DNA of 64,000 nucleotides. It comes from Streptomyces capitiformicae. GTDB lineage: Bacteria; Actinomycetota; Actinomycetes; Streptomycetales; Streptomycetaceae. A model generated the notes under the pieces. That model was not told the DNA's origin and made no database searches. It was given only the letters and a program-made list of their open reading frames with translations. Positions 1 through 64,000 of this stretch are shown one piece after another. The DNA is taken from assembly GCF_002214185.1 (NCBI RefSeq), contig NZ_CP022161.1:992001-1056000 (forward strand), in the 5' to 3' direction. A program made the translations under genes and the position numbers. Each line of letters opens with the position of its first letter. The stretch's first letter is position 1.

Positions 1-122
1 ACCTGGCCCGCGGCACTCTCCGCTTCTCCCTCGGCCACACCTCCACGGAAGCCGACGTCGAGGCGGTCGCGAAGGCGATCGGCCCGGTGGTGGAACGGGC
101 CCGCAGCGCCGGCCTGACCTGA
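1..122 (+). CDS. Cysteine desulfurase, C-terminal end (partial)
   Basis: The frame open from the window edge encodes the last 39 residues of a protein and stops at 120-122. It contains RFSLGHTSTEADVE, which matches the conserved C-terminal R-[FIL]-S-[LF]-G-x-x-[ST]-T-x-E-[DE]-[DE]-[VI] segment of IscS/NifS-type PLP-dependent cysteine desulfurases. These enzymes move sulfur from cysteine to a protein persulfide. The neighbour on the same strand is mnmA, which uses that sulfur for tRNA thiolation, so the pairing supports the call. The PLP lysine and active-site cysteine lie outside the window. Confidence 0.8.
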   Translation, partial: LARGTLRFSLGHTSTEADVEAVAKAIGPVVERARSAGLT

Positions 123-178
123 GACGGCCTGACTGAGACGGCGTATCAGGACCGGGAGCCAAATGTCCGGAGACCGGA

Positions 179-889
179 TCAGGCGCTCGTCGAGCTCCCG
201 GGCGAGGCCTGGGCCGCCGCGCGCACCAGCTTCATGTACCGGTCCCAGTCCCAGCCCTCACCGGGGTCGGTGTGGTCCGTGCCCGGCACTTCGACGTGGC
301 CGATGATGTGCTCCCGGTCGAGGGGTATCTCGTACCGCGCGCATATCCGGGCCGTGAGGCGGGCCGAGGCCTCGTACATCTCGTCGGTGAAGTCCTCCGG
401 ACGGTCGACGAAGCCCTCGTGCTCGATGCCCACGCTCCGCTCGTTGTAGTCGCGGTTGCCCGCGTGGTACGCCACGTCCAGCTCCCGGATCATCTGGGTG
501 ACGTGCCCGTCCTTGCGGACGATGTAGTGCGCGGCCGCCCCGTGCTCGGGGTCCTGGAAGACCTGCACGGCGCTGTCGAAGCTGCCCTGGGTGACATGGA
601 TGATCACCATGTCCACGCCGTAGTCGTCCGGCCGGTCCGCCATCCGCCAGTTCGCGTCCGACGCCGCCACCCACCGAGCCCCGGTGTAGTCGACCTCGCC
701 GTCCTTGCGCGGCTTCTCGATGCCGGGAACCCGCCACCACGCGCGCTGCAGTTCGTCCCGGGCCACGACGGCCGTGCCGACGGCGGCCACGGCCGTACCG
801 ATCAGCAGGGCCCGCCGCCCGACGCGTCGGTCCCCGTCCTTGCCCCTGCCCTGGGAAGCGCTGTCCTCGGATGCCCTTCTGCTGCCCAC
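179..889 (-). CDS. Secreted N-acetylmuramoyl-L-alanine amidase (Amidase_2/PGRP family)
   Basis: A 236-residue protein from a GTG start. The N-terminus carries a twin-arginine-like RRALLIG followed by a hydrophobic Ala/Val stretch, suggesting export, perhaps by the Tat route. The rest is an Amidase_2 domain: VIIHVTQG (first zinc His), [10 protein letters not shown], the YHAGN and SVGIEHEG blocks, and [16 protein letters not shown] near the C-terminus, which supplies the second His and the third ligand region. The family cleaves the bond between muramic acid and L-Ala in peptidoglycan. A longer open frame continues upstream into mnmA in antisense but that part looks like shadow. The start is uncertain because no strong Shine-Dalgarno sequence is visible. 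It is divergent from mnmA, with 60 bases between the two starts. Confidence 0.85.
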
Positions 890-949
890 GAGATCGTCAA
901 CGGATATGCGCGGGTTCCGGTTCCCGGCGCCCCGTACCCTGGAAGGGTT

Positions 950-2080
950 ATGACTGAGATCCCGCAGCGCCCCCGCCCCCTCCGTGTCCTCGCCGCCATG
1001 TCCGGCGGGGTCGACTCCGCCGTGGCCGCCGCCCGCGCGGCGGAAGCCGGGCACGACGTGACAGGCGTCCATCTGGCGCTGTCCGCGAACCCGCAGTCGT
1101 TCCGTACGGGTGCGCGTGGCTGCTGCACCATCGAGGACTCCCGCGACGCCCGCCGCGCCGCGGACGTCATCGGCATCCCCTTCTACGTGTGGGACCTCGC
1201 CGACCGCTTCCGCGAGGACGTCGTCGAGGACTTCATCGCCGAGTACGAGGCCGGGCGCACCCCCAACCCGTGCCTGCGCTGCAACGAGAAGATCAAGTTC
1301 GCGGCCCTGCTCGACAAGGCCCTCGCCCTGGGCTTCGACGCCGTCTGCACGGGCCACTACGCCCAGGTGATCGTGAACCCGGACGGCACGCGTGAGCTGC
1401 ACCGTGCCTCCGACATGGCCAAGGACCAGTCGTACGTCCTCGGCGTGCTCGACGAGAAGCAGCTGGCCCATGCCATGTTCCCGCTCGGCGACACGGTGAC
1501 GACGAAGGACGAGATCCGCGCGGAGGCCGAGCGCAGGGGGCTGGCGGTCGCGAAGAAGCCCGACTCGCACGACATCTGCTTCATCGCCGACGGCAACACC
1601 CAGGGCTTCCTGGCCGACCGGCTGGGCAAGGCGGAGGGCGACATCGTCGACGAGGCCGGCAACGTCCTGGGCACCCACGAGGGCGCGTACGGCTACACCA
1701 TCGGCCAGCGCAAGGGCCTCCGCATCGGCACCCCCGCCCCCGACGGCAAGCCGCGCTACGTCCTCGACATCTCCCCGGTGAACAACACGGTCACCGTCGG
1801 CCCGGCCGCCGCCCTCGACGTCGACGCCCTGACGGCGATCAAGCCCCGCTGGTGCGGCGCGGCCCCCACCGGCCCCGGCACCTACACCGCCCAGCTCCGC
1901 GCCCACGGCGGCGAGACCGAGGTCACCGCGGAACTGATCGACGGCACCCTCCAGGTCCACTTCACCGAACCGGTACGCGGCGTCGCCCCCGGCCAGGCGA
2001 TCGTCCTCTACGACGACACCCGCGTGGTGGGCTCGGCGACGATCGCGTCGACGCGGCGGGCAGCGGTTCCGATCGCCTGA
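950..2080 (+). CDS. mnmA: tRNA-specific 2-thiouridylase MnmA
   Basis: A 376-residue cytoplasmic enzyme that thiolates U34 of tRNA Lys, Glu and Gln using ATP and persulfide sulfur. The PP-loop motif SGGVDS is at residues 18-23. The two catalytic cysteines are visible: C108 in [12 protein letters not shown] and C210 in DICFIADG. The sequence TGHYA and the C-terminal beta-barrel region are also present. The ATG at 950 starts the typical family N-terminus just before the PP-loop; an in-frame extension further upstream is antisense to the amidase and was rejected. The cysteine desulfurase just upstream probably supplies the sulfur. Length fits the family. Confidence 0.97.
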
Positions 2081-2123
2081 CTGCCGCCTGTACGCCTCCT
2101 GTCGGGGGCGGGTCGGGTGAGTG

Positions 2124-2453
2124 TCAGTCGCCGACGACCTCGGTGTCGTAGAAGCACAGGTGCCCCTTGATCTCGGCGACCTCGGCCTTCGGGTCCTGGT
2201 ACGCCCAGACGAGGTCGGGGGCGTCCGGCAGCGACCAGTAGGACGCGGTGCCCTTGAACGGGCAGTAGGTGTGGTTCTCGGAGGCCGTCAGCAGTTCCAT
2301 ACGGACATCCCCTTCGGGGATGTAGTACCGCACGGGACAGCCCGTCTCGCGGAGGACCAGGGGACGGCTGCTCTCCGCGAGCACCTCGCCCTCGTGGACC
2401 ACTCGGACGTGTTCGGTGCTCTGTTCGATGGTGATGCGATGTCCATCGGTCAC
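2124..2453 (-). CDS. DUF427 family protein
   Basis: A 109-residue protein with the DUF427 pattern: a central YYIPEGDVRMELL block, then TYCPFKGTASYWSL and a C-terminal GHLCFYD. No enzymatic function is established for this small single-domain beta-rich family. The GTG start at 2453 is chosen because a strong GAGGAGG lies seven bases upstream. An in-frame extension to 2588 would run into the divergent methyltransferase gene. It converges on mnmA. Confidence 0.85.
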   Translation of the reverse strand: MTDGHRITIEQSTEHVRVVHEGEVLAESSRPLVLRETGCPVRYYIPEGDVRMELLTASENHTYCPFKGTASYWSLPDAPDLVWAYQDPKAEVAEIKGHLCFYDTEVVGD

Positions 2454-2545
2454 GATCGCCCCTCCTCGGGTAGCCGTCTCGCCGAGTACAGCGCAGGCTG
2501 CTGGTGAGTTCTTCCCTCGAGGTCGCGCAGGTCGCAGGAGGTCGC

Positions 2546-3403
2546 ATGCCAGCCGCAGATCCGGCCGGGAGCCCGGCCGGAAACCCATCCAGGGGCTCGT
2601 CCAAGAACCGTCGGAGTATCGCCCACCGGGTCCGTTACGCCGTGCGCTACCCGGAGCGTGTCCCGGCGCACGCCCACCGGGTGGCGCGGGATGCGTGGCT
2701 GCGGCTCAAGCACCGCGACCACATCGCGTACTACCGGGCCGTCATGGCGGCGGACACGGCGCGCAGCCCCGAAGCCGCCGTCGGGCACAACCCCTCCGTC
2801 GAGAAGTGGGAGCGCATCGGCCGGATGCAGTTCGACTACCTCGTACGGCACGGTCTGGAGCCCCGGCACCGGATGCTGGAGATCGGCTGCGGGAACCTGC
2901 GGGCCGGGCGGCTGTTCATCGACCATCTGGACGCCGGGCACTACTACGGGATCGACATCTCGCCGGCGATCCTCCTGGAAGCCCAGCGCACCCTCGTGCG
3001 AGAGGGTCTGCAATCCAAACTGCCGCATCTGGCGCTCGTCGCCGACCTCACCTTCGAGTTCCTGCCCGAGGGGTATTTCGACGTCGTCCACGCGCACAGC
3101 GTCTTCTCGCACTCACCGGTGCACGTCATAGAGCAGTGTTTCGCCCATGTCGGCCGCGTCCTCGCCCCCGGTGGCTTCTTCGACTTCACGTTCGGCCGCA
3201 CCGAGGGCAAGGAACACCAGGTGCTGCACGAGGACTTCTACTACCGGACCGACACCCTGGTCGAACTCGCCCGGAAGTACGGCCTGTCGGCGCGCTTCAT
3301 GGACGACTGGGAGGAGTTGCCGCACCGGCAGTCGAAGATCCGGGTGAGTGCGGTGAAGGGGAAGGACGGGCAACCGGGCTCCGATGTCAGTGCCGCCCCC
3401 TAA
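2546..3403 (+). CDS. SAM-dependent methyltransferase, class I
   Basis: A 285-residue protein with a class I methyltransferase fold. Motif I is EIGCGNLRAGR, followed by YYGIDISPA (motif II acidic residue), a variant post-II region, and GYFDVVHAHSVFSH (motif IV). The substrate cannot be told from sequence. The first ~75 residues are basic and rich in Arg/His. ATG 2546 is preferred because AGGAGG lies four bases upstream; GTG 2504 would add 14 residues. It is divergent from the DUF427 gene and followed nine bases later by the LOG-family gene, so those two may share a transcript. Confidence 0.8.
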   Translation: MPAADPAGSPAGNPSRGSSKNRRSIAHRVRYAVRYPERVPAHAHRVARDAWLRLKHRDHIAYYRAVMAADTARSPEAAVGHNPSVEKWERIGRMQFDYLVRHGLEPRHRMLEIGCGNLRAGRLFIDHLDAGHYYGIDISPAILLEAQRTLVREGLQSKLPHLALVADLTFEFLPEGYFDVVHAHSVFSHSPVHVIEQCFAHVGRVLAPGGFFDFTFGRTEGKEHQVLHEDFYYRTDTLVELARKYGLSARFMDDWEELPHRQSKIRVSAVKGKDGQPGSDVSAAP

Positions 3404-3412
3404 CGTGGACGC

Positions 3413-3952
3413 ATGAACATCTGCGTCTTCCTCTCCGCCGCCGACCTCGACGACCGTTACACGCGCCCCGCGCGGGAGTTCGCCAAGCTGATCGGCAAGG
3501 GCGGCCACACCCTTGTGTGGGGCGGCTCGGACGTAGGGCTGATGAAGGTGGTCGCCGACGGCGTGCAGGAGGCGGGCGGCAGACTGCTGGGCGTGTCGGT
3601 CGAGTTCCTCGCGGCCAAGGCGCGGCCCGGCACCGACGAGATGGTGATCGCGCGGGACCTCGCCGAGCGTAAGAAGCTGCTCCTGGAGAAGGCCGACGCC
3701 GTCGTGATCATGGTCGGCGGGACCGGCACGCTCGACGAGGCGACCGAGATCCTGGAGCAGAAGAAGCACGGCCACACCGACAAGCCGGTGGTGCTCCTCA
3801 ACACGGCGGGCTTCTACGACGGCCTGAAGGAGCAGTTCCGGCGTATGGAGGACGAGGGGTTCCTGCCGCGCCCACTCTCCGACCTGGTGTTCTTCGCGGA
3901 GGAGCCGGTGGGCGCGATGGCGTATCTGGAGGAGAGCCGGGGAGTGGCGTGA
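3413..3952 (+). CDS. LOG-family (TIGR00730) nucleotide phosphoribohydrolase-like protein
   Basis: A 179-residue Rossmann-type protein of the family once annotated as lysine decarboxylase. It has WGGSDVGLMKVVADG and the hallmark GGTGTLDEATE, equivalent to the PGGxGTxxE catalytic/nucleotide-binding motif (the first Pro is Val here). Characterised members hydrolyse N6-modified AMP to free cytokinin-type bases and ribose 5-phosphate. Whether this one acts on cytokinins is unknown. Length is typical of the family. Confidence 0.85.
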   Translation: MNICVFLSAADLDDRYTRPAREFAKLIGKGGHTLVWGGSDVGLMKVVADGVQEAGGRLLGVSVEFLAAKARPGTDEMVIARDLAERKKLLLEKADAVVIMVGGTGTLDEATEILEQKKHGHTDKPVVLLNTAGFYDGLKEQFRRMEDEGFLPRPLSDLVFFAEEPVGAMAYLEESRGVA

Positions 3953-3983
3953 CGCGGTCACCACTGATGCGAGCATGGCGGGC

Positions 3984-4673
3984 ATGGCTACTCATGTGAT
4001 CACCGGGGCCGGGTCCGGCATCGGCGCGGCCGTGGCCCGCCGTCTGTACGAGCGTGGGGACGAACTCGTCCTGCACGTGCGCGACGCGGGCCGGGCGAAG
4101 GAGCTGGCGGCCGAGTTCCCCGGCGCGAAGACCCTGGTCGGCGACCTCGCCGACCCCGACAAGCTGTCCTGGGCCTTCTCCCACCAGACCCTGCCCGACC
4201 GGGTGGACTCGTTGCTGCACATCGCGGGCGTGGTCGACCTCGGGCCGGTCGGTGAGCTGACGCCCAAGTCCTGGCGCCACCAGCTCAACGTCAACCTCAT
4301 CGCCCCCGCCGAGCTGACTCGGCACTTCCTGCCCCAACTCCGGGCTGCCCGTGGGCACGTGGTCTTCGTCAACTCCGGCGCCGGTCTCAACGCCCACGCC
4401 GACTGGGCCGCCTATGCCGCCTCCAAGCACGGTCTGAAGGCCCTCGCGGACTCCCTCCGCCACGAGGAGCACGGCAACGGCGTCCGCGTCACGACCGTGT
4501 ACCCCGGCCGCACCGCCAGCCCCATGCAGGCCAAGGTCCACCAGCAGGAGGGCAAGGAGTACGACCCGTCGAGGTGGATCAGCCCGGAGTCGGTCGCCAC
4601 CACGATCCTGATGGCGCTGGATCTGCCGAGGGACGCGGAGGTCAACGACCTGACGGTCCGCCCGGGTCGGTAA
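3984..4673 (+). CDS. Short-chain dehydrogenase/reductase (SDR)
   Basis: A 229-residue classical SDR. The cofactor motif is TGAGSGIG at the N-terminus. NAG is replaced by IAGVV. The catalytic Ser is in FVNSGAG, and Tyr and Lys are in YAASKHGLKAL, followed by the usual PGRT loop. It probably reduces or oxidises a small carbonyl/alcohol substrate with NAD(P)H; the substrate is unknown. ATG 3984 gives the typical short N-terminus; ATG 3975 is an equally possible start three codons upstream. It is followed by a repeat-rich gap. Confidence 0.88.
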   Translation: MATHVITGAGSGIGAAVARRLYERGDELVLHVRDAGRAKELAAEFPGAKTLVGDLADPDKLSWAFSHQTLPDRVDSLLHIAGVVDLGPVGELTPKSWRHQLNVNLIAPAELTRHFLPQLRAARGHVVFVNSGAGLNAHADWAAYAASKHGLKALADSLRHEEHGNGVRVTTVYPGRTASPMQAKVHQQEGKEYDPSRWISPESVATTILMALDLPRDAEVNDLTVRPGR

Positions 4674-4689
4674 CTTTCTTTCGTCTGCT

Positions 4690-4885
4690 GGTGAGTGGGG
4701 GCTTGTCGCGCCCACGCGGCGGAGCCGCAAATCGACACAGCCCCGCGCCCCTGAAAAGCAGGGGCTGCGCCCCATGCCTTTCGGCCCGCAGGGCCGTGTC
4801 TTTCAGGGGCGCGGGGAACTGCGCGACAAGCCACAACCCGCCCGCACCCGCCCCACAAACCGCGCTTCCCGAGCTCTGAAGCGCC
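4690..4885. repeat. Streptomyces GC-rich intergenic palindrome, copy R1
   Basis: Between the SDR gene and the MetE-like gene. The arms at 4741-4756 and 4801-4816 are perfect 16-base inverted repeats (CCCCGCGCCCCTGAAA and its complement). The flank 4709-4740 (GTCGCGCCCACGCGGCGGAG then GCCGCAAATCGACACA) recurs in reverse complement after serA in copy R4. The unit ends with CCGAGCTCT, as copies R2 and R4 also do. It could serve as a bidirectional terminator. No gene is seen here. Confidence 0.8.
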
Positions 4886-4918
4886 CAGGCCCCCAAAGAC
4901 CTACGTAGGCTTCGGCAC

Positions 4919-5935
4919 GTGAACGAGAACTTCAGCTTCGGCGCAGCCACCGGTATCGGCTCCATGCCCGGCGGCGACGCCAGGGAGGCCGCCAAGACCA
5001 TCACGGGGACGTTCGAGTGGCCGGACGGCGGGATGCCGTATCTGCCCGAGCTGCCCGCCCGCGGCCCCGGCGCCGACATGATCGGCAGAACAGCCGGCCT
5101 GCTGGTCGAGTTGTACGCGCGCGTGGAGCCCAGTGGCTGGCGGATCGGGGACCGGCCGGGCCGGGACACCAAGCGGGCGAGGTCGTGGCTGGGCGAGGAC
5201 CTGGACGCGCTGGAGGAGTTCACGCAGGGGTACGAGGGCCCGCTCAAGGTGCAGGCCGTCGGACCGTGGACGCTCGCCGCCGCGCTGGAGCTGAAGAACG
5301 GCGAGGTGGCCCTCTCCGACCCCGGCGCCTGCCGGGACCTCGCCGGCTCACTGGCGGAAGGGTTGCGGCTGCACCTCGCCGAGGTACGGCGGCGCGTGCC
5401 CGGCGCCACCATCGTGCTTCAGCTCGACGAGCCGTCCCTCATCGCCGTACTGCGCGGGCAGGTCAAGACCGCCAGCGGCTACCGCACACACCGCGGCGTG
5501 GACCGTCAACGCGTCGAGGCCACGCTCCGGGACATCATCGGCGTCCACACCACGGAAGGGGCGGTCGTCGTCCACTCCTGCGCCCCTGACGTACCCTTCG
5601 CGCTGCTCCGCCGAGCCGGCGCCGCCGCGATCTCCTTCGACTTCTCGCTGCTCACCGAGCGTGACGACGACGCGATCGGGGAAGCCGTGGAGGGAGGCAC
5701 GAAGCTGTTCGCCGGTGTTGTGCCGACCGCGGAGGGCCCACTGTCAGACCCTGCCGGTAGCGTCATGGGTGTCAGGACGCTGTGGCGCAGGCTGGGGCTG
5801 CATCCGGGGCTTCTCGCGGACGCGGTGACGGTCACTCCGTCGTGCGGGCTCGCGGGGGTCTCCCCGGCGTACGCGCGGCAGGCGCTCGCCCACTGCGTCA
5901 AGGCGGCGAGATCTCTCGCGGACAACCCAGAGTAA
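4919..5935 (+). CDS. MetE-type (cobalamin-independent) methionine synthase domain protein
   Basis: A 338-residue protein equivalent to only the catalytic C-terminal barrel of MetE (full-length MetE is ~750 residues). It contains GIGSMP near the N-terminus, QLDEPSL, and candidate zinc ligands H219 and C221 in VVHSCAP, and C309 in TPSCGLAG, matching the H-x-C ... C set of MetE. It probably transfers a methyl group to homocysteine or a related thiol, but the methyl donor is unknown because the N-terminal folate-binding half is absent. GTG 4919 gives an N-terminus just before the GIGSMP block. ligA starts 15 bases downstream. Confidence 0.8.
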   Translation: MNENFSFGAATGIGSMPGGDAREAAKTITGTFEWPDGGMPYLPELPARGPGADMIGRTAGLLVELYARVEPSGWRIGDRPGRDTKRARSWLGEDLDALEEFTQGYEGPLKVQAVGPWTLAAALELKNGEVALSDPGACRDLAGSLAEGLRLHLAEVRRRVPGATIVLQLDEPSLIAVLRGQVKTASGYRTHRGVDRQRVEATLRDIIGVHTTEGAVVVHSCAPDVPFALLRRAGAAAISFDFSLLTERDDDAIGEAVEGGTKLFAGVVPTAEGPLSDPAGSVMGVRTLWRRLGLHPGLLADAVTVTPSCGLAGVSPAYARQALAHCVKAARSLADNPE

Positions 5936-8179
<2,244 letters not shown>

Positions 8180-8406
8180 GGGTTGAACGCCACCCGTTCG
8201 GCGCATACCAGATGCATATGGGTGGCCGGTCGCATTCGGGCAACCGTCGTCGACCGCTGCCCGAGAAAGCCTTGTGCGGCCTACTGTTGAGATGTGCGCC
8301 TGCCGTGCCCGGACGCGTGGTGGGTTTTCGGACGCGGTGCCGTTGAGGGTTGTCGGGAGCAACGGGCCGCGTGGCGTGGGCACCGCCGGCTGTGAGAGGG
8401 ACGGGA

Positions 8407-10770
8407 ATGGAACCGACCGAGAGCGTCGCCCCGGACTCGCGGCTGCGCCTGCGCCGGGTGTCCGGGGCCTGGCGATGGGGGCGTTCCCTGCTCATGGGGG
8501 GACGCCCGTTCGAGGGAACTCGAGAACGGAGCGGCGGACAGGAGACCGGCGCGGACCCTCGGGTCGGCGCCGGGTGGCCACCGGGCCGTGCGGGCGCGAG
8601 CGCACCCGGCGCCCTCCTGCCGGCGACGGTACAGCTCACCGCCGGCCCCGGAGCCGGCACCGGCGGGGCCGCACCCGTCACGGCCGCGCTCGGTGACGGC
8701 CGAGGGCACGGGCTGCCCGGCCACGACACCGAGCGGCACATGGCCTGGCCCGCACTGCCCGCCGCGATCGTCGGCCTCGCCGGCGCCATCCTGGGCGCCG
8801 GCTTCTACCGGGCCTTCGCCGGGCAGCACGCGCTCTTCCCGTCCGGCGCGGTCGGCTGGTCCCTCGCCCTGCTCACCGGCATCATCGTCGGCCACCTCGT
8901 CGCCATGGGCCGCGCCCGCTGGTGGGGCGGCACCGGCTCCGGAGCCGCCCTGACCCTCTCCGTACTGCTGCTGTACGGCTGGGTGCCGGCAGGGATGGTC
9001 AGCCTCACCGTCGTGGTCCTCGTCGGCGTCGCCCGCCGGGGCCGCTGGCGGCAGGGCGTGCTGCACGGCGCGGTCGACATCCTCGGCATCGGAGTCGGCG
9101 CGCTCGTCCTCCGCGCCTTCGGCCGCATTCCCTCCGTGGAGCGGCCCTGGGACCCCGAGAGCTGGACCATCTACTCGGCGCCCCAGGTGGCGCTCGTCGC
9201 CGTCGCCTATCTCGTGGTCACCCGCGCCCTGCTCTGGTACCTGGCCGCGCCGCGCGGCGGTGTACCCACCGTCGCCCGTACGGCCCTGGTGAGACAGGGG
9301 CTCGTCGCCGTCGCGCTGCTCGGCATCGCGCCGCTGGTCTGCGTCGTCGCCACCGCCCAGCCCCTCCTGCTGCCCCTGTTCGCCATCCCGCTCATCGCGC
9401 TCGACTCCACCCTGTGGATCGCGCGTGCCCGGGCGGAGGAACAACTGCGCGACCCGCTCACCGGACTGCCGAACCGTCAATGGCTGCTCGAACGGACCTG
9501 GACCGCCCTGGACGACGCCGAACGCATCGGGGCGAGAGCGGCACTGATGCTGATCGACCTTGATCGTTTCAGGTCCGTCAATGACACGCTCGGGCATCTC
9601 GCGGGCGACCGGCTGCTGCTGCAGATAGCTGATCGGCTGCGAGTGGCGCTGCCGCGCGGAGCGGAGGCCGCGCGGCTCGGCGGCGACGAGTTCGCCGTAC
9701 TGCTGCCCATCGCCGACTCCACGACGTCCGCGTCGCGTGTCGCCCGCAACCTCGTCGCCGCGCTCGGCTCACCGCTCGACCTCGACGGGCTCACCCTCGT
9801 CCTGGAGGCCAGCGCCGGGCTCGCCGTCTTCCCCGACCACGCGCTCGACGCGGAGGGGCTGCTGCGGCGGGCGGACGTGGCGATGTACCAGGCGAAGCGG
9901 GACCGTACCGGCGTCGAGGTCTACGAGTCCAAACGGGACTCCAACACCCCCGACCGGCTCGGACTCCTCGGTGACCTCCGGCGCGCGCTGGACGCGCAGG
10001 AGGTCGAGCTGCACTACCAGCCGAAGGTCCGCTTCGACGGGCAGGTCGCCGGCCTGGAGGCGCTCGTGCGGTGGGTGCATCCCGAGCGCGGGAAGGTACC
10101 GCCGGACGAGTTCATAGCGATCGCCGAGTCGTCCGGGCTGATGCCGCACCTCACCGAGTACGTCCTGGAGACGGCCCTCGGGCAGGTGGCACGGTGGCGG
10201 GCGCAGGGTCTGCATGTGCCGGTCGCCGTGAACGTGTCGCCGCGTGATGTCCACACCCCCGGTTTCGCCGGGGCCGTGGCCGCGCGGCTCGCCCGGCACG
10301 GGGTTCCCGCCGGGGCGTTGCAGCTCGAGATAACGGAACACGTGCTCCTGGAGGATCCGCAGCGGGCCGCGGACACCCTGGCCGGGCTGACCGGGCACGG
10401 GGTGAAGATGTCGCTCGACGACTTCGGGACCGGGTACTCGTCGCTGGTCCATCTGCGGCGGCTGCCCGTGAGCGAGCTGAAGATCGACCGGTCGTTCGTG
10501 GCGCGGCTGGCCGTCGACAACGAGGACGCGGAGATCGTGCGCTGCACGGTGGATCTCGCGCATTCCCTGGGGCTGCTCGTCGTCGCCGAGGGCGTCGAGG
10601 ACGACGAGACGTGGGAGCGGTTGCGGGACCTTGGGTGCGATGCGGTTCAGGGGTGGCTGGTCGCCGCGGCCATGCCGCCGGACGAGACGACGGCGTGGCT
10701 GCGGGCGCGGGGGTCACGGGGTTGGCAGCGGCCGGCGGCGGCGCTGCCCGCGGCGACGGCGGACGAGTAG
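8407..10770 (+). CDS. rmdB: Membrane-anchored bifunctional GGDEF-EAL protein (RmdB-like)
   Basis: A 787-residue protein. About 300 N-terminal residues hold several hydrophobic membrane segments. A GGDEF domain follows with intact GGDEF at 425-429, then an EAL domain with EAL at 551-553. The EAL catalytic signatures all look intact: EALVRW, VNVSPRD, EITE, DDFGTG, LKIDRSFV and AEGVED. There is no RxxD inhibitory site at the usual distance before GGDEF. It is expected to make and/or degrade cyclic di-GMP, the second messenger that controls Streptomyces development through BldD. Position directly after ligA matches S. coelicolor RmdB (from memory), which is reported as a phosphodiesterase. ATG 8407 is chosen; 8350 would add an atypical N-terminus. 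Confidence 0.9.
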   Translation: MEPTESVAPDSRLRLRRVSGAWRWGRSLLMGGRPFEGTRERSGGQETGADPRVGAGWPPGRAGASAPGALLPATVQLTAGPGAGTGGAAPVTAALGDGRGHGLPGHDTERHMAWPALPAAIVGLAGAILGAGFYRAFAGQHALFPSGAVGWSLALLTGIIVGHLVAMGRARWWGGTGSGAALTLSVLLLYGWVPAGMVSLTVVVLVGVARRGRWRQGVLHGAVDILGIGVGALVLRAFGRIPSVERPWDPESWTIYSAPQVALVAVAYLVVTRALLWYLAAPRGGVPTVARTALVRQGLVAVALLGIAPLVCVVATAQPLLLPLFAIPLIALDSTLWIARARAEEQLRDPLTGLPNRQWLLERTWTALDDAERIGARAALMLIDLDRFRSVNDTLGHLAGDRLLLQIADRLRVALPRGAEAARLGGDEFAVLLPIADSTTSASRVARNLVAALGSPLDLDGLTLVLEASAGLAVFPDHALDAEGLLRRADVAMYQAKRDRTGVEVYESKRDSNTPDRLGLLGDLRRALDAQEVELHYQPKVRFDGQVAGLEALVRWVHPERGKVPPDEFIAIAESSGLMPHLTEYVLETALGQVARWRAQGLHVPVAVNVSPRDVHTPGFAGAVAARLARHGVPAGALQLEITEHVLLEDPQRAADTLAGLTGHGVKMSLDDFGTGYSSLVHLRRLPVSELKIDRSFVARLAVDNEDAEIVRCTVDLAHSLGLLVVAEGVEDDETWERLRDLGCDAVQGWLVAAAMPPDETTAWLRARGSRGWQRPAAALPAATADE

Positions 10771-10778
10771 TTTCCTCG

Positions 10779-11040
10779 CCCCGCCGCCCCTACCCGTCCC
10801 TCCCCCACTCTCGGCTCCGCTCGAGCGGGGGACCCCCATCCAGGGCTGCGCCCCTTCGACCCCCGAGGGGGCGTTTCGGGTGAGGGTCCGGTGGGGCTTG
10901 TCGCGCGGTTCCCCGCGCCCCTAAAAGCGAAAAGCACGGGGCGCAGCCCCTGCTTTTCAGGGGCGCGGGGAACCGCGCGAGCAACCACGAACCACCCGCA
11001 GCCGCCCGACAACCCTCACCTCCCGAGCTCTATGGCGCCC
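10779..11040. repeat. Composite intergenic repeat, copy R2, in the rmdB-gatC gap
   Basis: The 381-base gap between rmdB and gatC is mostly repeat. It starts with GCCGCCCCTACCCGTCCC, shared with copy R3. Next is a GGGGGACCCCC-type hairpin (10803-10837). Then comes a perfect 22-base inverted repeat with arms 10901-10922 and 10959-10980, whose left arm reads TCGCGCGGTTCCCCGCGCCC then CT. It ends in CCCGAGCTCT (11022-11031). The rest, to 11151, is the presumed gatC promoter and leader. No coding sequence is seen. Confidence 0.8.
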
Positions 11041-11151
11041 GGCTCGGCGGCGCAGCCCCAGCGCGGGGGCGAACAACCCTGGCGCGGGCAACGGCGCGCG
11101 CCCCATAGGATTGGCGCCAAACCACACACACTCACCCCAGAGGATCGCTGC

Positions 11152-11448
11152 ATGCCTGGCATCACGCGCGAGGAGGTCGCCCACCTCGCCCGGCTGGCGC
11201 GTCTGGAGCTGAAGCCCGAAGAGCTCGAACACTTCGCGGGCCAGCTGGACGACATCATCGGCGCGGTCGCCCGCGTCAGCGAGGTCGCCGACCAAGACGT
11301 CCCGCCGACCTCGCACCCGCTGCCGCTGACGAACGTCATGCGCGCGGACGAGGTCCGTCCGTCGCTCACCCCCGAGCAGGCGCTGTCCGGCGCCCCGGCC
11401 CAGGAGCAGCAGCGTTTCAAGGTGCCGCAGATCCTGGGGGAGGACTGA
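11152..11448 (+). CDS. gatC: Asp-tRNA(Asn)/Glu-tRNA(Gln) amidotransferase subunit C
   Basis: A 98-residue GatC, the small subunit that wraps around and stabilises GatA-GatB. The family signature is clear: [17 protein letters not shown] at the N-terminus and [16 protein letters not shown] near the end, finishing [10 protein letters not shown]. The ATG at 11152 follows an AGAGGA ribosome site. It is first in the gatC-gatA-small ORF-gatB run, eight bases ahead of gatA. Confidence 0.96.
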
Positions 11449-11455
11449 TCACGTC

Positions 11456-12952
11456 ATGACCGACAGCATCATCAAGCTCACCGCGGCCGAGATCGCCGAG
11501 AAGATCGCTTCCGGCGAGCTCACGGCCGTACAGGTCACCGAGGCCCACCTGGCCCGCATCGAGGCCGTCGACGAGAAGGTGCACGCCTTCCTGCACGTCG
11601 ACAGCGAGAGCGCCCTCGCCCAGGCCCGCGCCGTCGACGAGAAGAAGGCCAGGGGTGAGAAGCTCGGCCCCCTCGCCGGTGTTCCGCTGGCGCTGAAGGA
11701 CATCTTCACCACCGTCGGGATTCCCACCACCGTCGGGTCGAAGATCCTCGAAGGGTGGATTCCGCCCTATGACGCCACCCTCACCAAGAGGCTGAAGGAC
11801 GCGGACGTCGTCATCCTCGGCAAGACCAACATGGACGAGTTCGCCATGGGGTCCAGCACCGAGAACAGCGCGTACGGGCCCACCGGCAACCCGTGGGACC
11901 TCACCCGTATCCCCGGCGGCTCCGGCGGCGGTTCCTCCGCCTCCCTCGCCTCCTTCCAGGCGCCCCTCGCCATCGGTACCGACACCGGCGGATCGATCCG
12001 CCAGCCCGCCGCCGTCACCGGCACGGTGGGCGTCAAGCCGACGTACGGGGCCGTGTCCCGCTACGGCATGGTGGCGTTCTCGTCCTCCCTCGACCAGGGC
12101 GGGCCCTGCGCCCGTACGGTCCTGGACGCGGCCCTCCTCCACGAGGTCATCGCCGGACACGACCCGCTCGACTCCACCTCCATCGACGCCCCGGTCCCGC
12201 CGGTCGTCGAGGCCGCCCGCAACGGCTCGGTCGCGGGTATGCGCGTCGGCGTCGTCAAGCAGTTCCGCGGCGAGGGCTACCAGGCCGGTGTCGTACAGCG
12301 GTTCGACGAGGCCGTCGAGCTCCTCAAGGGGCTGGGTGCCGAGATCGTCGAGCTGGACTGCCCGTCCTTCGACCTGGCGCTGGCCGCGTACTACCTCATC
12401 GCACCGAGCGAGTGTTCGAGCAACCTTGCCCGCTTCGACGGTCTGCGCTACGGCCTGCGTACCGGCGACGACGGCACGAACTCCGCCGAGGCGGTCACCT
12501 CCCTCACCCGTGAGGCGGGCTTCGGCCCGGAGGTCAAGCGCCGCATCATGCTCGGCACGTACGCGCTCAGCTCCGGCTACTACGACGCGTACTACGGCTC
12601 CGCCCAGAAGGTCCGTACGCTCATCACCCGCGACTTCGAGAAGTCGTTCGAGAAGGTGGATGTGATCGTCTCCCCGACGACGCCGACCACCGCCTTCCCC
12701 ATCGGTGAGCGTGCCGACGACCCGATGGCGATGTACCTCGCCGACCTGTGCACCATCCCGACCAACCTCGCGGGCAACGCCGCGATGTCCCTGCCCTGCG
12801 GTCTCGCGCCGGAGGACGGACTGCCGGTCGGCCTGCAGATCATCGCCCCGGCGATGCAGGACGACCGCCTTTACAAGGTGGGCGCTGCTGTGGAGGCCGC
12901 CTTCGTGGAAAAGTGGGGCCACCCGCTTCTCGAGGAGGCTCCGTCGCTGTGA
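11456..12952 (+). CDS. gatA: Asp-tRNA(Asn)/Glu-tRNA(Gln) amidotransferase subunit A
   Basis: A 498-residue amidase-signature enzyme that releases ammonia from glutamine for transamidation of misacylated tRNA. The catalytic lysine is K81 (LALKDIF). The Gly/Ser-rich signature ([12 protein letters not shown]) and the nucleophile S180 (DTGGSIRQP) complete the Ser-cisSer-Lys triad. Length is typical. The stop overlaps the GTG of the next small gene, which indicates translational coupling. Confidence 0.98.
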
Positions 12953-13191
12953 GTAACGCACTGTCGAAGGCCAAGGGCTTCAAGAAGTCCAAGTCCGGCA
13001 CGTATCTGTCCATCGCCACGACCGCGTTCGGTGCGATCAGTGTCGCCAAGCAGGCCAAGAAGGCCCGCCTCGAGAACGACACGCTCCGTCTGATCGACGC
13101 CGCTGTGTCCGCCGCCGCCATCGTCACCGGCCTCGCCATCCTCTACCGCGAGCTGAAGCGGCTGGGCGACGACGACGTCCTGCTGGGCTGA
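12949..13191 (+). CDS. Conserved small protein between gatA and gatB
   Basis: An 80-residue basic/amphipathic protein of unknown function. The N-terminus is Lys-rich ([14 protein letters not shown]), followed by a possible hydrophobic helix ([18 protein letters not shown]), a charged middle, and a second hydrophobic helix ([15 protein letters not shown]). It may therefore be membrane-associated. The GTG start overlaps the gatA stop by three bases (GTGA), and GAGGAGG lies about ten bases upstream. Co-translation with gatA suggests a role or expression linked to tRNA amidation. I do not recognise the family. Confidence 0.8.
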
Positions 13192-13206
13192 GAGGGAAGT
13201 TTCACC

Positions 13207-14721
13207 GTGACCACCATGACCGACCTGGTGTCGTACGAGGACGCGCTGGCGTCGTACGACCCCGTCATGGGCCTTGAGGTCCATGTCGAACTCGGCACCA
13301 AGACCAAGATGTTCTGCGGCTGTTCGACCGAGCTCGGTCAGGACGCCAACACGCAGACCTGCCCCGTCTGCCTCGGCCTGCCCGGCGCGCTCCCGGTCGT
13401 CAACGCGACCGGCGTCGAGTCGGCGATCAAGATCGGTCTCGCGCTGAACTGCGAGATCGCCGAGTGGTGCCGCTTCGCCCGGAAGAACTACTTCTATCCG
13501 GACATGCCGAAGAACTTCCAGACCTCCCAGTACGACGAGCCCATCGCCTTCAACGGCTACCTCGACGTGCAGTTGGAGGACGGCGAGGTCTTCCGCGTGG
13601 AGATCGAGCGCGCCCACATGGAGGAGGACACCGGCAAGTCCACCCACGTGGGCGGTGCCACGGGCCGCATCCACGGCGCGTCCCACTCGCTGCTCGACTA
13701 CAACCGCGCGGGCATCCCGCTCATCGAGATCGTCACCAAGCCGATCGTCGGGGCCGGGGAGCGCGCGCCGGAGGTCGCCAAGGCGTACGTCCGTGAGCTG
13801 CGCGAGGTCATCAAGGCGCTCGGCGTCTCGGAAGCCCGTATGGAGATGGGCCAGATGCGCTGCGACGTGAACCTGTCGCTGCGCCCGAACGGCACCGAGA
13901 AGTTCGGTACGCGTTCCGAGACGAAGAACGTGAACTCGCTGCGCTCCGTGGAGCGTGCCGCTCGCTTCGAGATCCAGCGGCACGCGGCCGTGCTCAGCGG
14001 CGGCGGGACGATCATCCAGGAGACCCGGCACTTCCACGAGGACACGGGGTCGACGACCTCGGGCCGGGTGAAGGAGGAGGCCGAGGACTACCGGTACTTC
14101 CCCGAGCCGGACCTGGTGCCGGTGGCCCCCTCGCGTGAGTGGGTCGAGGAGATCCGGTCCGCGCTGCCCGAGCTGCCGCTGGTCCGCCGCAACCGGCTCC
14201 GCGAGGAGTGGGGCATCAGCGGCACCGACATGCAGGCGCTCCTCAACGCCGGTGCGCTGGAGCCGATCGTCGCCACCATCGAGGCCGGGGCCGACGCCGC
14301 CTCCGCCCGCAAGTGGTGGATGGGTGAGCTGGCCCGCAGCGCCAACGAGTCGGGCAAGGCACTGGACGAGCTGGCCATCACGCCGGCGCAGGTCGCCCGG
14401 GTCACCGAGCTGGTCTCGAAGGGCGACCTGAACGACAAGCTGGCCCGCCAGGTCATCGAAGGCGTCCTCGCGGGCGAAGGCACCCCGGACGAGGTCGTCG
14501 AGAAGCGCGGTCTGAAGGTCGTCTCCGACGAGGGCGCCCTGACGACGGCCGTCGAGGAGGCCATCGCCGGCAACCCGGCCATCGCGGACAAGATCCGCGG
14601 CGGCAAGGTGGCCGCGGCCGGCGCCCTGGTCGGCGCGGTCATGAAGGCCACGCGGGGTCAGGCGGACGCGGCCCGCGTCAAGGAGCTGATCCTGGAGAAG
14701 CTGGGCGTCAGCGAGGGCTGA
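13207..14721 (+). CDS. gatB: Asp-tRNA(Asn)/Glu-tRNA(Gln) amidotransferase subunit B
   Basis: A 504-residue subunit that activates the tRNA-bound Glu/Asp and receives ammonia from GatA. It has GLEVHVEL at the N-terminus, metal-binding cysteines in MFCGCSTE and [10 protein letters not shown], the conserved [18 protein letters not shown] block, and [15 protein letters not shown]. The C-terminal YqeY-like tail domain binds tRNA. The GTG at 13207 is preceded by GAGGGAAG; ATG 13216 is an alternative. Last gene of the gat run, followed by a strong terminator. Confidence 0.98.
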
Positions 14722-14749
14722 ACGAACCGGAGTTCCACGCCGTACATCT

Positions 14750-14782
14750 GGGGGCGGTACATCACTGCGATGTACCGCCCCC
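14750..14782 (+). terminator. Terminator after gatB
   Basis: A perfect 14-base stem (GGGGGCGGTACATC with its complement) and a five-base loop lie 28 bases after the gatB stop. There is no U-tract, as is common for Streptomyces terminators. Confidence 0.8.
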
Positions 14783-14998
14783 GGGTGCGTCCACGGTTGT
14801 GACACAGGGCGACAGAGTGCCGTCATCTGTCCTGTGAGCTGGCTCCCATCTCCTGTGACGAGGCCCTCAAACCCGCCTAACGATCACATATGGATGCAAC
14901 AGTGACTAGGCATTGCTCATGTGTTCTTTGCGTGCTGTTCAGTTCCAATTGTGGCTGTACACGGTCAAAGATCAACGAACCCCCCAGGAGCACGATCT

Positions 14999-17230
14999 GT
15001 GGCAGCCCTTGCGCGCTGGTGCGTCCGGCACCGTCTCGTCACCGTAATTCTGTGGCTGGTCGCGTTCGCCGGCACGGTCGCCGGCGCCGCCGCCGCGGGA
15101 GCCGCGTACTCGAACGACTACAAGACCCCCGGCACCGAGTCCAGCCGCGCCACGGAACTCCTGAGCGAGGGGTTCCCCCGGATCAGCGGTGACAGCGCCA
15201 CCGTCGTCTGGCACACGGACGACGGGACCGTACGGGCCGCCGCCGTCGAGCAGACGATGACCCGGGCCCTGGACGAGATCGCCGAGCTGCCGGGCGTGGC
15301 CGACGTGACCGACCCGTACGACGGCGCCGACGGCGGCCGGATCAGCGGGGACGGCCGTACGGCGTACGCCACCCTCACCTTCGACAAGCCGGCCGAGGAC
15401 GTCGACAAGGCGCAGGCCGAGGCCGTCGTCGACACGGCGAAGGCCGCTGAGGGCGACGGGCTCCAGGTGGAGCTGGGCGGCGGTGCCATCGGGCTCACCG
15501 AGACCTCCGGTGGACACCTCGCCGAGGTCGTGGGCGTGCTCGTCGCCGCCGTGGTGCTCTTCCTCGCCTTCGGCTCGCTCGCGGCCTCGCTGCTGCCGAT
15601 CGCGACCGCCCTGGTCAGTGTGGGCACCGCCTACGCGGGGATCACCCTGCTCGGACACGCCATGACGGTGGCCGACTTCGCGCCCATGCTGGGCACGCTG
15701 ATCGGCCTCGGTGTCGGCATCGACTACGCGTTGTTCATCGTCACCCGGCACCGGCGCGGGCTGAAGCGGGGCCTGCCGGTCGAGGAGGCCGCGCGGAGCG
15801 CGGTCGCCACCACCGGGAGGGCCGTCGTCTTCGCGGGCGCCACCGTCTGCATAGCCCTGCTCGGCATGCTGATCCTGCGGCTCGGCTTCCTCAACGGCGT
15901 CGCGATCGCCGCCTCGCTCACCGTGGTCCTCACCGTCGCCGCCTCCGTCACGCTGCTGCCCGCGCTGCTGTCGTTCATCGGCATGCGGGCGCTGAGCCGC
16001 CGCGAGCGCCGCCGGCTCACCGAGCACGGCCCCCAACCGGAGCTGCCCACAGGCTTCGCCGCCCGCTGGTCCGCCTTCGTCGAACGGCACCCCAAGAAGC
16101 TCGGCGCGATCGCCCTCGTCGTCATGACCCTGCTCGCCCTGCCCACGCTCGGACTCCGCCTCGGCACCTCCGACCAGGGCAACGACCCGAAGACGACGAC
16201 CACCCGCCAGGCCTACGACCTCCTCGCCGACGGCTTCGGCCCCGGCGTGAACGGCCCGCTCACCCTCGTCACCGAGGTGCACGGCGCCGCCGACAAGCTC
16301 GCCCTCGACAACCTGGACACCACGCTCAGGGCCACCGAGGGCGTCTCGGCGGTGACCCCGGTGACGTACGGCAGCGGCGGTGACACCGCGTACCTCACCG
16401 TCGTACCGGACTCCTCCCCGCAGTCCGAGAAGACCAGCGATCTGGTCGAACGGCTGCGCGACGAGGTGCTGCCGCGCGCCGAGACCGACACCTCGCTCGA
16501 TCTGCACGTCGGCGGGATGACCGCCGGTTACGACGACTTCGCGGACGTGATCGTCGGCAAGCTGCCGCTGTTCGTCGGCGTCGTGATCGGGCTCGGCTGT
16601 CTGCTGCTCCTGCTCGCCTTCCGGTCGATCGGGATACCGCTCAAGGCCGCCGCGATGAACGTGGCCGCCGTCGCCGCCGCGTTCGGCGTGGTCGTCGCGA
16701 TCTTCCAATGGGGCTGGGGGAGCGAGCTGCTGGGCCTCGGCAGCGCCGGGCCGATCGAGCCCTTCCTGCCCGTGATCATGGTGTCGGTCCTCTTCGGACT
16801 CTCCATGGACTACCAGGTCTTCCTGGTCAGCCGGATGTACGAGGAGTGGCTGGAGACCGGCGACAACCGGCGCGCGGTCCGGGTCGGCCTCGCCGAGACC
16901 AGCCGGGTGATCAACTCCGCGGCGGTCATCATGATCTCCGTCTTCCTCGCCTTCGTGCTCAGCGGCGACCGTGTGATCGCCATGTTCGGCATCGCGCTCG
17001 CCGCCGCCGTCGCCCTCGACGCCTTCGTCCTGCGTACGCTTCTCGTCCCCGCTCTCATGCACATGCTCGGCGGCGCCAACTGGTGGCTGCCCCGCTGGCT
17101 CGACAAGCGCATGCCCCGCATCAGCATCGAACCGCCCGAGTCCCGTGCCGCCCATGAGAGGCTCACAGACGTCGCAGTCGACGATCTGGACAAGGAGCGG
17201 CCGCAGGATGTACGCGATATCCCTGGGTGA
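14999..17230 (+). CDS. MMPL/RND-family membrane transporter
   Basis: A 743-residue integral membrane protein with two similar halves, each with one N-terminal helix, a large extracytoplasmic loop and a bundle of five further helices, as in MMPL/HpnN proteins. Conserved pieces include GVGIDYALFIVTRHR in the first half and FGLSMDYQVFLVSRMYEEW in the second. Members export lipids, polyketides or drugs using the proton gradient; the substrate is unknown. GTG 14999 is chosen because AGGAG sits eight bases upstream; an ATG/GTG 26 codons earlier lacks a ribosome site. The end overlaps the acetyltransferase gene by 23 bases. Confidence 0.9.
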   Translation: MAALARWCVRHRLVTVILWLVAFAGTVAGAAAAGAAYSNDYKTPGTESSRATELLSEGFPRISGDSATVVWHTDDGTVRAAAVEQTMTRALDEIAELPGVADVTDPYDGADGGRISGDGRTAYATLTFDKPAEDVDKAQAEAVVDTAKAAEGDGLQVELGGGAIGLTETSGGHLAEVVGVLVAAVVLFLAFGSLAASLLPIATALVSVGTAYAGITLLGHAMTVADFAPMLGTLIGLGVGIDYALFIVTRHRRGLKRGLPVEEAARSAVATTGRAVVFAGATVCIALLGMLILRLGFLNGVAIAASLTVVLTVAASVTLLPALLSFIGMRALSRRERRRLTEHGPQPELPTGFAARWSAFVERHPKKLGAIALVVMTLLALPTLGLRLGTSDQGNDPKTTTTRQAYDLLADGFGPGVNGPLTLVTEVHGAADKLALDNLDTTLRATEGVSAVTPVTYGSGGDTAYLTVVPDSSPQSEKTSDLVERLRDEVLPRAETDTSLDLHVGGMTAGYDDFADVIVGKLPLFVGVVIGLGCLLLLLAFRSIGIPLKAAAMNVAAVAAAFGVVVAIFQWGWGSELLGLGSAGPIEPFLPVIMVSVLFGLSMDYQVFLVSRMYEEWLETGDNRRAVRVGLAETSRVINSAAVIMISVFLAFVLSGDRVIAMFGIALAAAVALDAFVLRTLLVPALMHMLGGANWWLPRWLDKRMPRISIEPPESRAAHERLTDVAVDDLDKERPQDVRDIPG

Positions 17231-17783
17231 CGACGGAGCCCAACTCCGGCCCCTGGAGCCGTGGCACGCCGAGGAATTCCTCGCCCACCTGGAACGGGGG
17301 CGGGAGTTCATCAACCAGTACGTCCCCTTCGGCTCGACGGCCACGGACGTCGCGTCCGCCCGGGAAGTCCTCCAGCGGTACGCCGACATGCGCGCCGCCG
17401 ACACCGCCTCCCTGCACGGCTTGTGGCTCGACGGGACGCTCGTCGGCGGCGTCCTCTTCCTCAACTTCGACGCGGAGAACGCCAACTGCGAGGTTGGCTG
17501 CTGGCTGGAACCCGCCGGTACGGGCCGGGGGTTGGTCACCCGCGCGATGCGGATCCTCATCGACTGGGCGGTCGACGTCCGCGGCATCCACCGGGTCGAG
17601 TGGATCGCGGCATCCGGGAACCAACCGAGCCTGAACGTGGCCCGGCGGCTGGGGATGCACCGGGACGGTGTGCAGCGGGAGAGGTATCCCCACCGAGGGG
17701 TCCGGCACGATCTGGAGATATGGTCCGTCCTGGCGCCGGAATGGCGTGCGGCACGCGCGCGTGGCGCGCACTGCGATCATTAA
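17208..17783 (+). CDS. GNAT-family N-acetyltransferase (RimJ/RimL-like)
   Basis: A 191-residue GNAT protein. The acetyl-CoA loop is GTGRGLVTRAMRILIDWA, and the C-terminal part has HRVEWIAASGNQPSLNVARRLG, a pattern found in ribosomal-protein and small-molecule acetyltransferases of the RimJ/RimL type. The acceptor is unknown. It starts inside the end of the MMPL gene with AAGGAG upstream, so the two are probably translated from one mRNA. Confidence 0.88.
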   Translation: MYAISLGDDGAQLRPLEPWHAEEFLAHLERGREFINQYVPFGSTATDVASAREVLQRYADMRAADTASLHGLWLDGTLVGGVLFLNFDAENANCEVGCWLEPAGTGRGLVTRAMRILIDWAVDVRGIHRVEWIAASGNQPSLNVARRLGMHRDGVQRERYPHRGVRHDLEIWSVLAPEWRAARARGAHCDH

Positions 17784-17818
17784 GAGACCTCTCAGACAAC
17801 ATTTGTACGGTGCGAGGT

Positions 17819-18427
17819 ATGGGAACCAAGACAGTGGACGAGACAGGGGCCGGTACGGGCACCGAGGCGAAGAACGACAAGGACGAGGTGGATGTGACCA
17901 AGGCCGACGCGGAGTCGCCCGAGGCTGCCGCGGCCGACGTGGCCGATGCGGAGCAGACCGATGCCGAGCAGGCCGAGGTCGATGCCGAGGACGGCCACGA
18001 ACTGCTTGAGGCCCAGGCGAAGGAGCCCTCGGGCGTGGGCCAGGGCGCCGGCGCCATCGTGTCCGCCGCGCTCGCGGTCATCTCACTGAGCGGCAGCTGG
18101 GTCGGCACGGTGGCCGCCGAGCGCGAGCAGATCACCGGCAACCTGGAGATGCAGGCCGCGACGAACGCGACCGTCGCCACCCAGCTCGAGGCGGTCTACG
18201 GCGACGCCTGGCAGGCCACCGCGATGTGGGGCGGCGTCTTCGCGCTGATCGCGCTGATCGTCGGTGTCGCGGTCCTGGTCCGGCCGGCGTTCGGCGTCCC
18301 GGGCAAGCCGCAGCCGGTCTGGATCAAGTCGGTCTCCTGGGCGGGTGTTTCGCTCGGCGTCATCGGCCTGATCCTCGCGGTCCTCAAGTACACGGACGTC
18401 TGGCTCGGACTGCCGTCCGTCGGCTGA
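17819..18427 (+). CDS. Small membrane protein with acidic N-terminus
   Basis: A 202-residue protein. Residues 1-80 are very acidic and rich in Ala, Asp and Glu and are likely disordered. Three hydrophobic segments follow (around AIVSAALAVISLSGSW, MWGGVFALIALIVGVAVLV and GVSLGVIGLILAVLKY). I do not recognise a functional family. It is followed by a strong hairpin terminator. Confidence 0.75.
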   Translation: MGTKTVDETGAGTGTEAKNDKDEVDVTKADAESPEAAAADVADAEQTDAEQAEVDAEDGHELLEAQAKEPSGVGQGAGAIVSAALAVISLSGSWVGTVAAEREQITGNLEMQAATNATVATQLEAVYGDAWQATAMWGGVFALIALIVGVAVLVRPAFGVPGKPQPVWIKSVSWAGVSLGVIGLILAVLKYTDVWLGLPSVG

Positions 18428-18450
18428 ATCACCCCTGAACACCGAGGGTC

Positions 18451-18505
18451 CTGAGGGGCCTTAGGTCGACCGTAGGTATGTCGCGGTCGATCTAAGGCCC
18501 CTCAG
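18451..18505. terminator. Long hairpin, probably bidirectional terminator
   Basis: Two 22-base arms, CTGAGGGGCCTTAGGTCGACCG and its complement with one mismatch, flank an 11-base loop. It lies 23 bases after the stop of the small membrane protein gene and before the leader of the 56-residue ORF. Confidence 0.85.
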
Positions 18506-18617
18506 CCGTTCAAGATGCGGAACTCTCCCGATGCGGCGGACCTACCTTGGAGACGAAGGTTGAGGCATCGGCATCGCAGGAAGCGAGCCGAAGCCGATCC
18601 TTCACGGGGGGTACGAG

Positions 18618-18788
18618 ATGTTCGAGTACGAACTCCAGCAGATCCGTTCCGCAGAGCTGATCCGCAAGGCGGAGCACTACCGTCAGGCACGGGAGGCGCG
18701 CCGCGCCCACCGAAAGGAGAACGACGAGGAGGGGGTGCAGGTGCGTCGCCGACGCGTCCGTCGCTTCCGGTTCCCGCGCGCCGCGTGA
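18618..18788 (+). CDS. Small basic protein, 56 residues
   Basis: ATG 18618 to TGA 18786-18788. The protein starts MFEYELQQIRSAELIRKAEHYR, is strongly helical and charged in its first half, and ends with an Arg-rich tail (RRRRVRRFRFPRAA). A GGGGGG ribosome site lies just upstream. The codon use is normal for the region. I believe similar short MFEYELQ proteins are widespread in streptomycetes, often in many copies, but the function is unknown. About 110 bases of leader separate it from the terminator at 18451-18505. Confidence 0.7.
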   Translation: MFEYELQQIRSAELIRKAEHYRQAREARRAHRKENDEEGVQVRRRRVRRFRFPRAA

Positions 18789-18886
18789 ACGCGGCAACGC
18801 ATCGCGTGCGCCCGGCGGCGGCCGGTTCGCGGATAATCGGTGCCGGACTGTCGGACCCGCGTGCGATGCTCGGCGGTGTGGAGACC

Positions 18887-21800
18887 ATGTCCGTCAGTCC
18901 GGTGTTCGTCGGCCGCGTCGACGAACTGGAGGTGTTGCACGACGCGCTCGCCCGCGCCGCCGGCGGAACCTCGGGGGAGCCCCAGGCGTTGCTCCTCGGT
19001 GGTGAGGCCGGGGTCGGGAAGACGCGCCTCGTCGAGGAGTTCGGCGACGCGGCCGTGCGTGCGGGCGCGGTCGTCGCGCTCGGCGGCTGCGTCGAGATCG
19101 GCGCCGACGGGCTGCCGTTCGCGCCCTTCTCCACCGCCCTGCGCGCTCTGTACCGCGGGCTCCCCACCGAGCTGATCGCCGCGGCCGCCGGCCAGGAGGA
19201 GGAACTGGCCCGGCTGCTGCCCGAGTTGGGCGAGACCCCACGGGCCCGGCACGACGAGGAGGGCACGGCCCGCCTGTTCGAGCTCACCGCCCGCCTCCTG
19301 GAGCGCCTCGCCGCTGAGCGCACGATCGTCCTCGTCCTGGAGGACCTGCACTGGGCCGACGCCTCCACCCGCCATCTCCTCTCCTATCTGCTGCGCACCC
19401 TGCGCACCGGCCGCCTCGTCGTCCTCGCCACCTACCGCTCCGACGACATCCACCGCCGCCACCCGCTGCGCCCGCTCCTCGCCGAGCTCGACCGCCTCCG
19501 CACGGTCCGCCGTATCGAGCTGCGCCGCTTCAACCGCGCCGAGGTCGGCCACCAGCTGGCCGGCATCCTCGCCGCCGAACCCGACCCGAAACAGGCCGAC
19601 GACATCTTCGAACGCTCCGACGGCAATGCCTTCTTCGTCGAGGAACTCGCCGTCGCCGCCCACGACGGCGGCTGTGCCGCCCTCACCGACTCCCTGCGGG
19701 ATCTCCTCCTCGTCCGCGTCGAACGGCTCCCCGAGGACGCCCAGCGGGTCGCCCGCATCGTCGCCGAGGGCGGCTCCACCGTGGAGTACGCCCTGCTCGC
19801 GGCCGTGGCCCAGCTCCCCGAGGACGACCTCATCGAGGCGCTGAGGGCCGCCGTAGGCGCCAACATCCTCCTCGCCGCACCCGGCGGCGACGGCTACCGC
19901 TTCCGGCACTCCCTGGTCCGCGAGGCCGTCAGCGACGACCTGCTCCCCGGCGAACGCTCGCGCCTCAACCGCCGCTACGCCGAAGCCCTGGAGGCCGACC
20001 CGGCGCTCCTCCCCGCCGACGGTCGCGCCACTCGCCTGGCCAGCTACTGGTACCACGCCCACGACGCCGCCAAGGCCCTGCCCGCCGTGCTCGACGCCTC
20101 CGTGGAGGCCCGCTCCCGGCACGCCCACGCCGAGCAACTACGGCTCCTGGAACGGGCGATGGAGCTGTGGGAGGCCGCCCCCGACGCCGTACGCGCCGCC
20201 CTGCGCCCCATCGACTACACCGAGGTCTACCCTCCCTGCGGCTGCGACCCGGCCACCACGCCGCTGCGCTATCTCGACCTGATGGCGGAGGCCGTCGTCG
20301 CCGGACGGCTGTGCGGGGAGCGGGAGCGGGCCATGCGGATCACCCGACGCGCCCTCGACCTGCTCGCGGGCGGCGACGATCCGCTGCGTGCGGCCTGGTT
20401 CTGGATCCAGCGCTCCCTGCTGATCGAGAACCTCGGCCGGGGCGACGGCTGGAAGGAGATCGCCACCGCTCAGGAACTGGTCCGTGGTCTGCCCCCGTCC
20501 GAGGTACACGCCGAGGTGCTCTCCCGGGTCGCGAACTGGTCCATGCTGCACGCTCCCGGCCCCGGCGCGCTCACCGACGCTCAGCGTGCCGTCGAGTACG
20601 CGCGCATGGTGGACGCCGAGGACATCGAACTGAACGCCCGCCTCACCGTTGGCGGTTTGATGGTCGACGCCGGCGACGTCGAGGCCGGTGTCGCGGAGAT
20701 GGAGGCGGTCCGCCGCCGGGCCCTCGAACGCGGGCCCGCAGCCGTCGTGGGCCGCGCCTATGTCAACCTTCCGTCCTGCCTGGAGGCCGTCGGCCGCTCG
20801 CAGGAGGCGGTCCATCTCATGCACGAAGGCCTCGAAGCCACCCAGCGCATGGGCCTGTTGGTCTCCGAGGCCTGGATCCGGGGCAATCTCTCCGAGTCGC
20901 TCATCTCCCTCGGCCGTTGGGACGAGGCCCTGGAAGCCGCCGAGCAGGCCAGGGTCGGCGGCGGCAACCCCAAGCCAGGCGGCCTCGGCGCCATGTGCCT
21001 CGCCGCCATCGCGCTGGCCCGAGGCGACCTCGCCGAGGCCGGCCACCGACTCGCCGCCGCGCACAGCTACTACGGCACCCACAACCCCATGCCGCAGAGC
21101 AACCTGCCGCTGTCCACCCTCACCATCGGCATCGCCGCCGCCGAGCGACGCCTCCCCGACGCCCGCGCCGAACTGGCCCGCGTCCTCGACACCGGCTTCC
21201 CCGTCGGCACCCAGCGCTACGCCTGGCCGCTGCTGCTCACCGCCGCCACCGCGGAAGCCGATACCCGAGGCCTCCCGACCGCCGATCCCGGCCGCGCCGA
21301 GGTCCTCGACCGGATCTTCGCCATGGTCAAGAAGCTCACCACCGGCGCCCCGATCTGGCTGGCCCACGAACGCTGGGTACGCGCCGAACTCCGGCGCGCC
21401 GAGGGCACGGTGGCCCCCGACACCTGGTCCGAGGTCGTCACCGCCTTCGAGCCCTTGGAACGGCCGTACGATCTCGCCCGCGTCCGGCACCGTCTCGCCG
21501 AGGCGCTGCTGGCCGACGGCAGCGACGACGGGGCCCGCGACCGCGCGACGGAGCTGCTACGGCTGTCCGCCGCTGTCGCCGACCACCTCGGCGCCCGCCC
21601 GCTCGCCGACGACGTCGCCCTCCTCGCCCGCCGCGCCCGCCTCACCCTCGGGCGTGCTCCCGAGGCCGCCCTCACCCCCGCCGACCCCGTCGCGGCGCTC
21701 GGCCTCACCGGACGCGAACACGACGTCCTGCGCCTGGTCGCCGCCGGCCGCACCAACCGCCAGATAGCCGAGGAACTCTTCATCTCCCCGAAGACGGCCA

Positions 21801-21922
21801 GCGTCCACGTCTCCAACATCCTGGCCAAGCTCGGAGTCTCGGGGCGTGGCGAGGCGGCGGCGGTGGCGCATCGGCTGGGGTTGTTCCCTACGGGGGCGGG
21901 GGAGCCGCTTGTCGCGGGATAA
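18887..21922 (+). CDS. LuxR-family transcriptional regulator with AAA ATPase domain (LAL type)
   Basis: A ~1011-residue regulator of the large ATP-binding LuxR type. The N-terminal domain has Walker A GGEAGVGKTR and Walker B IVLVLEDLHWAD. The middle is a long TPR-like helical region. The C-terminus is a LuxR helix-turn-helix (LTGREHDVLRLVAAGRTNRQ, then ISPKTASVHVSNILAKL). Such proteins usually activate secondary-metabolism or sugar genes after binding ATP and an inducer. No obvious target cluster is adjacent. The start is uncertain: ATG 18887, GTG 18878 and ATG 18866 are all in frame and none has an ideal ribosome site. Confidence 0.9.
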   Translation: MSVSPVFVGRVDELEVLHDALARAAGGTSGEPQALLLGGEAGVGKTRLVEEFGDAAVRAGAVVALGGCVEIGADGLPFAPFSTALRALYRGLPTELIAAAAGQEEELARLLPELGETPRARHDEEGTARLFELTARLLERLAAERTIVLVLEDLHWADASTRHLLSYLLRTLRTGRLVVLATYRSDDIHRRHPLRPLLAELDRLRTVRRIELRRFNRAEVGHQLAGILAAEPDPKQADDIFERSDGNAFFVEELAVAAHDGGCAALTDSLRDLLLVRVERLPEDAQRVARIVAEGGSTVEYALLAAVAQLPEDDLIEALRAAVGANILLAAPGGDGYRFRHSLVREAVSDDLLPGERSRLNRRYAEALEADPALLPADGRATRLASYWYHAHDAAKALPAVLDASVEARSRHAHAEQLRLLERAMELWEAAPDAVRAALRPIDYTEVYPPCGCDPATTPLRYLDLMAEAVVAGRLCGERERAMRITRRALDLLAGGDDPLRAAWFWIQRSLLIENLGRGDGWKEIATAQELVRGLPPSEVHAEVLSRVANWSMLHAPGPGALTDAQRAVEYARMVDAEDIELNARLTVGGLMVDAGDVEAGVAEMEAVRRRALERGPAAVVGRAYVNLPSCLEAVGRSQEAVHLMHEGLEATQRMGLLVSEAWIRGNLSESLISLGRWDEALEAAEQARVGGGNPKPGGLGAMCLAAIALARGDLAEAGHRLAAAHSYYGTHNPMPQSNLPLSTLTIGIAAAERRLPDARAELARVLDTGFPVGTQRYAWPLLLTAATAEADTRGLPTADPGRAEVLDRIFAMVKKLTTGAPIWLAHERWVRAELRRAEGTVAPDTWSEVVTAFEPLERPYDLARVRHRLAEALLADGSDDGARDRATELLRLSAAVADHLGARPLADDVALLARRARLTLGRAPEAALTPADPVAALGLTGREHDVLRLVAAGRTNRQIAEELFISPKTASVHVSNILAKLGVSGRGEAAAVAHRLGLFPTGAGEPLVAG

Positions 21923-21952
21923 TGCAAGCAGGCCACGAACCGCCGAGGAGCC

Positions 21953-22213
21953 GTGCTGTACCAGATTGAGTTCACCGAGCGCGCTGCAGCCCAGCGTGAT
22001 GCGCTCCCCGAGGACCGTCGCAAGCTCTTGGAGCAGGGGCTCCACAAGCTGGCCGAGGATCCCTTCACACCGGTGTCCCAGGCTGTGAGTGGTGAGGACA
22101 TCCGTGTGGTGTCCGTAGCTCAGGGGCTGATCGTCGACTACATGATCCACCGGGCATTCCTGATCCTGGTATCCGTGGCGATTCTCGACCAGTCGCTGAT
22201 CGACGACGAGTAG
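21953..22213 (+). CDS. RelE/ParE-like toxin-fold protein without adjacent antitoxin
   Basis: An 86-residue protein beginning YQIEFTERAAAQRDALPEDRR, a pattern typical of the RelE/ParE superfamily (beta strand, two helices, then strands), with IRVVSVAQGLIVDYMIHRAFLIL in the second half. Classical members cleave mRNA on the ribosome or poison gyrase. No antitoxin-like gene lies next to it, so activity is doubtful. GAGGAGCC precedes the GTG start. It uses more A/T-ending codons than its neighbours, which could reflect transfer. Confidence 0.65.
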   Translation: MLYQIEFTERAAAQRDALPEDRRKLLEQGLHKLAEDPFTPVSQAVSGEDIRVVSVAQGLIVDYMIHRAFLILVSVAILDQSLIDDE

Positions 22214-22251
22214 CCGCCCGCCGAGACGCGGGCCCAGGGGGAGGGAGCACC

Positions 22252-22449
22252 GTGTTCAACGCCTTCGAGGAACTGTTCGCGCCGGGCCGTAAGCACACCC
22301 GTGATGAGCAGAATCGGCTGGAGCTGACCAGGGAGGACGTGGGGGACAACGATCCCGGGCGTGGACCGATAGATCTCGCGTCCGGGAAGGTCGTCGTGCG
22401 GCCGCCCAAAGCGGGGGAGGGAGCCGAGCCCGAGGGCACCGAGGAGTGA
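22252..22449 (+). CDS. Conserved small actinobacterial protein (DUF6191-like)
   Basis: A 65-residue acidic protein starting FNAFEELFAPGRKHTRDEQ, with ELTREDVGDNDPGRGPIDL in the middle. I recall this pattern as a small streptomycete family (DUF6191) of unknown function, but the name is from memory. The GTG start has GAGGGAG upstream. It lies 38 bases after the RelE-like gene and converges on the sugar dehydrogenase gene. Confidence 0.7.
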   Translation: MFNAFEELFAPGRKHTRDEQNRLELTREDVGDNDPGRGPIDLASGKVVVRPPKAGEGAEPEGTEE

Positions 22450-22462
22450 GGCGCCGGGTCGG

Positions 22463-23626
22463 CTACCTCACCTCCAGCTCCAGGATCTTGTCGTCGCCGT
22501 TCTCGGGGGAGCCCCGGCCGTCCGTTTCGCTCGTCACCAGCCAGAGCTTGTTGCCGCCGGCGGAGACAACCGTGCGGAGGCGGCCGTAGTCGCCTTCGAG
22601 GAAGGCCTGGGGGTCGGCGGAGGTCTTGGTGCCGTCGAGGGGGATGCGCCAGAGGCGTTCGCCCCTGAGGCCCGCCATCCAGACGGAACCCTCCGCCATG
22701 GCGATGCCGCTGGGGGAGGCCTCGTCCGTCCCCCATACGGCCACGGGGTCGATGTAGCCGGACTTGCCGCCCTTGCCCTCCACCTCCGGCCAGCCGTAGT
22801 TGCCGCCGGGCTGGATCTGGTTCAGCTCGTCCCAGGTGTTCTGGCCGAACTCCGAGGCCCACAGGCGCTGCTTGCCGTCCCAGGCCAGGCCCTGGACGTT
22901 GCGGTGGCCGTAGGAGTACACGGGAGAGTTGCCGAAGGGGTTGCCCGGGGCGGGCTCGCCGTTCGGCGTTATGCGAAGGATCTTGCCGCCGAGGGACTTC
23001 TTGTCCTGGGCCAGCGGGCCCTCGTACCGCTCGCCGGTGCTGGCGTACAGCATCTGGTCGGGGCCGAACGCGATCCGGCCGCCGTTGTGATTCGTGCCCT
23101 TGGGGATGGAGCGGAGGATCGTGTCCGGGGCGCCCAGTTGCTCGCCCTCGGGCTTCTCGGGGTCGTAGAGCATCCGCACGATGCGGTTGTCGGACTCCGA
23201 GGTGAAGTACGCGTAGATCATGTGGTCGGAGGCGTAGTCCGGGGAGACGGCGAGGCCCATGAGGCCGCCCTCGCCGGCTGGGGCGACGCCGGGGACCTCG
23301 CCGAGCTCTGTCTTCTCGCCGGTCTCCGTGTCGATTCTGCTGATCGTGGCCTCGTCGCGGGAGGACACGAGGAGGCCGCCCTCGGGGAGGGGGGCGAGGC
23401 CCCAGGGGGTGTTCAGGTCCTCGGTGACGGTGCGGATCACTTTCACCGAGCCCTTGGCGGGGGGTACCTCGGCCGCGGCCTGCTCCGAGGGGGACGCGGG
23501 CGCGCTGCTGCTCGGCGGTGAGCTTCCGGGTGTGTCCGGTTGCTCTCCGTCGTCGGAGGAACAGCCGGCCGTCATCAGGAGCACGGCTGCGGCCAACGCG
23601 GCCGTCACCACTCGACGTTGCACCAT
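22463..23626 (-). CDS. PQQ-dependent sugar dehydrogenase lipoprotein (GSDH family)
   Basis: A 387-residue exported lipoprotein. The signal ends in a lipobox-like LMTAGC with C22 as the lipidated residue, followed by a Ser/Pro-rich linker. The mature part is a glucose/sorbosone dehydrogenase-like beta-propeller: NTPWGLAPLPEGGLLVSSR, GLMGLAVSPDY, RIAFGPDQMLYASTGE, YSYGHRNVQGLAW and WDELNQIQPGGNYGWPEVEG, the last being highly characteristic. It probably oxidises a sugar or polyol outside the membrane, but PQQ use is not proven. ATG 23626 has AAGG eight bases upstream; GTG 23629 is adjacent. Confidence 0.87.
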   Translation of the reverse strand: MVQRRVVTAALAAAVLLMTAGCSSDDGEQPDTPGSSPPSSSAPASPSEQAAAEVPPAKGSVKVIRTVTEDLNTPWGLAPLPEGGLLVSSRDEATISRIDTETGEKTELGEVPGVAPAGEGGLMGLAVSPDYASDHMIYAYFTSESDNRIVRMLYDPEKPEGEQLGAPDTILRSIPKGTNHNGGRIAFGPDQMLYASTGERYEGPLAQDKKSLGGKILRITPNGEPAPGNPFGNSPVYSYGHRNVQGLAWDGKQRLWASEFGQNTWDELNQIQPGGNYGWPEVEGKGGKSGYIDPVAVWGTDEASPSGIAMAEGSVWMAGLRGERLWRIPLDGTKTSADPQAFLEGDYGRLRTVVSAGGNKLWLVTSETDGRGSPENGDDKILELEVR

Positions 23627-23696
23627 CACGATCCCTTCGACGCGGGGCTTCTACCGTTCATACACCGCGAGTGCCCCACGGGTTCCATTGTTTCTC

Positions 23697-23868
23697 GCCC
23701 CCGCCGCACCACCCGTCCCATCCCAGGGGGCTGGCTGCCGCCCTCAGACCCCCGCTGGGGGTGAGGGGTGTCCGGGGTGCGTTTGTCCGTGACGGTTGTG
23801 TTGGCGACAAGCCCCCACGGACCCGCACCCGCCGTAGGGGATGGGACGGGTAGGGGCGGCGGGGGCGC
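23697..23868. repeat. Intergenic inverted repeat, copy R3
   Basis: Arms at about 23697-23725 and 23837-23868 are imperfect inverted repeats built on GTCCCATCCC / GGGATGGGAC and GCCGCCCCTACCCGTCCC. The interior has a small CCCCC-GCT-GGGGG hairpin and the GCGACAAGCCCCCACGG piece seen in other copies. It lies between the sugar dehydrogenase start and the aldo/keto reductase stop, both on the minus strand. No gene is seen. Confidence 0.7.
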
Positions 23869-23875
23869 TATCGGC

Positions 23876-24874
23876 TCAGTCCCAGGAACCCCGGGCCGGA
23901 GGCAAAGCGGCGATCTCCGCCAGGTCTTCGGCGGTCAGGCGCAGTGCGGCGGACCCCGCGTTCTCCGCTGCCCAACGTGCGTGCTTCGTTCCAGGCACCG
24001 GGACCACATGGGGACCCTGGGAGAGGAGCCAGGCGAGGGCGACCTGGGCCGGGGTCACCGTCTCCCCGTGCCGGGCCGCGACGCGGCGGAGGCCGGCGAC
24101 GATGGGCTGGTTGGCGGCCATCATCTCGGCGGTGAAGCGGGGGTGGCGGGCGCGGATGTCGTCCGGTTCGAAGCCCTCGCCGGGGGTGAGGGTGCCGGTG
24201 AGGAACCCGTTGCCGAGGGGCATGGCGGCCAGGAAGCCGATGCCGCGGGCCGCGCACCAGGGGAGGAGCGAGGCGAGGGCCTCGCGCGACCAGACCGACA
24301 GCTCCGCCTGTACCGCGCTCACGGGGAACACCTGCTGGACCCGCCGGAGACAGCGGAGCGTCGCGTCGTACATGCCGGCCCCCGGCCTGCGCCCCGCCCG
24401 CGCACCCACCGCGCACAGGCCCAACGACCGTACTTTTCCGGCCTGTACGAGCTCCGCCATCGCGCCCCACGTCTCCTCGACGGGTACCTCGGGGTCCTCG
24501 CGGTGCAGTTGATAGAGGTCGATGACGTCGGTCTGCAGACGCCGCAGCGAGGCGTCGCACGCGCGCTTCACATAACCGGGGCGGCCATTGGCCACGATGT
24601 GCTGCTCGCCCACCAGGAGGCCGACCTTCGTGGAGACGAAGGCATCCCGGCGACGCTCCTTCAGCACCCGGCCCACCAGCAGTTCGTTGGTGAACGGGCC
24701 GTACATGTCGGCCGTGTCCAGCAGCGTGGTGCCGAGGTCGAGTGCCCGATGCACCGCCCGCACCGACTCGTCGCCCCGTTGCCGTGACCCGGTGTACGCC
24801 CAGGTCATCGGCATGCATCCGAGTCCGACGGCCCCCACCTCGAGCGTCGCCGCGCCGATCGTCCTGCGCTCCAC
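23876..24874 (-). CDS. Aldo/keto reductase
   Basis: A 332-residue NADPH-dependent reductase. The AKR tetrad is visible: Asp and Tyr in LLDTADMYGP, Lys in FVSTKVG and His in YQLHREDP. Other conserved blocks are GLGCMPMTWAY, the RGIGFLAAMPLGNGFLTG loop and VPVPGTKHARWAAEN for the cofactor phosphate. The cellular substrate is unknown. The GTG at 24874 has GGAGGG ten bases upstream; a much longer open frame upstream is antisense to the next gene and was rejected. It is divergent from the hydroxyacid dehydrogenase. Confidence 0.92.
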   Translation of the reverse strand: MERRTIGAATLEVGAVGLGCMPMTWAYTGSRQRGDESVRAVHRALDLGTTLLDTADMYGPFTNELLVGRVLKERRRDAFVSTKVGLLVGEQHIVANGRPGYVKRACDASLRRLQTDVIDLYQLHREDPEVPVEETWGAMAELVQAGKVRSLGLCAVGARAGRRPGAGMYDATLRCLRRVQQVFPVSAVQAELSVWSREALASLLPWCAARGIGFLAAMPLGNGFLTGTLTPGEGFEPDDIRARHPRFTAEMMAANQPIVAGLRRVAARHGETVTPAQVALAWLLSQGPHVVPVPGTKHARWAAENAGSAALRLTAEDLAEIAALPPARGSWD

Positions 24875-24949
24875 CTGGTCGTGACCCTCCCTCTCCTGGC
24901 CCCCCAACCTAACCTCTGCCGTCCCGGGTACCTGACATAGCCTCCGCAC

Positions 24950-25927
24950 ATGACTGCTGACGTGACCGCCGATGTGTGGCTCCCCATCCCCCCGGACGAG
25001 ATCGACGGGCTCCCCGAAGGGCCCAACTACCTGTTCTGGGACGGGGGTGAGAAGGGAGACCAGGCGTATCCGGGCGACCCGGCGGACTGCGTCCTGTACG
25101 TCGTGCCGTACATGAAGCGCCTGGCGGTGCGGGTCGGACCGCTGGAGCACATGCGGAACCTGAGGGTCGTTCAGACGCTGACGGCGGGCGTGGACGACGT
25201 CCTGGGCCGGCTGTCGGCGGTCGGCCCCGGCGTCCAGTTGTGCAACGCACGCGGAGTGCATGAGGCCAGCACGGCCGAACTCGCGCTGACCCTGACGCTC
25301 GCCTCCCTGCGTGGCATCCCCGGTTTCGTACGGGCGCAGCAACAGGGGCAGTGGCAGGGCGAGTTCCGCCCAGCGCTCGCCGACAGGACGGTCCTGATCG
25401 TCGGATACGGCGCGATCGGTGCCGCCATCGAGGACCGGCTCATCCCCTTCGAGGTGGCGCGGGTGGCGCGCGTCGCGCGCTCTGAGCGCACCACGGCGCG
25501 CGGCCCGGTGCACCCGCTCACCGACCTGCCCTCCCTGCTGCCTGAGGCGGACGTCGTGATTCTGTCCACTCCCCTCACCGAGCAGACGAAAGGCCTGGTC
25601 AACAGTGATTTCCTGGCCCGGATGAAGGACGGCGCCCTGCTGGTGAACGTTGCCCGCGGAGCCGTCGTCGACACCAAGGCGCTGCTCGCGGAGCTGGAGA
25701 ACGGGCGCATCACGGCGGCGCTCGACGTCACCGACCCCGAGCCGCTGCCACCGGGGCACCCGCTGTGGCAAGCACCCGGGGTGCTCATCAGCCCCCACGT
25801 CGGCGGCCCCAGCACAGCCTTTCTGCCGCGCGCCAAAAGGCTGTTGGTGGACCAGTTGGGGCGTTTCGTGAACCACGAGCCGCTGCGCAACGTGGTCCTT
25901 ACGACGGAAGAGTCGGCGCACTTGTAA
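24950..25927 (+). CDS. D-2-hydroxyacid dehydrogenase
   Basis: A 325-residue NAD-dependent dehydrogenase of the 2-hydroxyacid family. The NAD-binding site is VGYGAIG. The catalytic residues are Arg in VNVARGAVVDT, Glu in DPEPLPP and His in ISPHVGG. The N-terminal catalytic domain is divergent, so the substrate cannot be assigned. It is likely a ketoacid reductase rather than SerA, which is present separately in this window. Confidence 0.9.
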   Translation: MTADVTADVWLPIPPDEIDGLPEGPNYLFWDGGEKGDQAYPGDPADCVLYVVPYMKRLAVRVGPLEHMRNLRVVQTLTAGVDDVLGRLSAVGPGVQLCNARGVHEASTAELALTLTLASLRGIPGFVRAQQQGQWQGEFRPALADRTVLIVGYGAIGAAIEDRLIPFEVARVARVARSERTTARGPVHPLTDLPSLLPEADVVILSTPLTEQTKGLVNSDFLARMKDGALLVNVARGAVVDTKALLAELENGRITAALDVTDPEPLPPGHPLWQAPGVLISPHVGGPSTAFLPRAKRLLVDQLGRFVNHEPLRNVVLTTEESAHL

Positions 25928-26009
25928 TCCACTTCGGGCACCCTCCGCATTCCAACGGAAGCGGTACGTGCTCGTATTGCCGCAGACGGTCACGGAGCGT
26001 AGAGGAACT

Positions 26010-26333
26010 ATGTCCCTGAGTGACGAGACTGGTGTATCGTCCCCGACAGGGGCTGCGCCGCGCACCGTTCGGCGGCCGGGGACGGACTTGAGACTGCGAG
26101 GGGGGCGACGGGCGATGCACGGCCTATGGACGAACGATCCGACGCGGCGGAGCCGACGGCTGCGGCCCTGGCGAGCTGTGACGCGCAGAGACCCGCACGG
26201 GAGTCACGGCGTCCACGGCGGTCACGGTGGCCACGGTCATCACCGCAGGCACAACTGCCGCCGGAAACACACCCATCCGACGTACCGGGACCGGCGGGGC
26301 ACGGGAGCGGCGCTCACCTGGGAGTCCCGGTGA
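26010..26333 (+). CDS. Possible His-rich small protein coupled to the GGDEF gene
   Basis: An ATG at 26010 with AGAGGA three bases upstream opens a 107-residue frame ending in TGA 26331-26333. The TGA overlaps the GTG start of the next gene (GTGA). The protein is basic and contains a His/Gly run (HGSHGVHGGHGGHGHHRRH) followed by NCRRKHTHP. GC at third positions is higher in this frame than in the alternative frame that would extend the GGDEF protein upstream. No family is recognised. It could instead be an untranslated leader. Upstream, 25928-26009 holds only presumed promoter sequence. Confidence 0.4.
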   Translation: MSLSDETGVSSPTGAAPRTVRRPGTDLRLRGGRRAMHGLWTNDPTRRSRRLRPWRAVTRRDPHGSHGVHGGHGGHGHHRRHNCRRKHTHPTYRDRRGTGAALTWESR

Positions 26334-29300
26334 GTCCCCGCCCGTCCGCCCCCACGCTGAGCCCCACACGCAGGGAGACCAAGCCGCTGCCGGACCCGTC
26401 GCTGCTTGGCGGGCCGTCGTCCGGCCGCGGTGGAGCGAGCCTGCGAGTGCGGCTCGTGCTGGCCCTGGTGTGCGCGGCCTACGCACTCGGTGCCGCGCTC
26501 GGCTGGGGCAATAAGCAAGTCGCCCTCGTCATGGGCGACTTCGGGCTCGCCGCGGCCGCGGCCGCGGCCGCCGTCTCCTGCTTCTGCTACGCGCGCAGCC
26601 GCCGCAGCCGCTTTCGACCCGCCTGGCTGCTGTTCGCCCTGTCATCCCTGATGGCGGCCCTCGGCAACGGCGTCTGGGGCTGGTACGAGGTCGTCCTGCA
26701 GCGCGACGTACCCGATCCGAGCTACGCCGACCTGCTCTTCCTCTGCTTCGCGCCCCCCGCCATCGTCGGACTGCTGGTGCTGGCCAAGAGGCCAGTCACC
26801 AAGGCCGGCTGGGTCTGCCTGGCGCTGGACTCGTGGCTCATCGGCGGCTCCCTGGTCACCCTCTCCTGGAGCCTCGCGCTGGCCCAGACCGCCCAGCTCG
26901 ACGGCTCGAACACCGCGTACACCGCGCTCTCGCTGGCCTACCCGCTGCTTGACATCGCCCTGGTCAGCATGGTGCTCGCGCTGCACTTCCGCCGTACGTC
27001 GATGCACCGCTCCGCGGTGAACACCGTGATCGGCGCCCTCGCGCTCACCGTGATGTGCGACGCCCTGTTCACCTCGCCCCTGCTGCACAACAGCTACCGC
27101 TCCGGCCAGTTCCTCGACGCCGGATGGTTCGCGGGCTCCCTGCTCCTCGCCTACGCCCCCTGGGCCGGCCGGCGGCACGGTGGCCGGCCCGAGGACGACA
27201 CCCACGCGCGCGTGGGGCACGAACACTTCCCGGGACAGCGCCCCGAGGGCCCACAGGGAGGGCACACCGATGTGCTTCTCCAGGGAGGAGGTCACAGTCG
27301 GTATCCGGTCACCCGCCCCATCGCCGGATCCCTGGCCGCACTCACTCCGTACCTGGCCGCCGCCGTCTGCACCCTGGGCATCCTCTACAACGTCCTCAGC
27401 GGCCGCAGCATCGACCGCGTGGTGCTCATCACCGCCTGCACGGTCGTGCTCGCCCTCGTCGCGCGCCAGGGCATCATCCTCCTCGACAACATCACCCTCA
27501 CCCAGGAGCTCGCTCAGAAGGAGAACCACTTCCGCTCCCTGGTGCAGGGCTCCAGCGACGTCATCATGATCGCCGCGCCCAACGGCATCCTCCGCTACGT
27601 CAGCCCGGCCGCCGCCGGGGTCTACGGACGCCCGGCGGAGGAGCTCATGGGCAAGGAGCTGGCCTCGATCATCCACCCCGAGGACCTCGGTTGCGTGGTG
27701 CACGAGGTGCGCCGCTTCCTCGCCGCCAACCCCGCCGAGGAGCCCACCACCCGCATCGAGTGCCGCTTCAAGTCCGGCGACGGCGGCTGGCTGAACGTGG
27801 AGTCCACGGTCAACAGGCACCACGGCGGCCTCATCTTCAACAGCCGGGACGTGACCGAAAGGGTGCGCCTGCAGGCCCAGCTCCAGCACAATGCCGAGCA
27901 CGACCCACTCACCGACCTGCCCAACCGCGCCCTGTTCACCAAGCGCGTCCAGCAGGCGCTCTCCGGCCGCCGCTCCTCCGACCGCGGCGTCGCCCTGCGC
28001 AACACGGCGGTCCTCTTCATCGACCTCGACGGCTTCAAGGCCGTCAACGACACCATCGGGCACCAGGCCGGGGACGAACTGCTCGTCCAGGCCGCCCGCA
28101 GACTCCAGGAAGCCGTCCGGCAGGGGGACACCGCCGCCCGCCTCGGCGGCGACGAGTTCGCGGCCCTGATCGTCGGCGACGGCTCCCGCGACCGGGCAGC
28201 CCGTGAGCAGCACATCTTCGAGCTCGCCGACCGCCTCCGGGTCACCCTCTCGCAGCCGTACACCATCGACGGGAACGACGTCCGGGTGGCCGCCTCCATC
28301 GGCGTCGCCTTCGCCGAGCCGGGCCTCGGCGCCGGCGAGCTGCTGCGCAACGCCGACCTCGCCATGTACCGCGCCAAGGCGTCCGGCAAGGGCCGCGTCG
28401 AGCTGTACAAGCCACAGATGCAGCAGGACGTCGTACGCAAGGCCGAGCTGGCCACCCGGCTGCGGGCCGCGCTGCACGACGGCGAGTTCCTGCTGCTGAA
28501 CCAGCCCGTGGTGGAGCTGGAGACCGGCCGGATCTCGTCGATCGCGACCGCGGCCCGCTGGCGCTCCTCCCAGGGGGTGCTGTTCACACCCGCCGAGTTC
28601 CTGCGGGTCTCCGAGGACAGCGACAAGACCGCCGAGCTGGGCCGCTGGATGCTGGAGCAGGCCGTCGAGCAGGCCGCCGACCGCCTCAGGGGCGGCCTGA
28701 GCGTGCCGGTGTCCGTCCGGATGAGCGCCCGGCGCCTGCTGGACCGCTCACTGCCCCCCGGTTCCCTGGAGACCCTCCTGACCCGCCACGGGCTGCCCTC
28801 CGGCGCACTCGTCATCGAGCTGTCCGACACCGAGGTGAAGGGCTCCCTCGACGATCTGGAGCGCCGGCTGAACCACCTCCGGCGCCTCGGCGTCCGGGTC
28901 GCCCTGGACGGCTTCGGCAGCGGCCACGCGGCGATCACGGCGCTGCGCCGCCTCCCCGTCGACGTACTCAAACTGGACCGGGGCCTCGTCGAAGGGGTCG
29001 TGGAATCCACGCGGCTGCACAAGATCACCAGCGGGCTGCTGCGCATCGCCAACGACCTGGGCCTGGAGTCCGTCGCCGACGGCGTGGATCTGCCCGAGCA
29101 GGTTGTCGCCCTGCGCGCCATGGGCTGCACCCACGGCCAGGGCGCGGCCTTCTCCGGACCGCTGGACGACCACCGGCTGCGCCGGGCCCTGGCCGCGGGC
29201 TCCTATCCGGTGCCGCACGGTCCGGTGGAACCCGTGTTCGCGGGCGGCGGAAGAGAACCGGAGGCGCACCGGTTGTTGCTCCCGGGTGGTGAACGAGCAA

Positions 29301-29398
29301 TCGGGGGCACAGGGGTGTACACAAGTGGTGTGACCGCTGTGTACGGAGGCGGAAGTGTCCTTCGCTCACATAATGAGACTCCTGTCCCACCCACTTGA
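26330..29398 (+). CDS. Membrane PAS-GGDEF protein with degenerate EAL domain
   Basis: A ~1022-residue protein. Residues ~40-380 hold a membrane region with several hydrophobic segments. A PAS domain follows (FRSLVQGSSDVIMIAAPNG), then a GGDEF domain with intact GGDEF at 606-610 and an RQGD I-site at the right distance before it, so feedback-inhibited cyclic di-GMP synthesis is plausible. The EAL half is degenerate: EAL is IAT, the VN-x-S Asn is Arg, DDFG is DGFG and AEGVE is ADGVD, so hydrolysis is unlikely. GTG 26330 has GGGAG upstream. A start at 26126 is possible but its extension has poor coding character. Confidence 0.88.
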   Translation: MSPRPSAPTLSPTRRETKPLPDPSLLGGPSSGRGGASLRVRLVLALVCAAYALGAALGWGNKQVALVMGDFGLAAAAAAAAVSCFCYARSRRSRFRPAWLLFALSSLMAALGNGVWGWYEVVLQRDVPDPSYADLLFLCFAPPAIVGLLVLAKRPVTKAGWVCLALDSWLIGGSLVTLSWSLALAQTAQLDGSNTAYTALSLAYPLLDIALVSMVLALHFRRTSMHRSAVNTVIGALALTVMCDALFTSPLLHNSYRSGQFLDAGWFAGSLLLAYAPWAGRRHGGRPEDDTHARVGHEHFPGQRPEGPQGGHTDVLLQGGGHSRYPVTRPIAGSLAALTPYLAAAVCTLGILYNVLSGRSIDRVVLITACTVVLALVARQGIILLDNITLTQELAQKENHFRSLVQGSSDVIMIAAPNGILRYVSPAAAGVYGRPAEELMGKELASIIHPEDLGCVVHEVRRFLAANPAEEPTTRIECRFKSGDGGWLNVESTVNRHHGGLIFNSRDVTERVRLQAQLQHNAEHDPLTDLPNRALFTKRVQQALSGRRSSDRGVALRNTAVLFIDLDGFKAVNDTIGHQAGDELLVQAARRLQEAVRQGDTAARLGGDEFAALIVGDGSRDRAAREQHIFELADRLRVTLSQPYTIDGNDVRVAASIGVAFAEPGLGAGELLRNADLAMYRAKASGKGRVELYKPQMQQDVVRKAELATRLRAALHDGEFLLLNQPVVELETGRISSIATAARWRSSQGVLFTPAEFLRVSEDSDKTAELGRWMLEQAVEQAADRLRGGLSVPVSVRMSARRLLDRSLPPGSLETLLTRHGLPSGALVIELSDTEVKGSLDDLERRLNHLRRLGVRVALDGFGSGHAAITALRRLPVDVLKLDRGLVEGVVESTRLHKITSGLLRIANDLGLESVADGVDLPEQVVALRAMGCTHGQGAAFSGPLDDHRLRRALAAGSYPVPHGPVEPVFAGGGREPEAHRLLLPGGERAIGGTGVYTSGVTAVYGGGSVLRSHNETPVPPT

Positions 29399-29431
29399 CA
29401 TGCGGTGCGCGCCGGGGAGAGGGTCAGTGCC

Positions 29432-29473
29432 ATGCGCACCCGAATCCTCGTACTTGGAAAGCGCGTCGGCTGA
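29432..29473 (+). CDS. ilvB leader peptide
   Basis: ATG 29432 to TGA 29471-29473 encodes MRTRILVLGKRVG, with Ile-Leu-Val-Leu in a row and another Val. GAGAGGG lies at the ribosome-site distance. The ORF precedes an intrinsic terminator and ilvB, the classic arrangement for ribosome-mediated attenuation. Branched-chain leader peptides before actinobacterial ilvB are known from comparative work. Confidence 0.85.
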   Translation: MRTRILVLGKRVG

Positions 29474-29529
29474 AGCTGGGACCCACCGGACGACGTTCCG
29501 GAATCCCCAGCGACCGTACCCGGCGCGCT

Positions 29530-29564
29530 CCCCTCGCTTGCCTCATGGCAAGGAGGGGTTTTTT
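29530..29564 (+). terminator. Attenuator terminator before ilvB
   Basis: CCCCTCGCTTGCC pairs with GGCAAGGAGGGG (one bulge) around the loop TCAT, followed by TTTTTT. A U-run this good is rare in Streptomyces. It lies 57 bases after the leader peptide stop and 88 bases before ilvB. It should stop transcription when the leader is read without stalling. Confidence 0.88.
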
Positions 29565-29651
29565 GTTGCACGGGCACCAGTCAGACGTGAGCCGCACGCC
29601 GCCTGAACGCCGTAGAAACCCTCGCAAAACACCCTCAGCATCGAGAAGAGA

Positions 29652-33189
<3,538 letters not shown>

Positions 33190-33195
33190 CCTGAG

Positions 33196-33243
33196 AGGCC
33201 GGCCATGGAGGGGTTCACCCGAAGCCATGGCCGGCCTTGTTTT
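33196..33243 (+). terminator. Terminator after ilvC
   Basis: A perfect 13-base stem AGGCCGGCCATGG / CCATGGCCGGCCT with a 16-base loop, followed by TGTTTT, seven bases after the ilvC stop. It closes the ilvBNC operon. Confidence 0.9.
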
Positions 33244-33418
33244 CCCCTTCGGGTGATCCTTCCGTAGCGGCGTGAAGCGACGCCTCGGCGCCACTACACT
33301 GCCGTACTACATACGCGTCAGGGCCCACAGCGTCGTGCGTCTTCCACGCGGCCACCACCCTCCACCGCCTGCGGCCGTCGGGACGGCCGTCCGCAGCATT
33401 GGACTTGTGAGGACTCAC

Positions 33419-35008
33419 GTGAGCTCGAAACCAGTCGTACTGATCGCTGAAGAGCTGTCGCCCGCCACCGTGGACGCGCTCGGGCCGGACTTCGAGATCC
33501 GGCAGTGCAACGGAGCGGACCGAGCCGAACTGCTCCCGGCCATCGCCGACGTCGACGCGATCCTGATCCGCTCGGCCACCAAGGTCGACGCCGAGGCGGT
33601 CGCCGCCGCGAAGAAGCTGAAGGTCGTCGCGCGTGCCGGCGTCGGCCTGGACAACGTGGACGTCTCCGCCGCCACCAAGGCCGGCGTGATGGTCGTCAAC
33701 GCCCCCACCTCGAACATCGTGACCGCAGCCGAGCTGGCCTGTGGTCTCGTCCTCGCCACCGCGCGCCACATCCCGCAGGCGAACACCGCGCTGAAGAACG
33801 GCGAGTGGAAGCGCAGCAAGTACACCGGTGTGGAGCTGGCCGAGAAGACCCTCGGCGTGGTGGGCCTTGGCCGGATCGGTGCGCTCGTCGCGCAGCGCAT
33901 GTCCGCCTTCGGTATGAAGGTCGTCGCCTACGACCCCTACGTGCAGCCCGCGCGCGCCGCGCAGATGGGCGTGAAGGTGCTGTCGCTGGACGAGCTGCTC
34001 GAGGTCTCCGACTTCATCACCGTCCACCTGCCGAAGACCCCCGAGACCGTCGGCCTCATCGGCGCCGAGGCGCTGACGAAGGTCAAGCCGTCGGTTCGGA
34101 TCGTCAACGCCGCGCGCGGTGGCATCGTCGACGAGGCCGCGCTGTACTCGGCGCTCAAGGAGGGCCGCGTCGCGGGCGCGGGCCTCGACGTGTACGCCAA
34201 GGAGCCGTGCACCGACTCGCCGCTGTTCGAACTGGACCAGGTCGTGTGCACGCCGCACCTCGGTGCGTCCACCGACGAGGCCCAGGAGAAGGCCGGTATC
34301 GCCGTGGCGCGGTCCGTGCGTCTCGCGCTCGCCGGTGAGCTGGTGCCGGACGCGGTGAACGTCCAGGGCGGTGTCATCGCCGAGGACGTCAAGCCGGGTC
34401 TGCCGCTCGCCGAGCGTCTCGGCCGGATCTTCACCGCGCTCGCCGGTGAGGTCGCGGTGCGGCTCGATGTCGAGGTGTACGGCGAGATCACCCAGCACGA
34501 TGTGAAGGTGCTCGAGCTGTCCGCGCTCAAGGGTGTCTTCGAGGACGTCGTCGACGAGACCGTGTCGTACGTCAACGCTCCGCTGTTCGCGCAGGAGCGG
34601 GGCGTCGAGGTCCGTCTGACCACGAGCTCCGAGTCGCCCGACCACCGCAATGTCGTCACTGTGCGGGGCACGCTCGGCAGCGGCGAGGAGGTGTCGGTGT
34701 CCGGCACGCTGGCCGGGCCCAAGCACCACCAGAAGATTGTCGCGGTCGGGGACTACGACGTGGATCTCGCGCTCGCCGATCACATGGTCGTGTTCCGGTA
34801 CGTGGACCGGCCGGGTGTGGTCGGTACGGTGGGGCGGATCTTCGGCGAGTCCGGGATCAACATCGCCGGCATGCAGGTCGCTCGGTCTGCGGCGGGTGGG
34901 GAGGCGCTGGCTGTGCTGACCGTCGACGACACGGTTTCGCAGAGCGTGCTCGCCGAGGTGGCCGCGGAGATCGGGGCGACGTCCGCCCGCTCGGTGAACC
35001 TGGTCTGA
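33419..35008 (+). CDS. serA: D-3-phosphoglycerate dehydrogenase
   Basis: A 529-residue long-form SerA, catalysing the first step of serine synthesis. The substrate domain has ARAGVGLDNVD. NAD binds at GVVGLGRIG. The catalytic residues are Arg in VNAARGGIVDE, Glu in AKEPC and His in CTPHLGAST. An intervening domain and a C-terminal ACT domain (VVFRYVDRPGVVGTVGRI) follow, the latter for serine feedback. GTG 33419 has GAGGA six bases upstream; GTG 33407 is an alternative four codons earlier. Confidence 0.97.
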   Translation: MSSKPVVLIAEELSPATVDALGPDFEIRQCNGADRAELLPAIADVDAILIRSATKVDAEAVAAAKKLKVVARAGVGLDNVDVSAATKAGVMVVNAPTSNIVTAAELACGLVLATARHIPQANTALKNGEWKRSKYTGVELAEKTLGVVGLGRIGALVAQRMSAFGMKVVAYDPYVQPARAAQMGVKVLSLDELLEVSDFITVHLPKTPETVGLIGAEALTKVKPSVRIVNAARGGIVDEAALYSALKEGRVAGAGLDVYAKEPCTDSPLFELDQVVCTPHLGASTDEAQEKAGIAVARSVRLALAGELVPDAVNVQGGVIAEDVKPGLPLAERLGRIFTALAGEVAVRLDVEVYGEITQHDVKVLELSALKGVFEDVVDETVSYVNAPLFAQERGVEVRLTTSSESPDHRNVVTVRGTLGSGEEVSVSGTLAGPKHHQKIVAVGDYDVDLALADHMVVFRYVDRPGVVGTVGRIFGESGINIAGMQVARSAAGGEALAVLTVDDTVSQSVLAEVAAEIGATSARSVNLV

Positions 35009-35014
35009 GTTCGT

Positions 35015-35132
35015 CCCCGCGCCCCTTTCAGGGGCGCGGGGCTGTGTCGATTTGCGGCTCCGCCGCGTGGGCGCGACCAGCCACCATTCACCCGCAGTAG
35101 CCACACACACCGCACCCCCGAGCTCTTGGGCG
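35015..35132. repeat. Intergenic repeat with hairpin, copy R4
   Basis: Begins seven bases after the serA stop. CCCCGCGCCCCT-TTC-AGGGGCGCGGGG (35015-35041) is a perfect 12-base hairpin and probably terminates serA and the convergent MFS gene. It is followed by the reverse complement of the copy R1 flank (TGTGTCGATTTGCGGCTCCG then CCGCGTGGGCGCGAC) and ends with CCCGAGCTCT like R1 and R2. Confidence 0.8.
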
Positions 35133-36665
35133 TCAGGTCAGAACCTCCTCGCACTCCTTCCGTACCTGTACGCCCCGCAACGCCCTCACCGCCACCACCG
35201 CGGCCCCCAACAGGACAATCGCTCCGGCCAGCGCAGCGCCCCGCATTCCGTCGGTGAACGCTTCCCTCGCTGCTGTGGCCAGCAACCGGCCGGTGTCGCC
35301 GGGGAGTTCGGCGGCCACCGCCAGCGCGCCGCCCAGGGTTTCCTGCGCGGGGGCCGGGGCCGACGCCGGCATCTCGTGGTGGTAGACGGCCGTGCCGATG
35401 GAGCCCAGCGCGGCCATGCCCAGCGCGCCGCCGAACTCCTGGCCGGTTTCCAGGAGGGAGGAGGCCGAGCCGGCTCGTTCCACGGGGGCGGCGCTCAGGG
35501 CCAGGTCGGTCATCTGGGAGAACACGGTGACCGTGCCGGCGGCGAGAACGCCGGCACCGGCCAGGACGAGCCAGAGGGAGTCCGAACCGGCGGTGGACAG
35601 CACGCCGTAGCCGCACGCGGCGGTCGCGAAGCCGCCCGCCACCACGTACGCCCGGTTCACGCCCTGCTGTACGAGCTGTGTCGTCACGGGCGCGGCCACG
35701 CCCACGAGCACGGACGGAAGCAGACCCCACAGCGCGGCCTCCAGCGCGCTCTTGTCCAGGACGGACTGGAGGTACTGGGTGGTGAAGTACGCCGAGCCCA
35801 TCATCCCGAACGCGGCGATGAGGTTGAGGGCGACCGCAGGGGCGAAGCCCCGGTCGCGGAACAGCTCGGGGGAGATCATCGGTGACGCCGTCGTGCGCTG
35901 GCGGTGCACGAAGAGGGCCGCGAAGAGCAGGCCGACCGTCACCGACATGACGTAGCGGACGTTCCAGCCCTCCGACGGGATCTCCTTCAGGCCGTAGACG
36001 GTCGGCAGGACGGCCGCCATGGACAGCGGGACGCCGATCAGGTCGAAGCGGCCGGGAGCCGGGTTCCTCGACTCGGGGAGAAGGACTGGGCCCAGGAGCA
36101 GGAGCAGGGCCATCGCGGGGAGGTTCACCAGGAAGACCGAACCCCACCAGAAGAACTCCACCAGCACACCGCTGAGCACCGAACCGAGCGCGATGCCCGC
36201 CGTCATCACGCCCGACCAGATGCCGATCGCCTTCGCCCGCTGGCCGGGGTCCGTGAACATCGTGCGGGTCAGCGCCATCGTCGACGGCATGAGGGTCGCG
36301 CCGCCGATGCCGAGCACCGCGCGCGCCGCGATCAGCATCTCCGCGCTGTTCGCGTACGCGGCCGCCAGCGACGCCGCGCCGAACGCGGCCGCGCCGATCA
36401 GCAGGAGCCTGCGACGGCCGATGCGGTCGCCGAGCGAGCCCATGGTCATCAGCAGACCGGCCAGCACGAACGCGTAGATGTCGAAGATCCACAGCTGCTG
36501 TGTGCCGCTCGGTTCCAGGTCCGCGCTGATCGCCGGGATCGCGAAGTAGAGGACCGATACGTCCATCGAGACCAGCAGCAGCGGAAGCATCAGGACGCAC
36601 AGGGCGGTCCATTCGCGGCGGCCTGCCCGCCCGGCAGGGGGCGCGTTCTCGGAATTCGTCGTCAT
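35133..36665 (-). CDS. MFS drug transporter, DHA2 (14-helix) family
   Basis: A 510-residue proton-coupled exporter. Motif A-like GSLGDRIGRRRLLLIG lies between helices 2 and 3, and GIGGATLMPSTMALTR lies in helix 4. The length and hydrophobic pattern suit 14 transmembrane segments (EmrB/SmvA type). Its partner is the divergent TetR gene 97 bases away, which probably represses it. The substrate is unknown, likely a toxic or quaternary compound. Confidence 0.9.
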   Translation of the reverse strand: MTTNSENAPPAGRAGRREWTALCVLMLPLLLVSMDVSVLYFAIPAISADLEPSGTQQLWIFDIYAFVLAGLLMTMGSLGDRIGRRRLLLIGAAAFGAASLAAAYANSAEMLIAARAVLGIGGATLMPSTMALTRTMFTDPGQRAKAIGIWSGVMTAGIALGSVLSGVLVEFFWWGSVFLVNLPAMALLLLLGPVLLPESRNPAPGRFDLIGVPLSMAAVLPTVYGLKEIPSEGWNVRYVMSVTVGLLFAALFVHRQRTTASPMISPELFRDRGFAPAVALNLIAAFGMMGSAYFTTQYLQSVLDKSALEAALWGLLPSVLVGVAAPVTTQLVQQGVNRAYVVAGGFATAACGYGVLSTAGSDSLWLVLAGAGVLAAGTVTVFSQMTDLALSAAPVERAGSASSLLETGQEFGGALGMAALGSIGTAVYHHEMPASAPAPAQETLGGALAVAAELPGDTGRLLATAAREAFTDGMRGAALAGAIVLLGAAVVAVRALRGVQVRKECEEVLT

Positions 36666-36671
36666 GGCTGG

Positions 36672-36745
36672 GACTGTACGGATGTCTTATACGGATGTCT
36701 AGTACACTTGTTTAAAACAAGCGTCTAGGACGTCTGTATGGCGAC
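36672..36745. promoter_or_regulatory. Divergent MFS/TetR operator region
   Basis: In the 97-base gap there are two direct copies of TACGGATGTCT (36677-36687 and 36690-36700) and a perfect palindrome CTTGTTT-A-AAACAAG (36707-36721). These AT-rich sites in GC-rich DNA are likely TetR binding sites controlling both genes. Confidence 0.6.
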
Positions 36746-36762
36746 GGGCTACGCTGATCCGC

Positions 36763-37350
36763 ATGGGACACCGTGAGGATCTGCTCGAAGGCGCCAAGCG
36801 CTGCCTGCTGGCGAAGGGCTTCGCGCGTACGACGGCGCGTGACATCGTCAAGGAGTCGGGGACGAACCTGGCGTCGATCGGCTACCACTACGGCTCGAAG
36901 GACGCGCTGCTGGCACAGGCGTACGTGGCCCTGGTCGGGGACATGTCGCAGGCCTTCGACGCGGAAGGGCCGGCGATGAGCGGTACCGAGCCAGGGTCGG
37001 TCGAGCGGTTCCGGGAGGTGTGGGCGAACATCATCGACACCATGCGGGAGCCGGGGTCGATGTGGCGGCTCAGCATGGAGATCATCGTCATGGGCGACCA
37101 GCTGCCCGAGCTGCGGGACCATCTCGCGCTGGCTCAGCGGGAGGCGCGGCGTGGGCTGATCCCGATGTTCATGGGCGGCCGCGAGGAGGACGTCCAGGAG
37201 AAGGACATGGACACCCTCGGCAACTTCATCCTGACCCTGATGACCGGGCTCATCGCCCAGTGGACCTTCGACCCGCCGAGCGCCCCCGAGGCGGACGAAC
37301 TCGCCGAGGGGCTGCGCCGGTTCATCGAGGTGGCCCGCCCCGCCCAGTAG
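36763..37350 (+). CDS. TetR-family transcriptional regulator
   Basis: A 195-residue repressor. The N-terminal helix-turn-helix is clear: GAKRCLLAKGFARTTARDIV followed by LASIGYHYGSKDALL. The C-terminal ligand domain is divergent. It is divergent from the DHA2 MFS exporter and presumably releases the shared operator when it binds the exporter substrate. It converges with only three bases on the ABC ATPase gene. Confidence 0.92.
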   Translation: MGHREDLLEGAKRCLLAKGFARTTARDIVKESGTNLASIGYHYGSKDALLAQAYVALVGDMSQAFDAEGPAMSGTEPGSVERFREVWANIIDTMREPGSMWRLSMEIIVMGDQLPELRDHLALAQREARRGLIPMFMGGREEDVQEKDMDTLGNFILTLMTGLIAQWTFDPPSAPEADELAEGLRRFIEVARPAQ

Positions 37351-37353
37351 GGC

Positions 37354-38034
37354 CTACGCCGGTACGAGCCTCCCGGCGCGCATCTCGATCGAGCGGTCCG
37401 CGAAGTGGCGTACAACCGCGCGGTCGTGGCAGATGAACAGGTACGCCAGGTTCAGCTCGTCCTGGAGGTCGGCGAGGAGGTTGAGGACGCCGGCCCGGAT
37501 GGAGGGGTCGAGCGCGGAGACCGGTTCGTCGAGGACCAGGAGGCGGGGCTCGGAGGCCAGCGCGCGGGCGATACCGGCGCGTTGGCACTGTCCGCCGGAC
37601 AACTCGTGCGGGAAGCGGTCGCCGTAGGCGGGGTCCAGGCCGACCCGGTCGAGGAGTTCGGCGACCCGGGCCGGGCCGTCCGCGGTGTTCCAGCGACCCT
37701 GGACCTTCAGCGGTTCCGCCACCGCGTCCCGGATGCGGTGGCGAGGGCTGAGCGAGCCGTACGGGTCCTGGAAGACCGGCTGCATGCGGGGGCGGAGCGG
37801 GCGCAGTTCGCGCTCGGCGAGGGTCGTCAACTCCCGGCCCTCGAAACGGACTTCGCCTCCCTCCGGGCGGCGCAGCTGGAGCACCGCGGCGATCGTGGAG
37901 GACTTGCCGCAGCCGGAGGGGCCGTTCAGGGCGAGGGTCTCGCCCGCGTCCACGGTGAAGGAGACATGGTCCACGGCCGTGACGGTGCCGTAGCGGACGA
38001 CCAGGTCTCGCACATCGAGCAGGGCATCACTCAT
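37354..38034 (-). CDS. Peptide/metallophore-type ABC transporter ATPase (second, DppF-like)
   Basis: A 226-residue ATPase. Walker A is GPSGCGKSS, the Q-loop is in PVFQDPYGSLSPR, the signature is LSGGQCQR and Walker B is LLVLDEPVSALD, followed by CHDRAVV (H-loop). It is shorter than usual DppF because the C-terminal oligopeptide-transporter extension with its Cys motif is absent. Its ATG overlaps the stop of the other ATPase by four bases (ATGA). It is the last gene of the importer operon. Confidence 0.92.
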   Translation of the reverse strand: MSDALLDVRDLVVRYGTVTAVDHVSFTVDAGETLALNGPSGCGKSSTIAAVLQLRRPEGGEVRFEGRELTTLAERELRPLRPRMQPVFQDPYGSLSPRHRIRDAVAEPLKVQGRWNTADGPARVAELLDRVGLDPAYGDRFPHELSGGQCQRAGIARALASEPRLLVLDEPVSALDPSIRAGVLNLLADLQDELNLAYLFICHDRAVVRHFADRSIEMRAGRLVPA

Positions 38035-39098
38035 ACGGGCTGCTCCAGGAACAACTCGGTCGCCGAGGACGGCACTTCGTCCCAGCGGTGGCAGGAGACC
38101 TCGTGGTCGGCGCCGGCCGTCCACGTCCCCGGTTCCTCCTGGTGACAGCGGTCCTCGGCCAGGGGGCAGCGGGGTGCGAAGGCGCAGCCGGGCGGGAGGG
38201 CGTCGGGGGTGGGCGGGGAGCCGGAGATGGACGGCAGCCGACGGCGACGAGTGCGCGGGTCGCCGTCGGGGGCGTCCGGTGGCAGCGACGCCAGCAGGCC
38301 CGCCGTGTACGGTGCCCGGGGGCGGCCCAGGACCCGTTCGGTCGGGCCCTGTTCGACCTGGCGACCGGCGTACATGACCAGGACGCGATCGGCGTGGTCC
38401 CGGACCACGCCGAGGTCGTGGGTGACCAGGACGAGCGCGGCGCCGACCGCCTCACGCTGCTCGCCGAGGACCCGTAGGACCTGTTCCTGGAGTTCCGCGT
38501 CGAGGGCGGTCGTGGGTTCGTCGGCGACGACCACGTCGGGTTCGTTGATCGTGGCCATGGCGATCACGGCCCGCTGGCGCATACCGCCGGAGTACTCGTG
38601 CGGATACGCCCGCGCCTTGCGTACGGCGTCGGGGATGCCGACCCGGTCGAGCGCGGCGACCGCCCGGGCGCGGGCCTCCTTGCGGGAGACGCCCGCCACC
38701 GACCGTACGGCCGCGGCGAGTTGGTCGCCGACGGGGTGCACGGGGGAGAGGGCGGACAGGGCGTCCTGGGGGACGAGGGCGATACGGCGGCCGCGCTGGG
38801 CGGCGATGTCCGTCTCGCCCCGCAGCCGTACCGTTCCGCTCGACGTGGCGCCCTTGGGCAGCATCCCGAGCAGGGCCCGTGCCGCGAGGGACTTGCCCGC
38901 GCCGGACTCGCCGACGACGGCCAGCACTTCGCGCTCGCGGACGTCGAACGACAGACCGCGTACGGCCGCCACCCCGTCGAACGAGATGCGCAGGTCGCGC
39001 ACCGACAGCAGCACGCCGGACGTCACGTCGGACGGCATGCCGGACGTCACGTCGGACGTCACGTCGGACGTCACGTCGGACGGCACGTCGGATGTCAT
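38031..39098 (-). CDS. Peptide/metallophore-type ABC transporter ATPase (first, DppD-like)
   Basis: A 355-residue ATPase with Walker A GESGAGKSL, signature YSGGMRQRAVIAM and Walker B DVVVADEPTTALDAE. The C-terminal oligo_HPY extension has the cysteine-rich PPGCAFAPRCPLAEDRC, which may bind a cluster or metal. The N-terminus is unusual: about 30 residues of TSDV/PSDV repeats come from a 12-base tandem repeat. ATG 39098 lies one base past the permease stop, so it is translationally coupled; ATG 39038 and GTG 39014 are also in frame. Confidence 0.9.
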   Translation of the reverse strand: MTSDVPSDVTSDVTSDVTSGMPSDVTSGVLLSVRDLRISFDGVAAVRGLSFDVREREVLAVVGESGAGKSLAARALLGMLPKGATSSGTVRLRGETDIAAQRGRRIALVPQDALSALSPVHPVGDQLAAAVRSVAGVSRKEARARAVAALDRVGIPDAVRKARAYPHEYSGGMRQRAVIAMATINEPDVVVADEPTTALDAELQEQVLRVLGEQREAVGAALVLVTHDLGVVRDHADRVLVMYAGRQVEQGPTERVLGRPRAPYTAGLLASLPPDAPDGDPRTRRRRLPSISGSPPTPDALPPGCAFAPRCPLAEDRCHQEEPGTWTAGADHEVSCHRWDEVPSSATELFLEQPV

Positions 39099-39107
39099 GT
39101 CAGACGT
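39012..39107 (-). repeat. 12-base tandem repeat at permease/ATPase junction
   Basis: Eight imperfect 12-base units of the type ACGTCCGACGTG (minus strand). The first unit holds both the permease stop and the ATPase ATG. Every unit ends in ATG or GTG in the ATPase frame, so each one offers a possible start codon. Translation gives repeated T/P-S-D/G-V/M. Confidence 0.9.
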
Positions 39108-40896
39108 CGGCTCGGACTGCGACTTCAACGGAAGCCTCCTCCTTCGTGATGCGTGCTCGGCCTGCCTTTCCCATACGGCGGCCGCCTGTGCGGCCCTGCG
39201 CGTACGCCGCGCCCGACACCGCAAGACCCGCCAGCAGCGCCAGGGCGACTGCCGGGGCCAGGGCCGCCCACGGGGCGCGCTCCACGTAGGCGCGGGACTC
39301 GTCGAGGAGCAGGCCCCACTCGGGGGCGGGAGGTTGGGCGCCCAGGCCGAGGAAGCCGAGCGCGGCCAGCGCCAGGGCGATGCCCGGGAGACGGAGGATG
39401 GCGTGGCGGGTGACCGGGGCCGCCACGGAGGGCAGCACATGGCGGGTGAGGATCCACAACGGGCTCGCGCCGATGGCCCGTTGGGCGGTCAGGAACGTGG
39501 ACGCGCGGACCTCCTGGACCAGGGCGGCCGCGTGCGCGGCCAGGGCGGGCCAGGAGATCAGCGCGACCGCCAGGGCCGCCCCGCCCGTGCCGGGGCCGAC
39601 GACCGCGGCGACGAGGATGCCGGCGATCACCGGGGGCAGCGCGTTGGCGATGTCCGCCGCGCCCGCCGCCACGCTCGGCAGGAAGCCGAGGGCCAGGGAG
39701 AGGAGGAGGCTGAAGGCGCAGACCGCCGCCGCCGTGCCCACCGTGGAGGCCGCGCCGTGGCCGAGGCGGGCCAGTACGTCACGGCCGAGTCCGTCCGTGC
39801 CGAGCGGGTGCGCCCAGGAGGGCGGGAGAAGGCGGGCGGTCGTGTCCACGGCGTACGGGTCGCGCAGCAGGCCCCAGCCGATGGTGACCAGGAGGACGAC
39901 CGCCAGGGTCAGCGGTACCGCCGGGTGGGTGCGGATCGGGCGGGCCGCCGGGAGCGTCAGGCCCGCGTCGCGCAGGGCCGGACCGAGCAGTCGGCGCCGG
40001 GCGAGTGCGGCGAGGGCGCCCACGACCAGGCCGAGGGCGAGGAGGGCGAGGACCGAGCCCTGGAGGAGGGGGAGGTCCTGGGACTTGGCCGCGCCCAGTG
40101 CCGTACGGCCGATGCCGGGGACCGCGAACACCGTCTCCACGGCGACCGCGCCGCCGGTCAGGCCCACGGCGACCATGCCGAACTGAGGGACCAGCGGCGG
40201 TAGTACGCGCCGGAGCGCGGCCGCCGAGACCCGCGCCCGGCTCACGCCCGCGCCTCGCCACAGTTCGACCCAGCGTTCGTCGAGCACGGCGGGCAGCGCG
40301 TCCGCGACCAGACGGCCGAGGAGGCCGCCGGCCGGGACGCCGAGGGCGATCGCGGGCAGGACCATGTACTCCGGGCCCGCCCAGCCGGACGTGGGCAGCC
40401 AGCCCAGCCAGACCCCGCACACCAGCAATACCACCGTGGCCAGCAGGAACTCGGGCACGGCGGCCAGCATCGAGGCGAACGCGCCGCTCGACCCCCGGCC
40501 CCGTACGAGAACCGGGGCGACCAGCGCGCAGGCCAGCAGCACGGCCACGGCGAAGGAGGCGCCCATCAGGCCCAGGGAGACCTGGAGGCCGGAGACCACG
40601 GAGGGGAGGACGTCCGTGCCCGAGACCCATGACGTGCCGAGGTCGCCCCGAAGGAGCCCGGAGGTCCAATTCCCCAGCAGGGAAAGGGGACTGGCGTCCA
40701 GGCCCAGGTCCTCGCGGATCGCGGCGAGCGCCTCGGGCGTCGCCTCCTGCTCGGCGGAGCGGGCGCGCAGCACGGTCAGCGCCGGGTCGCGGCCGGAGAG
40801 CCAGGGCAGGAGGCCGACCACGGTCAGGACGGTGATCAGGCAGACGAAGCGGGTCAGCCCTGCCGGGCTGACCGACTTCCTTGCGGCCGACCTCAC
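39100..40896 (-). CDS. ABC transporter permease, fused DppB-DppC type
   Basis: A 598-residue protein that joins the two permeases of an oligopeptide/nickel-type importer. The first half resembles DppB: an N-terminal helix, LSLLGNWTSGLLRGDLGTSW, then an EAA-like loop around ERWVELWRGAGVSRARV and ETVFAVPGIGRTAL. The second half resembles DppC: HPLGTDGLGRDVLARL and an EAA loop near TFLTAQRAIGASPLWILTRH. These are normally two genes. GTG 40896 overlaps the binding-protein stop by four bases (GTGA). Confidence 0.92.
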   Translation of the reverse strand: MRSAARKSVSPAGLTRFVCLITVLTVVGLLPWLSGRDPALTVLRARSAEQEATPEALAAIREDLGLDASPLSLLGNWTSGLLRGDLGTSWVSGTDVLPSVVSGLQVSLGLMGASFAVAVLLACALVAPVLVRGRGSSGAFASMLAAVPEFLLATVVLLVCGVWLGWLPTSGWAGPEYMVLPAIALGVPAGGLLGRLVADALPAVLDERWVELWRGAGVSRARVSAAALRRVLPPLVPQFGMVAVGLTGGAVAVETVFAVPGIGRTALGAAKSQDLPLLQGSVLALLALGLVVGALAALARRRLLGPALRDAGLTLPAARPIRTHPAVPLTLAVVLLVTIGWGLLRDPYAVDTTARLLPPSWAHPLGTDGLGRDVLARLGHGAASTVGTAAAVCAFSLLLSLALGFLPSVAAGAADIANALPPVIAGILVAAVVGPGTGGAALAVALISWPALAAHAAALVQEVRASTFLTAQRAIGASPLWILTRHVLPSVAAPVTRHAILRLPGIALALAALGFLGLGAQPPAPEWGLLLDESRAYVERAPWAALAPAVALALLAGLAVSGAAYAQGRTGGRRMGKAGRARITKEEASVEVAVRADV

Positions 40897-42380
40897 TTGA
40901 CGTAGGTGTCGGCCGTGACCAGCTCCCGCTCGCGCGGGTCGTGGGCCGCGTCCACGACCCCGGCCGCGTCGCCCTGGATGACGCGCTCGTGCAGCATCGG
41001 GACGGCGGCGTCGGTGCCGAGCACGGCGGCCTCGGCCTCGATGACCGCCTTGCGGCGGGCGTCACCGGTGGCGGTCTCGGAGGCCTTGTCCAGGGCCGCG
41101 TCGACCGTCTTGTCGGCGAACTGGGAGAGGTTGAAGGAGCCGTCGGAGCCGAAGTCGCTGTAGAGGTACGCGGCCGGGTCGCCGGAGTCGAGGACGGTCG
41201 CCCGGGAGAGGATGAACGCGTCGAACTCGCCCGCCAGCGCGTCGGATTCGATGTTGGCGTACTCGCGCACGTCGAGCTTCACCTTGAACCCGGCCTTCTG
41301 CAGCTGCTGCTGGAGCGTGGCCGCGACCTCGGGCAGCTCGGCGCGGTCGCTGTAGGTACCGATGGTGATGGTCTGGCCGGAGGGCTTGCCCGCCGCGGCG
41401 CGCTTCACCGTGGAGCGCAGCTCGGCGGCCCAGGGGAGTGCCGGGCCGAGCAGACCCTCGGCCACGTCCGCGCGTCCCTCGTACACACCCTCGACGATCG
41501 ACTTCGCGTCGATGGCCTCGCGGGCGGCGGCGCGCAGCGAGACGTCCTTGAAGACGCCCTTCTCGGTGTTCAGGTAGAGGGTGTTGGTGCGCGGCATCGG
41601 GACCTCGGTGATCAGGTCCTGGTCGAGCACGGCGGCCTGCGACACCGGGATCGCCTCGACGATGTCGGCCTCGCCGGTGCGCAGGGCGGCCGCGCGGGCG
41701 GTGCCGTCCGGCACGAACTTCACGTCGATGCCGGGGGCCTTGGCCTTGCCGCCCCAGTAGCCGTCGTAGCGGTCGAGGGAGGCGGAGGAGGTGCCGTTGA
41801 CCTTGGTCAGCTCGAAGGGGCCGGTGCCCGCGCCGACCGGGTTCACCGTCTTCCCCTTGTACGCCTTCGCCGCGAGGATCGACAGCTGGGGCGAGCTGAG
41901 GCGCTGCGGGACCAGCGGGTCCTCGGTGCCGGTCGTGACGGTGACGGTGTTGCCGTCGGCCTTCGCGGTCAGCTCCACGCCGTCGAGGATGCGGGGCTTG
42001 GGGGAGGCGGTGGCGGCCACGGTGAGGGAGTTGACGACGGCCTCACCGGTGAGCTTCGTACCGTCGTGGAAGGTGACGCCGTCCCGGATCGTGAACGTCC
42101 AGCTCTTGCCGGACTGCTCCCACTCGGTGGCCAGCGCGGGCTGCGCGTCGCCCACCGCGTTCAGCTTCACCAGGGTTTCGGCGGTCGACCAGCGGGACAG
42201 CTTGAACGCGTCGTCGGAGAGCGGGGACAGACCCGAGCGGGGCGGCAGCATGTGCGCGACACGTATGCGCTTGCCCTCGCTGCCTGCCTCCTCCGTTCCC
42301 ACCGACGAGAAGCAGCCCGTGAGCAGGGCGGAGGCCGCGGTGGCCGCGGTCAAGGGGAGAAGACGGGCGGGGACGCGCAC
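40893..42380 (-). CDS. ABC transporter substrate-binding lipoprotein (family 5)
   Basis: A 495-residue exported lipoprotein with lipobox LLTGC, C23 lipidated. The SBP_bac_5 pattern is clear: SWTFTIRDGVTFHDGTKLTGEAVVNSL, GTGPFELTKV, and YDGYWGGKAKAPGIDVKFVPD. Such proteins bind peptides, nickel complexes, opines or nicotianamine-like metallophores; no heme or metal ligand can be assigned. GGAG lies seven bases before the GTG start. It is the first gene of the importer operon and lies 58 bases from a Zur/Fur-like inverted repeat, which hints at metal-responsive expression. Confidence 0.92.
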   Translation of the reverse strand: MRVPARLLPLTAATAASALLTGCFSSVGTEEAGSEGKRIRVAHMLPPRSGLSPLSDDAFKLSRWSTAETLVKLNAVGDAQPALATEWEQSGKSWTFTIRDGVTFHDGTKLTGEAVVNSLTVAATASPKPRILDGVELTAKADGNTVTVTTGTEDPLVPQRLSSPQLSILAAKAYKGKTVNPVGAGTGPFELTKVNGTSSASLDRYDGYWGGKAKAPGIDVKFVPDGTARAAALRTGEADIVEAIPVSQAAVLDQDLITEVPMPRTNTLYLNTEKGVFKDVSLRAAAREAIDAKSIVEGVYEGRADVAEGLLGPALPWAAELRSTVKRAAAGKPSGQTITIGTYSDRAELPEVAATLQQQLQKAGFKVKLDVREYANIESDALAGEFDAFILSRATVLDSGDPAAYLYSDFGSDGSFNLSQFADKTVDAALDKASETATGDARRKAVIEAEAAVLGTDAAVPMLHERVIQGDAAGVVDAAHDPRERELVTADTYVK

Positions 42381-42437
42381 GGGACACTCCGGGTAAAGGC
42401 GTGGTCAAAGGTTGAACGCTCACCGACCGTAGCATGA

Positions 42438-42452
42438 TGACAATCATTTTCA
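42438..42452. promoter_or_regulatory. Zur/Fur-like 7-1-7 inverted repeat
   Basis: TGACAAT-C-ATTTTCA is an inverted repeat with one mismatch and very AT-rich for this genome. It closely resembles the TGAAAATCATTTTCA-type site of actinobacterial Zur (as I recall it). It is centred in the 140-base gap between the divergent importer operon and the three-module Cys/His gene, so one site could control both. Confidence 0.6.
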
Positions 42453-42520
42453 GAAGCGCGAATTCGCGCCACCGCGTCCAAACGTGGAACTTCTCACGCC
42501 CGCCCGGCGTCGGGAAGATC

Positions 42521-44035
42521 GTGAGGGAGATCGACGGCACGCCACTCGACGAACTCGCCCGTACCTGGGGCGACATGCAGGACCGCTACCTGTATCCCAG
42601 CCGCGGCGAGTACAACGGGCCGGTCCTCGACTGCGCCGCCCGTCTCGTCGCCGATCCGGGCGGCGAGACCGCGTATGTGTGGACGCTCGGCTTGGCGATC
42701 ATGGCCCCCTACCTCGCGGGGCTGCCGAAAGAGGACCTCACGGAGGGGGACCGGGGCGCGGACGTCCGGCGCGAGGCCGAGGCCGCCCTGAGGGCTGCCG
42801 ACGGCCACCTGCGAGACCAGCCCTGCGACCACGACACGCACCCGTACCGCACCCATGAAGCCGAGGAGAACGACGAGGAACTCCCCGGGCTGTTGCCCCG
42901 GCTCGCCGACGAGAACGCCGAGTGGGACGAGAACCAGCCCCGGGAGGAGTGGCTCTGCCCACGCAATGTCGCCGGATACGCGCGGATCGCCCTGGACATC
43001 ATCGAGCCGGGCCAAGTCCCGGACGTCCCGCCCCGGTTGCCGATGGAGGACCGGGAGGACATCGACACGTTGGAAGGGGTGCTGGAGCTCTATCCCGGGG
43101 CCGGGACCGACGTCGCGAGCGCGATCGCCTCGCAGGGCTGGAACCTCGCTCTCGCGGAGCCCGCCGACCGTCCCGGCCGTCTCCAGGCCGTACGGGCGGT
43201 GAGCTGGCACGCTGTCTCCGGCATGATCCGGGACAAGTCCGTCCTCGACGACCTGATCAACAGCGTCGAGAAGGTCCTGCCCGACTTCGCCGACGCGACC
43301 TGCGACCACGACGCGCACCCGCGCCTGTCCGGCAGCGGCACGGCCGCCTCCCGGCTCGGCATCACCCTGAGCAGTCCCGGCGGACGGGCCGTCTACGAAC
43401 GGGACCGCCACTCCTATTTCCATGGGGACGTCCCGCTGGAGCAGGTGGTGTGCCCGGTGTTCATGGCGGAGGTGGCGCAGGAGACGCTGGCCGAGTTGCG
43501 CGAGGGCCGCGACCGGCTCTTCGGGCCCCGCGACACCTCGCATCTCGACGCCGAGTATCTGCGGGCGGACGGGCGGCTGGAGATCGGGAAGATCGTGGAG
43601 CGGCTCGACGGCAAGAGCTGGAACCAGAAGTACGCCGACGATCTGGGGCTTTGGGCCGCTCGACGGTACGACCGGGGCGGGCGGGTCGGCGACCGGGAGC
43701 GGGTCGTCCTCCTGCTCGTCGCCCACCGGACGATGACGATCTCGTACCCCGGTCCGGTCCTGGCCGCCGTCGAAGGCATCACCGCGACGATGCGCGCCGT
43801 CGCCGCCGCTCCCCGCCCCGAGGAGTGCGCCCACACCGACGCCCACCCGCCCCTGGACAGCGGGAAGTTCCGGACGGACCTGCCGCACTTCTACGCGCCG
43901 GACGAGTTCCCGCCCGCCGGAGAGGTCCGCGGAGTGGAGTCGTGGACGTGCCCGCGGTTCGCCGCGGAGATCGCCGAGAAGAGCGTCGAACGGCTGGAGG
44001 GCCTGTACGAGGAGGACACCGAGGACGAGTGGTGA
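42521..44035 (+). CDS. Unrecognised protein with three Cys/His modules
   Basis: A 504-residue soluble protein made of three roughly 165-residue repeats. Each has a helical part and a motif of the type C-D-H-D-x-H-P, followed 41-50 residues later by C-P. The positions are C102/H104/H107 with C146, C261/H263/H266 with C311, and C436/H438/H442 with C477. Each set could form one CHHC zinc site. No signal peptide or membrane segment is seen and I know no named family. GTG 42521 is preferred; ATG 42434 would begin inside the Zur-like box. It is divergent from the ABC importer and may share its metal control. Confidence 0.75.
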   Translation: MREIDGTPLDELARTWGDMQDRYLYPSRGEYNGPVLDCAARLVADPGGETAYVWTLGLAIMAPYLAGLPKEDLTEGDRGADVRREAEAALRAADGHLRDQPCDHDTHPYRTHEAEENDEELPGLLPRLADENAEWDENQPREEWLCPRNVAGYARIALDIIEPGQVPDVPPRLPMEDREDIDTLEGVLELYPGAGTDVASAIASQGWNLALAEPADRPGRLQAVRAVSWHAVSGMIRDKSVLDDLINSVEKVLPDFADATCDHDAHPRLSGSGTAASRLGITLSSPGGRAVYERDRHSYFHGDVPLEQVVCPVFMAEVAQETLAELREGRDRLFGPRDTSHLDAEYLRADGRLEIGKIVERLDGKSWNQKYADDLGLWAARRYDRGGRVGDRERVVLLLVAHRTMTISYPGPVLAAVEGITATMRAVAAAPRPEECAHTDAHPPLDSGKFRTDLPHFYAPDEFPPAGEVRGVESWTCPRFAAEIAEKSVERLEGLYEEDTEDEW

Positions 44036-44153
44036 CGGCGGCCGCACCAGGGGAAGGTGTCACCGGATGTGCCTGCTCCCGTACAGTCCGTGGTGGCGAT
44101 GCTCCCTGAGGATCCGTCAAGGACCAGCCCAGCGGTCGACCAGGAGAAGAAGC

Positions 44154-44213
44154 ATGGACACCCAAGGCATGGACACCCAAGGCACGGACATCCAAGGCAC
44201 GGACACCCGAGCC
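44154..44213 (+). repeat. 15-base tandem repeat at P450 start
   Basis: Four units of the type ATGGACACCCAAGGC. Units one and two are identical and each begins with ATG, giving two in-frame starts; units three and four begin with ACG. The translation is MDTQG MDTQG TDIQG TDTRA. Confidence 0.9.
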
Positions 44214-45518
44214 GGCCACGGCTCCCTTCCGCACGTTCCCGGCACCGGGCGGCCGGTCCCCGAGGCCGAGCCCGGGCTCGTGAAGCAGTGGCATGCCGAG
44301 GGAGGCGAGCTGATCGAGCTGCTGACCCGGGTGCGCGAACAGTGCGGCGGCGTCGCCGCGTTCCGCCTCGGGCCGGCTCCCACCCTGCTGGTCACGGACC
44401 CGGACGCGGTCCAGCACGTACTCGCCCGGCGGCCGGACCGGTACGTCAAACGCTCGCACCGGGCCCGGTTGCTGGTCGGCGACGGCGTCCTCTCCGCCAC
44501 CGGAGCGGCGTGGAAACGGCAACGCCGCCTGCTGCAGGCCCAGTTCACCGGCACCGGGATGCGGCGCTACGAACAGCGGATCACCGAGGCTGCCCGGACC
44601 ACCGCCCGGCGCTGGGGAGGGTACGCCCGTACCGGGCAGACCCTCGATGTAGGGCGGGAGATGCGCCGCTTTGCCCTGGACGCCATCTGGCGCTCCCTCA
44701 CCGGGCACCACCTCGATGACGGGACCGAGCGCGAACTGGGCGCCGTGGCGGCCGTGGCGACCGCTCTTCCGACCTTGCCCGCAGATGTCACGGACGCCCA
44801 GGACGCGGTAGCCACCGATCTCGCCCGGATCGACGCGGTCGCCCGGCACGCCATCGAGGCCGCCCGCAGCGGGGAGGCCGGCCCCGACGGCCCGGGCCTG
44901 CTGCACGTCCTGATCGACGCCGCCGAGCACCCCGAGTACACCGACCAGTTGATCCGCGACGAGCTGGTCACGTTGCTCGTGGCCGGGCACGAAACCACCG
45001 CCACCACGCTGACCTGGCTCTACCTGCTCCTCGACCGGTACCCCGCCACCCGCGAACAAGCCCTCGCCGCCGGGGAAGAAGGCTCGGCGGAACGCCGCCA
45101 GGCCCTCCAGGCTCTGGTTCACGAGACGCTCCGGCTCTACCCGATCGCCTGGATCCTGCCCCGCCACGCCGCCGAGGACGACACCCTCGCCGGTCACGCC
45201 GTCGAGGCGGGCACCGACCTCCTGGTCTGCCCGTACCTCACGCACCGCGATCCCGAACTGTGGCCCGATCCGGAGCACTTCGACCCCCGGCGCTTCCTCA
45301 CCCCGGGCGGCCGCCCCGCCCACCTCGGCGCCTACTTCCCCTTCGGCATCGGCCCCCGCGCCTGCCTGGGTCTGCAATTCGCGCTCCGCGAATCGACCAT
45401 CCTGCTCGAACACCTGCTCCCGGCCCACACCCCGGCCTTCCACTCCCTCCCGACGAAGGCGGAGTACGGCATCACGGTCCGCCCCGGTGGCCCGACCCCC
45501 GCGAGCTTGGTGAACTAA
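44154..45518 (+). CDS. Cytochrome P450
   Basis: A 454-residue soluble P450. The heme motif FPFGIGPRACLG holds the thiolate ligand C404. The I-helix oxygen-activation motif is VAGHETTATT and the K-helix ExxR is in HETLRLYP. It lacks a fused reductase. The substrate is unknown; redox partners are not in the window. The first 20 residues come from a 15-base tandem repeat (MDTQG units). AGGAGA precedes ATG 44154. Confidence 0.95.
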   Translation: MDTQGMDTQGTDIQGTDTRAGHGSLPHVPGTGRPVPEAEPGLVKQWHAEGGELIELLTRVREQCGGVAAFRLGPAPTLLVTDPDAVQHVLARRPDRYVKRSHRARLLVGDGVLSATGAAWKRQRRLLQAQFTGTGMRRYEQRITEAARTTARRWGGYARTGQTLDVGREMRRFALDAIWRSLTGHHLDDGTERELGAVAAVATALPTLPADVTDAQDAVATDLARIDAVARHAIEAARSGEAGPDGPGLLHVLIDAAEHPEYTDQLIRDELVTLLVAGHETTATTLTWLYLLLDRYPATREQALAAGEEGSAERRQALQALVHETLRLYPIAWILPRHAAEDDTLAGHAVEAGTDLLVCPYLTHRDPELWPDPEHFDPRRFLTPGGRPAHLGAYFPFGIGPRACLGLQFALRESTILLEHLLPAHTPAFHSLPTKAEYGITVRPGGPTPASLVN

Positions 45519-45528
45519 GTGACCCCGC

Positions 45529-46722
45529 TCAGAGCCGCGCCCCCTTCAACGCCATGTGCAGCAGCAGCCGGTCCTCCCCGTCGTCCAGGTCGAGCCCGGT
45601 GAGCTTCTCGACGCGGGAGAGGCGGTAGTAGAGGGTCTGGCGGTGGATGCCCAACTCGGCCGCCGTGCGCCCGGCCTGCCCCGCGCAGTCGAGGAACACC
45701 TCGGCGGTGTGGGCGAGTTCGCGGTGGGTGGGGGACAACAGGGCGCGTACGGCAGGGTCCTGAGGCGCCTCCGGCGGCAGGGCCGTCAGCAGGCGGTACG
45801 GGCCGATGGAGCGCCACTCGGCGACCGGGCCGAGGCGCGGCTCCGCCAGCACGGCACGGGCCGCCGCCGACGCCTCCCGCCAGGCGGTGCCAAGGTCGGC
45901 GAGGCCCGTACGAGGGCCCGCGACCCCGGCCGCCGCGTGCGCGCCCGCCCGCTCCAGCAGCCGGGCGGCGGCCGCGAGCGCCGGAGCCGGTACCTCCGCC
46001 GAGCGCAGCCGTACCAGCAGGGCGAGGGTCTGCCCGGCCGCGCCCCACGGCACCGTGCACAGCGCCGTCGCCCCCGGCACCGTACGGAAGGAGGGCGCCC
46101 CCGCCGCCACGTCCGGGTCGGCGGACGGCCACGGGGCCACGCACACCACCGTGTGGACGCCGTCCCCGCGTGGGCCGAGGGCCGTGCGCAACTCCGCCAC
46201 CGCCATGTCCCGCTCCCAGCCGCGCTCGGCGGTGAGGACCGCGCGCAGCTCCCGGGTGAGGTCGGCGCCTGCCTGCGCCTCGTCCGCGAGGAGGGCGCCG
46301 ATGCGGGAGGCGACCGTCATCGCGGCGGACAGCTGTGCGTCGGTGGGGCCGGGATCACCGTCCAGGAGCCAGACGTAACCGAGGGCGACCCCCCGATGCC
46401 GTACAGGGAGGCAGATGCGGCCGCGCAGCACCCCGGCCTCGGGGGTGGGCGGGATCCGGACCGGGCCGGTCGCCCGCGTGATGCCGAACCCCTCGAACCA
46501 CTCCCGCACCGCAGTGGTCGAACGGCGGGTCAGGATCGAACGGGCGCGGACCGGGTCGACGGCCGACGGATCAAGGGCGCCCTCACTGTCGTACGCGCCG
46601 AAGGCGATCAGCTCGAAGTCCCGGTTCTCCAGGGTCGCCGGGGCGCCGAGCAGACCGGAGATCTCGTCGACGAGCTCCTGGTAGTCACCCGTGTTCTTGA
46701 AGGGCCCGGCTTCGGACGTCAC
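45529..46722 (-). CDS. PucR/CdaR-family regulator, probably of proline catabolism
   Basis: A 397-residue regulator with the PucR architecture: an N-terminal sensory part, a GGDEF-like middle region, and a C-terminal helix-turn-helix ([21 protein letters not shown]). It is divergent from the proline dehydrogenase gene, with a 145-base gap, so it likely controls the put genes in response to proline. GTG 46722 has GGGAGA eight bases upstream; TTG 46740 is a weaker alternative. It converges on the P450 gene. Confidence 0.88.
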
Positions 46723-46867
46723 CCGGGCATTCTCCCTCAATTTCCCGGCTCTTCATACATCTGTCTGAGATCTGCGGCACGGATGCGTGACAGCTGTCGA
46801 TGGCCGACGATCGGAGGGATCCTTAGGTTTCACGGTGGTTCTATCTGCTGGTTTGTGGAGGTGCCCC
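46723..46867. promoter_or_regulatory. Divergent promoter region of the put genes
   Basis: The gap between the regulator and proline dehydrogenase genes contains a perfect 10-base palindrome GACAGCTGTC (46789-46798) and CATCTGTCTG (46758-46767), which recurs in reverse orientation at 49943-49952 after pruA. These are candidate regulator sites; none is proven. Confidence 0.4.
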
Positions 46868-47794
46868 GTGCTGGGTCCCGTGATTCTCGCCGCGTCGCGC
46901 AGCGACCGGATGCGACGCCTGATCTCGGCGGCGCCCGTGACCAAGCAGGTCGTCGACCGCTTCATCCCCGGCGAGACCGTCGATGACATCATCCCCGTCG
47001 TCAAGGACCTCACCGACCGGGGCCTGGAAGTCACGCTGGACGTCGTCGGCGAGGACACCACCCGCCCCGAGCAGGCCGGCGCCGCCCGCGACGCCTACCT
47101 GGAGCTCATCGACCGCCTGAAGGAGCTGGAGCTCGGCGAGCGCGCCGAGGTGTCGGTGAAACTGTCCCTCTTCGGGCAGGCACTGCCGGGCGGGCACGAG
47201 CTGGCCCTCACCAACGTCCGTCCGGTCGTCGAGGCCGCCGCCGCGATCGGCACCACGGTCACCCTCGACGCGGAGGACCACACCACTCTCGACTCGATGT
47301 TCGCCATCCACGACGAACTGCGCCGCGACGTCCCCCAGACCGGCTGCGTCATCCAGGCCTACCTCTTCCGCACCGAGGCCGACGCCCGCCGCCTCGCCGC
47401 GAACGGCAGCCGCGTACGGCTGGTCAAGGGCGCCTACAGGGAGCCCGCCTCCGTCGCCTTCCAGCAGAAGACCGAGATCGACAGGGCGTACGTACGCGTC
47501 CTGAAGATCCTCATGGAGGGCGAGGGGTACCCGATGATCGGGTCCCACGACCCGCGCATCATCTCCATCGCGCAGGAACTCGCCCACCGCGCCCAGCGCA
47601 AGCTCGACGAGTACGAGTTCCAGATGCTGTACGGCATCCGCGGTGAGGAGCACCTGCGCCTCGCCGCCGAGGGCCACCGCATGCGGGTCTACACGGCGTA
47701 CGGCACGGACTGGTACGGCTATTTCATGCGGCGCCTGGCGGAGAAGCCGGCGAATCTCCGATTTTTCGTCCGCAGCATGCTGACCCGAGGCTGA
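46868..47794 (+). CDS. Proline dehydrogenase (monofunctional PRODH)
   Basis: A 308-residue FAD enzyme that oxidises proline to pyrroline-5-carboxylate. It has the PRODH barrel pattern: EVSVKLSLFGQ, DAEDHTTLDS, QAYLFRTEADARRL, RLVKGAYREP, IGSHDPR and FQMLYGIR, ending with the conserved RVYTAYGTDWYGYFMRRLAEKP. GGAGGTG precedes GTG 46868. The P5C dehydrogenase gene follows but is separated by 371 bases that include a duplicate of this gene's 3' end. Confidence 0.95.
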   Translation: MLGPVILAASRSDRMRRLISAAPVTKQVVDRFIPGETVDDIIPVVKDLTDRGLEVTLDVVGEDTTRPEQAGAARDAYLELIDRLKELELGERAEVSVKLSLFGQALPGGHELALTNVRPVVEAAAAIGTTVTLDAEDHTTLDSMFAIHDELRRDVPQTGCVIQAYLFRTEADARRLAANGSRVRLVKGAYREPASVAFQQKTEIDRAYVRVLKILMEGEGYPMIGSHDPRIISIAQELAHRAQRKLDEYEFQMLYGIRGEEHLRLAAEGHRMRVYTAYGTDWYGYFMRRLAEKPANLRFFVRSMLTRG

Positions 47795-47856
47795 GACATG
47801 ACAGTCACCGCGATTTCTGCCAGGGGTCCGGGGGTTGTCCCCCGGGAAGGCACAGC

Positions 47857-47925
47857 ATGCGGCGCCTGGCGGAGAAACCGGCCAAACTGCGCTTCTTCGT
47901 CCGCTCGATGGTCAGCAAAGGGTGA
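47857..47925 (+). pseudogene. Duplicated 3' end of the proline dehydrogenase gene
   Basis: ATG 47857 to TGA 47923-47925 encodes MRRLAEKPAKLRFFVRSMVSKG, an alternative version of the real C-terminus MRRLAEKPANLRFFVRSMLTRG. The first 21 bases (CATGCGGCGCCTGGCGGAGAA) are identical at 47725-47745 and 47856-47876, 131 bases apart; the rest has diverged. The fragment has no ribosome site and no barrel, so it is a relic. Confidence 0.85.
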
Positions 47926-47975
47926 GCGGTAGCTGCCGTTACCCAGGATGCATCCTGGGTAACGGCAGCTACCGC
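47926..47975. repeat. Perfect 50-base palindrome
   Basis: Two 25-base arms meet with no spacer: GCGGTAGCTGCCGTTACCCA then GGATG, followed by the exact complement. It begins right after the stop of the duplicated gene end. It may be the ancestral terminator of the proline dehydrogenase gene. There is no U-tract. Confidence 0.92.
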
Positions 47976-48165
47976 CCATCGGTCGGCTGAGCCGACCCGG
48001 CTCCGGAAAGGAGTTACGGAACCCGTGACTCCGCCCCTGCGGGGGCTTCTCACCAGCTCGCCGCAGCGGGCTCGTGACGGTCAAGCCCTGACCGCCGCCC
48101 AACATACGCAAACGCCTTCGGCTCCCTCGGGCTGAAGCCAGGCATTCACTCGGAAGAGGTAGCTC
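47976..48165 (+). other. Structured leader of the P5C dehydrogenase gene
   Basis: About 190 bases without a convincing gene. They hold GGTCGGCT-G-AGCCGACC (47981-47997), a GGAGT/ACTCC pairing around 48011-48033, a CCCC-TG-CGGGG hairpin (about 48035-48045), and a run rich in short GC stems up to the ribosome site GGAAGAGG. It could be an RNA leader or the remnant of a mobile element. I recognise no known riboswitch. Confidence 0.4.
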
Positions 48166-49797
48166 ATGGACGCTGTGACCCAGGTCCCCACCCCCGTCAA
48201 CGAGCCGGTGCTCGGCTACGCCCCCGGCTCGCCCGAGCGGGCCCGGCTGGAGGCCAAGCTGAAGGAACTGGCCGAGAACCCGGTCGACCTGCCGATGACG
48301 ATCGGCGGCGACAAGCGGATGGGCGGCGGCGAGCGCTTCGACGTCGTACAGCCGCACAACCACAAGGCCCGCCTCGGCACGTACGCCAACGCCACCCGGC
48401 AGGACGCCCGGGACGCCATCGACGCGGCCCTCGCCGCCGCGCCCGCCTGGCGCGCGATGTCCTTCGACGACCGCGCCGCGATCATCCTGCGCGCCGCCGA
48501 ACTGCTCTCCGGCCCCTGGCGCGAGACGCTGGCGGCCTCGACGATGCTCGGCCAGTCCAAAACCATCCAGCAGGCCGAGATCGACACCCCCTGCGAGCTG
48601 ATCGACTTCTGGCGCTTCAACGTCGCCTACGCCCGCCAGATCCTGGCCGAGCAGCCCCCGGCCAACTCCCCGGGCGTCTGGAACCGCCTCGACCACCGCC
48701 CGCTGGAGGGCTTCGTCTACGCGATCACCCCCTTCAACTTCTCGGCGATCGCGGGCAACCTGCCCACCGCCCCCGCCCTCATGGGCAACGTGGTGGTCTG
48801 GAAGCCGTCCCCGACCCAGACCCATGCCGCCGTACTGCTCATGCGGCTGCTGGAGGAGGCGGGCCTGCCCAAGGGCGTCATCAACCTCGTCACGGGTGAC
48901 GGCATCGAGGTCTCCCAGGTGGCTCTCGAACACCGCGACCTCGCCGGCATCCACTTCACCGGCTCGACGAAGACCTTCCAGTACCTGTGGAAGACGGTCG
49001 GCGCGAACATCGAGAAGTACCGCTCGTACCCGCGCCTCGTCGGCGAGACCGGCGGCAAGGACTTCGTGGTCGCCCACCCGTCCGCCGACCGCGCCATCCT
49101 GAAGACGGCCCTGACCCGGGGTGCCTTCGAGTACCAGGGCCAGAAGTGCAGCGCGACCTCGCGTGCCTACATCCCCGCGTCGATCTGGAACTCCGGCTTC
49201 AAGGAGGAGTTCGCGGCCGAGGTCGACGGCATCACCATGGGCGACGTCACCGACCTGTCGAACTTCATCGGCGCGGTGATCGACGAGCGCGCCTTCGCCA
49301 AGAACAAGTCCGCCATCGACCGCGCCAAGTCCGACCCGGCCTGCACGATCGTCGCGGGCGGCACCTACGACGACTCGGTCGGCTACTTCGTCCGCCCGAC
49401 GGTCGTCGAGTGCACGGACCCGGAGAACGAGGTCTTCACGACGGAGTACTTCGGCCCGTTCCTCGCGGTGCACGTCTACGAGGACGAGGCGTACGAGGAG
49501 ATGCTGACCCAGATGGAGTCGGTGTCGGACTACGCCCTGACGGGCGCCGTCATCGCGGGCGACCGCGCGGCCGCCGCCCACACGATGAACAGGCTCCGCT
49601 ACGCGGCCGGCAACTTCTACATCAACGACAAGTCGACGGGCGCCGTGGTCGGCCAGCAGCCGTTCGGCGGCGGTCGCGCCTCCGGTACGAACGACAAGGC
49701 GGGAGCCCCGCAGAACCTGATGCGCTGGACCCTGACCCGCGCGATCAAGGAGACCCTGGTGGCGCCGACGGACTACACGTACCCGCACATGGGCTGA
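48166..49797 (+). CDS. pruA: L-glutamate gamma-semialdehyde (P5C) dehydrogenase
   Basis: A 543-residue NAD-dependent aldehyde dehydrogenase that oxidises P5C/glutamate semialdehyde to glutamate, the second step of proline use. The catalytic cysteine is C328 in QGQKCSATSRAY. Other signatures are AITPFNFSAIAGNLP, VVWKPSPTQT, FTGSTKTFQYLW, LVGETGGKDFV and the C-terminal FYINDKSTGAVVGQQPFGGG. Length and motifs match the P5CDH subgroup rather than general aldehyde dehydrogenases. A strong terminator follows. Confidence 0.97.
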   Translation: MDAVTQVPTPVNEPVLGYAPGSPERARLEAKLKELAENPVDLPMTIGGDKRMGGGERFDVVQPHNHKARLGTYANATRQDARDAIDAALAAAPAWRAMSFDDRAAIILRAAELLSGPWRETLAASTMLGQSKTIQQAEIDTPCELIDFWRFNVAYARQILAEQPPANSPGVWNRLDHRPLEGFVYAITPFNFSAIAGNLPTAPALMGNVVVWKPSPTQTHAAVLLMRLLEEAGLPKGVINLVTGDGIEVSQVALEHRDLAGIHFTGSTKTFQYLWKTVGANIEKYRSYPRLVGETGGKDFVVAHPSADRAILKTALTRGAFEYQGQKCSATSRAYIPASIWNSGFKEEFAAEVDGITMGDVTDLSNFIGAVIDERAFAKNKSAIDRAKSDPACTIVAGGTYDDSVGYFVRPTVVECTDPENEVFTTEYFGPFLAVHVYEDEAYEEMLTQMESVSDYALTGAVIAGDRAAAAHTMNRLRYAAGNFYINDKSTGAVVGQQPFGGGRASGTNDKAGAPQNLMRWTLTRAIKETLVAPTDYTYPHMG

Positions 49798-49815
49798 GCC
49801 GCCCGGCGACCGACA

Positions 49816-49855
49816 CCGCGCCCGGCCCCTCCACCACGGGAGGGGCCGGGCGCGG
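49816..49855 (+). terminator. Terminator after pruA
   Basis: A perfect 17-base stem (CCGCGCCCGGCCCCTCC with its complement) and a six-base loop, 18 bases after the pruA stop. Confidence 0.9.
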
Positions 49856-50126
49856 CCGCGTTCCCAGCATGATGAAAAGCGCAGGTCAGCCGCGTGTGAC
49901 TCAATCCACTGTCTCAGATAGTAGGAAGTCCGAGTAATTGTGCAGACAGATGCCCCGGACTCGCTTAGCTTTGTAGGAGCCGAACGTCTCGCTCGATCAA
50001 GCGAATGGCGGTCGTGAGCCGGAGCCCGAGGCAGGCAACCCCTGCGGCCCCCGCTCCCCGCCCCATCCGGCGTCTCGTAACCCCCCGTTTCCGTACTCCG
50101 GATTGCCTCGAAGGAGTCGATTCCCC

Positions 50127-50258
50127 ATGGCCGAGACGACCGTCCGCCGCCGAGTCCGTCACGCTTCCCCGACGAGCGAGTCCGACCGCAGGAACGCCGC
50201 CGCCGCCCTCCAGCGCGCCCTCGACCGCAGGGACAATGGAGGCTCCACCGGGCACTGA
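50127..50258 (+). CDS. Small conserved protein, 43 residues
   Basis: ATG 50127 to TGA 50256-50258, with AAGGAG about ten bases upstream. The protein begins MAETTVRRRVRHASPTSESD and has an amphipathic helix NAAAALQRALDRRDNGG. I believe this pattern is conserved in streptomycetes; the function is unknown. The region 49856-50126 ahead of it is relatively AT-rich and looks like promoter plus a GC-rich leader; it contains no clear gene. Confidence 0.65.
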   Translation: MAETTVRRRVRHASPTSESDRRNAAAALQRALDRRDNGGSTGH

Positions 50259-50269
50259 GTGCCCCCACC

Positions 50270-50335
50270 AGCCGGGAGCCGCACCCTCCCCCACGCTCGA
50301 CTTCGCTCGAGCGTGGGGGGGGACCCCCATGGGGT
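50270..50335. repeat. Hairpin plus GGGGACCCCC repeat (convergent terminator)
   Basis: CCCCCACGCTCGA-cttcgc-TCGAGCGTGGGGG is a perfect hairpin followed by GGGGACCCCCATGGGG. The same layout (hairpin then GGGGGACCCCCA) occurs near 10803 and 53131. It lies between convergent genes and probably ends transcription from both. Confidence 0.8.
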
Positions 50336-50363
50336 GCGGTGCGGCCGTGAGCACGCTGAGGAC

Positions 50364-51938
50364 TTACGCGCCGCGCCGCACCTCGAAATGGTCGATGCGC
50401 TCGCCGTTCTGCGCCAGCGCCGACACCTTCAGGACGGGCCTGGAGCCGCTCTCCGCCTCCACCTTGAGGAAGGAGAAGCCCCGGTAGCGCACGCGCGACC
50501 ACTCCACGGTCTCCCCGTCGGAGGAGCGCTGCTTGGTCCACTGGAAGGTGTCGACGGTGTCGTGGCGCGTGACGTGCCCCTCGTAGCTCTCGTCGACGCC
50601 CGACGGGAAGCCGTACAGATCCTTGCCGCCGCCGCCCGCCGTGACGTACACGATCCCGTCCCGTGTCGGGTCGGTCGACGCGCCGATCGGCACCGCCCCG
50701 CCGACCTCGCCGTCCTTGATGGCGTCCGTGCGCTCGTACACATGGTTGTGGCCGTTGATCACCAGGTCCACCTGGTGCCTGGCGAACACCGGCACCCACT
50801 CGTTCCGCACCCCGCCGTCGGAGGCGTGCGCCGATGTCGAGTACGCGCAGTGGTGGAAGTAGACGACGACGAAGTCGACGTCCTTCGCCTTCCGCAGCTC
50901 GGCCAGCTTCTCGTCCAGCCACTTCGTCTGCCGGCCGCCGGTGTAGCCGTAGTTGGCGGGGATCTCGTACGACACGTCATTCGCGTCCAGCGCGACGACG
51001 GCGACGTTTCCGTAGGTGAACGAGTACACGCCCGGCGCCGAGCGCGGGTCGAAGCCGTTGTCCGGGAGGGACCAGCGGGCGAGCTGGCCGCCGTAGCCGT
51101 CCGGTGAGTACCAGGCCTCCATGTCGTGGTTGCCGGTCGTCACCATCCAGGGCACGGACTTGGTGACCGTCTCGTTCTGCTTGAGGAACAGGTCCCAGAA
51201 GGCGGGGTCGTATCCGTCCTGCTCCACGCCCTTGCCGTTCACGTTCGCGTAGCAGATGTCGCCCGCGTGGAGGTGGAAGGCGGGCTTCTGACGGAGGATG
51301 ACATTGTCGTTGGCGGCCGCGGCCTTGCCGACACCCTGGTCGCCGAACGCCGTGAACACGAACCTCTCCGGGCTCGCCGGCGCCGTACGGAACGACTCGA
51401 TCGTCGACCTGCGGCCCGGCGAGGTCGGGTCGAAACCCTCGTGGCCGACGCCGTAGTAGTACGTCGTACCGGGGAGCAGGCCGTCCAGGGCCGCGTGCAG
51501 GTAGTACTGGTCCAGTTCGAGGCGCACGCCCTGGACGCCCGGCGTGTGCAGGTCGCGTACCTCGGCCTCGATCTTCCGGCTCAGGTCGTCGGGGGTCAGG
51601 CCGATCCGGACGTACGGCTTCTTCACCGAGACCGGCACCTGCCAGGAGATCCGCATCTGCGACTTCGGGTCGGCGCCGAAGGCGAGATGACGGCCGAAGG
51701 GGGTGACGAGCGAGCCCGGCGCCTTGGAGGTGGCGGGCGACGGGGCCGAGGTCGTGGCGCTCGGCGAGCCCGACGATCCGGAGTCGCCGCAGCCGGTCAG
51801 CAGTCCGCCCGCCGCCACCGCGCCCGCCGTCACCAGGGTGCGACGCCGCGTCAGCTTCGTACGCAGGTACTCGTGCTGCTCGGCCATGCTCATCCGGCGC
51901 GCGAGCTGCGGCGGAATGCCGAAGTCGGGAATGTCCAT
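50364..51938 (-). CDS. Tat-exported lipoprotein, purple acid phosphatase-type metallophosphoesterase
   Basis: A 524-residue exported enzyme. The N-terminus has a Tat motif (TRRRTLV) and lipobox LLTGC with C50. An FN3-like domain precedes the metallophosphatase domain, as in purple acid phosphatases. The metal-binding blocks are all present: FGDQG, AGDICYAN (GDxxY), TGNHD, YFHHCAYS and GHNHVYERT. It likely releases phosphate from esters at the cell surface. ATG 51938 is chosen; an open frame upstream to 51965 lacks a good ribosome site. Confidence 0.9.
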   Translation of the reverse strand: MDIPDFGIPPQLARRMSMAEQHEYLRTKLTRRRTLVTAGAVAAGGLLTGCGDSGSSGSPSATTSAPSPATSKAPGSLVTPFGRHLAFGADPKSQMRISWQVPVSVKKPYVRIGLTPDDLSRKIEAEVRDLHTPGVQGVRLELDQYYLHAALDGLLPGTTYYYGVGHEGFDPTSPGRRSTIESFRTAPASPERFVFTAFGDQGVGKAAAANDNVILRQKPAFHLHAGDICYANVNGKGVEQDGYDPAFWDLFLKQNETVTKSVPWMVTTGNHDMEAWYSPDGYGGQLARWSLPDNGFDPRSAPGVYSFTYGNVAVVALDANDVSYEIPANYGYTGGRQTKWLDEKLAELRKAKDVDFVVVYFHHCAYSTSAHASDGGVRNEWVPVFARHQVDLVINGHNHVYERTDAIKDGEVGGAVPIGASTDPTRDGIVYVTAGGGGKDLYGFPSGVDESYEGHVTRHDTVDTFQWTKQRSSDGETVEWSRVRYRGFSFLKVEAESGSRPVLKVSALAQNGERIDHFEVRRGA

Positions 51939-52080
51939 GGGAGGCAACTTCCCAGCGAATGCCAACGCCCGCTACACATACGGGTGAACGCACGGCGACT
52001 TGTGGAAGTTGTCACTCGCCCGGGTGTCCGCATCCCGGACACCGCGTGTCATCCCGTGGGACCAGGAGTACGGTGCCGTC

Positions 52081-53124
52081 ATGTCTCGCAGCCTCAATCT
52101 CGCAGTGATCCCCGGTGACGGCATCGGTCAGGAAGTCGTGGCCCAGGGGCTCAAGGTCCTCTCCGCCGTCCTTCCGCAGGATGTGAAGCTGGAGACCAAG
52201 GAATACGACTTCGGTGCCAAGCGCTACCACGCCACCGGTGAGACCCTCACCGAGGCCGACCTGGAGTCGCTCAAGCAGCACGACGCGATCCTCCTCGGCG
52301 CGATCGGCGACCCGAGCGTGCCGTCCGGGGTCCTGGAGCGAGGCTTCCTGCTGAAGCTCCGCTTCGCCTTCGACCACCACGTCAATCTGCGCCCGTCGAA
52401 GCTGCTCCCGGGTGTCGAGACCCCCCTGAAGGGTCAGCCGGCCATCGACTTCGTCGTGGTCCGCGAGGGCACCGAGGGCCCGTACACCGGCAACGGCGGC
52501 ACGATCCGCAAGGGCACCGAGCACGAGGTCGCCACCGAGGTCTCCGTGAACACGGCCTTCGGTGTCGAGCGCGTGGTCCGCGACGCGTTCGCCCGCGCCC
52601 AGGCCCGCCCCCGCAAGAAGCTCGCGCTGATCCACAAGAACAACGTGCTGACCTTCGCGGGTCACCTGTGGACCAACATCTTCAACAAGGTGGCCGAGGA
52701 GTTCCCCGAAATCACCACCGAGTACATGCACGTGGACGCGGCGACCATCTACCTGGTCACGCAGCCCGAGCGCTTCGACGTGATCGTCACCGACAACCTC
52801 TTCGGCGACATCATCACCGACCTCGCCGCGGCCGTCTCCGGCGGCATCGGCGTCGCGGCCTCCGGGAACATCAACCCGAGCGGCGAGTTCCCGTCCATGT
52901 TCGAGCCCGTCCACGGCTCGGCCCCGGACATCGCCGGCCAGGGCAAGGCCGACCCCTCCGCCACGGTCCTGTCCGTCGCCCTCCTCCTGCGCCACCTCGG
53001 CTACGAGGCCGAGGCCGCAACGATCGAGGACGCCGTCTCCGCCGACCTCGCGGAGCGCGTGGGCAAGCCCGCCCGTTCGACGGACGAGATCGGCGACGCC
53101 CTCGTCGTACGAGTAGCCGGCTGA
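52081..53124 (+). CDS. leuB: 3-isopropylmalate dehydrogenase
   Basis: A 347-residue enzyme of leucine synthesis that oxidises and decarboxylates 3-isopropylmalate with NAD. It has [52 protein letters not shown] and the metal/cofactor block [21 protein letters not shown], then [20 protein letters not shown]. These match the short actinobacterial LeuB type; tartrate/isocitrate dehydrogenase relatives are less likely given the ilv/leu context. AGGAG precedes the ATG. Confidence 0.95.
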
Positions 53125-53130
53125 CCTTCC

Positions 53131-53166
53131 CCCACCACCTCGAACGGTGTGGGGGGGGGACCCCCA
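53131..53166. repeat. Hairpin plus GGGGGACCCCC repeat after leuB
   Basis: CCCCCACCACCTCGAACGGTGTGGGGG can fold into a hairpin and is followed by GGGACCCCCAC. It belongs to the same family as the copies near 10803 and 50270, and probably ends leuB transcription. The remaining gap to ilvE (53167-53412) looks like promoter; no gene is seen. Confidence 0.7.
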
Positions 53167-53412
53167 CCGCCACTCGAAACCTTTCGAAGCCGTCGGGTCC
53201 CTCTGGCACCCGGCGGCTTCCCCATGTCCCCGCCGGGGTGTCACCATCATCCTTCGGGTCGCATTCACGCCGTTTTCTTCCGGCAGCCCCGCTTGCGATA
53301 ATCGAACGCGGAGCCGCCGAATGAGGGAATGCTCGGACGCCCTAGCACCGGCCACTGGCCGTACGGATGTGAGCGCGGCCCGTCACACACAACCGGTGAA
53401 GGACAACCACTC

Positions 53413-54501
53413 ATGACGACGCCCACGATCGAGCTCAAGCCCTCGGCCTCGCCACTTTCCGACGCGGAGCGCGAGGCGATCCTGGCCGATCCCGGATTCG
53501 GCCGCCACTTCACCGACCACATGGTCGTCATCAAGTGGACCGAGGGCCGTGGCTGGCACGACGGCCAGCTCGTTCCGTACGCGCCGATCTCCCTGGACCC
53601 GGCCACGATGGTCCTGCACTACGCGCAGGAGATCTTCGAGGGGCTGAAGGCCTACCGGCAGCCCGACGGGTCCGTCGCCACGTTCCGTCCGGAGAAGAAC
53701 GCGGCGCGCTTCCAGTCCTCCGCGCGCCGGCTCGGTATGCCGGAGCTGCCGGTCGAGACGTTCATCGAGGCGTGTGACGTGCTGGTGCGGCAGGACCAGG
53801 CCTGGGTCCCGGCGCACGGCGGCGAGGAGTCCCTCTACCTGCGCCCCTTCATGATCGCCACCGAGGTCGGCCTCGGCGTCAAGCCGGCGGGCGAGTACCT
53901 CTTCATGGTCATCGCCTCCCCGGCCGGCGCCTACTTCCCCGGCGGCGTCAAGCCCGTCTCCATCTGGGTCTCCGAGGACCACGTCCGCGCCGTCCCCGGC
54001 GGCATGGGCGACGCCAAGACCGGCGGCAACTACGCCGCCTCCCTCCTCGCCCAGGCCGAGGCCGCCGCCGAGGGCTGCGCCCAGGTCTGCTACCTCGACG
54101 CGGTCGAGCGCACGTGGGTCGAGGAACTCGGCGGCATGAACCTGTACTTCGTGTACGGCGACCGCATCGTCACGCCCTCCCTCACCGGCTCGATCCTGGA
54201 GGGCGTGACGCGCGACTCGCTGCTCACGGTCGCCCGCGACCTCGGCTACACCGCCGAGGAGGGCCGCATCTCCATCGACCAGTGGCAGACCGACTCCGAG
54301 AACGGCACCCTCACCGAGGTCTTCGCCTGCGGCACCGCCGCCGTCATCACCCCCGTCGGCACGGTCAAGCGCACCGGCGCCCAGTGGCACCAGTCCGGCG
54401 GCGAACCCGGCCCCGTCACCCTCAAACTCCGCGAAGCCCTCCTGAACATCCAGCGCGGCACGGCCGAGGACACCCACGGCTGGATGCACGAACTGGGCTG
54501 A
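53413..54501 (+). CDS. ilvE: Branched-chain amino acid aminotransferase
   Basis: A 362-residue PLP class IV aminotransferase that performs the last step of Val, Leu and Ile synthesis. The PLP lysine is in [14 protein letters not shown]. Other conserved parts are [39 protein letters not shown] and [15 protein letters not shown]. The ATG at 53413 follows AAGGACA. A hairpin terminator follows the stop. Confidence 0.97.
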
Positions 54502-54514
54502 GCCGGGTTCGACC

Positions 54515-54546
54515 GTCCCCGCACTTCTCAACGGGAGTGCGGGGAC
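54515..54546 (+). terminator. Terminator after ilvE
   Basis: An 11-base stem GTCCCCGCACT / AGTGCGGGGAC with a 10-base loop, 13 bases after the ilvE stop. Confidence 0.85.
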
Positions 54547-54638
54547 CGCCAGTTCGCTGCCGTCGCCGGGCGCCTCGTACGGGAAGTATGGGATTCTGCG
54601 TACGGAGATCGTCGACGAGCGCGGAGCGATGCGTACGG

Positions 54639-55460
54639 ATGAAGCAATGGCTGGCAGATCGAGGCCTTCACTATCTGTTCCTCTTGTTCTCCGCGGTCCT
54701 CGGTGTGGCGGTTGCCGTTGTCTCCGTGTGGGCGGACGGCGCCCAGGGGAACGACAAGAGGCTCTGGGCCCTCATAGCAGGCGTCTGCGCCTTCGGCGTC
54801 GTGTTGATCACCCACCTCGAGAGACGCCTGGTGGAGAAGGGGAGGGCGCGTGCCGAGCTGCGGGCCGCCGAGGCCGAGGCACACCTGACACAGGCGTACT
54901 CGACGGCGCTGCAGCCCCTGAGTGACAGAGTCCGGCAGCTGACCACGCTCTATGGGAGCGTGGCCCGCCTGCCGGCCTCCACGCCCGCGCAGACTGTGTC
55001 CGACATCGAGCGCGAGCGCAGGCAGATCCTCGACGCGGTCCTCTTCGCGGCTGTCACCCTCACTGCCCCACCGGTCGGGCCGACCTTCGTGCCGCGGGCG
55101 CGGTGCAGCTTCTACCTGTACGACGCCGCGACGGGCGACTTCACACTGGAAGGCACCCAACCCGGGCACCGGACGCCCAGGAGCGTCATCGACCCCGTCG
55201 GCGCCGCGCACATGAGGAACGAGATCCTGGGTGGCGGCGGAAAGACCTTCAGGATCGACGGCAAGAACGAGCCGCACTCCTATCTGATCCCGGTCGGGAC
55301 GGGGTACAAGGCGGTCATCGCCGTACCCGTCATCCACGGCACGGAGAAGGTGGGCATCCTCTCCGTCGACGCGCCCGAGTACTCGGACTTCACCGGCGCA
55401 CATGTCACGCTCATGGAGTCATTGGCCAACATTCTCGCGGCGTCCTACGCCCTGAAGTAG
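54639..55460 (+). CDS. Membrane-anchored GAF domain protein
   Basis: A 273-residue protein with two N-terminal transmembrane segments (LFLLFSAVLGVAVAVVSVW and LWALIAGVCAFGVVLI), a charged coiled-coil-like linker (~60-100), and a GAF-like domain ending VIHGTEKVGILSVDAPEYSD. GAF domains sense small ligands. No output domain is attached, so it may act with a partner. The start is uncertain: ATG 54588 is also in frame. The next gene starts 12 bases after the stop and may be co-transcribed. Confidence 0.75.
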   Translation: MKQWLADRGLHYLFLLFSAVLGVAVAVVSVWADGAQGNDKRLWALIAGVCAFGVVLITHLERRLVEKGRARAELRAAEAEAHLTQAYSTALQPLSDRVRQLTTLYGSVARLPASTPAQTVSDIERERRQILDAVLFAAVTLTAPPVGPTFVPRARCSFYLYDAATGDFTLEGTQPGHRTPRSVIDPVGAAHMRNEILGGGGKTFRIDGKNEPHSYLIPVGTGYKAVIAVPVIHGTEKVGILSVDAPEYSDFTGAHVTLMESLANILAASYALK

Positions 55461-55472
55461 GGGAGGCTCCCA

Positions 55473-55859
55473 GTGGCGCAGCGGATCCGGCGGTGGCCGC
55501 GCAGACGGCCCCGTGAGCCTTTCATGCCCGAGTCCATGGAGGGAGTCAGTCCCGAGGACTGGGAGCGGCTGGTCGCCCATGAATACGAGTACCGCGCCGC
55601 CCTGGACGAGGCACACCGCAGAGTGCGGGCCGAACTCGACCGGCCGCGCGAACGGTATCTGTCCCACCTGGGTGTCACCGTGGTCGGGTCGTTCGTGTTC
55701 GGTGTCATCACCGTCTCTCTGTTCGCCCTCGGGTTCGGCTGGTGGAGCCTGCTGCCGGTCGCGCTGGTGGTGCCGTCGCTCGTCCTGGCCGTTCACTTCG
55801 CGCGACGGATCCTCCGCCCGGAGGCGACGGACGGTTCACCGCCCGGGCGGGCCGACTGA
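55473..55859 (+). CDS. Small two-helix membrane protein
   Basis: A 128-residue protein with a basic N-terminus, an amphipathic charged region (WERLVAHEYEYRAALDEAHR) and two hydrophobic helices (VTVVGSFVFGVITVSLFAL and WSLLPVALVVPSLVLAVHF). The family is unknown. GGGAGG lies before the GTG start. Its closeness to the GAF gene suggests the pair works together at the membrane. Confidence 0.7.
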   Translation: MAQRIRRWPRRRPREPFMPESMEGVSPEDWERLVAHEYEYRAALDEAHRRVRAELDRPRERYLSHLGVTVVGSFVFGVITVSLFALGFGWWSLLPVALVVPSLVLAVHFARRILRPEATDGSPPGRAD

Positions 55860-55992
55860 GACATCACCTGAACTGACCGATCCGACTCCGCCCGAACCGA
55901 ACCGAGTCGATCAGCGCGCTGTTCGCATCCTGAGACGGACGGTGAGCACGGGGGCCAGTTGTGCCAGACTGCCCTCGTGCTCTCGTTCGCCA

Positions 55993-56028
55993 TGATTATT
56001 GGCAGCAGGCGCGCCGGTCCGCAGTGAC
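55993..56028 (+). CDS. Candidate leader peptide for cimA
   Basis: ATG 55993 to TGA 56026-56028 encodes MIIGSRRAGPQ. The two Ile codons are both ATT, which is rare in Streptomyces. The ORF lies 55 bases before an intrinsic terminator and 188 bases before cimA, an isoleucine-pathway gene. No good ribosome site is seen, so this is a hypothesis. The gap 55860-55992 holds the presumed promoter but no other gene. Confidence 0.4.
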
Positions 56029-56082
56029 CGCCACGTACGACCAGGTACGGGCGGACACCGTCGTCCTCGACCCGCGCGCAGA

Positions 56083-56107
56083 CCTCTCGCACCCGCGAGA
56101 GGTTTTT
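56083..56107 (+). terminator. Intrinsic terminator (possible attenuator) before cimA
   Basis: CCTCTCGC-ACCC-GCGAGAGG is a perfect 8-base stem followed by TTTTT. It lies 109 bases before the cimA start on the same strand, with no complete gene ending just upstream, which suggests conditional termination. Confidence 0.75.
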
Positions 56108-56215
56108 CGCATTTCTGGCCCAACCTCAGCCGGGAGCGCAGCGCGAGGGATCATTGGGGGACGGTGGAGCCGGTCATTCCGGTAGACCGAGATCCAACAC
56201 AGGAGCCTTGACACC

Positions 56216-57820
56216 ATGACGGTAACCAGCGAGCTGGACGACTCGTTCCACGTCTTCGACACCACCCTGCGCGACGGCGCCCAGCGCGAGGGCATCAACC
56301 TCACGGTCGCGGACAAGCTGGCCATCGCTCGGCACCTGGACGACTTCGGGGTGGGCTTCATCGAGGGCGGCTGGCCGGGTGCCAACCCGAGGGACACGGA
56401 GTTCTTCGCCCGGGCGAAGAAAGAGATCGACTTCAAACACGCCCAGCTCGTCGCCTTCGGCGCCACGCGCCGCGCGGGCGGCAAAGCGAGTGAGGACCCG
56501 CAGGTCAAGGCTCTCCTGGACTCGGGCGCCGAGGTGATCACCCTGGTCGCCAAGTCCCACGACCGGCATGTCGAGCTGGCGCTCCGCACCACCCTCGACG
56601 AGAACCTCGAGATGGTCCGCGACACGGTGTCCTTCCTCCGGTCGCAGGGCCGCCGCGTCTTCGTCGACTGCGAGCACTTCTTCGACGGCTACCGCGCCAA
56701 CCCCGAGTACGCGAAGTCCGTCGTACGGGCCGCCGCCGAGGCCGGCGCCGACGTGGTCATCCTCTGCGACACCAACGGCGGCATGCTCCCCGCGCAGGTC
56801 CAGGCCGTCGTCGCCACCGTTCTCGCCGACACCGGCGCCCGCCTCGGCATCCACGCCCAGGACGACACCGGCTGCGCGGTCGCCAACAGCCTCGCCGCCG
56901 TCGACGCGGGCGCGACCCACGTCCAGTGCACCGCCAACGGCTACGGCGAGCGCGTAGGCAACGCCAACCTGTTCCCGGTGGTCGCCGCCCTGGAACTGAA
57001 GTACGGCAAGAAGGTCCTCCCGGACGGCCACCTCCGCGAGATGACGCGCATCTCCCACGCCATCGCCGAGGTCGTCAACCTCACCCCGTCCACGCACCAG
57101 CCGTACGTCGGTGTCTCCGCCTTCGCGCACAAGGCCGGCCTGCACGCCTCCGCGATCAAGGTCGACCCGGACCTGTACCAGCACATCGACCCCGAGCAGG
57201 TCGGCAACACCATGCGCATGCTGGTCTCCGACATGGCCGGCCGCGCCTCCATCGAGCTCAAGGGCAAGGAACTGGGTGTCGACCTCGGCGGCGACCGCGA
57301 GCTGGTCGGCCGGGTCGTCGAGCGGGTCAAGGAGCGCGAGCTGCGGGGCTACACCTACGAGGCCGCCGACGCGAGCTTCGAGATCCTGCTGCGCGACGAG
57401 GTCGCGGGCAAGCCGCAGCGCTACTTCCGCACCGAGTCCTGGCGGGCCATCGTCGAGGACCGCCCCGACGGCAGCCACGCCAACGAGGCCACGGTCAAGC
57501 TGTGGGCCAAGAGCGAGCGCATCGTCGCCACGGCCGAGGGCAACGGCCCGGTCAACGCGCTGGACAGGGCGTTGAGGGTGGCCCTGGAGAAGATCTACCC
57601 CCAGCTCGCCAAGCTGGAGCTCGTCGACTACAAGGTCCGCATCCTGGAAGGCAAGCACGGCACCAACTCCACCACCCGGGTCCTGATCTCCACCTCGGAC
57701 GGCTCCGGCGAGTGGTCCACGGTCGGCGTGGCCGACAACGTGATCGCCGCGTCCTGGCAGGCCCTGGAGGACGCGTACACGTACGGCCTGCTGCGGGCGG
57801 GGTTGGACCCGGCGGAGTAG
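56216..57820 (+). CDS. cimA: (R)-citramalate synthase
   Basis: A 534-residue member of the isopropylmalate/citramalate synthase family. It condenses pyruvate with acetyl-CoA, giving a threonine-independent route to 2-oxobutyrate and isoleucine. The N-terminal TIM barrel has DTTLRDGAQREG, ILCDTNGGMLP, GIHAQDDTGCAVANSL and a metal site in NGYGERVGNANL. The C-terminal LeuA dimer/regulatory domain (residues ~400-534) fits feedback control. The family cannot be fully separated from LeuA-like paralogues by eye, but this subtype is annotated as citramalate synthase. AGGAG lies upstream of the ATG. Confidence 0.93.
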   Translation: MTVTSELDDSFHVFDTTLRDGAQREGINLTVADKLAIARHLDDFGVGFIEGGWPGANPRDTEFFARAKKEIDFKHAQLVAFGATRRAGGKASEDPQVKALLDSGAEVITLVAKSHDRHVELALRTTLDENLEMVRDTVSFLRSQGRRVFVDCEHFFDGYRANPEYAKSVVRAAAEAGADVVILCDTNGGMLPAQVQAVVATVLADTGARLGIHAQDDTGCAVANSLAAVDAGATHVQCTANGYGERVGNANLFPVVAALELKYGKKVLPDGHLREMTRISHAIAEVVNLTPSTHQPYVGVSAFAHKAGLHASAIKVDPDLYQHIDPEQVGNTMRMLVSDMAGRASIELKGKELGVDLGGDRELVGRVVERVKERELRGYTYEAADASFEILLRDEVAGKPQRYFRTESWRAIVEDRPDGSHANEATVKLWAKSERIVATAEGNGPVNALDRALRVALEKIYPQLAKLELVDYKVRILEGKHGTNSTTRVLISTSDGSGEWSTVGVADNVIAASWQALEDAYTYGLLRAGLDPAE

Positions 57821-57839
57821 CAACGCCCAAAAGGTGGGG

Positions 57840-57985
57840 CCGGGGGTGCGTGGGCGGCTGCGGGTGCGCTGTGGTTGCTCGCGCAGTTCCCCGCGCCCCT
57901 AAGAGACTCCGGGCGCGCCCCGTGCTTCTAAGGGGCGCGGGGAACTGCGCGAACAACCCATAGGGGCGGCGGGGCGAGAAAAGCA
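57840..57985. repeat. Streptomyces GC-rich intergenic palindrome, copy R5
   Basis: Lies in the 343-base gap between cimA and the GH3 gene. The arms 57879-57900 and 57931-57952 are a perfect 22-base inverted repeat (TCGCGCAGTTCCCCGCGCCC then CT) around a 30-base loop. It ends with AGGGGCGGCGGGGCG, shared with copy R3. Confidence 0.85.
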
Positions 57986-58082
57986 CCCAGCGCCCGAGGC
58001 ACCCCGTCCCCCCGTCGCACTACGTGACCAGCACCCCTCCCGCACGGTTGTACAGGGCTCTTGACGCCTTTCCGAGCCGACA

Positions 58083-58098
58083 CTTGACCCCCGTCAAG
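58083..58098. promoter_or_regulatory. Inverted repeat ahead of the GH3 gene
   Basis: CTTGAC-CCCC-GTCAAG is a perfect 6-base inverted repeat 66 bases before the start, in a locally AT-rich patch. A nearby CTTGACG (58060-58066) repeats the half-site. It may be an operator or promoter element; the regulator is unknown. Nothing else is seen in 57986-58163. Confidence 0.35.
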
Positions 58099-58163
58099 AA
58101 ACAAAAGAGAAACGGGAGTTGAGCGCGGCGACTGGTCCCGGAGTCTCAGCGGAGGGAAGCCTG

Positions 58164-58199
58164 ATGCAGTCCTCGATGCAGTCCTCGATGCGGTCCTCG
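58164..58199 (+). repeat. 12-base tandem repeat at GH3 start
   Basis: Three units of ATGCAGTCCTCG (third: ATGCGGTCCTCG), each beginning with an in-frame ATG, giving MQSS MQSS MRSS. Three alternative starts share one ribosome site. Confidence 0.9.
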
Positions 58200-60632
58200 A
58201 CGCACGACCGAAGCACCCAACGCACCCCACACGCCCGAAGAACGCCGCTCCTGGCCTCGGCCGTCCTGCTGGCCGGCCTGCTCCCCTCGCCATTCGCCGC
58301 GACGGCAACGGCGACAGCCGCCGGCCCCCCGACCGTGCGCACGGACGCCGCCGTCTACCCAGTGGCCGAGGGCGACACGGCCCACATCCGCGTCACCGTC
58401 ACCGGCACGGTCACGAAGCCGGTCACCGTCACGTACGAGACGACCGCAGACCGCGACCACACCCCGGCCCACGGCACCCTCACCTTCCCCCCGGGCACCC
58501 CCTCCGGCAGCACCCGCACCATCACCGTACGCACCCTCCCCGACAACTCCCCGGAGACGGCGGAGACGATCCCGGTCAAGCTCACCGTCACCGGCGCCAA
58601 GGCCCCCGCCACCATCCCGAAGGCCGTCATCGGTGCCCACGGCCTGCCCTACCTGAACCCGAAGCTGCCCATGCGCAAGCGGGTCGCGGACCTCCTCTCC
58701 CGGATGACCCCGGAGGAGAAGGCCGGCCAGATGACCCAGGCCGAGCGCGGCGCCCTGGCCACCCCCGACGACATCACGGCGTACGGCCTCGGCTCGATCC
58801 TCTCCGGCGGCGGCTCCGCCCCGGCGCGGAACACCCCCGAGGCCTGGGCCGAGATGATCGACGGCTTCCAACTCCGCGCTCTGTCCACACGGTTGCAGAT
58901 CCCGCTCATCTACGGCGTGGACGCGGTCCACGGCCACAACAACCTGGCCGGCGCCACGATCATCCCGCACAACATCGGCCTGGGCGCCACCCGAGATCCC
59001 GAACTCGCCCATCGGATGGGTGAGTTGACGGCGGCCGAGACCCGGGCCACCGGCATCCCGTGGGACTTCGCCCCCTGCCTGTGCGTGACGCGCGACGACC
59101 GCTGGGGCCGGGCCTACGAGTCCTTCGGCGAGGACCCGGCGCTCGTGGAGTCCATGGAGACGATCATCCAGGGTCTCCAGGGCGCCCGCGACGGACGGGA
59201 CCTGGACCGGTCCGACAAGGTTCTCGCCACCGCCAAGCACTTCGTCGGCGACGGCGGCACCGAGTACGGCTCGTCCACGACCGACGCGTACACGATCGAC
59301 CAGGGCATCACGAAGGTCACCCGGCAGGAGCTGGAGGCGGTGCACCTCGCGCCGTACCAGGAGGCCGTGGACCGGGGCGTCGGCTCCGTCATGCCGTCCT
59401 TCTCGTCCCTCGACATCCTCGGCGACGGCAAGGGCGCGGTGAAGATGCACGCCCGCGCGGACATGATCAACGGCGCACTCAAGGACCGCATGGGCTTCGA
59501 CGGGTTCGTCATCAGCGACTGGCAGGCCATCGACCAGATCCCCGGCGACTACGCGAGCGACGTCCGTACGTCGATCAACGCGGGCCTCGACATGATCATG
59601 GTTCCGTACGCGTACGGCGACTTCCACCGCACCCTGCTCGCCGAGGTCAAAGCGGGCCGCGTCAGCGAGCGGCGCGTGGACGACGCCGTCTCCCGCATCC
59701 TCACCCAGAAGTTCAAGCTGGGCCTCTTCGAGCAGCCGTACGCCGCCACCGGCGGCATCGACGACATCGGCTCGCCCGCCCACCGCGCGGCGGCCCGCGA
59801 GGCCGTGGCCAAGTCGCAGGTCCTGCTGAAGAACAAGGGCGGCGTCCTGCCCCTGAAGAGGTCCCAGAAGGTGTACGTGGCCGGCTCGAACGCCGACGAC
59901 ATCGGCAACCAGAGCGGCGGCTGGACGATCACCTGGCAGGGCTCGTCCGGCGACATCACCGAGGGCACGACCATCCTGGAGGGCATCCGGAAGGCCGGCG
60001 GCGCGAAGCGGGTGACGTACTCGAAGGACGCCTCCGCCCCGACCGCCGGGCACGACGTGGGCGTGGTCGTCGTCGGCGAGACCCCGTACACCGAGGGCTT
60101 CGGCGATGTCGGCAACGGCCACGACCTGGAGCTGAGCGACGCCGACAAGGCCGCCGTGGACAAGGTCTGCGGCGCCATGAAGTGCGCCGTGCTCGTCGTC
60201 TCCGGCCGCCCCCAGCTCATCGGCGACCGACTCGGCGCCATGGACGCGCTCGTCGCCTCCTGGCTGCCGGGTTCGGAGGGCGACGGCGTCGCGGACGTCC
60301 TGTACGGCAAGCGGCCCTTCACCGGCCGGCTCCCCGTCACCTGGCCCAGGTCGGAGGCCCAGCTGCCGATCAACGTCGGCGACACGTCGTACGACGCGCA
60401 GTTCCCGTACGGCTGGGGCCTGACGACGAAGGGGGCGAAGGGGGCGGCACCGGAGCGCGGGGCGCCCGCCGCGGCGCTCAAGGCACGGCAGCTCGTGCAG
60501 GCGAAGGTCGGCCAGGAGGTCCGAATGACCGAGGCGGTGGCAAAGCCCTTCGCGGAGGCCGACCACCTGCTGCTCACGGGCCACTACACGGAGGCACTGG
60601 CGAAGCTGGGGGAGGCGTACAGGGCGGCGTGA
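58164..60632 (+). CDS. Secreted beta-glucosidase-like enzyme: Calx-beta domain plus glycoside hydrolase 3
   Basis: An 822-residue exported protein. A long basic N-region and a hydrophobic core (PLLASAVLLAGLLPSPFAA) form the signal. Residues ~70-170 look like a Calx-beta/beta-sandwich domain (AEGDTAHIRVTVTGTVTKP, ITVRTLPDNSPETAETI). The GH3 barrel follows with YGVDAVHGHNN, KHFVGDGG and the nucleophile D452 in FVISDWQAID; the GH3 C-terminal domain ends near QFPYGWGL. It probably releases glucose from beta-glucans. ATG 58164 has GGAGGG nine bases upstream. The first 36 bases are a 12-base tandem repeat. Confidence 0.9.
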   Translation: MQSSMQSSMRSSTHDRSTQRTPHARRTPLLASAVLLAGLLPSPFAATATATAAGPPTVRTDAAVYPVAEGDTAHIRVTVTGTVTKPVTVTYETTADRDHTPAHGTLTFPPGTPSGSTRTITVRTLPDNSPETAETIPVKLTVTGAKAPATIPKAVIGAHGLPYLNPKLPMRKRVADLLSRMTPEEKAGQMTQAERGALATPDDITAYGLGSILSGGGSAPARNTPEAWAEMIDGFQLRALSTRLQIPLIYGVDAVHGHNNLAGATIIPHNIGLGATRDPELAHRMGELTAAETRATGIPWDFAPCLCVTRDDRWGRAYESFGEDPALVESMETIIQGLQGARDGRDLDRSDKVLATAKHFVGDGGTEYGSSTTDAYTIDQGITKVTRQELEAVHLAPYQEAVDRGVGSVMPSFSSLDILGDGKGAVKMHARADMINGALKDRMGFDGFVISDWQAIDQIPGDYASDVRTSINAGLDMIMVPYAYGDFHRTLLAEVKAGRVSERRVDDAVSRILTQKFKLGLFEQPYAATGGIDDIGSPAHRAAAREAVAKSQVLLKNKGGVLPLKRSQKVYVAGSNADDIGNQSGGWTITWQGSSGDITEGTTILEGIRKAGGAKRVTYSKDASAPTAGHDVGVVVVGETPYTEGFGDVGNGHDLELSDADKAAVDKVCGAMKCAVLVVSGRPQLIGDRLGAMDALVASWLPGSEGDGVADVLYGKRPFTGRLPVTWPRSEAQLPINVGDTSYDAQFPYGWGLTTKGAKGAAPERGAPAAALKARQLVQAKVGQEVRMTEAVAKPFAEADHLLLTGHYTEALAKLGEAYRAA

Positions 60633-60681
60633 CAGCCTCCGAATCGTCCGTTTTCGTGGCGATGGAGGTAGCTTCGAAGGT

Positions 60682-62055
60682 ATGAAGGGCGCACTTGGTC
60701 GACGTCTGTTCTTCCGCTTGCTGATCGCGTCGCTCGCCGCGGCGGCCCTGGCGGTGTTGTCGGTCGGTGCGCCCAGCGCCCACGCGGCCACCGACCTCTC
60801 CACGGTGGCCGAGTCGTTGCGCGAGAGCCCCGTCTACGTCGACCCGGCCGCCTCCGACCTGCTCTCCTCGTCGGACGCCGAAGCCCTCGCCGACAAGATC
60901 GAGGACGCGGACGAGCCGGTCTTCGTGGCCGTCCTCCCGGCCGACTATCCCACCGAGGACCTCTTCCGGAACCTCCGTACCGAGACGGGCGTGACAGGCC
61001 TGTACGCCATCCGCCTCGGTGACCGCTTCAACGCCCAGGCCGACAGCAGTGTCCTGAGCCAGGAGGCGGTGGCGAACCTGGTCACGGCCGTGCGGAGCGC
61101 CGGCGACACGAAGGCCCAGCTGAACGACTTCGTGGACGACGCCCTGCGCAGCAACCTCGGCGGCTCGGCCCCGTCGAGCTGGAGCGACGGCGGTGACACG
61201 GGCGTGGACGCGGCCGCCCTGGCCGCGGCGGGCGCGGTGGTGGTCGCGGGCGGCGTGGGCGCGTACGCGCTGGTCCGCCGCAACCGCCATAAGAAGGAGG
61301 AGGAACGCCGTGAGGCCCTGAGGAAGCTCCAGGTGGTGGTGGACGAGGACATCACGGCCTTCGGTGAGGAACTGGACCGTCTCGACTTCCATCCCGCCGA
61401 GGCGGGTGCGGACGACGCGATGCGCGCCGACTACGAACGGGCCCTGGACGCGTACGAGGAAGCGAAGTCGCTGATGGCGGCGGCGACCCGCCCCGAGGAG
61501 GTACGCGCGGTCACCCAGGCACTGGAGGACGGCCGCTTCTCCCTCGCCCAACTGGCCGCCCGCAGGGAGGGCCGCCCCCTTTCCGAGCGCCGCGCCCCCT
61601 GCTTCTTCGACCCCCGACACGGCCCTTCGGTCGCCGACGTCCCCTGGACCCCGGGCGCCGGCGCCGAACGCGAGGTTCCGGTCTGCGCCGCCGACCAGGC
61701 CCGCCTCGCCGACGGCCGCGACCCGATGATCCGCGAGGTCGAGACGGTGTCCGGTGGGCGGCGCCCGTACTGGGACGCCGGCCCCGCCTACGGCCCCTGG
61801 GCGGGCGGCTACTTCGGCGGCGGTATCCTCCCCGGCCTCCTCATCGGCACGATGCTCGGCAGCATGATGGCCACCCCCTCGTACGCGGCCATGTACGGAA
61901 CGGGTTACGGCGACTTCGGCGCCGACGCCGGTTACGAGGGCGGCGACGTCTCGGGCGCCGACTTCGACACGGACGACTTCAGCGGCGGCTTCGGCGGAGG
62001 CGACTTCGGCGGCGGAGGCGACTTCGGGGGCGGCGGGGACTTCGGCGGCTTCTGA
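60682..62055 (+). CDS. Secreted/membrane protein with Gly-Asp-Phe repeat tail
   Basis: A 457-residue protein. The signal peptide ends at about PSAHAA. An extracytoplasmic domain (~35-160) resembles TPM-like domains. One transmembrane segment follows (AALAAAGAVVVAGGVGAYAL), then a charged cytoplasmic helical region, and a Gly-rich C-terminus with a hydrophobic segment (GILPGLLIGTMLGSMM) and repeats of GGGDF ending at the stop. I believe similar proteins are common in streptomycetes. No enzyme function is assigned. Confidence 0.75.
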   Translation: MKGALGRRLFFRLLIASLAAAALAVLSVGAPSAHAATDLSTVAESLRESPVYVDPAASDLLSSSDAEALADKIEDADEPVFVAVLPADYPTEDLFRNLRTETGVTGLYAIRLGDRFNAQADSSVLSQEAVANLVTAVRSAGDTKAQLNDFVDDALRSNLGGSAPSSWSDGGDTGVDAAALAAAGAVVVAGGVGAYALVRRNRHKKEEERREALRKLQVVVDEDITAFGEELDRLDFHPAEAGADDAMRADYERALDAYEEAKSLMAAATRPEEVRAVTQALEDGRFSLAQLAARREGRPLSERRAPCFFDPRHGPSVADVPWTPGAGAEREVPVCAADQARLADGRDPMIREVETVSGGRRPYWDAGPAYGPWAGGYFGGGILPGLLIGTMLGSMMATPSYAAMYGTGYGDFGADAGYEGGDVSGADFDTDDFSGGFGGGDFGGGGDFGGGGDFGGF

Positions 62056-62097
62056 ATCCCGGACACGGGAATGGGATGACGGGCACGGGATGACGGG

Positions 62098-62130
62098 CAC
62101 GGGCCCGGCGTGGGAGGCGCCGGGCCCGTG
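62098..62130. terminator. Bidirectional terminator
   Basis: A perfect 13-base stem CACGGGCCCGGCG / CGCCGGGCCCGTG with a seven-base loop lies between the convergent Gly-rich protein and trypsin genes. Confidence 0.88.
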
Positions 62131-62171
62131 GACGTCGTACGAGGTGATGCCGGACCACGCCGGACCGCGTG

Positions 62172-63050
<879 letters not shown>

Positions 63051-63178
63051 TCAATTTCTGTTGCGTGGATTATGTGAACCCTGTGAGTGGCGACACAAGG
63101 GGGCGGATTCAGCCATGCACCTTTGGCTTGAGTGCACGATTACGATCAGACCTCAGGGCTTCGGGGGCAGGGGATCTG

Positions 63179-63679
63179 ATGGGCGGCTTGGCAGGTCTGG
63201 GGCGTCGGGGCGCGCTGGCGCTGGGCGCGGCGACACTACTCGCGGCGTGTACGCCGACCACGAAAAGCACGGATGAGAACACAGTCCGTACGGATTCCGA
63301 ACCGCTGGAACGTCGCTTCACCGAGCTCGGCTCGCTCTCGGACGCTCATTGGCTCGGCTTCGCGCTGGGCGGCGATTCGAGGGTGTCCGCTCCGGGTCCC
63401 ACCGATGTTCGTGTGGTGGGCTTCGCCCGGCTGACGGCGGGTGGCGTCGCCGCCATCGTCGGGGGACGGCAGCGGGGTTTTCAGCGCGAGACGCCGAGCA
63501 AGCCACCGGAAACTCTCGCGCAGTTCACGCCCAAGAGCGCCAGGTGGGTCCGAAGCGAGTCCTTCGACCGTGAGGTGACGGGCGGGACGTATTCGGGCGC
63601 GTTCTATTTCGACCCGAGTGGGGACTGGGTCTACTTCGACACGATCAATCCCGAAGTCGTCTCCAGCTCCGGACCGTGA
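63179..63679 (+). CDS. Putative lipoprotein, unknown function
   Basis: A 166-residue protein with a twin-arginine (RR at 9-10), a hydrophobic core and lipobox LLAAC, C24 lipidated, so it is likely exported and anchored. The mature part (e.g. FTELGSLSDAHWLGFALGG and SGAFYFDPSGDWVYFDT) is not recognised. It is divergent from the protease gene. AGGGGA is upstream of ATG 63179. Confidence 0.65.
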   Translation: MGGLAGLGRRGALALGAATLLAACTPTTKSTDENTVRTDSEPLERRFTELGSLSDAHWLGFALGGDSRVSAPGPTDVRVVGFARLTAGGVAAIVGGRQRGFQRETPSKPPETLAQFTPKSARWVRSESFDREVTGGTYSGAFYFDPSGDWVYFDTINPEVVSSSGP

Positions 63680-63830
63680 TCGCGTCCTGGCTCGGCCCCG
63701 GACGGGACCTGGGAGTCGCGGATGTGAACGGCGGAGCCGAGGGGCGGCGACCTCGACGCAGTCGCCGCCTTGGCTGCCGCTGTAGCTGGACTTGAACCGC
63801 GCAAGGTCGGCCGAGCGATCGTGCCGCGTT
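63640..63830 (-). pseudogene. Degraded DUF397 gene
   Basis: On the minus strand, FKSSYSGSQGGDCVEVAA is read in one frame (to about 63740) and SAVHIRDSQVPSG continues it in another frame. Together they match the DUF397 pattern (KSSYSG.GG.CVEVA...VHIRDSK). A frameshift separates them, so the gene is broken. The stretch 63840-64000 has open frames on both strands but nothing I can assign. Confidence 0.5.
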
Positions 63831-64000
63831 CACCCACTGCTCGAGCGGCTCCGCCACACCGAGGCCCTGCTCGCTGAGCGAGGAGTCGACACCGTACGCG
63901 GCGAGTGGGTCGGGGAAAACCATGTTGGCCGATGCCGCATTCGTACGCACAATGGCCCGGTGCCTGAGATCACCGTCGAACTCGTACGCGCACTGATCGC

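Follow-up and report, generated by a model that had tools for sequence, protein, structure and literature searches.

A 15-bp inverted repeat that lies upstream of a four-gene importer operon of Streptomyces capitiformicae, within the 64,000-nucleotide stretch of DNA analyzed here (the window), is very probably the predicted switch by which Zur shuts off this importer. We consider it quite likely that this box is the operator of the operon, that Zur represses the operon through it in response to zinc, and that the importer would serve for the uptake of a zinc chelate. Of these parts, the predicted control of the importer by Zur is well supported, while a zinc chelate is the likely substrate, given the family of the importer and its regulation. 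The box, its conservation, a promoter-like footprint, the gene content of the operon, and the presence of a Fur-family gene following znu were all read from the DNA itself. From these we infer binding by Zur, a response to zinc, and uptake of a chelate. The features of the locus are listed below in window coordinates.

42438..42452, no strand assigned: Zur box, candidate operator, TGACAATCATTTTCA / TGAAAATGATTGTCA (match to a published consensus, conservation among orthologues)
42426..42434, minus strand: TGCTACGGT, probable extended -10 element of the putative importer promoter, 3 bases past the box
40893..42380, minus strand: substrate-binding lipoprotein, SBP_bac_5, nearest to NikA/Opp5A (PF00496, E 2.3e-67)
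39100..40896, minus strand: fused permease, NikB-like and NikC-like halves in one chain (two BPD_transp_1 stretches)
38031..39014, minus strand: first ATPase, OppD/NikD-like (ABC_tran and oligo_HPY)
37354..38034, minus strand: second ATPase, OppF/NikE-like (ABC_tran, E 1.6e-29)
42521..44035, plus strand: divergent protein of three modules, with three C-x-H-x2-3-H ... C motifs (start GTG, taken from linked loci)

The box lies exactly where the preliminary description of this DNA had reported it and has a 7-1-7 symmetry with one imperfect pair. When the window was searched with the 15-mer at up to 3 mismatches, the only matches were the box itself on both strands (2 matches, with 0.13 expected and at least 2 in 2 of 100 shuffled windows). 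The box was also the sole match in the window, at up to 3 mismatches, to the idealized palindrome TGAAAATNATTTTCA, which we used for scoring and drew up ourselves after the box had been seen (0.04 matches expected; at least one in 4 of 100 shuffled windows). Across the genome (10.99 Mb in one contig, of which the window is C1:992001-1056000), there are two exact copies of the 15-mer. A consensus scan of the genome was carried out with the 15-bp Zur motif given for S. coelicolor in the account of its ChIP analysis, tGaNNatSatNNtCa (PMC5472717). The motif occurs in 7 places, compared to 0 for a reversed control pattern; the box is an exact match, and five of the seven sites differ from it in their core.

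A search with the binding protein over 295 Streptomyces genomes separated orthologues (73-100% identity) from paralogues (at most 57%), and an importer orthologue is present in 48 of the genomes, about a sixth of the sampled species. For each orthologue, we scored the region starting 300 bases upstream of the binding-protein gene and took the best Zur-type site. All 48 orthologues have a Zur-type box (at least 10/14), which scores 13/14 in 15 of them, 12/14 in 31, 11/14 in one, and 10/14 in one, and which lies 49-97 bases upstream of the start of the gene. Among 2,400 resampled upstream regions, none reached 12/14 and 3 scored 11/14 (first-order Markov resampling, which was used for both Zur-box and iron-box scoring). 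Because it is conserved in all of these orthologous promoters, the box stands well above chance, and the earlier proposal that it is a Zur/Fur-family box of the importer is not only supported but strengthened.

Conservation around the box is uneven. When the 48 upstream regions are aligned on it, positions within the box have on average 1.74 bits, and on the importer side TGCTACGGT has 0.97-1.21 bits per position. The 45 bases on the far side of the box have a mean of 0.24 bits, with the exception of a T at -3 (1.12 bits). This footprint resembles that of an operator adjoining the -10 element in what would be the importer promoter. Across the box from the importer, the neighboring gene varies (a P450, a PucR regulator, and others) in the thirty loci L060-L089 and eight longer neighborhoods L092-L099 that were surveyed, sixteen shorter loci being uninformative, and the survey met the three-module gene in just two places, the locus of the window itself and genome G262. 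The box, as judged from these comparisons, belongs to the importer and appears to stay with it whatever the neighbor. The genes surrounding the importer in the window include serA and proline dehydrogenase genes (named by eye), an MFS pump, a TetR regulator, a P450, and a PucR regulator, several of which flank the same importer in other species.

The preliminary description had also placed the box between divergent genes, which holds if the three-module gene starts at GTG 42521 but not if it starts at ATG 42434. The latter start, which would give a 533-aa open reading frame (ORF) with the box inside the three-module gene, was rejected: judged by eye, the frame is stopped in L058 and G262, two of the four other genomes with the linked pair. 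GTG 42521 is the start common to the linked loci, and the box therefore lies in a divergent intergenic region of 140 bases.

The operon runs leftward of the box and has four genes, encoding a binding lipoprotein (with a lipobox, LTGC, evident from its sequence), a fused permease, and two ATPases. In the permease, Opp2B matches positions 18-300 and Opp2C matches positions 345-555, and neither reaches the NCBIfam cut-off. The permease gene overlaps the binding-protein gene by 4 bases and the two ATPase genes overlap at ATGA, the start of the first ATPase (GTG 39014) having been chosen by where its family matches begin within an ORF that is open to 39440. With an SBP_bac_5 lipoprotein, two permease domains (fused), and two ATPases, the make-up of an Opp/NikA-type (cluster C) importer is complete, so that what had been described as a metallophore- or peptide-type importer was borne out as Opp/NikA-type by Pfam, NCBIfam, and solved relatives. 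The gap that separates the permease gene from that of the first ATPase (39014-39100) contains a short tandem repeat whose unit resembles GACGTGACGTCC. If translated in the open frame, it would encode Ser-Asp-Val-Thr repeats, and similar residues occur in L044.

Binding proteins of the Opp/NikA type take up metals as chelates, and the importer therefore most likely brings in chelated zinc. Peptides are likewise cargo of Opp-type proteins, and the alternative that best survives is that the box is a Zur operator but that the cargo is peptides or some other nutrient helpful under zinc shortage, rather than a zinc chelate. We regard this alternative as rather unlikely. The binding protein scores 222 bits against the NCBIfam Opp5A_nikA model (cut-off 600), 116 bits against nickel_nikA (cut-off 393), and 64 bits against the CntA model (cut-off 800), and the DppA, OppA, and GsiB models match as well, all of which would fit a peptide cargo. 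The protein thus appears to be a relative of NikA and no equivalog, and since its scores lie below the NikA and CntA cut-offs, the substrate is not readable from the family. The lack of any recognized metallophore gene beside the importer, among the window genes scanned with Pfam and NCBIfam, also favors peptides. On the other hand, the top models point to nickel binding, as do two of the three best solved relatives (the best is 3t66 and the third is SaNikA, 4ofj), the remaining one being unnamed.

The regulatory sites of the paralogues also argue against peptides. We examined 41 paralogues, of which 40 were picked by hand down the match list, and hence non-randomly, and one (L091) is from the same genome; an earlier scoring set consisted of 23 paralogues, all within the 40, plus L091. 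Twenty-two of the 41 have a Zur-type box (11-13/14), 9 have an iron-box-like site, and 10 have neither. A score of 12/19 to the iron-box consensus (DmdR1; as given in PMC7174319) is undiagnostic on its own, being reached by 67 of 1,200 shuffled regions and by 6 of the 48 upstream regions of the window's clade. The assignment of iron sites was instead based on a similar GGTAAGGCT..CCTTA stretch, found at roughly the same position in these promoters; L154 scores just 12/19, and the remaining iron-site rows score 13-15. The paralogue in the same genome (L091 5661-7278; G000:C1:4332663-4334162 plus upstream sequence) has an iron-box-like site, TCAAGTTAGGGTCGCCTTA, and no Zur box.

In a phylogeny of 54 binding proteins, for which the midpoint root falls on the very long row L090, the regulator labels fall in blocks, with 3 changes, the minimum possible. 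Clade A, which contains the window's protein and is represented by 12 of the 48 orthologues, has Zur boxes throughout, as does clade B in 20 of 20 sampled rows. Support is 100/100 for each of the two clades and 92/76 for their union, and clade B is probably the sister of clade A. The 48 genomes with clade A and the 20 sampled genomes with clade B do not overlap (P = 0.053, kinship ignored). Clade D consists of 10 unlabeled rows and 2 others that branch early and have Zur boxes, and the nine iron-site rows lie outside clades A, B, and D, with no single clade resolved. Because in clade D another gene precedes the binding-protein gene (in L186, a GNAT acetyltransferase gene by Pfam), no site is expected at the binding-protein gene itself; among four clade D loci that were inspected, L186 and L187 have a Zur-type box where the operon begins, and L184 and L185 have none there. 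The box in L186 (4803) and L187 (5111) is common to the importer operon and a divergent gene for a CbiA/ParA-type ATPase, and in the S. capitiformicae genome a CbiA/ParA-type ATPase gene likewise has a Zur-type box in front (L041 3964-4993). Taken together, the family looks like one of metal-acquisition importers divided by metal, and Zur or iron-type boxes on its members would be odd for importers of peptides.

A further consideration is a gene cluster at G000:C1:5609121-5618066 (L090, L120), 4.57 Mb from the importer and preceded by a box, TGAAAATGATTATCG. Its genes encode an ATP-grasp protein, an SbnA-like protein, an MFS exporter, a methyltransferase, a NikA-like binding protein, and a NikB-like permease, none of which reaches its NCBIfam cut-off, and the ATP-grasp gene has a box (10-12/14) in all 12 loci inspected, including this one. 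The cluster looks like one for an EDDS-type metallophore with its own importer. In Amycolatopsis japonicum, production of [S,S]-EDDS is described as Zur-controlled (PMC9252823, PMC6103462). The S. capitiformicae cluster resembles that system in having ATP-grasp, SbnA-like, MFS, and NikA-like genes behind a Zur-type box, but differs from it in that its genes fall below the cut-offs and in that it is known here from genes alone. To count genomes, we used 78 ATP-grasp matches, from which nine weak ones (34-42% identity) were dropped. The cluster occurs in 24 of the 48 genomes with the clade A importer and in 45 of the 247 others (Fisher's exact test, P = 9e-6, kinship ignored), an association that speaks against peptides but that kinship may explain. 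Specifically, the link is absent for clade B (7 of 20 genomes versus 62 of 275 others, P = 0.27) and present for the three-module gene (14 of 31 versus 55 of 264, P = 0.006), and kinship may therefore underlie the association of the cluster with the importer.

Returning to the reading that we prefer, in which a zinc chelate is the cargo, we envision that, when zinc is sufficient, zinc-loaded Zur would sit on the box, just upstream of TGCTACGGT, and exclude RNA polymerase. When zinc runs short, Zur would release the box and the importer would be expressed. The importer would then fetch zinc bound to a small chelator, alongside the Znu zinc importer. The chelator may be an EDDS-like metallophore, supplied by the cell's own cluster or by that of a neighbor. 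The three-module gene, which shares the intergenic region, may respond to Zur as a bystander. As a broader and more tentative possibility, Streptomyces may have an unnamed Opp/NikA-type family with fused permeases that is split by metal into two Zur clades and a DmdR group, in which the window's clade would be the zinc-chelate arm, possibly for an EDDS-like zincophore from the separate Zur-boxed cluster.

The preliminary description went further and suggested that the importer and the three-module protein form a shared locus for zinc uptake and storage. In the corresponding alternative, which we consider improbable, Zur would govern both directions and the three-module protein would store zinc or pass it on. 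The protein has no match in Pfam, NCBIfam, or PADLOC, and its structure model is mostly helical (pLDDT of 93.7). Residues C102, H104, H107, and C146 and residues C261, H263, H266, and C311 are invariant in 61 sequences, and the third set (C436, H438, H442, and C477) is present in 12 of 12 three-module sequences. The invariant Cys/His motifs thus bear out the earlier report of three potential sites and make metal binding by the protein plausible, whereas a zinc role, and zinc storage in particular, is unsupported. Besides these invariant motifs, two-way control would draw on the head-to-head arrangement of the two genes with the box between them in five genomes (the window's, L044, L043, L058, and G262) and on a weak -35 on the plus strand, noticed by eye, that the box could overlap.

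The distribution of the gene argues against such control. A search of genome contigs for the three-module family yielded 17 fetched loci, of which 3 (from S. ipomoeae, S. tailanensis, and S. niveiscabiei) lie beside the importer with its box. The other 14, which include two-module relatives and a locus that matches over 26 residues only (L059), are not adjacent to the importer and lack any box scoring at least 11/14. Of the 295 genomes, 31 have a relative of this protein, and the importer gene is within the fetched locus (about 1.5 kb of flank) in only two of the 30 that were fetched, those of G000 and G262. Seen from the importer, the pair occurs in only 2 of 30 longer orthologue loci (L060 and L089), and the three-module gene is present in 7 of the 48 importer genomes versus 24 of the 247 others (Fisher's exact test, P = 0.31, kinship ignored), i.e., its presence is unassociated with that of the importer. 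The weak conservation on the three-module side of the box, save for the T three bases out, also runs counter to control in that direction. The pairing recurs in five genomes, yet it is no rule; the box follows the importer, and the idea of a shared locus was not supported. The three-module gene is probably for the most part a lodger, and any effect of Zur on it would be incidental. Elsewhere, relatives of the three-module protein are encoded in tandem, with two or three copies per array (G205:C71:10729-14058, G114:C773:2625-5924, and G284:C1:672488-674882).

The assignment of the box to Zur is based on its motif, in a genome that has four genes of the FUR family. The best FUR-family match is located some 90 bases past the znu genes, the same position that zur has in S. 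coelicolor, and by this synteny it is presumably Zur. Two boxes, TGACAATCGTTTCCA and TGAAAATGACTGTCA, belong to the znuA gene itself (PF01297; its two companions were named by eye). With four such proteins, and with an importer whose nearest known relatives are nickel systems, the box might instead be read by another Fur-family protein (of the Nur, FurA, or CatR type) and the importer might respond to nickel or redox state. We consider this very improbable, given that the motif is the one found for Zur by ChIP in S. coelicolor and is similar to the znuA boxes. Nur and FurA sites differ in appearance from the Zur motif. Finally, that the box is a chance palindrome without function can be dismissed: although 4 of 100 shuffled windows held as good a palindrome and most exact-consensus sites in the genome have other cores, its retention in every one of the 48 orthologues refutes this view.

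Two other boxes in the genome merit description. The twin of the box (G000:C1:1188482-1188496; L035 4483-4497; L237 1602-1616) is 3 bases past the stop codon of an aldehyde dehydrogenase gene and is followed by a -10-like TGTAGCCT and then directly by a strong terminator-like hairpin. Seven of the 8 full-length relatives (L237-L244, including the twin's own locus) have a box of 11-13/14 at this place, as do 0 of 4 partial ones, and the hairpin is seen in the five relatives read in that direction. The twin could drive a Zur-controlled small RNA. Another box, TGAAAACTATTATCA (L038 4325-4339; G000:C1:285824), is located between saccharopine-dehydrogenase-like and thioredoxin-reductase-like genes.

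A Zur-controlled Opp/NikA-type importer is an already known kind of system. In Staphylococcus aureus, the Opp/NikA-type importer CntABCDF is described as going up when zur or fur is mutated and as serving for zinc-staphylopine (PMC5666155). The window's importer resembles CntABCDF in being Opp/NikA-type with a cluster C binding protein, and CntABCDF is described as raised under zinc limitation. Unlike CntABCDF, however, it scores below the CntA cut-off, has fused permeases and a 7-1-7 actinobacterial DNA site, and has no recognized staphylopine-type biosynthesis genes beside it. In some actinobacteria, dipeptide/oligopeptide-type importers are described beside opine-like zincophore clusters (PMC7438024). 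These are Opp-type like the window's importer and from the same phylum, but in that account they lie at most six ORFs from a CntM homologue, whereas no such homologue was recognized beside the window's importer, an isolated operon with a Zur-type box. NikABCDE and SaNikA provide the best family models and are represented among the closest solved relatives, but the window's importer is far below the equivalog cut-offs and has a Zur-type site. The Zur regulon of S. coelicolor (znuABC, znuB2C2, rpmG/B, rpmF, coelibactin, and zitB) has the same 15-bp motif, and, similarly to it, the znu genes here are boxed and followed by a Fur-family gene. The portion of PMC5472717 that we drew on, which does not extend to its table of 172 sites, names no Opp/NikA-type importer operon in that regulon. 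Within the literature searched, and aside from that S. coelicolor ChIP table, we found neither a Streptomyces instance of such an importer nor paralogues divided by metal.

If our reading is true, zinc uptake in Streptomyces gains a further route besides Znu, in the form of a chelate importer present in 48 of 295 genomes. The importer would also be a candidate for taking up EDDS-like metallophores, for which the excerpts of the literature that we searched gave no description of an uptake route. Moreover, the type of promoter site (Zur versus iron) would predict the metal of each paralogue, and the split among the paralogues offers a test set for how binding proteins choose their metal complex.
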